In this document: positions 1-32,857 of the stretch, piece by piece
How the letters are laid out: each line of letters opens with the position of its first letter
How positions within the stretch are numbered: the stretch's first letter is position 1
DNA from: Candidatus Altimarinota bacterium
GTDB lineage: Bacteria > Patescibacteriota > Gracilibacteria > UBA1369 > UM-FILTER-53-11
DNA: 32,857 nucleotides
Direction of reading: 5' to 3'
NCBI GenBank assembly: GCA_018061065.1
Contig: JAGOUV010000015.1
Coordinates: 1 to 32,857, forward strand
Made by a program: the position numbers and the translations under genes
Notes under the pieces: model-generated
The model's input: the letters and a program-made list of their open reading frames with translations, nothing else
What the model was told of the DNA's origin: nothing
Databases searched by the model: none

Positions 1-848
1 CCACCACCTATGGAAGCTACATCCTTTAACTTAACGCCAAAGAAAATATCACTGTCACGATATTTATAACCAAGCCATGCGACGAGTGCCAATGAACCGA
101 CAATCATTGTTTTATCCAATCCACTGCCTCCTTGGAGATTTCTGAGCAGTTCTTTCTTCATGTCGCCCAATGTGTGACCCAAAAGCGGTTTATTCTTTTC
201 TTGATTTAGATCTGCATCTGCACGGTTTTCTTTTTCAAAACGTTCATGCAAAATCTGCACCAATGCCTTTACGACTGCATCACTTTGTTCGTATGTATTT
301 TTATGAGTGGGGTCGCTGTCGGGCGTAGCTTGCTTTAAGCCTGCTACAAAGGCGAGACGACCTTTTCCACGGGGGATATAATCTGCACCTGATCCCGCTT
401 GATTTTCAATATCAAAAATCTTTGCCACATCTGTTGGCGGCATGCCTTCCCAGTTCTCAAAATTCGCTGCGCTGTCTGTACCTGCACGAGACATGATGAG
501 CTTTAAGTTTCCTACAAGCTGGTCATAGCGAATCTTATCTTTTGTAAATGTCTCGATATATTCTTTTGCATCACCAGTTTCATCAATATTTTCGCGGAAA
601 TGTTTATCAAGCGCATCAGTTTTTTTTGCAACATCTTCAGTTAAAACTGTTTTTGCAAGATCCTTGCGTTGTGCTTTCAGAGCCTCTTCTTTTTTCTCTG
701 CCTCTATTTTTTGCGCCATTGTTAAGAGCGGTCCGTATTTTGACTTTTCTGTAGGAACGGGCGTCGGCGCAGCAGCAGAACCCTCCGGGGGTTGTCCTCC
801 CGGTGGTGCTCTAAATACAAATCGAGGATAGTTATCACTTATAGCCAT
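1..848 (-). CDS. Uncharacterised protein with predicted membrane segment, partial (3' end beyond left edge)
   Basis: The reading frame is open from the ATG at 848 to the left edge of the window with no stop, so at least 282 residues are coded and the C-terminus is missing. The N-terminus is rich in Pro, Gly and Ala (about residues 12-33). A charged, probably helical stretch rich in Lys/Glu/Ala follows (about 40-90), then a mixed globular-looking part. Near residue 250 there is a hydrophobic segment, TMIVGSLALVAWLGY, that could cross the membrane. I recognise no domain. The start is fixed by an in-frame ATG lying 6 nt after a TATAAT box; an ATG 5 nt further upstream is out of frame and stops at once. 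It is the last visible member of a same-strand run of three unknown genes (4175 to 1) sharing Pro/Gly-rich ends, so a common structure or surface role is possible but unproven. Confidence 0.75.
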   Translation of the reverse strand, partial: MAISDNYPRFVFRAPPGGQPPEGSAAAPTPVPTEKSKYGPLLTMAQKIEAEKKEEALKAQRKDLAKTVLTEDVAKKTDALDKHFRENIDETGDAKEYIETFTKDKIRYDQLVGNLKLIMSRAGTDSAANFENWEGMPPTDVAKIFDIENQAGSGADYIPRGKGRLAFVAGLKQATPDSDPTHKNTYEQSDAVVKALVQILHERFEKENRADADLNQEKNKPLLGHTLGDMKKELLRNLQGGSGLDKTMIVGSLALVAWLGYKYRDSDIFFGVKLKDVASIGG

Positions 849-854
849 CCCATT

Positions 855-883
855 ATTATACCAAATTTCCTACTTTTGATCAA
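855..883 (-). promoter_or_regulatory. Sigma70-type promoter for the partial gene at 848
   Basis: On the minus strand TTGATC (878-883) and TATAAT (855-860) are separated by exactly 17 nt. The -10 is extended (TGGTATAAT). Only 6 nt separate the -10 from the ATG, so transcription is expected to begin at or within a base or two of the start codon, giving a leaderless mRNA. Confidence 0.7.
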
Positions 884-892
884 TGGCCTATC

Positions 893-3661
893 TTAATGGT
901 GGCCTCCGTGACCACCCCCGCCGCCCTTATTGCCCCCTCGTGCTTCAAAGAAATCATCTACAACGCTTCCCACGAGTGCAGCTGCCACATGGCTTCCCAT
1001 TTGTTTCCACCAAGGACCATGTGGTGAAGCATGGTGTGCATGAGCACCCTCTGGTGGTGGGGGAGGTGTTTTTGCCTGTAGGGAATGCTCAACGGCATGC
1101 TGTTCTGCAGCCGTTTTAGGGTACTTATCCAGGTAATGCGCCTGTATATACTCATCTAATTTTTTACACAATAAGACCTCATCATGGTCATCATCTTTTT
1201 TTGTTTCATTGCGAATTTTCTCAATCATTTTTACAATCCAGACTTTTTTCAAGTTTTCAATAAAATGACGCGCCTCAGTAGTATCCTCAACACCGCCCCA
1301 TCCTGTATGGTGGCCATGTTCAATCGTATGGCGGAAGTAAGCGATCATCTGCAAAACGAGCTCCATTTGTAATCCAAAGAGTGCATTCTTTTTTTCAACA
1401 AGATCAGTTTTGCTCTTTACTGACGGATCCTCAGCAAATGCTGCAAGCGCATTATCAATATCAGTGGGAGTTGAATGAAGATTGAGATCTTTAGCAAAAG
1501 GTATATTCCCGAGCAGCAATTGTGGATCTTCACGCGCGGTAAGTGCTCTTCTCCCGACTTCTTTGCCAGCGCTTATACCGATAGCGGTTATTGCTTTTGT
1601 CGTAGCGGATATGCGTCCCCAAAGACCAGTTCCCGTAGGTGCTGGCGGAGGTGGGGGTGGCTCATGTGCGTCATGATGACCAGCAACGGGTTCATTTAAA
1701 TTCATTATAAATAGTGCTGTACATGCTGCAGCTTTCATCATATTTGTATTGTCTTCTGAGACACCAAGATCAGTAAACTCCTGTCGCATGCCAAAATAAA
1801 TTGCTGCGGTTCCGCTTGGTTTAATTCGTTTATCAACGGGAGTTTTTGCTTTATCGTGAACTAATTTAATTGCTTCGAGCGCCTTTGTAATTGGCGCCGC
1901 AAATCTATTGATATTGCCACTGGCTGCGCTTGCTTGTCTCGTCTGTTCTTCATGTACTTTTGCATATATCGCAGCAAGCACATCGCGTAAACTTTCGGTC
2001 TCTTCTTCGAAAACAGTTTCACGTTCTCCTTTTTTCAATTTAATTTCACGCACTACAATCGTGAGCTCATCGCTCAGGGTGTCTTCATCCAGTTTGGTAA
2101 TTTCTTCAATGCTTGTTGTTACTACTGTAGGGAAAGGAGCGGTGACACGAGCCTCTGAGGCAATCTTTTTTAAGCGACGAATACCATTGCCGAAATTTCG
2201 TGCGGCCGCATCAAGCGCCTCCTGTTTTTTTGCAGCAATTCCTAAAGCGGCATCGCCTGTTTTAGGCGCAGTAGCATCTGCAGGTTTTCTTAATTGTCCT
2301 CGAGTGCGTTTTATAACCGTAAGGTCCGCAAGAACATCATCTATGGAGGGAAGTACGGGAGCAGGGGTGAGATTTTTTGATTGGACTTTTAGAGCAATGC
2401 CCATGAGCTCCCCACGGAGTTTAGCTCCATCTAATAGTGCAACTGCTCGTTCGTCAGTGGTATCAATAATAGGAAAATTTCTTAGCTTTGATAATGCTGC
2501 TGCGGACTGTAGCTGTCCAATTTTTGTTCCAAAACTCAGCATGGTTGCCGTAAGACGTTGCTGTAATTCAGCCGGAGTTTCTTGGTGAGTTCCCGTAGTA
2601 GGTGCGGCAGCAGGCGCGGTTACTTGCTTTGCTAACTGCTTCACTTCCATCAAGAAACCAATAATATCATCTACTTTAGGTGGTTCTTCTATGGGAGTCT
2701 GTGCGACTGCTACAACTGTGCGGTCTTTTAATTTTTTATTAGTAATTTCATCTTGTACATCAGTGCGAGCCATACCTAAATCGGTTGCCGCTTTTTCTAC
2801 AGCCTCAATTTTCTCCTTATACGCACTAAAGAGTTCCGCAGTATTTGCAGCATTTCCCGCCGCTGCGCGGCGCATTCCTTTAAAACTATCTAATACCTCA
2901 GACTTACTTGCCAGATGCACCGTCTTTCCTAGGGTGTCTAACGCAACACCTGTTACATCAGCTCCTTTTGTAAATAATTCTTGCACCTCTGTTGGCAGAG
3001 TAGTTACATCTACGCCAAGTCCATCAATAAAAATTCTTTTCAGCCAGGCGATGTAGTCATGAAGTTCAGTTCTTTTTGCCAATCGAGCAGGAACATCACC
3101 CGTCGATGCATTTACGAGTGCTTTAATTTTAGCTAGAAAATCTGCAGCGGTAGGTAGGGTTGCATCGCGTGTTTCAGCGGTGATTTCTTTTCTAATAAAT
3201 CGTGCGGGAAGTACTTTGTTCACGTATTTTGCCGCCGCACGATCTTTTTCATCAATGGTTGCTAATAATAACTCCAATACAGTTTTGTCTGCTGTCACAG
3301 CATCTAAATCCATTGGAGTATGTGCATTATGTTCAAATATATCTGCAAGATGTTGTACGTCCTGCTCGAACAGTGTTCTTAAATACGTCAGTACCCGATA
3401 GTGAGTTGGATTTGCTATAGTATTAATCCTTCCTGTTTTGTCACCGGTTAAAACAAGACGAAGTGTTTCTTTATCGTTATCAGTAAGGTCCTCATCAAAC
3501 CATTTCTGAATCATTAATGGATCAGTTTGAGGTTTATGTATATCGTGACCATGTGTATCTTGGCCATCGACTACCGTATCATTCATTAAATGAGAGAGTA
3601 TTTGTAAACTCGCAAGGTCATGTTTTTGCTCTCCTGGATTTTCACCTGGTCCACCGCTCAT
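893..3661 (-). CDS. Large uncharacterised protein with poly-Pro and His/Gly-rich C-terminus (922 aa)
   Basis: I do not recognise this family. The protein has no signal peptide and no clear membrane helix in its first 600 residues. That part is mostly Lys/Glu/Ala/Leu-rich and looks largely helical. A run of six prolines lies near residue 670 just after a His-rich patch, and a five-proline run near 868 is followed by another His-rich patch. The last residues are GGGGGHGGHH. Two further helical-looking blocks lie between the proline runs. The start ATG at 3661 is 10 nt after the stop of the upstream gene, which suggests co-transcription. No Shine-Dalgarno precedes it. The long plus-strand frames opposite this gene are antisense shadows. 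The His/Gly tail could bind metal, but that is only inferred from composition. Confidence 0.8.
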   Translation of the reverse strand: MSGGPGENPGEQKHDLASLQILSHLMNDTVVDGQDTHGHDIHKPQTDPLMIQKWFDEDLTDNDKETLRLVLTGDKTGRINTIANPTHYRVLTYLRTLFEQDVQHLADIFEHNAHTPMDLDAVTADKTVLELLLATIDEKDRAAAKYVNKVLPARFIRKEITAETRDATLPTAADFLAKIKALVNASTGDVPARLAKRTELHDYIAWLKRIFIDGLGVDVTTLPTEVQELFTKGADVTGVALDTLGKTVHLASKSEVLDSFKGMRRAAAGNAANTAELFSAYKEKIEAVEKAATDLGMARTDVQDEITNKKLKDRTVVAVAQTPIEEPPKVDDIIGFLMEVKQLAKQVTAPAAAPTTGTHQETPAELQQRLTATMLSFGTKIGQLQSAAALSKLRNFPIIDTTDERAVALLDGAKLRGELMGIALKVQSKNLTPAPVLPSIDDVLADLTVIKRTRGQLRKPADATAPKTGDAALGIAAKKQEALDAAARNFGNGIRRLKKIASEARVTAPFPTVVTTSIEEITKLDEDTLSDELTIVVREIKLKKGERETVFEEETESLRDVLAAIYAKVHEEQTRQASAASGNINRFAAPITKALEAIKLVHDKAKTPVDKRIKPSGTAAIYFGMRQEFTDLGVSEDNTNMMKAAACTALFIMNLNEPVAGHHDAHEPPPPPPAPTGTGLWGRISATTKAITAIGISAGKEVGRRALTAREDPQLLLGNIPFAKDLNLHSTPTDIDNALAAFAEDPSVKSKTDLVEKKNALFGLQMELVLQMIAYFRHTIEHGHHTGWGGVEDTTEARHFIENLKKVWIVKMIEKIRNETKKDDDHDEVLLCKKLDEYIQAHYLDKYPKTAAEQHAVEHSLQAKTPPPPPEGAHAHHASPHGPWWKQMGSHVAAALVGSVVDDFFEARGGNKGGGGGHGGHH

Positions 3662-3671
3662 AAATAATTTA

Positions 3672-4175
3672 TTAGTCTTTTATATTTGGGCCACGATGAA
3701 ATACCTGATTAATAGGTACAACCACTGCGCCTACTTTAATACCGACTCTCACTGAATTAGATGAGTCGTCATATTCCATAACTTTTAGCTGTGAATTGTC
3801 ACTTACATAGGCATCCCCATGAGCATCTACTTCAATGGTAAATCGTGTTCCTGAGGGAAGATCGGCATAATGTCCTTCGGTACTACTTGGGTTATGTGGG
3901 GCAGTGTTTCCAGAAGGTCTAATATCAATATCGTCTGATGCATCGTGCTTAGTCCAATCCATTACTTTTCCGATTGCTGCAGCTACGGGTAGAGCTACTG
4001 CAAGTCCAATAACTGCAGATTTTTTTGGATTATTTCTTACCCATCCAGGGCCTTTCTTAGGTCCAGTAGGTGCGCCGCCGCCGTGTCCACCAGCTGCTCC
4101 GGTCGGTGCCGCTGTAGGTGCGGGTCTCTTATATCGTCCTCCTCCTGGTGTGGGTGATGGTGAGCCGGGTGCCAT
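3672..4175 (-). CDS. Small single-pass membrane protein with Pro/Gly-rich N-terminus, unknown function (167 aa)
   Basis: The N-terminal 45 residues are low-complexity Pro/Gly/Ala with Lys/Arg. One hydrophobic segment follows at about 53-69 (SAVIGLAVALPVAAAIGK). A C-terminal domain of about 90 residues, rich in Asp, Ser and Val, may be a small beta fold. With positive charges before the helix, the N-terminus is expected inside and the C-terminal domain outside; this is inference. The gene is the first of three consecutive minus-strand unknown genes, divergent from tig. AT-rich TATAAT-like boxes occur in the 80 nt upstream, but none has a convincing -35. I know no family for it. Confidence 0.75.
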   Translation of the reverse strand: MAPGSPSPTPGGGRYKRPAPTAAPTGAAGGHGGGAPTGPKKGPGWVRNNPKKSAVIGLAVALPVAAAIGKVMDWTKHDASDDIDIRPSGNTAPHNPSSTEGHYADLPSGTRFTIEVDAHGDAYVSDNSQLKVMEYDDSSNSVRVGIKVGAVVVPINQVFHRGPNIKD

Positions 4176-4217
4176 ATATACACAATTAAATTATATCTGA
4201 TAATTATACCTCATATA

Positions 4218-4235
4218 CCCTGGTCATGTACAGGG
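4218..4235. repeat. Short inverted repeat CCCTG-N8-CAGGG in the tig promoter region
   Basis: CCCTG (4218-4222) and CAGGG (4231-4235) are perfect inverted arms separated by 8 nt. The element covers the proposed -35 of tig, so it could be an operator. A chance occurrence is equally possible. Confidence 0.35.
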
Positions 4236-4249
4236 CTTTGTGTTACTGT
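4221..4249 (+). promoter_or_regulatory. Candidate tig promoter (extended -10)
   Basis: TGGTCA (4221-4226, four of six matches to the -35 consensus) and TACTGT (4244-4249) are 17 nt apart. The -10 carries an upstream TG (TGTTACTGT). Six nt separate it from the ATG at 4256, predicting a leaderless tig mRNA. Confidence 0.45.
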
Positions 4250-4255
4250 GCGCGC

Positions 4256-5530
4256 ATGAAAATCGATGTAAAAAAACTCCCAAAGTCAGAAGTTCAGCTT
4301 ACCGTAGCCGTTTCAGAAGAAGAAATGGCCAAATATGAAGAACAGGCAACCAAGCGTATTTCAGAGCAGGTTGAGGTTCCTGGTTTCCGCAAAGGCACGG
4401 CTCCTAAGTATTTGGTGCTCGCGCGTGTCGGTAAGGAGATGTTTGAGGAAGAAGTTGTTCGCTTAGCCCTTCCACAGACCTACGCAAAAGCAGTCGTAGA
4501 CAACAAAATCGAGGCAATTGGTTCTCCACGGGTGACGGTAAAGAAACAGACACCACTTGAATACGAAGCAATTATTCCTACTTTTCCTGACATTACGATT
4601 AAGGATTTGGACAAGCTCGTAATTCCGGAAGAAAAGCTCGAGGTTTCTGAAAAAGAGATGAATGATGTGGTAGATGAGATGCGTCGTTACCATGCTACAT
4701 ATAAAGACTTGGATCGTGCAGTGGTAAAAGGCGATCGTATGGAAATTGATTTCCAGGGTTACGATGAAGGTGGTGCCGCTTTAGACAAAACGAACTCAAA
4801 AAATCACCCGCTTGTTTTGGGTGAGGGGAGTTTGATTCCTGGTTTTGAAGAACACCTTATGGGTATGAAAGTAGGGGAGAAAAAGCGCTTTCCTATTACC
4901 TTTCCTAAGGATTACCACTACGAGCCATTCAAGAGTAAAAAAGTCGAGTTTGAGGTAAAAGTAGTGAAAGCTCAAGAGCCTCAGCTTCCTGAATTATCTG
5001 AAGAATTTATTGAAAAAATTGTAGGTAGCAAGAAGTCAGTTGAAGAGTTTAAGACGTTGGTAAAAGAAGATGTAACTGCACGCAAGAGTCAGGAGGTACA
5101 CACCAAACGTGAGAATAAACTTTTTGAGGAGCTTATTGAGCGTTCTACATTAGAAGTGCCTCCATCACTCATTGATGAAGAAATCGACGTTATGATGGAA
5201 GAGCTCAAGCAGCGTGTTGAATCATCAGGCGGCAATTTTGATGGCTTTGTTGAGGAGATGAAGAAGCAGAAAAAAGATCCACGCAAGGATTACGAGCAAG
5301 AGGCTCAAAAGCGCGTAAAGATCCGTCTCATTCTCAATCATCTTTTCAAAACGCTCCCTATCGAAGTCTCAGATGACGATATGAAGGCAGCTTATGAAGA
5401 GCTTACAAAGACGGCTGATGGTGACCGCAAAAAGGCGATTGAACAGCAGTTTAAAGAGCAGCGTGGCATCTACGCCCGTGTTAAAAATAACATGATGCTC
5501 GACAAATTGTTGAAGAAATACCTTGGCTAA
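4256..5530 (+). CDS. tig: Trigger factor, ribosome-associated chaperone and peptidyl-prolyl isomerase
   Basis: Trigger factor docks at the ribosomal exit tunnel and shields nascent chains. The N-terminal domain carries the ribosome-binding signature GFRKG at residues 43-47. An FKBP-type isomerase domain follows at about 160-245, containing VLGEGSLIPGFEEHLMGM and the usual GEKKRF and YHYEPF segments. The C-terminal part is helical, as in the chaperone arms. The length of 424 residues is normal for the family. I chose the ATG at 4256 rather than the in-frame ATG at 4226, because MKIDVKK matches a family N-terminus and 4226 lies within the proposed promoter. The small membrane gene begins 28 nt after the stop. 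In many bacteria tig precedes clpP/clpX; that is not the case here, and clpC lies 20 kb away on the other strand. Confidence 0.96.
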   Translation: MKIDVKKLPKSEVQLTVAVSEEEMAKYEEQATKRISEQVEVPGFRKGTAPKYLVLARVGKEMFEEEVVRLALPQTYAKAVVDNKIEAIGSPRVTVKKQTPLEYEAIIPTFPDITIKDLDKLVIPEEKLEVSEKEMNDVVDEMRRYHATYKDLDRAVVKGDRMEIDFQGYDEGGAALDKTNSKNHPLVLGEGSLIPGFEEHLMGMKVGEKKRFPITFPKDYHYEPFKSKKVEFEVKVVKAQEPQLPELSEEFIEKIVGSKKSVEEFKTLVKEDVTARKSQEVHTKRENKLFEELIERSTLEVPPSLIDEEIDVMMEELKQRVESSGGNFDGFVEEMKKQKKDPRKDYEQEAQKRVKIRLILNHLFKTLPIEVSDDDMKAAYEELTKTADGDRKKAIEQQFKEQRGIYARVKNNMMLDKLLKKYLG

Positions 5531-5552
5531 GTCCTATTGCCTACGTTATACT
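5523..5552 (+). promoter_or_regulatory. Promoter for the LapA-like gene, overlapping the end of tig
   Basis: TTGGCT (5523-5528) and TATACT (5547-5552) are 18 nt apart. The -35 lies inside the last codons of tig. Six nt separate the -10 from the GTG start at 5559, predicting a leaderless transcript. Confidence 0.55.
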
Positions 5553-5558
5553 ATTATT

Positions 5559-5807
5559 GTGAAAACATTTTACTTAATAGGTTCGATTCTCTTTACGGTA
5601 TTAATTTTAATCGTTGGTTTCCAGAACTACGGAAATAGTTTTAGTGGATTCACGGTATTTTTTACCGAATTTGATATGAGTGGAACCCTCGTTGTATTCC
5701 TCATTGCACTTCTTGGTATCTTTGCGGGAGGATTTTACGTTGGATTTTTGAACTCACTTCTCAAGAGTCGACAAGAAGACGAAGAGCAGCCGGGAGGCCT
5801 TATATAA
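5559..5807 (+). CDS. Small two-helix membrane protein, LapA-domain-like (82 aa)
   Basis: The protein consists of two hydrophobic helices, about residues 3-20 and 36-60, joined by a short polar linker. It ends in a charged acidic tail (SRQEDEEQPGG). The pattern of a first helix ending in FQN, a beta-like stretch, a second helix containing LLGIFAGGFY and a short basic-then-acidic tail resembles the lipopolysaccharide assembly protein A (LapA, DUF1049) domain. Many Gram-positive and CPR genomes have such small proteins with no known role. The start is taken as GTG at 5559 because it sits 6 nt after a TATACT box; a TTG at 5523 would add residues that overlap the end of tig. The assignment rests on pattern only. 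Confidence 0.7.
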   Translation: MKTFYLIGSILFTVLILIVGFQNYGNSFSGFTVFFTEFDMSGTLVVFLIALLGIFAGGFYVGFLNSLLKSRQEDEEQPGGLI

Positions 5808-5858
5808 GCCGTAAAATAGTAGACACGCGCTGCGCAAATAAGTAGCATTTGTTCTTTT

Positions 5859-5929
5859 TGTATACAATTTTGTGTACATACCCTTGACCCATGCACATTT
5901 TTTTTATACAGTAGTTTCTACTTGTACAA
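5859..5929. promoter_or_regulatory. Three TGTA(n)ACA-type palindromes around the promoter of the winged-helix gene
   Basis: TGTATACA (5859-5866), TGTACA (5873-5878) and TTGTACAA (5922-5929) are each perfect palindromes. Two lie just upstream of the -35 and one between the -10 and the start codon at 5935. This arrangement suits an operator set, possibly for autoregulation by the winged-helix protein. It is inference from symmetry and position. Confidence 0.4.
5884..5912 (+). promoter_or_regulatory. Sigma70-type promoter for the winged-helix gene
   Basis: TTGACC (5884-5889) and TACAGT (5907-5912) have an exact 17-nt spacer. The predicted transcription start near 5919 leaves a leader of about 16 nt. 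Confidence 0.6.
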
Positions 5930-5934
5930 ATTAA

Positions 5935-6504
5935 ATGCTCAAACGACTTTTTACATCTAACGCACGCATCAAACTTTTAGAGACATTCCTCCTCAATCCA
6001 GACGGAGAATTCTTTATTAGAGAGCTTACGCGTAAGTTAGGGGAGCAGATTAACTCAGTTCGTAGAGAGCTCACGAATCTAAAATCCGTGGGTTTGCTTA
6101 AATCTCGCGCAAAGAACCGTAAGAAGTTTTACGTCGTAAATAAAAATCATCTTCTCTATAACGAGCTGCGTTCAATTTTCAGAAAAGCTTCTTCAACCTT
6201 TGAAGAACTTTCGAAGGCAATTCAAAAAATGGGTGAAGTGGATTTATTAGTCATCTCGGGTGCATTCATTGAAAAAAATTCACCAACAGACCTATTTATT
6301 GTTGGAGAGATCGATAAACACGAACTTCAAGAATATATAAATAAAGAGTTTGATCCCAAATTTCCGTTAAAAATGAGTATTATGTCGTACGATGATTTCA
6401 TGTATCGCATGAAAATTAATGATCGCTTCGTAAAAGAACTGCTTACAGATCAGGAAAATGTGATTTCTATAAATAAGCTTGAAAAGTCTCTCGATACTCT
6501 ATAA
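5935..6504 (+). CDS. Winged-helix DNA-binding protein with degenerate nucleotidyltransferase-like C-domain
   Basis: Residues 1-70 form a winged helix-turn-helix of the ArsR/MarR type: a helix ending ETFLLNPDG, the element EFFIRELTRKLG, the recognition helix around INSVRRELTNLKSVGLL, and a basic wing KSRAKNRKKFYVV. Residues from about 80 on resemble the nucleotidyltransferase fold seen in small regulator-NTase fusions, with LLVISGAF followed by TDLFIVGEID. The usual catalytic GS and paired aspartates are not all present, so the domain is probably non-catalytic. The gene stands between a membrane-protein gene and rplS and has its own promoter flanked by palindromes. A transcriptional regulator, perhaps autoregulatory, is the best description; its targets are unknown. 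Confidence 0.75.
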   Translation: MLKRLFTSNARIKLLETFLLNPDGEFFIRELTRKLGEQINSVRRELTNLKSVGLLKSRAKNRKKFYVVNKNHLLYNELRSIFRKASSTFEELSKAIQKMGEVDLLVISGAFIEKNSPTDLFIVGEIDKHELQEYINKEFDPKFPLKMSIMSYDDFMYRMKINDRFVKELLTDQENVISINKLEKSLDTL

Positions 6505-6505
6505 T
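6479..6505 (+). promoter_or_regulatory. Candidate rplS promoter overlapping the end of the upstream gene
   Basis: TATAAT (6500-6505) overlaps the TAA stop of the preceding gene. TTGAAA (6479-6484) lies 15 nt upstream, a short spacer. The GTG start at 6515 begins 9 nt after the -10, so the leader would be only 2-3 nt. Confidence 0.5.
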
Positions 6506-6514
6506 CTATCGCCC

Positions 6515-6889
6515 GTGGATACATTACATGAATTAGATAAACGTCAGCTCAGCAAGAACGCACCTCAATTGCGCTCTGGTTACAACGTAAAAGTTCACCA
6601 GAAGATCAAGGAGGGTGAAAAAGAACGTGTTCAGATCTTTGAAGGTTTGATCATTTCTATCTCAAGCGGATTCGGTTTGAGCAAAACGTTCACGGTTAGA
6701 AAAGTAGTAGATGGTGTTGGTGTCGAGAAAATCTTCCCGGTACACTCACCAAACATCTCTAAGATTGAGGTGACACGCAAATCACGCGTACGCCGCGCAC
6801 GCTTGTACTACATGACTCGCACAACTGGTAAGAAGATCAAGTTGTACCAGGAAAAGGAGTCAAAAGAGACAGAAAAAGAGGCTGCATAG
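6515..6889 (+). CDS. rplS: 50S ribosomal protein L19
   Basis: L19 is a structural protein of the large subunit at the interface with the 30S. The 124-residue product carries the family core: the RSGYNVKVHQKIKEG strand, ERVQIFEGLIIS, the KTFTVRKVVDGVGVEKIFP motif, HSPNISKIEV, and the basic RKSRVRRARLYYM end. A charged Lys/Glu tail completes it. The start is GTG at 6515; an upstream in-frame ATG would overlap the winged-helix gene and add residues foreign to L19. rplS usually follows rpsP-rimM-trmD, but here it stands alone with its own promoter. A strong intrinsic terminator lies 24 nt downstream of the stop. Confidence 0.95.
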   Translation: MDTLHELDKRQLSKNAPQLRSGYNVKVHQKIKEGEKERVQIFEGLIISISSGFGLSKTFTVRKVVDGVGVEKIFPVHSPNISKIEVTRKSRVRRARLYYMTRTTGKKIKLYQEKESKETEKEAA

Positions 6890-6912
6890 GCTTCTACTCA
6901 ATGAGAAATATA

Positions 6913-6951
6913 AAATGCCCGACACTCTAAACAGCGTTCGGGCATTTTTTT
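6913..6951 (+). terminator. Rho-independent terminator after rplS
   Basis: The arms AAATGCCCGA (6913-6922) and TCGGGCATTT (6938-6947) pair perfectly over 10 bp with a 15-nt loop. A run of seven T follows the CA of the right arm (6945-6951). Confidence 0.85.
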
Positions 6952-6954
6952 GTA

Positions 6955-6960
6955 TATAAT
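6955..6960 (+). promoter_or_regulatory. -10 box of the CsaB-like gene
   Basis: TATAAT lies directly after the rplS terminator and 7 nt before the ATG at 6968. A clear -35 is not seen. The spacing predicts a leaderless mRNA. Confidence 0.5.
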
Positions 6961-6967
6961 CAGCCTG

Positions 6968-8002
6968 ATGAGATATAGCATTATTGGTAATTATGGAGTT
7001 GGCAATGTGGGCGACGAGGCATTATTGCTTGGTCTCAAGACCGTTATAAAACAAATTGATCCAGATGCTCATTTTGAAGTCATGGGAAAAGGGTGTCTTT
7101 TTCCTATGGGAGTTCGATCCTTGCTTGTTTCACTATTTAGATGGGCAAGCTGGAGAAAGCCGTTGAAATTAGCAAAATCATCCAATATTTGTATTTTGGG
7201 TGGTGGCGGTTTGTTTAGCGATGAAGAACGGCCCCTTACAGGAGCATTTTGGGCACTTCAGGGACTCGTATGTCATTTTATTGCCCGTAAGCCCGTGTGG
7301 GTCTTAGGCGTCTCAATAGGGCCTATGAATTTTCTGAGTAGGATTTTGGTCCTTTTTTTATTGCGTCGAGCAAAAAGTGTAGTTGTCCGGGATAAGGTTA
7401 GTTTTGAGTTTTTGAGACGCTATGGAGTCTCTGGTCATCAGTTTCCGGACTTGGCATATTTTCTAGCTAAGCCCCCTCTGACGAATCAAGAAAATGGTGT
7501 TATTATATCACTTAAACCTGTTAAAAATTTCAAACTTGGTTTGAGCACAATATTTGTACAATTTATTGATTTCATTACCGAAAAATATGGCTTTGATATA
7601 AGCTTAATTGCGTTTGAACAAAATACCTATTCAGACGTTGATTTTCTGCATACAATTTTTGTTCAACTTAAAAATAAGGCAAAAGTTGCAATAATTCCAT
7701 TTAGTGCTGAACCTCAAAAGGTACTCGAGTACTTTAGTCGTGCCCAAGTGGCTCTTTGTATGAGATTTCATTCAGGTATTTTTGCAACGCTGACGGGTAC
7801 GCATTTTATTAATCTGGCCTATAACTCTAAAAATGCCCATTTTAACAACGCACCTGGCTCAACTACTCTAAATATCAAAGAAATTAGTCTCTCTGCTTTA
7901 AAGGCCTCTTTTGAGAGTCTTTTATCGCTCGATGCACATCCCACACCTCCTGATACTAAATCGTACAAAAAGTACTTGGCTGATTTAATTGACAAATACT
8001 AA
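6968..8002 (+). CDS. Polysaccharide pyruvyl transferase family protein (CsaB-like)
   Basis: Enzymes of this family transfer pyruvate from phosphoenolpyruvate to sugars. In Bacillus, CsaB ketalises the secondary cell-wall polymer that holds S-layer proteins. The 344-residue product begins with the family motif IIGNYGVGNVGDEALL (residues 4-19), where GN.GDEA is characteristic. It has a glycine cluster LGGGGLFSDE in the first half and a C-terminal MRFHSGIFATLTG, matching the conserved R-(F/L)-H-x-x-I-F-A element. The true start is the ATG at 6968; a TTG at 6950 lies within the terminator tail. The thrombospondin-repeat lipoprotein follows with its own promoter inside the 3' end. A role in modifying surface glycan is likely, but the acceptor is unknown. 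Confidence 0.88.
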   Translation: MRYSIIGNYGVGNVGDEALLLGLKTVIKQIDPDAHFEVMGKGCLFPMGVRSLLVSLFRWASWRKPLKLAKSSNICILGGGGLFSDEERPLTGAFWALQGLVCHFIARKPVWVLGVSIGPMNFLSRILVLFLLRRAKSVVVRDKVSFEFLRRYGVSGHQFPDLAYFLAKPPLTNQENGVIISLKPVKNFKLGLSTIFVQFIDFITEKYGFDISLIAFEQNTYSDVDFLHTIFVQLKNKAKVAIIPFSAEPQKVLEYFSRAQVALCMRFHSGIFATLTGTHFINLAYNSKNAHFNNAPGSTTLNIKEISLSALKASFESLLSLDAHPTPPDTKSYKKYLADLIDKY

Positions 8003-8016
8003 TTTTAAAGTACAAT
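7989..8016 (+). promoter_or_regulatory. Sigma70-type promoter for the TSP3 lipoprotein
   Basis: A consensus TTGACA (7989-7994), inside the last codons of the csaB-like gene, is followed after 16 nt by TACAAT (8011-8016). The predicted leader is about 23 nt, and no Shine-Dalgarno is present in it. Confidence 0.7.
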
Positions 8017-8045
8017 ACCACACTTAGTCTATTACTAATAAACAT

Positions 8046-8774
8046 ATGTCAGAAAAAATTCCTGCATTACGACAATCCGTAGCTCCCACAACTGAAAACC
8101 GTACTAGTACACTAGGTTCACGCGTGCGCACCGGACTTATGGTTGGTGTTGCTGCGGTAGCTTTGGCTGCCTGTAGTGATGGTAAGAGTTCTCGTCCAGA
8201 TAGAGATGGTGATGAAGTCAGCGATCGTAAAGATAACTGTCCTGATATTGTTAATCCTGATCAGGCTGACTACGACGGTGATGGTGTTGGTGATATTTGC
8301 GATGGAAACGATCAACAGCAATCAACCCCAAATAGCGGCGTGGATCGTGATAACGACGGCGTGGATGATGCATCAGATAACTGTGTTCCTCCTCCTACGG
8401 CAAAAGATCCTTCGCTTTACGCAAATCCGCTTCAAGAAGATTATGATTATAATGGAATCGGTCGACAGTGTGATCCTAATGAACCAAAAGATATCTGTCA
8501 GAATCCCGTAACCGGTGAATTTTTTGACAATCCTGCACTATGTCAGCCCGGTGCAACCTCTACACCTACGGATACGGATCCTAATTGTCCTTACCGCGAT
8601 CCGAACTATAACTACGAATGTTATCAAGCCGAGCCATGCGATGGCATCGATAATGACGGTGATCGCCAAATTGACGAAGGTTGCGGTACACCACTTCCTA
8701 CTGAAATCTGCTACAACGGCATTGATGATGACTACGATGGATTGGTAGATGAGGTTCCTTGCCGTGTTCAGTAA
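8046..8774 (+). CDS. Lipoprotein with thrombospondin type 3 repeats and MopE-like metal-binding motifs
   Basis: A hydrophobic segment at about 31-42 ends in the lipobox LAAC with Cys43, so the protein is probably lipid-anchored outside the membrane. The signal peptide has an unusually long N-terminal region of about 27 residues. The mature part has calcium-binding thrombospondin type 3 repeats, for example DRDGDEVSD, DNCPDIVNPDQADYDGDGVGD and DRDNDGVDDASDNC. Two C-terminal units, CDGIDNDGDRQIDEGC and CYNGIDDDYDGLVDEVPC, have the C-DGIDND-D-DG-DE-C layout of the putative metal-binding motif described from MopE-type proteins. Such acidic repeats fold around calcium and act as rigid spacers or adhesive modules. 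The stop is one base away from the stop of the convergent PfkB-family gene. Confidence 0.88.
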   Translation: MSEKIPALRQSVAPTTENRTSTLGSRVRTGLMVGVAAVALAACSDGKSSRPDRDGDEVSDRKDNCPDIVNPDQADYDGDGVGDICDGNDQQQSTPNSGVDRDNDGVDDASDNCVPPPTAKDPSLYANPLQEDYDYNGIGRQCDPNEPKDICQNPVTGEFFDNPALCQPGATSTPTDTDPNCPYRDPNYNYECYQAEPCDGIDNDGDRQIDEGCGTPLPTEICYNGIDDDYDGLVDEVPCRVQ

Positions 8775-8775
8775 C

Positions 8776-9687
8776 TTAGTGAGGCCCAGCCTTCATAATG
8801 CACTGTGCCGCTAACTGACTTCCCTTTATACCCGCTTTATACAAAAGGCGGGTATTTAGTTTTGGCCAGCTTTTTTCAATTGTGGCTAAGAAGCCCGCGC
8901 GATATGCATCGCCACAACCCGTGGGATCCACAATACGCTTGGGCTTACTGACAGGTATCTCTATCGGCTCACCGTGCCAGAATATGGTTGAGCCTTTTTC
9001 TGCACGCGTCACGACTACAAGTGGTACCGCATCCAGAAGCTGTTTCTTTTTCATGTGAGTTTTTTCCAGAAAAAGTCCCAGCTCATATTCGTTGCAAAAA
9101 AAGCCTGCGGAGTTTTCCAGTAATTGTTTAAGTTCGCTTGATTCAAAAGCGGCAGTTGCCTGTCCAGGATCGAAAAAATACGGCAAGTTATTTTGCACAC
9201 ATGCCTGCGCACATAATGACACAAACACCGGATTATTTGGTGCGATGTGTGCAAGACTTGTCTGTGCTGAGTGCTTCTTAAAAAATCCCTGAATTGCTTT
9301 CTCATACTTACGCGCTGCGCTCGTTGCCCCCTCATAGAAGAAAATGATTTGCTGGTTTTTTTTATCGGTTGTAATAACCGCTTGAGAGGTAAATAACTCT
9401 GCATCGATCATCACATCACTCGTATCGATTCCGGCGTTTTCTAAGTGCTCTTGATATGGTCCAAAATCCTTACCTGCTAGCCCGAAAAGGCTAAAATCAG
9501 CGTCTATTTTTTTGCCCCAATACACGATATTTCCCGAGCAGCCGCCAAAAAAGGTTTGTTTGTTCTGAACGTTAAAAGCCACACTAATGTCTGAATCCGT
9601 GCGCAATGCATCTTGAAAATTCCGATCATAATTGAAAATCACATCGTAGGCGATTGAGCCGCACACTAGTATGTCTTTTTTCTTCAT
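8776..9687 (-). CDS. PfkB-family carbohydrate/nucleoside kinase (adenosine kinase-like)
   Basis: The protein transfers the ATP gamma-phosphate to a sugar or nucleoside. The 303-residue product has the N-terminal strand DILVCGSIAYDVIF, the first-signature-like FFGGCSGNIVYWG, and the C-terminal signature VDPTGCGDAYRAGF. In that signature GCGD replaces the common GAGD and supplies the catalytic Asp and the anion hole. The GSIAYD...GG..GN pattern recalls the adenosine kinase branch of the family, but the substrate cannot be fixed. The start ATG at 9687 overlaps the rmlA stop (ATGA), so the two are probably translationally coupled; the upstream in-frame ATG at 9717 lies inside rmlA. It is the last gene of the infB to pfkB run. 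Confidence 0.88.
   Translation of the reverse strand: MKKKDILVCGSIAYDVIFNYDRNFQDALRTDSDISVAFNVQNKQTFFGGCSGNIVYWGKKIDADFSLFGLAGKDFGPYQEHLENAGIDTSDVMIDAELFTSQAVITTDKKNQQIIFFYEGATSAARKYEKAIQGFFKKHSAQTSLAHIAPNNPVFVSLCAQACVQNNLPYFFDPGQATAAFESSELKQLLENSAGFFCNEYELGLFLEKTHMKKKQLLDAVPLVVVTRAEKGSTIFWHGEPIEIPVSKPKRIVDPTGCGDAYRAGFLATIEKSWPKLNTRLLYKAGIKGSQLAAQCIMKAGPH
8828..8855 (+). terminator. Possible terminator hairpin for the TSP3 lipoprotein, inside the convergent gene
   Basis: ATACCCGC (8828-8835) and GCGGGTAT (8848-8855) form a perfect 8-bp stem with a 12-nt loop, about 55 nt past the lipoprotein stop. The following T-rich stretch is interrupted (TTAGTTTT), so termination may be weak. Confidence 0.35.
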
Positions 9688-10493
9688 TTTGTAGCGGCAA
9701 TTACTGATGACTGCCACTTTCTATCTAGATCGAGCTGACGTTGTTTGCGGTTCTGAATTTCATTTTCAAAAGGTGTCGTTAAGCCATTCATAACTAAGTG
9801 CCGCGCAATACTATTTGCACGATACAAGCTTTCAAATGTTCCGCAGTCGGTCCATTCGCCCTCAAGCACGGTATGGCTCATCGTCCCTGCTTGTATATAC
9901 GCATTATTTACATCGGTGATCTCAAGCTCGCCGCGTCCAGATGGCTTAAGTGTCTTAATAATTTCAAAGACAGATGAATCGTAAAGATACAGTCCTGTCA
10001 CCGCAAGGCCATCGTTAATGTCGGAAGGTTTTTCAACTATTGAGGTGATGCGACTATCACTGATTGTTGCCACACCAAAACGGAATGCGTCCGAAACATA
10101 TTTCAGAAAAACATGTGCCCCTGTGGTGAAGTTTTTCATCTCATCTTTGAACTCATGCTCATAAATATTATCTCCCAAAATAACTGCACAGGTATCATTT
10201 CCTACAAATGATGCAGCAAGGTCTAAGGCATGGGCAATTCCAAGGGCATCTTCTTGTATCTCAAAGTGGAAGCGGCAGCCAAATTCTCGTCCTGAACCAA
10301 GTAATTTCAAAAATCCTCCTGCGTACTCTTTTCCTGTCACAATCATAATATCTTTTACTCCACCTTGAATGAGCGTATTGATCGGGTAAAAAATCATCGG
10401 TTTGTCATAAACCGGTAGTAAATGTTTGTTGGTAACCTCAGTAAGTGGCTGCATGCGTCGACCGTTGCCGCCCGCGAGTACGATTCCCTTCAT
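9684..10493 (-). CDS. rmlA: Glucose-1-phosphate thymidylyltransferase (RmlA-like nucleotidyltransferase)
   Basis: RmlA makes dTDP-glucose from dTTP and glucose-1-phosphate. The 269-residue product begins with the nucleotide-binding motif GIVLAGGNGRRMQPLT (residues 3-18), followed by NKHLLPVYDKPMIFYP, typical of the family. Later elements include VILGDNIYEHEF for the metal-binding Asp, SIVEKP, TGLYLYD and LEGEWTDCGTFESLY. The length is short compared with Gram-negative RmlA (about 290), the usual size of the short form without the C-terminal allosteric extension. The start ATG overlaps the rmlD stop (ATGA), and the stop overlaps the start of the PfkB-family gene, so translation of the three is probably coupled. 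Specificity for dTTP is inferred from the rmlB/rmlD neighbours. Confidence 0.9.
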   Translation of the reverse strand: MKGIVLAGGNGRRMQPLTEVTNKHLLPVYDKPMIFYPINTLIQGGVKDIMIVTGKEYAGGFLKLLGSGREFGCRFHFEIQEDALGIAHALDLAASFVGNDTCAVILGDNIYEHEFKDEMKNFTTGAHVFLKYVSDAFRFGVATISDSRITSIVEKPSDINDGLAVTGLYLYDSSVFEIIKTLKPSGRGELEITDVNNAYIQAGTMSHTVLEGEWTDCGTFESLYRANSIARHLVMNGLTTPFENEIQNRKQRQLDLDRKWQSSVIAATK

Positions 10494-11323
10494 AAGATAA
10501 GTTGCTTGTCTTGTAAAAATGATTCAAGTGCCTGTTTCCAGTGGCGCAGCGGTGGTAACTTTGTATTTGCGAGTACCGAGTAAGCAGGTCGCTGTGCGGG
10601 CCTCTCGAGAGCCGATGAGGTCATTGGTTCTACAATGACGGGAATTCCCAGCTGATAAATAATCTCTCGTGCAAATTCGTACCAGCTTGCCTGGCCATTA
10701 TTAACAACATGATAAATACCATACTTTTGGCTTGATAGTAAGGGAATAACCGCTTGAACGGCATCTTTTAAATTGGTTGGAGAACCAACTTGGTCAGTTA
10801 CTACAGTGAGTTTTTGCTTATCTCGTGCTGAAATTAGTATCTTGTCAACAAAGCTATTGCCTCCTTCCCCATAGGGCCACGCGATGCGAATAAGAAAGGT
10901 TTTGCCATAGGCGAGAGCAAGCTTTTCACCAGCATATTTTGATGCACCGTACACATTTATAGGATCGGGAGTATCAGTTTCAAGATAAGGCTCTTTTTTG
11001 TCTCCTCTAAAGACATAATCCGAGCTGAAATGGAAAAAAGGAACACCCAATTTTTGCGTTTGCTGTACGAGTAATCCCACGGCTCGCTCATTTAATAAAT
11101 ATGCACGTTCTTCTTCTGACTCAGCTTTATCTACATCGGTGTAGCCGGTGGCATTGATTACGGCTTCAACATTTTGATGCTGCTTAAACACTTCACCAAC
11201 ATCTCCTGCGCTCGTGACATCACATGTCGTATGAGTAACACCCACCACCTCGTGATGCAACGCGAGTTCCCGAGCCAGCTCACCACCTAAGCGACCATTT
11301 GGTCCGAAAAGTAGTATTTTCAT
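10490..11323 (-). CDS. rmlD: dTDP-4-dehydrorhamnose reductase
   Basis: RmlD reduces dTDP-4-keto-L-rhamnose to dTDP-L-rhamnose with NAD(P)H. The 277-residue product has an N-terminal Rossmann motif KILLFGPNGRLGGELA, the catalytic YxxxK element YGASKYAGE, HFSSDYVFRGDK, and RIAWPYGEGGNSFVDKIL near the middle, all normal for this extended SDR. The start is the ATG at 11323, 4 nt after the proS stop. A longer in-frame reading up to 11452 would run inside proS and adds sequence unlike RmlD. No rmlC epimerase gene is visible in the operon, so its substrate would have to come from an enzyme coded elsewhere or from a different chemistry. Confidence 0.92.
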   Translation of the reverse strand: MKILLFGPNGRLGGELARELALHHEVVGVTHTTCDVTSAGDVGEVFKQHQNVEAVINATGYTDVDKAESEEERAYLLNERAVGLLVQQTQKLGVPFFHFSSDYVFRGDKKEPYLETDTPDPINVYGASKYAGEKLALAYGKTFLIRIAWPYGEGGNSFVDKILISARDKQKLTVVTDQVGSPTNLKDAVQAVIPLLSSQKYGIYHVVNNGQASWYEFAREIIYQLGIPVIVEPMTSSALERPAQRPAYSVLANTKLPPLRHWKQALESFLQDKQLIL

Positions 11324-11327
11324 AGTC

Positions 11328-12560
11328 TTAACAAAGTGCGAGGCACTCTTCCATAGATATGATCTTGGCCTCAGATGAATTGCGACCTTTGAGCTCAACG
11401 CCGCCTTTTTCAAGCGATTTTTTGCTGACGACGAGCCTCCATGGAATACCAATTAAGTCTGCATCGGCAAGTTTTGCTCCAATTGATTCATCGCGATCAT
11501 CAAAGAGTACCTCTGCTTTGCGCTCACTCAATTGTGTATAAAGCTGCTGGGCTGCTGCAAGCACCTCTGGCTGATTACCAAGCGAGACCACATGCAGTTT
11601 GTAAGGTGCAACCGCCTCTGGCCAAACAATGCCCTTAGTATCATGGAAAACCTCAACGAGCGTTCCCAGCAATCGTGAAGGACCGATACCATAACAACCC
11701 ATCTCAACTTTTTGCTTCTGACCTTTTTCATCGGTGTAGGTAAATTCAAACGCATCGGAAAATCGTGTACGGAGCTTGAAAATATTTCCCACCTCAATTG
11801 ATTTACGTGCCACGAGTTCAGTATTTCCGCAGCCAGGACAGTTTTTTTGCTCTTCAATAATTTCTTTATTAATACCAATACGGCATTTTTCACAGAGGTG
11901 CACCGTGTCTTCACCAATATCACAGAGTGTTTGGAATTCGTGAGAATACTTACTAAAACTTCCCCCGGAAGCATAGGCAATGACGGTGATATCACCAATC
12001 CCAAGGCGGTTATAAACCTTAAAATAAGCCTCTTTTACCTTTTCATAATACTCATTTAAATTTTCTTCAGTTGCATGGAATGAATACATATCTTTCATGT
12101 TGAACTCGCGGCCACGCAATACGCCGGATTTAGCACGAGGCTCATTGCGGAATTTATTTTGAAGCTGATACACCGCCATAGGAAAATCGCGGTAAGAAAA
12201 GGAAAACCGCTGTACTAAAGGCGTTACCACCTCTTCATGTGACTGATTCAAGACATACTTAGTTTCATTGTGCCCCATTGTGTGGAAGAGAATATCCAAA
12301 TCACTGCGGCCTGTTTTTTCATAATTTTCAATTTGCGTAAGTGCAGGCATAAGAATTTCGTTGCCTCCAACTGCATCCATCTCTTCACGGATAATATTTT
12401 GAATTTTTTTCAAAACACGCAGTCCCAATGGCAAGAAGTTATAGACGCCCGCCATTTGTTTATCGACAAATCCACCCTGTGAAAGCAGTGCAGCATTTAC
12501 GCTATCTGCATCGGCAGGAGCATCGCGTTTCGTTTTTCCAAATAAGTGTGAATATTTCAT
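11328..12560 (-). CDS. proS: Proline-tRNA ligase, short form without the editing insertion
   Basis: ProRS charges tRNA-Pro with proline. The 410-residue class II enzyme shows motif 2 around RNEPRAKSGVLRGREFNMKD (residues 138-157), motif 3 MGCYGIGPSRLL (287-298), and the anticodon-binding domain from about 310 on. Bacterial ProRS often has about 180 residues of editing domain (INS) between motifs 2 and 3. Here that stretch is only about 40 residues (210-253) and carries two CxxC pairs (Cys223/226 and 241/244), a probable zinc ribbon. Editing of Ala-tRNA-Pro in cis is therefore unlikely. The gene lies 9 nt after rmlB and 4 nt before rmlD, in the middle of a dTDP-sugar operon. No T-box or other leader element is visible. 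Confidence 0.94.
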   Translation of the reverse strand: MKYSHLFGKTKRDAPADADSVNAALLSQGGFVDKQMAGVYNFLPLGLRVLKKIQNIIREEMDAVGGNEILMPALTQIENYEKTGRSDLDILFHTMGHNETKYVLNQSHEEVVTPLVQRFSFSYRDFPMAVYQLQNKFRNEPRAKSGVLRGREFNMKDMYSFHATEENLNEYYEKVKEAYFKVYNRLGIGDITVIAYASGGSFSKYSHEFQTLCDIGEDTVHLCEKCRIGINKEIIEEQKNCPGCGNTELVARKSIEVGNIFKLRTRFSDAFEFTYTDEKGQKQKVEMGCYGIGPSRLLGTLVEVFHDTKGIVWPEAVAPYKLHVVSLGNQPEVLAAAQQLYTQLSERKAEVLFDDRDESIGAKLADADLIGIPWRLVVSKKSLEKGGVELKGRNSSEAKIISMEECLALC

Positions 12561-12569
12561 AGTAAATTA

Positions 12570-13595
12570 TTATTTTCGAGCGGTAAGGTGTGAGCGATCC
12601 GTATCAATTTTCTGCTTATCGATAATTGATTGAGACCATTTCTGGTGCTCATCATACCATGCAAATGTCTTTTTTATACCTTCTTGAAAATGAGTTTTAG
12701 GACTCCAGCCGAGCTCCTTCTCAATTTTAGCAGGATCAATCGCATAGCGACGGTCATGTGCTTTTCGGTCTTCTACAAATGTAATATCAGAGGTTGGGCG
12801 ACCAAAAAATGAGAGTATTAACTGAGCAATTTCTAAATTTTGCTTCTCGTTATGTCCACCCACATTGTATACCTCGCCGGGTCGGCCTTTATGCAGTACC
12901 AAATCAATCGCCTCGCAGTGATCTTCCACATAGAGCCAGTCACGGACGTTTTTACCATCGCCGTAGACGGGAAGCGGCTTGCCTTGCTTAGCTAATTGAA
13001 AGAAAAAGGGGAGCAGTTTTTCAGGAAATTGGTAGGGGCCGTAATTATTTGAACATCGCGTAATCGTTACGTGCATTTTATAGGTGCGGAAGTAGGAAAG
13101 TACAAGTAAGTCTGCGGCTGTCTTAGACGCGGCATAAGGGCAATTGGGCTCAAGATTCGTCGTTTCTGTAAAATAATCCGTGGAGTTATCTCCCAAATCT
13201 CCATAGACCTCATCGGTTGAAACTTGGTGGAAGCGTTCCACATTATATTTTTTCGCTGCCTCTAAGAGCGTATATGTTCCAATAATGTTTGTCTGAATAA
13301 AAATACCTGGCTCGATAATGCTGCGATCTACGTGTGTTTCAGCGGCAAAATTGACGACAAAGGTAAACTTTTCTTTTTCAAAAAGTGCCTCGATAAACTG
13401 CCCATCGCTAATATCTCCCTGCACAAATGTCACTCGTCCGGAATCAATCAAGTCAGCGATGTTTTCACGATTTCCTGCGTAAGTAAGCTTGTCTAAAACG
13501 ACAATCGAATATTCGGGATACTGTCGTGCGATGTGGTAAACAAAGTTACTTCCGATAAATCCAGCGCCGCCGGTTATGAGGATCTTTTTTTGCAT
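12570..13595 (-). CDS. rmlB: dTDP-glucose 4,6-dehydratase
   Basis: RmlB converts dTDP-glucose to dTDP-4-keto-6-deoxy-glucose with bound NAD+. The 341-residue extended SDR has the N-terminal GGAGFIGSNFV Rossmann motif (residues 8-18), VNFAAETHVDRSI, the catalytic STDEVYGDLG (the Asp-Glu pair that distinguishes dehydratases), PYAASKTAAD with the YxxxK pair, and the later NNYGPYQFPEKLLP and YVEDHCEA. The length fits the family. It overlaps the end of the upstream FdtA-like gene by 22 nt, pointing to coupled translation. The product is a branch point for several dTDP-sugars, and the gene order suggests both an isomerase and RmlD compete for or share it. Confidence 0.96.
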   Translation of the reverse strand: MQKKILITGGAGFIGSNFVYHIARQYPEYSIVVLDKLTYAGNRENIADLIDSGRVTFVQGDISDGQFIEALFEKEKFTFVVNFAAETHVDRSIIEPGIFIQTNIIGTYTLLEAAKKYNVERFHQVSTDEVYGDLGDNSTDYFTETTNLEPNCPYAASKTAADLLVLSYFRTYKMHVTITRCSNNYGPYQFPEKLLPFFFQLAKQGKPLPVYGDGKNVRDWLYVEDHCEAIDLVLHKGRPGEVYNVGGHNEKQNLEIAQLILSFFGRPTSDITFVEDRKAHDRRYAIDPAKIEKELGWSPKTHFQEGIKKTFAWYDEHQKWSQSIIDKQKIDTDRSHLTARK

Positions 13596-13975
13596 GTCTT
13601 CTTAAAAAGTTCGAGATCAACGATATAGCCTTTTTGTCCCTCATAAGAGGTCGAAGAAAGCGCAAGCATAATAGCATTATCAGAGAAATCCTCAAACTGA
13701 TGCCAGATCATGGCTCCAGTATATAGAGCCTGTCCCGGTTTATTGAGGGTATAGCTTTTCCAGCGTTTTCCATCGTGGATTTTTGCCTTAAAACTGCCGC
13801 TCACACAAATAAATACCTCTTGTTCTTTGCGGTGTGCATGTCCGCCACGCATTTCTTTTGTATCAAAGAGGAAATAGACCCTTTTAATGGGAAAGGGAAG
13901 GTGCGTATTCTCTGCAACTGATAAGCTCCCGCGACCATCCGAAAAGACCGGCAGGCGCCAAAATTGTACGTTCAT
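13574..13975 (-). CDS. FdtA/WxcM-type cupin, probable dTDP-4-keto-6-deoxyglucose 3,4-ketoisomerase
   Basis: This family (PF05523, FdtA/QdtA type) moves the keto group of dTDP-4-keto-6-deoxy-glucose from C4 to C3 on the way to 3-amino-sugars such as Fuc3NAc or Qui3NAc. The 133-residue single cupin has Tyr34 in VYFLFDT, then MRGGHAHRKEQEVF (Arg43, His46, His48) and CVSGSFKAKIHDG, the typical metal-free active-site pattern of the family, followed by GAMIWHQFEDFSDNAIML. The start ATG at 13975 begins 4 nt after the infB stop; a longer in-frame reading to 14023 would overlap infB. No aminotransferase partner (FdtB/QdtB type) is seen nearby. It is not an RmlC epimerase by motif. Confidence 0.82.
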   Translation of the reverse strand: MNVQFWRLPVFSDGRGSLSVAENTHLPFPIKRVYFLFDTKEMRGGHAHRKEQEVFICVSGSFKAKIHDGKRWKSYTLNKPGQALYTGAMIWHQFEDFSDNAIMLALSSTSYEGQKGYIVDLELFKKTCKKRSS

Positions 13976-13979
13976 GCAA

Positions 13980-16073
13980 TTAAGTAACGATACGTTGTGT
14001 CTGCTCCATCTTCCACGCTTCAATAATATCTTTTTCTTGAAGAAGTTTTACGTCAGTTTCAAATTTAATACCACAGTCATTACCTTCGCCCAGTTCATGT
14101 ACCGGATCGTTTATGCGCTTGAGAGATGCAATAACGCCTTCACCAATAACTTTTCCATCGCGGATAACACGGGCTTTCGCCTTATTTTCCATTTTACCCG
14201 AGGTGATCTTACAGCCAATAATTACATATTTACGCTCAGTGAGAAATATCTGACGGATTTCAGCCTGACCAAGAATAACTTCCTGTTCTTGAGGTAAGAG
14301 CAATCCAGACAAAATCTTCTTAAGATCTTCAATGAGTTTATAAATAATTTTGTACGTAAATACTTTTACTCCGTTGCGATACGCCACTTCATGAACATGT
14401 GGATTTGCTTCTGTATTAAAACCAACCACAATACCGCCCGAGGCTGCTGCCATGACGACATCACTTTCATTAATAGGTCCAACTGCGCTATGAATAATTT
14501 TTATCGCTACCTCATCTTTTTTAACCTGGGCTAATGAAAGTTTAAGTGCTTCCATAGTTCCGAGTGTGTCTGCTTTTACCACTACTTTAAGTGTCTTGAG
14601 CTGACCTGCTTGAATAGCAGACATAATATTTTCTAATCCCGTAGTCGCAACCTCTAGCTTTGAATTACTACGATGAGTTGAGATCTGTTCTGCCTTACGG
14701 TGAGCCTCTTCCATAGACCCCACTACTTGCAAAATATCACCTGCGGTAGGGGTGCTTTCTAAGCCCGCGATAAGTACTGGTGTTGAAGGAGGTGCTTCTT
14801 TTATAGAAACGCCACTATCATTTCTCATAATTTTTACACGTCCACAAATACTACCGACGATAAATGTATCGTGAGACTTGAGCGTTCCTGTGTTCACAAT
14901 AATCGTTGCCACAGGCCCCATGCTCTTATCTAGGTGTGATTCCAAAACGGTTGCTACTGCAGGTCGTGTTGGATTAGCGCGGAGATTTTCAACTTCTGCA
15001 ACGAGCAAGATCATCTCTAACAACAGGGGAATTCCTTCTCCGGTAACTGCAGAAACAGGAACCATAATTGTTTTTCCACCCCAGTCTTCCGGCTGCAAAC
15101 CAGCCTCTGCGAGCTGAGCTTTTACGCGATCAACATTTGCACCTTCTTTATCAATTTTATTTAGAGCTACGATAATGGGTACCTCTGCTTCTAATGCATG
15201 ATTAAGGGCTTCAGTTGTCTGTGGTTTAATACCTTCATCTGCAGCAACTACTAAAATAACAATGTCAGTAATGCGGGCTCCGCGTGCACGCATCGAGGTA
15301 AATGCCTCGTGACCAGGGGTATCAATAAAACTAATTTTTTTACCATTTTTAACAACCTGGTAAGCACCAATATGCTGAGTTATGCCACCTGCTTCACCTT
15401 TAGTTACATGCGTTTCACGAATCGCGTCGAGAAGTGAGGTCTTGCCATGGTCAACGTGCCCCATAATCGTTACGACCGGTGGACGTGTACTCAACAACGC
15501 CGTGTCTTTCTCATCAGTGAGCATCTCAATATTTCCCATTGAGATATCTTCAATCGTAGCTGCAGTACGTCTGCGCTTGAGTTTAATACCAAAATCGTCG
15601 GCAATAATAAGCGCCGTATCGTAATCAATCGTCTGATTAATGTTGGCCAAAATGCCATTTTTCATGAGCTCGCCAATAACACGTACGGGGCTCATACCTG
15701 TCTTTTCTGAAAATTCTTTTACGCTAATGGTGTCTGGAATCTCGATTTCCTTGGGCTCTCTTGAGTCGTCACGCTTTCTCGTATCATGTTTTTTTGAGCG
15801 GGCATCTTTACCAGCCGTCATCTTACGTTGAGATTTAATAATCTCGCGCTCACGTTCTTTTTCAAATGTTTCTTCAATCCCCGTAGTAGGACTGCCGTTT
15901 TTGTCAGCTACCGCATGATGTTCCTGCAACTCTAATTCAAGCAGTGCGGCTGCATCTTCATCGATTGATTTTGCCTTTAAACCAACCGTAATGCCCAGTG
16001 CTTTGAGTTTTTCAATTAACTCTGGTGCAGGTACATTGAATTTTTTGCTGAGATCGCTTAAAGAGACGGACAT
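13980..16073 (-). CDS. infB: Translation initiation factor IF-2
   Basis: IF-2 is the GTPase that brings initiator tRNA to the 30S and promotes subunit joining. The 697-residue product has an N-terminal IF2_N module (residues 1-50), a charged linker, a second IF2_N-like module (about 113-165), and a G domain with GHVDHGKT (205-212), DTPGHEAF (251-258) and NKID (305-308). Beta-barrel and C-terminal fMet-tRNA-binding domains follow. The N-terminal extension is short compared with Escherichia coli, as is common in small genomes. A promoter with an extended -10 lies 7 nt before the ATG. infB is usually linked to nusA and rbfA; here it instead leads the dTDP-sugar run. Confidence 0.97.
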
Positions 16074-16080
16074 CGCGAGG

Positions 16081-16089
16081 ATTGTACCA
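16081..16089 (-). promoter_or_regulatory. Extended -10 promoter of infB
   Basis: TGGTACAAT on the minus strand (hexamer at 16081-16086) lies between rmuC and infB. Seven nt separate it from the infB ATG, so the mRNA is predicted to be leaderless. No good -35 is visible, which is usual for TGn promoters. Confidence 0.55.
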
Positions 16090-16109
16090 GATAAGATGGC
16101 TCCTGGCTA

Positions 16110-17183
16110 TTATAATTCTGGTAGGAGCGTAGCAGGTACCTTTTCTTCTGCAGATGAGAGCTCAATCGTCTCTAGTTTATTGCCGATTTTATCGACACTG
16201 CGCTTAGACTCCTCGAACTTATTTGAGGCATTAGTAATGTGTTTCCCCAGAACATCATACTCAGAAGCAAATTTAATGAAATCACCTTTCAGACGAATGA
16301 GTGAAGCTTGAATTAAGTGCGCGCTTTTCTCAATTTCCAGACCGCGCAAACCCATTAAAATAGTCTGTAAATAGACAAAAAAGTTGTTAGGAGAGACCGG
16401 AATAACACGCTTTTTAAAGGCATATGAGGAAAGCCCATCGTCGGCCTCGTCTTTTGCAATAATCTCGTAATAAACATTTTCAGCGGGAATATACATGAGT
16501 GCAAAATCCATAGTACCTTCATCCGGGAGTATGTAATGTGCAATTTTATCGATGTGTTTTTTTACATCATTAACGAAAACTTTTTTCAAATTCTTATATT
16601 CTTTTTCGTCTGCAGCAATGGCAATCATCTTCTGGAAATTCTCGAGAGGGAATTTAGAGTCAATGGGCACAATGCGATTATCGGCTAAATGAAGGGCTGC
16701 ATCGACAATTTCACCCGTGCGGAATGCATACTGCATAGAAAACTTTTCCTTGGGGAAATACTGAGACAATATGTCATGTAAGAAAAATTCACCCATAGAT
16801 CCACGCAGCTTAGGAGCACGCAAAATATCGTGCAGCCCGGAGATATCCTTACCAACGTCAAAGATACGTTTATTATCTTCTTGTAACTGAGTCAACTGCT
16901 GAACAAAACCCGTCTCCATTTTTCCCATACGATCTGTCACGCCGCCCACTACTTTTGCAGCGTTATCCAAGCGCTCATTCATGCTTTGGCTGGACTGCTG
17001 TAAAACTTGAGATTGTCGATGAAACTGCGTCGCAATATCCTGCATGCGCGCATTAAAGTTTTCATTCAATAGCTTCAGTGTTGCGTCTTCTTGTCTTGGG
17101 GCTGCGATCGTTTGAATCTTCATGATTAAAAATCCAAACCCTGCCAAGATCGCAATTCCGATAATTACTAATACTGTTTCCAT
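16110..17183 (-). CDS. rmuC: RmuC-family DNA recombination protein
   Basis: RmuC proteins limit recombination at inverted repeats and are thought to be nuclease-related. The 357-residue product starts with a membrane helix (about residues 4-22, LVIIGIAILAGFGFLIM). A coiled-coil-like region follows (about 30-125), then the RmuC core: LRGSMGEFFLHDILSQYFP, DAALHLADNRIVPIDSKFPLENF and DFALMYIPAENVYYE, with the Asp and Lys of IDSKF at the nuclease-like fold. The ATG at 17183 is 7 nt after the helicase stop, so the two genes are probably co-transcribed and may act in the same repair process. The infB promoter lies just downstream. Confidence 0.92.
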   Translation of the reverse strand: METVLVIIGIAILAGFGFLIMKIQTIAAPRQEDATLKLLNENFNARMQDIATQFHRQSQVLQQSSQSMNERLDNAAKVVGGVTDRMGKMETGFVQQLTQLQEDNKRIFDVGKDISGLHDILRAPKLRGSMGEFFLHDILSQYFPKEKFSMQYAFRTGEIVDAALHLADNRIVPIDSKFPLENFQKMIAIAADEKEYKNLKKVFVNDVKKHIDKIAHYILPDEGTMDFALMYIPAENVYYEIIAKDEADDGLSSYAFKKRVIPVSPNNFFVYLQTILMGLRGLEIEKSAHLIQASLIRLKGDFIKFASEYDVLGKHITNASNKFEESKRSVDKIGNKLETIELSSAEEKVPATLLPEL

Positions 17184-17190
17184 AAGGTAT

Positions 17191-19995
17191 TTATCTTAAC
17201 ATCACCATCCGTGCAGGACAAATAAGTCTAAAATCACAGCTATTACATTGGAATCCAGGAGTGGGTATAAATATTCCCTTCTTAATTTCTTCTGCAGTTT
17301 CCGTGATTGATTCCTCACATTTATCAAGCTGTTTTTTATTACGAGTTGTGCTCAATATTTCAGCAGTTTCAATGAAATGCAGACTTAGTTTGCTAATGGG
17401 AATTTTTAAACTTTTTTCCGCAGCGAGCGCATAGAGTGAGAGCTGCATATCGCTATTTACGCGATAATTTTCGGGTGAGCCGGTCTTATAATCGATAATT
17501 TCATAGGTTCCATCCGCAAGTTTATCGACACGATCTATACGTCCTGAAATCTTGATTCCGCTGAGCGTAAAGCGAAATGGCACCTCTATTTCGTGGGGAA
17601 TCGTGAGTTGGTCTCGCATTTTATTATAATAGTTCACCACCGCTGCCTTTGCTGTTTGTTTTTGCTCAAGCTGAATCATGCGGGAGGCATAGCCGGAAGC
17701 TATCCAATTTTTCTCAACGAGCTCTTCTATAAGTGGACTTAGATCAATTTCTAAATATGAGGGATTTTTCTTAATTTCTGTAAAAATATCTTTCAATGCA
17801 TTGTGAACGCTAATGCCAAAAGAAAGTGAGGCGCTGGGAGCTTCAGGCAAACGGAAGAGATAACGAAACTGATATTTCAGCGGGCACGTTTCATAAGTAC
17901 TAATCTGGCTATAACTCAAGGTTGAGAGCTGCACATGGGGAGTTTTGGAATCTTCAACCTCTTCAAAAAGTCTGCCTTGAATACCTTCGGGACCTGATGC
18001 GAGATGGTGATGATATGTGGCATGACTTGTAGTGAGCATTTCAGTGGCAAACGGAGAAACTTTGTAGTTCCGTGTACTTTCGTATTTATCGCTATACGTG
18101 AGGAGTAAAGAAGCACGCGCTCGAGTACATGCGACATAAAAAAGTCGACGTTCTTCTTCCATGTGGGTATCGGTTTCTGGAAGTGGTTCTTGTATTAGTG
18201 GTGCCGGTATTTCAAGCGACTCACTACGGCGTATTCCGGGGAATTTATTTTGTACCAAAGAGGGGACGATCACCTCGTCAAACTCAAGTCCTTTGCTTCC
18301 GTGTACGGTAATGACATGCACTGCAGCATTTCCTTCTTTTGAAGAGCTAATGCCTTCATTTTGTCCGCCCATATCTTCAATAATTTTCGTATACTCTACA
18401 AAGGCGAGCACACTTTTGTCCTCATGTGTTTCTTCAAATTGCCCAACTTTTTCTGAAAACGTCCCGACTGCTTGTAGCGCCTCTACTTCGCCTTTTTTCT
18501 CAAGCTGTGAAACAAAAGAAGTCGTATCAAAAAAAGTGCCGATAATTTCAGATACGCTCAATGTCCGCGTTTTTTCTATCAGCGATTCTAAGGTGGTCGC
18601 GATCTCAGCTAATTCACTTCTTTTTAATATATCAAAGAGGGAAGCGTGTGTTTTTTTGGATTCGTTTAACATGAGTAGAATATCCTGCTGCGGTATATTC
18701 CAGTGAGATAAACTCAATACGCGGAAAAGGGCGATATCGTCTTTAGGATCGGATAAAAAACGCAACAACCCCATAATATCTTTTACACCAGGCGATTGGA
18801 AAAATGCATTATAGGAACTATAGACCAGGGGCGTGTCTTGATTCTGTAATAGCTCAATAAATTGGGTAGCAAGGCTGTTTGTACGACACAAAATGGCGAC
18901 TGAATTTCCCATTTTCACGGTATGTTTCGCGCGTGCAATAATAAATGCCCGCTCATCACTTCCGTTTACAAAATGGTGCACCTCAGGAACCGAGCCCGGA
19001 TCTTTATCTTCTGCAAGTAAACGCTTATTAATAGCGTGCGAAATTTCTAAACGGTTCGGATTATTATTTTGTATCACTGCATACGTTGCATCCAAAATTG
19101 CCTGAGTGCTGCGGTAATTTTGAGTTAAGACTTCTGTCTTGTGTCCGGGAAATGTTTTGGTGAAAATCTGAGCGTTAGAAAGTGATGCCCCGCGCCATTT
19201 ATAAATCGACTGATCATCATCGCCCACCACCATAATATTTTTATGACTTTTTGCGAGCGCAATAACCATCTTCATTTGCGAATAATTTGTATCTTGGAAC
19301 TCATCAACCATGATATGAGCAAAGCGTTTTTGCAAGCTGGCTAACACAGAAGAGCGCTTCTCTAAAAGACGCAGAGTGTGATACTGGAGACCTGCGTAAT
19401 CCATGTATCTATTTTCTACTAATAATTGCAGGTACGTTCCATATGCCTGTGCGAGCTCAGTGTGTTTTTGTGCTTCTTCTTGCTCTTCACTTGTCGCCGT
19501 TGCCATCCCCGCAGCAAAATCACTATATGCTTCCGGGGTAATATCTTCGTCTTGAAGTCGGCTAAAGTAGCCCTGCAATGTGGTCAGTATACGATACGGC
19601 TGTGAGCGCGTTGCGAAATAAGTTAGCTTAAAATCGTGATAATGACGCTTTAAAAAGAACAGTAAATCGGCGTCTTGAAGCAGCTTATAGTCGCTAGAAA
19701 GTCCTATGTGTAAGCCAAATTCGCGCAATATTGCATCGCAAAAAGAGTGAAACGTCCGAATCATCATGCGGCTTGCCGTGTACGGCTTTGCTGCCTCGAT
19801 ACGATCAGCCATTTCTTGGGTCGCTTTTTCCGTAAACGTCAGAGCTAAAATGCTCTCTGGAGCAATCTTTCGCTCATTCATCAAATGCAAAAGGCGCTGT
19901 GTTAAGACATGCGTTTTTCCTGTACCTGCTCCTGAAATAACAAGCAGGGGACCGCCCTCATGGCGTACCACACGCTCTTGCGCTTGATTCAACAT
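17191..19995 (-). CDS. UvrD/PcrA-family DNA helicase fused to a Fe-S PD-(D/E)XK nuclease
   Basis: The 934-residue protein is a superfamily 1A helicase with a C-terminal nuclease, the architecture of AddA/AddB-type recombination enzymes. Helicase motifs are clear: GAGTGKT (22-28), DEFQD (231-235), VGDDDQSIYKWRGA (257-270), QNYRST (292-297), VHGSKGLEFDEV and FYVACTRAR. The nuclease shows SYSQISTYETCPLKYQFRY, GRIDRVDKL and IDYKTG (834-839). Cys704 together with Cys917, 920 and 926 forms the 1+3 cysteine pattern of an iron-sulfur staple. It probably resects or processes double-strand breaks. The gene shares a strand with rmuC, 7 nt apart. It may stand in for RecBCD/AddAB in this reduced genome; that is inference. 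Confidence 0.92.
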   Translation of the reverse strand: MLNQAQERVVRHEGGPLLVISGAGTGKTHVLTQRLLHLMNERKIAPESILALTFTEKATQEMADRIEAAKPYTASRMMIRTFHSFCDAILREFGLHIGLSSDYKLLQDADLLFFLKRHYHDFKLTYFATRSQPYRILTTLQGYFSRLQDEDITPEAYSDFAAGMATATSEEQEEAQKHTELAQAYGTYLQLLVENRYMDYAGLQYHTLRLLEKRSSVLASLQKRFAHIMVDEFQDTNYSQMKMVIALAKSHKNIMVVGDDDQSIYKWRGASLSNAQIFTKTFPGHKTEVLTQNYRSTQAILDATYAVIQNNNPNRLEISHAINKRLLAEDKDPGSVPEVHHFVNGSDERAFIIARAKHTVKMGNSVAILCRTNSLATQFIELLQNQDTPLVYSSYNAFFQSPGVKDIMGLLRFLSDPKDDIALFRVLSLSHWNIPQQDILLMLNESKKTHASLFDILKRSELAEIATTLESLIEKTRTLSVSEIIGTFFDTTSFVSQLEKKGEVEALQAVGTFSEKVGQFEETHEDKSVLAFVEYTKIIEDMGGQNEGISSSKEGNAAVHVITVHGSKGLEFDEVIVPSLVQNKFPGIRRSESLEIPAPLIQEPLPETDTHMEEERRLFYVACTRARASLLLTYSDKYESTRNYKVSPFATEMLTTSHATYHHHLASGPEGIQGRLFEEVEDSKTPHVQLSTLSYSQISTYETCPLKYQFRYLFRLPEAPSASLSFGISVHNALKDIFTEIKKNPSYLEIDLSPLIEELVEKNWIASGYASRMIQLEQKQTAKAAVVNYYNKMRDQLTIPHEIEVPFRFTLSGIKISGRIDRVDKLADGTYEIIDYKTGSPENYRVNSDMQLSLYALAAEKSLKIPISKLSLHFIETAEILSTTRNKKQLDKCEESITETAEEIKKGIFIPTPGFQCNSCDFRLICPARMVMLR

Positions 19996-20091
19996 AAATT
20001 ATTAATGAAGCGATTTATGACGAGGCTTACTAAAGAAGGTACGATGAGGAAGAAATCGTGAAGTTGACGACGCAGAATGCAATTTTCATAA
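19996..20091. other. Intergenic stretch with no recognised element
   Basis: The 96 nt between the zinc-ribbon gene and the helicase gene hold no hairpin with a T-run and no clear promoter pair. An AT-rich TAATAATTT lies directly before the helicase ATG and might serve as a weak -10. Confidence 0.4.
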
Positions 20092-20373
20092 CTACCCAAT
20101 GTTCTGCCAGAAACACTCCTGACAATAGACAATATAGGGAGAATCAGGGGCGTAGGTCGAAATAATATCTTTCTGACACTTATCACATTTTCGCTTATAT
20201 AGTTTTCTCTCGTTACGAAGCGCTAAACGGCGTTTCTGACGACACTCCGGGCAGTTGGTAGGCCAAGGAAGATCCTTTTTCTTATAAAATTCCTGTTCTT
20301 GCGGAATAATCAAAAACTGTTTTTGACAGGTTTCACAGGTGCGAATTTCTTCTTTGAAGGTTGCGTCTGCCAT
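20092..20373 (-). CDS. Double zinc-ribbon protein (93 aa)
   Basis: The protein carries four CxxC pairs: Cys13/16, 41/44, 63/66 and 84/87, which fit two zinc ribbons in a row. The first half, with CETC, QEQEFYKKKDLPWPTNCPEC and RQKRRLALRNERK, resembles the small zf-trcl zinc-binding domain. The second half has CDKCQKDI and PYIVYCQEC. I recall these two ribbons as the N-terminal part of longer Cys-rich proteins in CPR genomes; here they are a separate gene lying downstream of the Cys-rich part. The ATG lies 8 nt after a TACTAT box. The molecular role is unknown; nucleic-acid or protein binding is possible. Confidence 0.8.
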   Translation of the reverse strand: MADATFKEEIRTCETCQKQFLIIPQEQEFYKKKDLPWPTNCPECRQKRRLALRNERKLYKRKCDKCQKDIISTYAPDSPYIVYCQECFWQNIG

Positions 20374-20379
20374 ATGCGC

Positions 20380-21321
20380 CTATAGTAATACATCCGCCAG
20401 CATTTTTCCATAGTTTCCGGCCGACTTGAGATTCCCCTTTATTTGATTGATCGCAAACTCATATTCTTCTCGCGTAAGCTGTTTATTTAAGAAGCAATAC
20501 TGCTTGTTTTCTAGGTACACACAACCAAAGCAATTTTTACAATTGTAGCAATTAATAAGATACTCGCTTTCCTCGCACGCAACGCAGTTTTTAATAAAAT
20601 TACAGTCAGTGCACTCAAAGCTACTATCAGCGTCGTAACAGCTATTCAGATTGGAACAAAAACCCGCCTCAAAGACGTTCGATGAACTTACCGCATCACT
20701 TAGAAAATCTTGGCAGTACGCAGCATCGCTTGTTGAGTGCATGTTATAACTAAAAAAACATGAATTGCTGCGATAAAGATAATCACCCAAAGAATTGCCG
20801 CCTGATTTAAATAGATGAGCATATAGGCGTGGTGTTTTCATAAACTGTTCATGCATAATTTCAAAAATCTTCTGAGGAGGATGTTTGAGAAATTGCTGCA
20901 CCTTTTCGTAGTATTCTTGCTCACTATATTTTTTATTAAAGATACAAAATTCCTGTTGCCGTAAGCCAAAACAACCGAAACAATTTTTACAATTAATGCA
21001 GTCAAAAGAAAATTGTACTCGTGAGCAGTGGTGACAGTCCTGCAAAAAAGCACAGTCATAGAGATTACTAGAATCCACACTTTCATATACCAGCTCACCA
21101 TTGGTTACGTAGAGGCAGTCTACGCAGTCGTGCGATTTAGATAGATATGACGAGTATAAACAATCCTCTGATTCTTCAGTAAAGTAGCTCAAATACATAT
21201 TTTTTGAGCGGAAGTGGTAATCACCAAAATTCACATTTTCACATGCCCGTGCCCAGATAGCACTCGCGGGTTTTGCTAATACAAGCTCCTTAAATTGTTT
21301 ATAAAAATCAATCTCCACCAT
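20380..21321 (-). CDS. Cys-rich two-fold repeat protein of unknown function (313 aa)
   Basis: The protein is very rich in Cys, Ser, Tyr and Phe and consists of two similar halves about 146-150 residues apart. GDYHFRS (33-39) matches GDYLYRS (179-185), and CINCKNCFGC (108-117) followed by EFCIFNKKYSEQEYYE matches CYNCKNCFGC (258-267) followed by QYCFLNKQLTREEYEF. Many short SxxCxDC-like units recall a beta-solenoid stabilised by cysteines or metals. I recall the family as common in CPR bacteria and often joined to zinc ribbons, without a known function. It lacks a signal peptide, so the cysteines are probably reduced or metal-bound in the cytoplasm. It starts right behind the VirD4-like gene, and the zinc-ribbon gene follows 6 nt downstream. 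Confidence 0.8.
   Translation of the reverse strand: MVEIDFYKQFKELVLAKPASAIWARACENVNFGDYHFRSKNMYLSYFTEESEDCLYSSYLSKSHDCVDCLYVTNGELVYESVDSSNLYDCAFLQDCHHCSRVQFSFDCINCKNCFGCFGLRQQEFCIFNKKYSEQEYYEKVQQFLKHPPQKIFEIMHEQFMKTPRLYAHLFKSGGNSLGDYLYRSNSCFFSYNMHSTSDAAYCQDFLSDAVSSSNVFEAGFCSNLNSCYDADSSFECTDCNFIKNCVACEESEYLINCYNCKNCFGCVYLENKQYCFLNKQLTREEYEFAINQIKGNLKSAGNYGKMLADVLL
20382..20387 (-). promoter_or_regulatory. -10 box of the zinc-ribbon gene, overlapping the upstream stop
   Basis: TACTAT on the minus strand shares a base with the TAG stop of the Cys-rich gene (20380-20382) and lies 8 nt before the ATG at 20373. No -35 is clear. Confidence 0.35.
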
Positions 21322-21329
21322 GTGTGGCC

Positions 21330-21338
21330 ATTATATCA
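21330..21338 (-). promoter_or_regulatory. Extended -10 promoter of the Cys-rich gene, overlapping the upstream stop
   Basis: TGATATAAT on the minus strand contains the TAA stop of the VirD4-like gene and is 8 nt from the ATG at 21321. This predicts an almost leaderless transcript. Confidence 0.5.
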
Positions 21339-23574
21339 AAGGCTCAGCAAACTTCTGCTCGATTTGGGCAGCAAGCATCGCATCGGGCTCGGCAGCACCT
21401 TCGTCCCATTTCTTCAGATCATTTTCAACCTGTTCACGTGGGGTTGCATAGCGTTCGCGTGAACGTTTAATAATTTCATCGGAATAGTTATCAACAGGGA
21501 AAGGAACATTGAGTGTTTTTCCAGAAAAAGCATCACGCAATTCGCCGTCTACCGACATTTTTATATAAAATTCACGTACTCCAAGGTTAATAATGTCACG
21601 AACTTTAAAGACGGGCGTATATTCATTTTCAAGCACTGCAGCGTCGTCAGCGCCTACGCGGAAGTTAATGATGCTTCCTACGTTACCAAAGGCCGTAGTG
21701 CGTATTACATGCGTTAATTGACCCATATACTGATGAGCCATGGTCAAGTTGAGGCGATATTTACGAGCTTCAGATAGAATCTCAGCAAACGTATCGGTAG
21801 CAAAGTACTGAAACTCATCACAATAAAGGTAAAAGTCACGACGTTCTTCTTCCGGAATTGCGGTACGTGCCATTGCTGCTTGTTGGATTTTAGTGACGAC
21901 CATCGAACCGATAAGCGCCGCATTTTCTTCACCCAAATTACCCTTTGAAATACGCATTAATAGGATTTTTCCACTATCCATAATATCCTGAATATCGATC
22001 TTGTTTTTTGATTGTCCGACGATATTTCTTATAAGCGCCGTTGAAACGAACTGTCCTACTTTATTCAAAATTGGCATGATCGCCTCGTTATCAAACTTTT
22101 CACTCCATGCTGCAAATTCATTTACCCAGAAGTTTTTTACCACTGAATCTTCTATGCGTGCGACAATTTTCTGACGGTAATTTTTATCCGAGAGCATCTT
22201 AAGAATTGAAAGCACGGTGGTATTTGGTGAGTCCAAAAGAGCCAATGTCGTATAGCGCAACACGTGTTCCAGACGGTTGGTCCAGTTATTTCCAAAGAGC
22301 TTTTTAAAGATATCAATGAAACCAATAGTCACACGCACACGCATCTCGGGAGGAACTTGTTCAAGGGGATTAAAAGCGACAGGGAAGTCGTAATCAGCCG
22401 GATTAAAGAGCACCACGTCATCGATACGTTCCTTGGGTATATGACGCAAAATATTATCAACTAAGTCGCCGTGAGGATCGAGCACCCCCACGCCTTTACC
22501 GGCCATAATATCTTCAATGATGAGCAGTTCGAGGAGCTTTGATTTACCTGTACCACTTTTTCCCACTACATAAAGATGGCGTCGTCGATCAGTGCGCTTA
22601 ATACCAAAACGAATATTTTGATTGTGGAAATTAGTCGTTCCAAACGTCGACATATTCGTCGGATCCACCGATCCTTCACGCGGAAGATCACGCGGTGGCT
22701 CAGCCTTTTTTGCGAGCACATGAACGATATGTGGAACGTCATCGGGGTGAGGGAAGTGGAAGATACTCGAAACTTCATGAGAACTAAGGACAAAACCTTC
22801 CGGCATGTTGCGTTCTTGATACTGCTTAAAAAATCCAGTTGCACGTGGAAAACGTACAGGCTTAAAACCATTCAAATCTATCGTATTAAATTGCAAAAAT
22901 GCCTTAATCAAAACATCTAATTTATTCTTTGCCTTTTCTTTATTATCGGCTACACAGGCCAGTCTAATTGCAGTGCGGTAGGAGTGATGCTCTGATTTGT
23001 GCTTGTAGGCTTCCTTTTCCATCTCGCGCATCGACTTTGCCGATTGCATCTTGAAGTAGTTTTTGAAACGGAAATACAGCTTAATATTATTGAATTTCAT
23101 CTTCCACGAGCGCTTGAAGTTTAGTTTCCAGTCATCGGCTACTGGCTCCACAAAAATCTGTACCCAGACCTGCTCGTGCTCCTCCACTTTTGTCATGACT
23201 GCAAAAATACCCGCGAGCGAGTCGCCTTCGAATTCTTTAAACGTTTTAATCGGGATAATATCTGAACGCAATAAACGCAATTCTGTTCCTGCAAAACCAC
23301 GTTCGAGGACATCAGGCTGTGCATAGTCACTTACTTCTTCAATTTCACAAAATGGATACTGCGCATAAATTTGACCCTCCAAAAGCTCCTTTAAATTTCT
23401 CTCAATACACGCAAAAAAGTAAATATGTTGATTATACGAGGTCATCTCAAAGGTGAACTCGTGATGATGTAAGATCTCGTGAATATTTACTAAAAACTGT
23501 TCAAAGGCGAGCACACGACGCTCAATTTCCTGAGGAACTCGGATCAGCAACAGTACCTTATCTTTTGATAACAT
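21331..23574 (-). CDS. VirD4/TraG-like DNA-translocase ATPase (type IV secretion-type)
   Basis: The 747-residue protein belongs to the HerA/VirD4 group of hexameric pumps. The ATPase part has Walker A VGKSGTGKSKLLE (GKSGTGKS at 338-345), GVGVLDPHGDLVDNIL, and a Walker B-like FYLYCDEFQYF followed by LSEARKYRLNLTMAHQYMGQL. The last segment is typical of TraD/TraG TraM-recognition domains. The first 320 residues form a separate N-terminal domain without evident membrane helices, unlike classical VirD4 coupling proteins. Similar proteins are frequent in CPR genomes without a full conjugation operon, and none is visible here. A role in DNA transport or pilus-linked uptake is possible. The ATG follows an extended -10 box by 13 nt, and the Cys-rich gene starts 9 nt after the stop. 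Confidence 0.85.
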   Translation of the reverse strand: MLSKDKVLLLIRVPQEIERRVLAFEQFLVNIHEILHHHEFTFEMTSYNQHIYFFACIERNLKELLEGQIYAQYPFCEIEEVSDYAQPDVLERGFAGTELRLLRSDIIPIKTFKEFEGDSLAGIFAVMTKVEEHEQVWVQIFVEPVADDWKLNFKRSWKMKFNNIKLYFRFKNYFKMQSAKSMREMEKEAYKHKSEHHSYRTAIRLACVADNKEKAKNKLDVLIKAFLQFNTIDLNGFKPVRFPRATGFFKQYQERNMPEGFVLSSHEVSSIFHFPHPDDVPHIVHVLAKKAEPPRDLPREGSVDPTNMSTFGTTNFHNQNIRFGIKRTDRRRHLYVVGKSGTGKSKLLELLIIEDIMAGKGVGVLDPHGDLVDNILRHIPKERIDDVVLFNPADYDFPVAFNPLEQVPPEMRVRVTIGFIDIFKKLFGNNWTNRLEHVLRYTTLALLDSPNTTVLSILKMLSDKNYRQKIVARIEDSVVKNFWVNEFAAWSEKFDNEAIMPILNKVGQFVSTALIRNIVGQSKNKIDIQDIMDSGKILLMRISKGNLGEENAALIGSMVVTKIQQAAMARTAIPEEERRDFYLYCDEFQYFATDTFAEILSEARKYRLNLTMAHQYMGQLTHVIRTTAFGNVGSIINFRVGADDAAVLENEYTPVFKVRDIINLGVREFYIKMSVDGELRDAFSGKTLNVPFPVDNYSDEIIKRSRERYATPREQVENDLKKWDEGAAEPDAMLAAQIEQKFAEPLI

Positions 23575-23587
23575 TGTGTACCCATAT

Positions 23588-23596
23588 AGTATATCA
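23588..23596 (-). promoter_or_regulatory. Extended -10 promoter of the VirD4-like gene
   Basis: TGATATACT on the minus strand lies 13 nt before the ATG at 23574. The identical nonamer occurs before the PH-like gene (31155-31163). The predicted leader is about 6 nt. Confidence 0.45.
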
Positions 23597-23618
23597 GATA
23601 AAAGTGGCTTAGAGAAAG

Positions 23619-23652
23619 TAAAAAGCCACTACGTGGTTATTCGTAGTGGCTT
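23619..23652 (-). terminator. Rho-independent terminator of rpsA
   Basis: On the minus strand AAGCCACTAC (23643-23652) and GTAGTGGCTT (23623-23632) form a perfect 10-bp stem with a 10-nt loop, followed by a T run. It begins 26 nt after the rpsA stop. A further copy of one arm lies at 23603-23610. Confidence 0.85.
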
Positions 23653-23677
23653 AATTTCAGTCTTTCGTTCTAAGTTA

Positions 23678-24865
23678 TTACTCAGCTTTCTTCTTAGATT
23701 TCTTCTTTGGAGCATCTTTATCATCTGAATCGGTCTCTTCTGTAGCTGCTTCAGCATTTTCTCCTGCCTCTAAAACCTTCATAGAGAGGCCAATGCGATG
23801 GTCTTGTGGATCGATAGCAATAATCTGTGCCTCAACTTCCTGACCAACTCGTACGAACTTATGTGGATCTTTTACCTGTGAGCTTGAGAGCTCTGATAAA
23901 TGAACCAATCCTGAGATATCGTCAGCCAATTTGATAAACACACCAAACTGAGTTATGCGATCTACCATTCCCTTAACATTGGTACCAACTTTGTACTTTT
24001 CTGCTGCCTTCATCCAAGGATCAGGCAATAAGCGCTTCATAGAAAGAGAAATCTTCTCGCCTTCAATTCCGATAATCTGAACATCAACTGGATCGCCGAT
24101 CTTACCGTAATTGATTGGATCCTTTACATGTCCCCACTCAATTTCTGATATATGAACTAAGCCTTCCAAGCCATCAAAAGCGACAAAGATACCAAATTTC
24201 ACAATGCCTGAGATCATACCGTGAACAACTGTTCCTGGAGTTAAGCTCTTGAGTGCCTCGTGACGTTGCTCTTCCAATGCTGCTTTTTCAGATAGAATCA
24301 ATTTGCCGCCATTTTGGTCGACATTAATAATTTTCACCTTCAAAACCTGGTTTACTAACTGCTGAAGACGAGTCAAAATTTGTGATGCATTTGCACCGTC
24401 AACACGTGGATAGTGAAGAGGAGCGAGCTGTGAAACGGGGATAAAACCCTTGATACCATCGATCAGAACCAAAAGACCACCTTTATTTGCTTCGTGAATA
24501 GTTACATCAATAACCTCAGCACTTTCGTATGCTTTCATGAATTTTCTCCATGTGCGCTCCTGGCTTGCTTTGCGAAGTGAAAGAACATAGTAACCCTCAT
24601 CGTTCTCATCTTCGATAACGTAAGCTGAAATCTGATCACCTGACTTAAGGTTTGAAAGCGTACCCATGCTGTCATGAGCCTCTTTTCCAGAGATCAAACC
24701 AACGGCAACGCCATTGATATCAACTAAAATCTTATTACCAAAAATATCAATCACCTGACATTCAACAAGTGATCCTAAGCTTGGAACCGTAAATGAAACG
24801 GCGTTTTCTAAAAGCTCATGCATGAGACCCGTAGGCTCGGCTGAGACGGCTGCTTTCGTTGCCAT
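23678..24865 (-). CDS. rpsA: 30S ribosomal protein S1 (four S1 domains)
   Basis: S1 binds mRNA on the 30S through OB-fold S1 domains. The 395-residue product has four: about 25-100, 110-195, 208-280 and 293-365. The last two are canonical, with GMISGIVKFGIFVAFDGLEG, LVHISEI and then GMVDRITQFGVFIKL, LVHLSELS. The C-terminus is acidic and then Lys-rich (DDKDAPKKKSKKK). Four domains is the form seen in Firmicutes and many small genomes, in contrast to six in Proteobacteria. The ATG lies 8 nt after a TATACT box, and a terminator follows the stop. S1 normally helps initiation on mRNAs with leaders, which is notable beside the leader-poor genes in this window. Confidence 0.94.
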   Translation of the reverse strand: MATKAAVSAEPTGLMHELLENAVSFTVPSLGSLVECQVIDIFGNKILVDINGVAVGLISGKEAHDSMGTLSNLKSGDQISAYVIEDENDEGYYVLSLRKASQERTWRKFMKAYESAEVIDVTIHEANKGGLLVLIDGIKGFIPVSQLAPLHYPRVDGANASQILTRLQQLVNQVLKVKIINVDQNGGKLILSEKAALEEQRHEALKSLTPGTVVHGMISGIVKFGIFVAFDGLEGLVHISEIEWGHVKDPINYGKIGDPVDVQIIGIEGEKISLSMKRLLPDPWMKAAEKYKVGTNVKGMVDRITQFGVFIKLADDISGLVHLSELSSSQVKDPHKFVRVGQEVEAQIIAIDPQDHRIGLSMKVLEAGENAEAATEETDSDDKDAPKKKSKKKAE

Positions 24866-24873
24866 GAATAGTT

Positions 24874-24879
24874 AGTATA
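24874..24879 (-). promoter_or_regulatory. -10 box close to the rpsA start
   Basis: TATACT on the minus strand is 8 nt from the rpsA ATG, predicting a near-leaderless mRNA. The -35 region is weak. Confidence 0.45.
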
Positions 24880-24953
24880 TGAGGTTTAAAAAGTATAAAG
24901 AGCATATCTATACAGCACCTCATATGGTGTAACTGTACAAATTGCATGCTGAC

Positions 24954-24980
24954 TCTATAGGATAATCTGTTGGATGTCAA
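24954..24980 (-). promoter_or_regulatory. Second candidate rpsA promoter, upstream
   Basis: TTGACA (24975-24980) and TATAGA (24954-24959) on the minus strand are 15 nt apart, two bases short of the ideal spacer. Use of this promoter would give rpsA a leader of about 80 nt. Confidence 0.35.
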
Positions 24981-24990
24981 AAAATGTGTA

Positions 24991-25026
24991 TTTTAAAAGG
25001 AAGTCTCATTTTTGAGACTTCCTTTT
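24991..25026 (-). terminator. Rho-independent terminator of clpC
   Basis: The arms 24995-25008 and 25013-25026 pair perfectly over 14 bp with a TTTT loop. It lies just past the clpC stop at 25045. The end of the stem provides the T run, and both strands read as T-rich afterwards. Confidence 0.85.
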
Positions 25027-25044
25027 GTTTCATTTATTCAATAT

Positions 25045-27711
25045 TTAACGCGTCCGGCTCTGTGCGAGCTCTTTCTTGTCTTCCTTTAGGCCTTTCATTG
25101 CAGATTTACGACCTTTTGTAAGTTCAATTTTGCCTGCTTTGGCATTGATCTTGACGGTGTCTCCTTCGTGAATTGTGCCATCAAGCAACATGTGAGTAAG
25201 GGGATCCTCGACTAAATCTTGGATTTTGCGACGTGCGGGACGTGCACCATACTTTTCGTCATAACTTTCCTTGGCGAGAAGCTCAAGACCAGCGGGAGTG
25301 AGATCAAGCGTAATTTCTTTAGGTGCAAGGCGCTTCTGCAAGCGACCAATAATCAGCTTAACGATCTGCTTAATTTGATCGTGAGTGAGGGGATTAAACA
25401 AAATTACTTTATCAATACGATTCAAAAATTCTGGGCGGAAGTAATCTTTCATCTCACTCAAAATTTCTTCTTTAACGTGTGAATACTCTTCCTCAGCTTT
25501 TTTAAGATTATCTGATTGTGTCTCGAAGCCGATTTTACCCGCTTTTTCTGTAAGTCGCGTAGCACCGATATTTGAAGTCATAACGATGATCGTATTTTTG
25601 AAGTCGATCTTTCGTCCTTTACCGTCGGTGAGAATGCCGTCTTCCAAAATCTGCAATAACATATTGAAGACATCAGGATGAGCTTTCTCAATTTCATCGA
25701 ACAAAATAACTGAGTAAGGCTTTCTGCGAACTGATTCGGTAAGTGTTCCGCCATCCTCATATCCTACGTAACCAGCAGTCGCACCTACCAAGCGGCTTGT
25801 ATTATGACGTTCCATGAATTCACTCATATCAATCTTGATCAGCGCTTTTTCATCGCTATAAATTTCTTCAGCAAGTGCCTTAACGAGCTCAGTTTTACCT
25901 ACACCCGTTGGTCCCATGAAGATATATGAAGCAATAGGACGCTTCTCGTCTGAGATGCCCGCGCGTGAACGGCGAATAGCCTTTGCCACTTCTTTTACAG
26001 CCTCTTCCTGGCCAATAATGCGTGATCTCAATAAACCTTCAAGGTTCATTAGACGCTCAGCATCGTTTTTCAGGATGCGTGTTACGGGAACCCCTGTCAT
26101 AGTAGCTACTACACGTCCGATATCATCAGCAGTAACGTGATCACGTTTTTCACGTGGTATCGAAACTTTGCGTGCCTCATCGATCTTTCGTGCAATTTCA
26201 ATTTCTTTGCAGCGCATTTCAGCTGCCTTTTCATAATCTTGATCGGCAACCGCTTTTTCTTTCTTCTTTGTCACATCATTTAATTCCTGTTGAAATTTAA
26301 CGACCTCTTCTTTCTTGCCGCGTTCTTTAACACGCTTTAATGCTGCAGCCTCATCCATTAAGTCGATTGCTTTATCGGGCAAGAAACGATCATTGATATA
26401 GCGTTTTGCAAGTATTACCGACTGAGTAACTGCCTCATCTTCAATAATCAAATTGTGATGATCCTCAAAAGATTTTTTAATGCCGCGTAAGATACTAATA
26501 GCATCTTCTTCACTTGGTTCATTGACCATTATTGGTTGGAAGCGTCTCTCGAGTGCCGCATCTTTCTCAACCTCTTTACGATAATCAGTCGTCGTTGTAG
26601 CACCTACAATTTGTAATTTTCCACGAGCCAATGCTGGTTTCAAAATATTAGCGGCATCAAGACTTCCTTCGGCACTGCCCGCACCAATTACCGTGTGTAA
26701 CTCATCAATAAACAAAATTATATTGTTTTGGCTCATTGCCTCATCAATTAACTGCTTAAGGCGCTCTTCAAACTCACCACGATACTTAGTACCTGCAATA
26801 AGTGAAGACATAGAAAGCGATAAAATGCGTTTATCGAGCAATGTATCGGGCACTTGCTCAAGCACAATGGCCTGAGCTAATCCTTCTACGATCGCCGTCT
26901 TACCCACACCTGGCTCACCAATGAGTACGGGATTATTCTTTGTCTTACGATTCAAAATCGAGATCATGCGTTCAATCTCTGGTTGACGTCCAATAACCGG
27001 ATCTAATTTGCCTTTGCGTGCTTCCTGAACCATATCGCTCGTGAAATAGTCCAACGCAGGCGTCTTTGATTTCTGATCTTTTCCATTATTACCCTGTCCT
27101 TTTTGCTTTTGACCGGGAATCTGTGGCTGTTCTTTGCCCTCTTTATCGTAACCTACGAGCACGCCGTTTAATCCATTTAAGAAAAATTCGAGTGGATTCA
27201 TCATCGATGGTGCACCGGCTTGCATGCCTGGCTGTGTAGCTCCACGGTTTTGTTCGTTATTTTTTCTAAATATTTGCACCAACTGTTCTTTAATACTTGC
27301 AGGATTAATCTTCATGTTTTCCAAAATAACCGTTGCTGCAGTGTTTTCTTGAGAACATAGGGCAAAAAGCAAATGTTCAGTTCCTACAAAAGCATGATTA
27401 AACTCATGGCCGCAGCGAACTGCATCCTCAATAACTTGTTTTGCGAATCCTGAGAAACCACCTGGTTTCTGTGCCGGTGTTGTAGAGGTGGCACCACGTC
27501 CCGCAGTTTTAAGTACCAGATAAACATTATCGAGTGAAACACCAAAATTAGTAAGCACAGAACTTCCAAGTGAGTGTTGCTGAGACAAGATACCAATTAG
27601 GATATGCTCAGTCCCCACGTAGTTAAGTCCCGCGTCGCGTGACTTCTCTTGAGCCACTACCAATGCCTGCTTTGCTTCCTTTGTAAATTTTTCGAATTTT
27701 GGGTCTGACAT
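25045..27711 (-). CDS. clpC: ATP-dependent Clp protease ATP-binding subunit ClpC
   Basis: ClpC unfolds proteins and feeds them to ClpP, and also disaggregates. The 888-residue AAA+ protein has two N-terminal Clp_N repeats (about 4-150). A Gln/Gly-rich linker follows (150-220). The first ATPase domain has GEPGVGKT (265-272), the middle region a UVR motif ([19 protein letters not shown]) that separates ClpC from ClpA and ClpB, and the second ATPase domain [10 protein letters not shown]. The protein is longer than usual ClpC (about 810-850) because of the linker. The gene is preceded by a promoter overlapped by a perfect CIRCE operator, so heat-shock control by HrcA is likely. It ends in a strong terminator and is probably monocistronic. 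clpP is not in the window. Confidence 0.96.
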
Positions 27712-27819
27712 AGAAAGTTTGTATTAATTGGTTCAGTAAAATATACCATAAACTGACTGATTTATCATATGCTTAGTATTTACTTATCTATAAAATATAT
27801 TATTGAATAAACAACCAAA

Positions 27820-27846
27820 TTAGCACTCCTTACTATAGAGTGCTAA
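27820..27846. promoter_or_regulatory. CIRCE operator (HrcA binding site) upstream of clpC
   Basis: TTAGCACTC (27820-27828) and GAGTGCTAA (27838-27846) are perfect inverted arms with a 9-nt spacer, exactly the CIRCE consensus. The element overlaps the -10 of the clpC promoter, so bound HrcA would block RNA polymerase. It predicts that the genome codes for HrcA. Confidence 0.95.
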
Positions 27847-27860
27847 TTAAGCTAAGTCAA
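27832..27860 (-). promoter_or_regulatory. Sigma70-type promoter of clpC under CIRCE control
   Basis: TTGACT (27855-27860) and TATAGT (27832-27837) on the minus strand have a 17-nt spacer. The -10 lies within the CIRCE spacer. The predicted leader is about 115 nt, long compared with other genes here. Confidence 0.8.
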
Positions 27861-27868
27861 TATATATA

Positions 27869-29509
27869 TTATTTCGCTTGTATACTGCCCAAAATTCCTT
27901 TTACTGTCTCTTCATCTCCCGCATTTGAAAACGAACCACAATAAGTATCATCCGTCATTGAGACGCAAATTTGAATAAATTCACCCGCGCTATCAACTAA
28001 CTTTGTAGCGGGTTGGTTATTAATATCAGCAATTTTTTGACCACTTGTGCCCGGAGCACCTTTTGTTATGGTAACTGATGGTGTTGCTTCAGAAAGTGGC
28101 TTGCTTGCAAACTCATAACGACCACTCGCATACTGCCAGAACCAATTTGAGGGAACTTGGAAGGTAATTTTGTATGCTTTGGAATCAATTAATTGCATGC
28201 CTTTTTTAACTGTCACTGTCGTAGTCTCAGCACTCGCTACATTCACGACCTTTTTTTCCTTTCCGCGTCCGTCGTCTGTTCCTTCAGCAAGGGTCCAGTC
28301 AGTAACTGTTCCAGGTTTGAAATAAGCAACTTTTGTCACAACAGGAGGGAGTTCTCGTCTCACGGATACTAAGACACGACGTAGTTCTACATTATTCTTG
28401 TAAACCACATAGGCATGAGTGAACGTTTCAGGGTCTGAACCTTCATCGTAAGCAAGTGCGAAGCTCACTAGTTGCCAGTCTCCATCCGTAGAGGCCTCAT
28501 ATGTTATATCGTTCAAATGCGTTTTAAGAAAGGCATAAAACGCCACTTGTCGCTGGGGAGAATTATCAATGTTCGGTGCAGGAGTCGGAGTAACAACGGG
28601 AGTAATCGGAAGGGGAGTGACGGGAGGCGGTGCTACTTCTGGCACAACAGGCGTAAGCGCGATCGGAGTTATTATTTGAGGCGTATCAGAAAAAGGAACA
28701 AATTCAAATGAGTTCACTAAATCTAAAAATCCATTTCTATAGGTATCTTGATCGGCATCATGCACGGTCTCATGAGAAATCATATAAATATAGGCATCAC
28801 GCTGAATATAAAATGTAGTTTTTACATCATCCGGTGAAGTTTCTTTGACCGCAGATAATTGGCTTACACCTAGGGAGCTTGGCTGGTAACGAGCCGTTTT
28901 TGTACTATTTTCTGGTAAACGATATGACTCGTCGAGTTTGAGCCACTCGCGCAATGTTAAACGGTCTTTATTATCAGTTCGTTCAATCGTAATCGTGTCG
29001 ATTTTTGCTACCTCATCAGGATTAAGTTGATACGGCGTGATTGAAATATGTTTATTTCCCGTTGCGTCTGCCACTGCTTCTAAATTCCACACGCTTGGAT
29101 ATGAGAATTGAACTCCCAATTCAGTATTGGTGTATTTCAATTTTTCGGCAGTATCTTGGCTGAGACTCTTTACTGAAGTCACTTCCATAGATTTTGTATC
29201 TGCATTAAAACGGCCTTCAACTTCGATTTTCCGCTTGTAGTAGCGCACTAAAGGCACTTCCAGGGACATAAGGGCAATTTGATCGCCGTTGTCTGCGAGT
29301 AATACATATACATTTCCTTTTTCATTTATCCCTACATCGCCACCACGTAAGAGCATACCCGTACGCTTGTCTAATTTAGTATCTTGTTCGGTTCCCTTTG
29401 GCACATTACTTTCACCAGAAGCTCCAAATAAACTACAACCACTAAGGAGTGCAATCATCAATAGACCAATGGTAAAAACCCTAAAAGAAGTGCGGTACAC
29501 GTGAGTCAT
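27869..29509 (-). CDS. Uncharacterised lipoprotein with Pro/Thr-rich linker (546 aa)
   Basis: A hydrophobic segment (about 11-22) leads to the lipobox LLSGC with Cys25, so the protein should be lipid-anchored outside the cytoplasmic membrane. The mature part has a small N-terminal region (about 45-115), then a domain at about 129-270 with LGVQFSYPSVWNLE, similar in style to PsbP/DUF1795-type domains. A Pro/Thr-rich linker spans about 279-318. The C-terminal half includes YKITFQVPSNWFW, which repeats the same pattern. I know no function. The ATG lies 12 nt after the ruvB stop, so it is probably transcribed with ruvB and the PH-like gene. The clpC promoter starts inside or directly after its 3' end. 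Confidence 0.8.
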   Translation of the reverse strand: MTHVYRTSFRVFTIGLLMIALLSGCSLFGASGESNVPKGTEQDTKLDKRTGMLLRGGDVGINEKGNVYVLLADNGDQIALMSLEVPLVRYYKRKIEVEGRFNADTKSMEVTSVKSLSQDTAEKLKYTNTELGVQFSYPSVWNLEAVADATGNKHISITPYQLNPDEVAKIDTITIERTDNKDRLTLREWLKLDESYRLPENSTKTARYQPSSLGVSQLSAVKETSPDDVKTTFYIQRDAYIYMISHETVHDADQDTYRNGFLDLVNSFEFVPFSDTPQIITPIALTPVVPEVAPPPVTPLPITPVVTPTPAPNIDNSPQRQVAFYAFLKTHLNDITYEASTDGDWQLVSFALAYDEGSDPETFTHAYVVYKNNVELRRVLVSVRRELPPVVTKVAYFKPGTVTDWTLAEGTDDGRGKEKKVVNVASAETTTVTVKKGMQLIDSKAYKITFQVPSNWFWQYASGRYEFASKPLSEATPSVTITKGAPGTSGQKIADINNQPATKLVDSAGEFIQICVSMTDDTYCGSFSNAGDEETVKGILGSIQAK

Positions 29510-29521
29510 AATACAGTGCCG

Positions 29522-30595
29522 TTAGGTAATAAGAGTGTTTTGCCGAAAGGTGGCAGGAAGAGGTAATCCTAAATGTGTGAAAGCATGTTGAGTTACCATG
29601 CGACCACGCGAGGTACGCTCAAGCAATCCGAGTTGTATAAGATAGGGCTCATAAATATCTTCAATAGTGGCTTCTTCTTCAGAAAGCGCAGAAGAAATAG
29701 TATTTAGTCCTACGGGGCCGCCGCTGAATTTTTCAATAATAGTGCGGAGAATATCGCGATCAGTACGATCAAGACCTGAAGGGTCTACGCCCAGCTCATC
29801 CATTGTTTTTTTGACGCGCTGTTCATTGATGGCAGTTTCACCATGGTATTGGGCAAAATCACGTACACGGCGCAACAGTCTATTGGCAATACGTGGGGTT
29901 GCACGGCTGCATGCGGCTAGTAATTCAGCTGCAATTGGATCAATTGAAATGTTGAGTATGTTTGCAGATCGAGTAATAATTTTTTGAATATCTGGCTTTG
30001 AGTAAAAAGAAAATTTACATACGTTGCCAAAACGGTCACGCAAAGGGGAGGAGAGGAGGCTGATTTTTGTCGTCGCACCCACGAGCGTAAAGTGCGGTAA
30101 ATTTAAGCGTACTGCCCGCGCTGAAGGCCCCTTGCCCAGGGTAATATCGATCGCAAAATCCTCCATAGCACTATAAAGAACTTCTTCTACCGCAGGTCTA
30201 AGACGATGAATCTCATCAATAAAAAACACATCGCCCGCCTTTAAATTAGTCAAAATTGAAGCCACATCCGCAGCACGTTCCAAGGCCGGCCCAGAAGTTA
30301 TACGCACGGTTGAGCCCATTGCATGCGCAATAATATGTGCAAGTGTCGTCTTACCCAGACCCGCTGAGCCATGTAGCAATACATGCTCAAGAGGCTCACT
30401 ACGCTGCTGCGCAGCGCTTATAGAAACGAGTAACGTTCGTTTAAGTTCAGCCTGACCAATATAGTCTTCAAAGGTCTGTGGACGGAGTTTATTTTCAAAC
30501 TGCACCACATCGTCTGTGGCTGTATCTTCTGAAGTTGATCCATTTGTTCCACCGACATGAGGATCGGTGAGGCGCACGTCTTCTCTCTCAATCAT
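29522..30595 (-). CDS. ruvB: Holliday junction branch migration ATPase RuvB
   Basis: RuvB is the hexameric motor that drives branch migration with RuvA and prepares junctions for RuvC. The 357-residue product has the family start LRPQTFEDYIGQ, Walker A GSAGLGKTTLAH (GPPGLGKT in most RuvB), Walker B VFFIDEIHRL, sensor GATTK (usually GATTR), the arginine-finger element LRDRFG, and a C-terminal winged helix ending in GLLERTSRGRMVT. I chose the ATG at 30595 (MIERED), 4 nt after the stop of the PH-like gene and 8 nt after an extended -10; in-frame ATGs up to 30667 lie within that gene. ruvA and ruvC are not in the window. Confidence 0.95.
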   Translation of the reverse strand: MIEREDVRLTDPHVGGTNGSTSEDTATDDVVQFENKLRPQTFEDYIGQAELKRTLLVSISAAQQRSEPLEHVLLHGSAGLGKTTLAHIIAHAMGSTVRITSGPALERAADVASILTNLKAGDVFFIDEIHRLRPAVEEVLYSAMEDFAIDITLGKGPSARAVRLNLPHFTLVGATTKISLLSSPLRDRFGNVCKFSFYSKPDIQKIITRSANILNISIDPIAAELLAACSRATPRIANRLLRRVRDFAQYHGETAINEQRVKKTMDELGVDPSGLDRTDRDILRTIIEKFSGGPVGLNTISSALSEEEATIEDIYEPYLIQLGLLERTSRGRMVTQHAFTHLGLPLPATFRQNTLIT

Positions 30596-30599
30596 TGGC

Positions 30600-31136
30600 T
30601 CAAAGTATACCACCATTTGGGCTCGCATGTCCTGCCAACGCTGCATGTCTTGCTCTATGATGTTCAATATTGGTCATCAGGAAATGTTTAACTGTATTAG
30701 GGTCGGGACAATCCTGAAAAACAATACATGTTTGAGATGCAGCTGTTTCAATTTGGAGAAGTCCATAGTTCAACACACTCAGACGAGATAGAACCCCTTT
30801 ATCTTTAGTTTCTACATCCTGAATATCATTGAGTTCTGCCTCATTTTCATGTTTTTTAAAGAGCGATTTCCAATCAATACCAATCACGCGTTTATTGGTA
30901 ATAACAATTTTGTCCAAAAGATAATCCAGTGAAATAATCGCCGCTAAAATACCCATAAAAAATGAAACGGCTGCGTATGCATAATAAATCCATTCTCCCT
31001 CGGCATCATTTCCAATCGCGTAGAGGAAAAAATAAAGAGGAATTGAGACAATAACGAGCGCAAGCATCTTCATAAAATAGGGCGTGAGATGCCGTTTAAC
31101 TATCTTTAGAATAACTTCTTGTTCGCGTAGATGCAT
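30600..31136 (-). CDS. Membrane protein with bacterial PH-like domain (178 aa)
   Basis: Two membrane helices (about residues 20-41 and 50-72) are followed by a domain with LLDKIVITNKRVIGID and DIQDVETKDKGVLSRL, the layout of bPH_2 (YdbS/YdbT-like) domains, where a strand-turn ITNKRV and a later LNYG.L.IETA are typical. These proteins sit in the cytoplasmic membrane with unknown function. The gene is divergent from the CPBP-type protease gene, with 38 nt between the starts. An extended -10 TGATATACT is found 18 nt before the ATG, and ruvB follows 4 nt after the stop. Confidence 0.82.
   Translation of the reverse strand: MHLREQEVILKIVKRHLTPYFMKMLALVIVSIPLYFFLYAIGNDAEGEWIYYAYAAVSFFMGILAAIISLDYLLDKIVITNKRVIGIDWKSLFKKHENEAELNDIQDVETKDKGVLSRLSVLNYGLLQIETAASQTCIVFQDCPDPNTVKHFLMTNIEHHRARHAALAGHASPNGGIL
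30604..30612 (-). promoter_or_regulatory. Extended -10 promoter of ruvB inside the PH-like gene
   Basis: TGGTATACT on the minus strand lies in the last codons of the upstream gene and 8 nt before the ruvB ATG at 30595. It supports this start and predicts a near-leaderless mRNA. Confidence 0.5.
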
Positions 31137-31154
31137 GGTGTGTTATTACGCATC

Positions 31155-31163
31155 AGTATATCA
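31155..31163 (-). promoter_or_regulatory. Extended -10 promoter of the PH-like gene
   Basis: TGATATACT on the minus strand lies 18 nt before the ATG at 31136, giving a leader of about 11 nt. The same region must hold the divergent promoter of the protease gene; TATCAT (31159-31164, plus strand) is a weak candidate for it. Confidence 0.4.
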
Positions 31164-31174
31164 TAGCTCCGATT

Positions 31175-31843
31175 ATGAATTATTTTAAGCTTCATGTGGT
31201 GACCCAAGTCTGTCTGGCTGCCATGATATTGGCTATTGGCTCAGTTATGATTTTGCCTGAGCATTTTTGGGAATTGCCCATTATTATCCTCTATTTATTT
31301 CAAGAACTTCTTTTTTTCTTACCCCTCTATGTATTTGTTTTGCGTAAATATAAGCCCACATGGAGGGATCTGGGATGGGTTCCTGTCCGATTTAAACCTT
31401 TTTTAAAAACATTAGGATTAGCTCTGGGAATTTTTATAGCAATTGAGCTGATACTCAGTTTTATCGGCAGCAATTGGCCGAATCTTCCCGGCTTCAGCCC
31501 TCAAGAGGAATTCTTATCCACTGCGAAAGGGCGATTATTAGATCAAATTATACTTTTCGTCATCGCAATTGGTATTGCCCCCTTTTTAGAAGAGCTCTTT
31601 TTCCGCGGTTTTATGCTAAAAACGCTCATGGGACATATGACTTTTATGCGCGCCAGTCTCATTTCAGGCCTCTTTTTTACCATCGTACATTTTCAATTTG
31701 AGAGCTTTTTTTTGATTTTTCCCCTCGCTCTTTTGCTCAACTGGATATATCGTCGTCACAACTCAATTATTCCCGGTATTTTTTTTCATATTGTGAATAA
31801 TGCGCTCGCACTTATAATAGAGCTCGTTATCACAAAAAGTTAG
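31175..31843 (+). CDS. CPBP-family intramembrane metalloprotease (Abi/Rce1-like)
   Basis: CPBP proteins are multi-pass membrane glutamic or metal-dependent proteases related to eukaryotic Rce1; bacterial members process or protect against peptides. The 222-residue product has six or so hydrophobic segments and the three family motifs: EELFFRG (Glu139, Glu140, Arg144), FFTIVHF (His172) and FFHIVNN (His205, Asn209). Length and motif spacing are typical. The gene is divergent from the PH-like gene, and tRNA-Arg follows 8 nt after the stop on the same strand, so both may be on one transcript. The substrate is unknown. Confidence 0.9.
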   Translation: MNYFKLHVVTQVCLAAMILAIGSVMILPEHFWELPIIILYLFQELLFFLPLYVFVLRKYKPTWRDLGWVPVRFKPFLKTLGLALGIFIAIELILSFIGSNWPNLPGFSPQEEFLSTAKGRLLDQIILFVIAIGIAPFLEELFFRGFMLKTLMGHMTFMRASLISGLFFTIVHFQFESFFLIFPLALLLNWIYRRHNSIIPGIFFHIVNNALALIIELVITKS

Positions 31844-31851
31844 ATGCATGT

Positions 31852-31926
31852 GGCCTCGTAGCATAATGGATAGTGCAGCAGCCTTCTAAGCTGTTGATAC
31901 AGGTTCGATTCCTGTCGGGGTCACCA
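31852..31926 (+). tRNA. tRNA-Arg (anticodon UCU)
   Basis: A full cloverleaf can be drawn. The acceptor stem GGCCTCG pairs with CGGGGTC (two G-U pairs), with A as discriminator and an encoded CCA (31924-31926). The D arm is GCAT/GTGC with GG in the loop. The anticodon stem GCAGC/GCTGT carries the loop CTTCTAA, giving anticodon TCT, which reads AGA and AGG. The T arm ACAGG/CCTGT has the TTCGATT loop. The encoded CCA means that end addition is needed only for repair. The gene lies 8 nt after the protease gene and 2 nt from the convergent oxidoreductase stop. Confidence 0.95.
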
Positions 31927-31928
31927 TT

Positions 31929-32857
31929 TTATAAGCTCAGCTGCGATCTTAGGATTTGGCGTGCAGCCCAGATTCCCGTAGTTGCGCAATCCTCCATACT
32001 TTCAATATTTATTCCCCCGATTAAATAGAGTCCTTTATCGTGCTTGGCCTCAATTAGTTCTTTTGAAGAAAAAATAAATGCAGGATCCCACGGTCTTTCG
32101 TAAATGATTTCATGCGACTCAAAATACTTATCAATCGATATATCTTTAGAATCGGTGTATATCAGGTAACTTCCGTCTGCCTGCCTATTAATTGAAATTA
32201 TGCCGCTCTTGGAAGGAAACAAAATATATGTAAAATGCGTAGATTTTATTTGTTTGCTTGGAATACCCATCACATGGCGAACGTAGGCACTCATGAGAAT
32301 AGGGGATGTAGAATCAAGCTGTATTAGTTCCCTTGTTACCCACGGCTCGGTTGCTACTACTACATTATCTGCCTGATACTGACGATCTTTAGTATCGACT
32401 ATGTATGTTGTTTTTGTTTTTTTGATACCAATAACTTCTCCATATACAATCTTCTTTTTAAGCTCTTTGGTAAGTTTTGTAATATCAAGATGAAATTCGT
32501 ACATCCTCAAGGAGAGCATCTCAGATGCCCATTGCATTAGGGAAAATGCATTAGTATTGCCCGGATATCCAAATGACATAAAATTCCCTAATTGATCAAA
32601 ATACTCCCTTACCAATGCAAGTGCTTTAAACTCGTGAATTATCTCGGAACCTTTTCTGTGGTAAAGCGCCAAAAGGTAGGGGTCTTTTTCGAGTGCTTCT
32701 TTTTGAGACATACTAATACATCTTTTCCTAAATATCCGAAATTTTCTTCGAAACTTCAAAAGTGAGAAATAGAGTCGAATGAAAATCCCCATATTCATAA
32801 AAGAAATGCGAGAAAAAAGTGAGTGAATTTCACCATTATGTACAAATCCAAAATCTT
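31929..32857 (-). CDS. FAD-dependent oxidoreductase (amine oxidase/protoporphyrinogen oxidase-like), partial, 5' end beyond right edge
   Basis: The frame remains open from the stop at 31929 to the right edge, about 309 residues, so the true start and the N-terminal dinucleotide-binding motif lie outside the window; an internal ATG at 32798 is not the start. Just at the edge DFGFVHNGEIHSLFS resembles the stretch after the FAD-binding motif in this fold. The middle has an FAD-binding-like strand DNVVVATEPWVTRELIQ. The C-terminus GLYLIGGINIESMEDCATTGIWAARQIL matches the second FAD-contact motif of amine oxidase-type flavoproteins (GG near the flavin, then a helix with GxxAA). The substrate is unknown; phytoene desaturase-like and UDP-galactopyranose mutase-like enzymes share this style. 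The stop is 2 nt from the tRNA end. Confidence 0.75.
   Translation of the reverse strand, partial: DFGFVHNGEIHSLFSRISFMNMGIFIRLYFSLLKFRRKFRIFRKRCISMSQKEALEKDPYLLALYHRKGSEIIHEFKALALVREYFDQLGNFMSFGYPGNTNAFSLMQWASEMLSLRMYEFHLDITKLTKELKKKIVYGEVIGIKKTKTTYIVDTKDRQYQADNVVVATEPWVTRELIQLDSTSPILMSAYVRHVMGIPSKQIKSTHFTYILFPSKSGIISINRQADGSYLIYTDSKDISIDKYFESHEIIYERPWDPAFIFSSKELIEAKHDKGLYLIGGINIESMEDCATTGIWAARQILRSQLSL

Follow-up and report, generated by a model that had tools for sequence, protein, structure and literature searches.

Three consecutive minus-strand genes, C, B, and A, lie divergent from tig, the trigger factor gene, at the start of the window (the whole stretch of 32,857 nucleotides analyzed here, from Candidatus Altimarinota bacterium), and they belong to a gene set that is conserved beside tig. 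Read from tig, its order here is C-B-A-E-protease; in other families it is B-D-A, and the protease is often present as well. C, B, and A may make up the upstream half of an envelope assembly particular to the Peregrinibacteria-type lineage of Patescibacteria, a group of tiny uncultured bacteria, in which B would be the rapidly diversifying, contact-facing component. We advance this reading tentatively, giving it somewhat less than an even chance, and we infer its function from the comparisons described below.

The gene run beside tig and its conservation

Gene C (positions 3672–4175, minus strand), the first in the order of transcription C-B-A, encodes 167 amino acid residues with a Pro/Gly/Ala-rich N-terminus, one hydrophobic segment, and a short C-terminal domain. 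Gene B (893–3661, minus strand) follows after a gap of 10 nt and encodes 922 residues, probably helical over most of their length, with poly-Pro runs and a Gly/His-rich C-terminal tail ending in GGNKGGGGGHGGHH. After another 44 nt comes gene A (3–848, minus strand), whose first 282 residues are present and whose reading frame is open at the left edge; an N-terminal RFVF and a stretch rich in Pro, Gly, and Ala precede the first segment of a hydrophobic hairpin. The divergent neighbor tig (4226–5530, plus strand; Pfam Trigger_N, 2.3e-30, and Trigger_C, 3.9e-29) served as the anchor of the locus, and its start is likely MKIDVKKLP, as read from the sequence 30 nt inside the ORF. By the ORF coordinates, positions 4176–4225 separate C and tig, and both putative promoters presumably lie in this region. 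The coordinates confirmed the original prediction of three minus-strand genes divergent from tig with spacings of 10 and 44 nt. The low-complexity ends of A, B, and C were as it had described, and the single membrane helix assigned to C corresponds to the one hydrophobic segment. The source genome (1.30 Mb, 28 contigs, 98.5% complete) contains the window as the start of contig C14 (G000:C14:1). Because window position 1 is a contig end, gene A is an artificial fragment cut by the assembly.

The order was represented by 59 genomes; 55 yielded tig and 41 yielded A (two A profiles matched 23 and 22 genomes, 4 of them shared; one of the 41, G058, is doubtful, as the C-terminal part alone matched the A profile). 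In 30 of the 41, A and tig share a contig and lie on opposite strands, no more than 10 kb apart. A was on another contig in seven (G002, G005, G013, G016, G047, G054, and G058), with the pieces of A and of tig both at contig ends in G002 and G005, and tig was not found in the remaining four A-bearing genomes (G025, G027, G038, and G051). Four other genera of the family have proteins that window A itself matched (E 1.4e-15 to 8.7e-30), and two of these proteins are encoded on the contig that carries tig. The linkage in 30 of 41 genomes, together with genes E and P found in relatives, bears out the suggestion that a set conserved next to tig has further members past the left edge. The suggestion of a conserved trio was borne out in part: the gene set is kept at tig, but among the families examined, none except the window's own showed strict C-B-A order, the others having mostly B-D-A, often with a protease.

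The tig side was also fetched for 15 of the 18 genomes in which A was not found, plus G058; 13 of these 16 had a divergent run that includes an ORF of 541 residues or more, and five of the 13 runs had a D match. Hairpin-profile matches (1.5e-5 and 3.1e-5) were present in the divergent run at tig in two genomes with no A-profile match, G008 and G046, and two of the large ORFs on the tig strand in G053 gave such matches as well (1.7e-7 and 3.4e-6). No divergent run was present on the fetched tig side of G020 and G048. G044, which was fetched separately, likewise had a divergent run at tig, and G015 and G055 were left out. In G044, 345- and 958-residue ORFs beside tig (L072:2241-6167) share one frame, with the stop between them falling at a hairpin-like stretch; the interruption may be an error, a split gene, or a genuine stop.

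Of 192 genomes sampled across the class, 17 were matched by the A3 profile, and 14 of these belong to the window's order; the stretches fetched around the three matching genomes from other orders contained no tig. One protein from another order (L183:6883-10785 in G085; 1300 residues) matched the A3 profile with E 5.3e-19 and did not match two further A models. At the locus L185, an A-like ORF immediately follows an ORF ending in SSSGHH.

Family A, its hairpin, and the neighboring genes

By its homologous N-terminal region and hairpin, window A is assigned to the tig-linked family A. Complete relatives are mostly 537–1448 residues long, the exception being L115, where two pieces measure just 477 and 419 residues. 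Hydrophobicity across the family is highest in the hairpin, a pair of segments about 10–16 residues apart with averaged hydropathy peaks of 1.58 and 1.03, and a TGK-type motif follows it in most rows of the alignment. Of the 35 aligned rows, 32 have both segments; the remaining three are window A, which is truncated and contains only the first, and two fragments. The single membrane helix originally assigned to A therefore has to be revised to a hairpin, cut after its first segment in the window. The predicted membrane location is supported, at the level of sequence, by the conserved hairpin of A and the hydrophobic segment of C. In profile-profile comparisons, the window's family A matched the G043/G052 type with E 1.3e-31 over 666 columns and the L076 type with E 2.4e-7 over 167 columns, and several pairs of A subgroups showed no direct match to each other.

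The AlphaFold2 model of the A protein of G003 (1036 residues, 31 rows; mean pLDDT 75.7, pTM 0.51) consists of a helical N-terminus, a low-confidence hairpin, a helical block, a beta-rich region at about residues 538–752, and a helical C-terminus. Foldseek against PDB gave nothing at E <= 0.001 for this model (best, 0.047), a search in which the whole 1036-residue model may miss single domains, and the best VIA match was to a designed helical repeat (Z 7.4). The 31 A-family members compared with Pfam at E 0.01 matched only DUF4010 and CaMKII_AD, with one member each.

Large helical proteins would also suit a phage-derived module, in which tape-measure-like proteins accompany lysins, and the best BFVD match of the A model was an SLT-domain viral protein. 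This match, the only one below 0.001 (E 2.8e-4), had a probability of 0.44 and a TM score of 0.08, and it was rejected as a fold for A because it is generic. The window proteins matched PHROG with E 0.044 at best, to a family whose function is unknown, and the seven scanned proteins did no better than E 0.014; phage records yielded no match to window B or to the A protein of G003. With its position beside tig conserved as well, we find a phage origin of the module scarcely credible.

The other genomes of the window's family carry C, B, A, E (295–384 residues), and P in this order, with contig breaks concealing parts of it in G002, G004, and G005; the contig of G004 stops about 1.5 kb beyond E, and that stretch contains no zincin. 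The name P stands for a protein that combines a hydrophobic N-terminus with the invariant pattern HExGH...FEDFAE. H151, E152, H155, and the FEDFAE residues were invariant in all 13 aligned rows, and by this signature (HExxH in the sequence, together with another acidic ligand) P is a putative zinc metallopeptidase of the zincin type, probably exported. The window's genome has a single P, on the minus strand near the end of the 224,732-base contig C18 (C18:223613-224488, listed also as L075:8602-9588 at the G000:C18 end), with its upstream side facing the contig end. This orientation is expected if the right end of C18 joins the left end of C14 over a gap containing the rest of A and E, and C18 is probably the contig whose end matches the window edge. 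This protein, which lies outside the window trio, resembles Peptidase_Mx (PF15887; E 4.7e-6) and Mx1 (PF15890; E 3e-5), with weaker matches to M48 and ATLF; its Peptidase_Mx score of 26.7 bits is slightly under the gathering score of 27.0.

A search with the P family gave 115 matching stretches in Peregrini-, Peri-, and Gracilibacteria-type records, of which 79 loci were kept. A was recognized at 31 of the 79, and P was on the same strand after A in all 31, where small ORFs may intervene and where the loci had been fetched by P itself. The other 48 had no recognized A, some being short contigs. Since P occurs outside the cluster too, its tie to A may be positional only.

A layout like that of C was seen at the C position in G001 (237 residues), G003 (219 residues, with the hydrophobic segment judged by eye only), G004 (208 residues), and G005 (280 residues). 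In sequence, window C matched G001 only, over 24 residues (E 8e-4; hhalign E 1.2e-4), and neither window B nor window C was joined to the same-position proteins of other families beyond weak local matches. In other families, the protein D of 103–146 residues is encoded between B and A, upstream of A. Across the 59 genomes, 29 gave a D match at E up to 0.01, in some cases weak and distant from the cluster; the six genomes of the window's family gave none. DUF5663 (PF18908) matched one of 18 D members (E 0.0041); the other 17 had no match to it at E 0.01.

Constant and variable parts of the B-position proteins

Most other genomes carry large proteins at the B position. Window B lies between tig and A, as these proteins do, and has a His/Gly-rich tail. 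Defined as at least three His in the last 25 residues, a His-rich tail was found in 10 of 44 B-position ORFs, a set that also counts fragments and C genes; the figures were 2 of 124 for the remaining ORFs of the cluster and 36 of 1027 for those outside it. The difference between the B position and the outside ORFs gave a Fisher p of 7e-6, with related genomes not being independent. Window B had no homologue in the 58 other genomes of the 59, in phage records, or among PDB sequences, and when peptide patterns were searched in GTDB r220, seven stretches fitted a pattern and none was confirmed. A C-terminal domain of about 300 residues is common to the B-position proteins of the families f2, f8, and f14 and weaker in those of f6, f3, and f13; window B compared with it gave a whole-sequence E of 0.89 and a best domain i-E of 18. 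Short N-terminal matches of window B to G003 and G001 (E about 0.007–0.08) and a NIP-x-x-K-x-L stretch found in both window B and the G003 B protein are at most suggestive of a relationship. Position, these weak N-terminal matches, and the Gly/His tail would loosely tie window B to the B-position proteins of its relatives. Aligned by hhalign to other families, window B and C gave matches of 36–50 residues whose best E values were 1e-4 to 7e-3; the match of window B shifted to the Gly/His tail without realignment and was therefore not counted.

Divergence along B was measured in blocks of alignment columns in three species pairs of other families (L076/L077, G043/G052, and G019/G030), so that the pattern comes from relatives, window B having no close relative. 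The B-position ORFs compared were L076:3301-6318 and L077:378-3551, L142:4249-6780 and L061:1809-4439, and L170:9169-13554 and L173:9877-13635. The same pattern was obtained in all three pairs: the N-terminal or middle part was 21–64% identical and most of the rest 57–100%, whereas D, A, and, where measured, tig were 84–99% identical. In L076/L077, identity was 86% over columns 1–100, 36–64% with gaps over columns 101–600, 83% over columns 601–700, and 98–100% over the last 370, while D was identical at 116 of 117 residues and A at 94%. In G043/G052, columns 201–500 were 21–37% identical against 57–78% elsewhere, with 97% for tig, 95% for D, and 84% each for A and P. In G019/G030, the first 1000 columns showed 21–42% and the next 500 showed 71–95%, with tig at 95%, D at 94%, and A at 87%.

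In L076/L077, dS exceeded 1.4 or was saturated in columns 101–600 and was 0.02–0.5 in the last 370. Given such a high dS, recombination between diverged alleles or the long retention of old ones explains the variable segment no less well than positive selection in the recent past, of which the pattern is not proof. Targets of diversity-generating retroelements are usually short, and the long, gapped variable region of B looks different. The combination of a conserved end, a fast-diverging segment, and conserved neighbors in the relatives resembles the constant/variable surface proteins, a general bacterial kind, from which B differs in having no visible signal peptide and no known family. A variable part of this kind suggests contact with a co-evolving thing, such as a host cell, a rival, or a phage. 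No signal peptide was visible in B by eye, which leaves exposure of B unexplained and is the main difficulty for the envelope-contact reading.

Divergence with no outside contact at all is what an internal structural or division scaffold would provide, that is, a structure beneath the membrane, polar or resembling a cytoskeleton, with relaxed constraint on coiled coils and linkers. B without a visible export signal would be at home in such a structure. Helices make up nearly all of the L076-type B model (12 rows; pLDDT 60.6), including a long helical hairpin, and much of the A model; no enzyme family was found in A to C, and most of the genomes examined keep the set at a single site. Uniform relaxed constraint, however, predicts neither a variable part that gives way to C-terminal ends up to 98–100% identical nor the drop in dS, and a putative secreted protease adjoins A. 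We consider an internal scaffold rather unlikely on balance. The L076-type B model had best matches in PDB of E 0.14 by Foldseek and Z 10.6 by VIA, the latter to coiled-coil regions, and coiled-coil structures were rejected as a lead for B because they are generic.

A hypervariable protein between conserved neighbors could also be the polymorphic recognition component of an anti-phage or other conflict system. In PADLOC, the window proteins A, B, and C and the A proteins of G003 and G043 had no match at E 0.1, and D and one relative of B had weak, partial matches (E 0.0008–0.016). The set occupies one chromosomal site across much of an order and differs in this from mobile defence loci; we regard a defence role for B as very improbable.

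Known families, the N-terminal motif, and a model of the cluster

None of A, B, and C scored above the curated thresholds of Pfam or NCBIfam, in agreement with the original prediction of a trio with no nameable family, and fold searches with the models of the G003 A protein and the L076-type B gave no usable match. PDB sequences gave no match for B and best E values of 0.048 for the A profile and 0.037 for C. No known family, fold, or described system was thus matched to the cluster, which is not in itself proof of a new mechanism. The FESNov catalogue reports undescribed, clade-restricted families and a high share of membrane and signal-peptide proteins among the novel families of Patescibacteria (Nature 2023, PMC10849945). 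The cluster proteins resemble these in being lineage-specific families with no known function, and the accessible part of that article does not describe the tig-side cluster; such catalogues may list some of its proteins without describing the system. A literature search, with subscription papers and preprints mostly outside its range, found no paper joining Peregrinibacteria or Gracilibacteria with trigger factor and, judged by titles and the opening lines of abstracts, none on the cluster.

Several cluster proteins, window A included, begin with a basic/aromatic motif (RFVF, RLVW, RFIF, and the like) followed by a Pro/Gly/Ala-rich stretch. Trigger factor prefers to bind basic and aromatic stretches, and if cluster proteins were among its clients, this might give a reason for their location at tig. 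A regular expression for the motif, picked on these same data, matched 16 of 126 cluster ORFs and 4 of 875 others; two of the 16 duplicate another contig (L070/L087), and two of the four adjoin tig in G044. On held-out loci fetched afterwards, it matched 2 of 37 and 0 of 48 ORFs, respectively, with both matches from one genus, and the difference was not significant (p 0.19). Looser look-alikes were visible among the held-out loci, and the L183 match to the A3 profile carries ARLVFENGSP at its N-terminus, by eye the same motif. As the expression was post hoc and the held-out test non-significant, the motif was dropped as a proven signal and kept as a lead only.

A second low-complexity cluster of five genes lies on the minus strand beside ligA, identified by its DNA ligase domains, in the same genome (G000:C18:31371-35990, L156:11371-15990). 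It encodes a 129-residue protein, an SLT transglycosylase with an unusual N-terminus (SLT_4, E 3e-11), and proteins of 302, 491, and 169 residues, of which the 302-residue protein begins with RFVW and a Pro/Ala-rich stretch, that is, with the motif. The first three of these genes, among them those for the 129-residue and SLT proteins, had counterparts beside ligase-like ORFs in G001 and G002, with the SLT domain detected in G001.

The motif bears on a further explanation, in which the set is a machine for protein export or cell contact, A being a channel, B a substrate or needle-like part, and RFVF/RLVW an export or docking tag common to the SLT cluster. The counts in the first set of ORFs and the motif in the ligA-side protein and the L183 protein are what such a tag would produce, but the expression was chosen on the data and its excess in the held-out loci was not significant. 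No ATPase and no known secretion gene could be recognized in the cluster proteins that were scanned, and none of the fold matches was to a channel; an export machine appears distinctly unlikely to us. A broader proposal, which we hold to be a long shot, is a lineage-wide cell-contact machine of Peregrinibacteria, in which A would be a new hairpin scaffold and B a polymorphic tip with a recombination-swapped domain, and the RFVF-type tag would route its parts and the lytic-transglycosylase cluster to the same envelope site.

The reading that we prefer remains an envelope assembly with B as its contact-facing component. We infer that the proteins may act as one complex exposed at the cell surface, with the following topology and roles. 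A would be inserted into the membrane by its hydrophobic hairpin as the conserved scaffold, and C would be a single-pass partner. B would be held through its C-terminal part and tail, so that the N-terminal or middle part forms the exposed, rapidly diversifying face. P, as a zincin-type and probably exported protease, might mature or shed parts of the assembly or act on a partner.

Fast evolution often marks proteins that touch other organisms, and the largest cluster protein of the relatives evolves unusually fast. For most Patescibacteria, the way of interacting with other cells is unknown. A set of genes kept beside tig, one member of which outpaces its neighbors, points to a possible part of the cell under outside pressure and yields named genes with which this can be tested.
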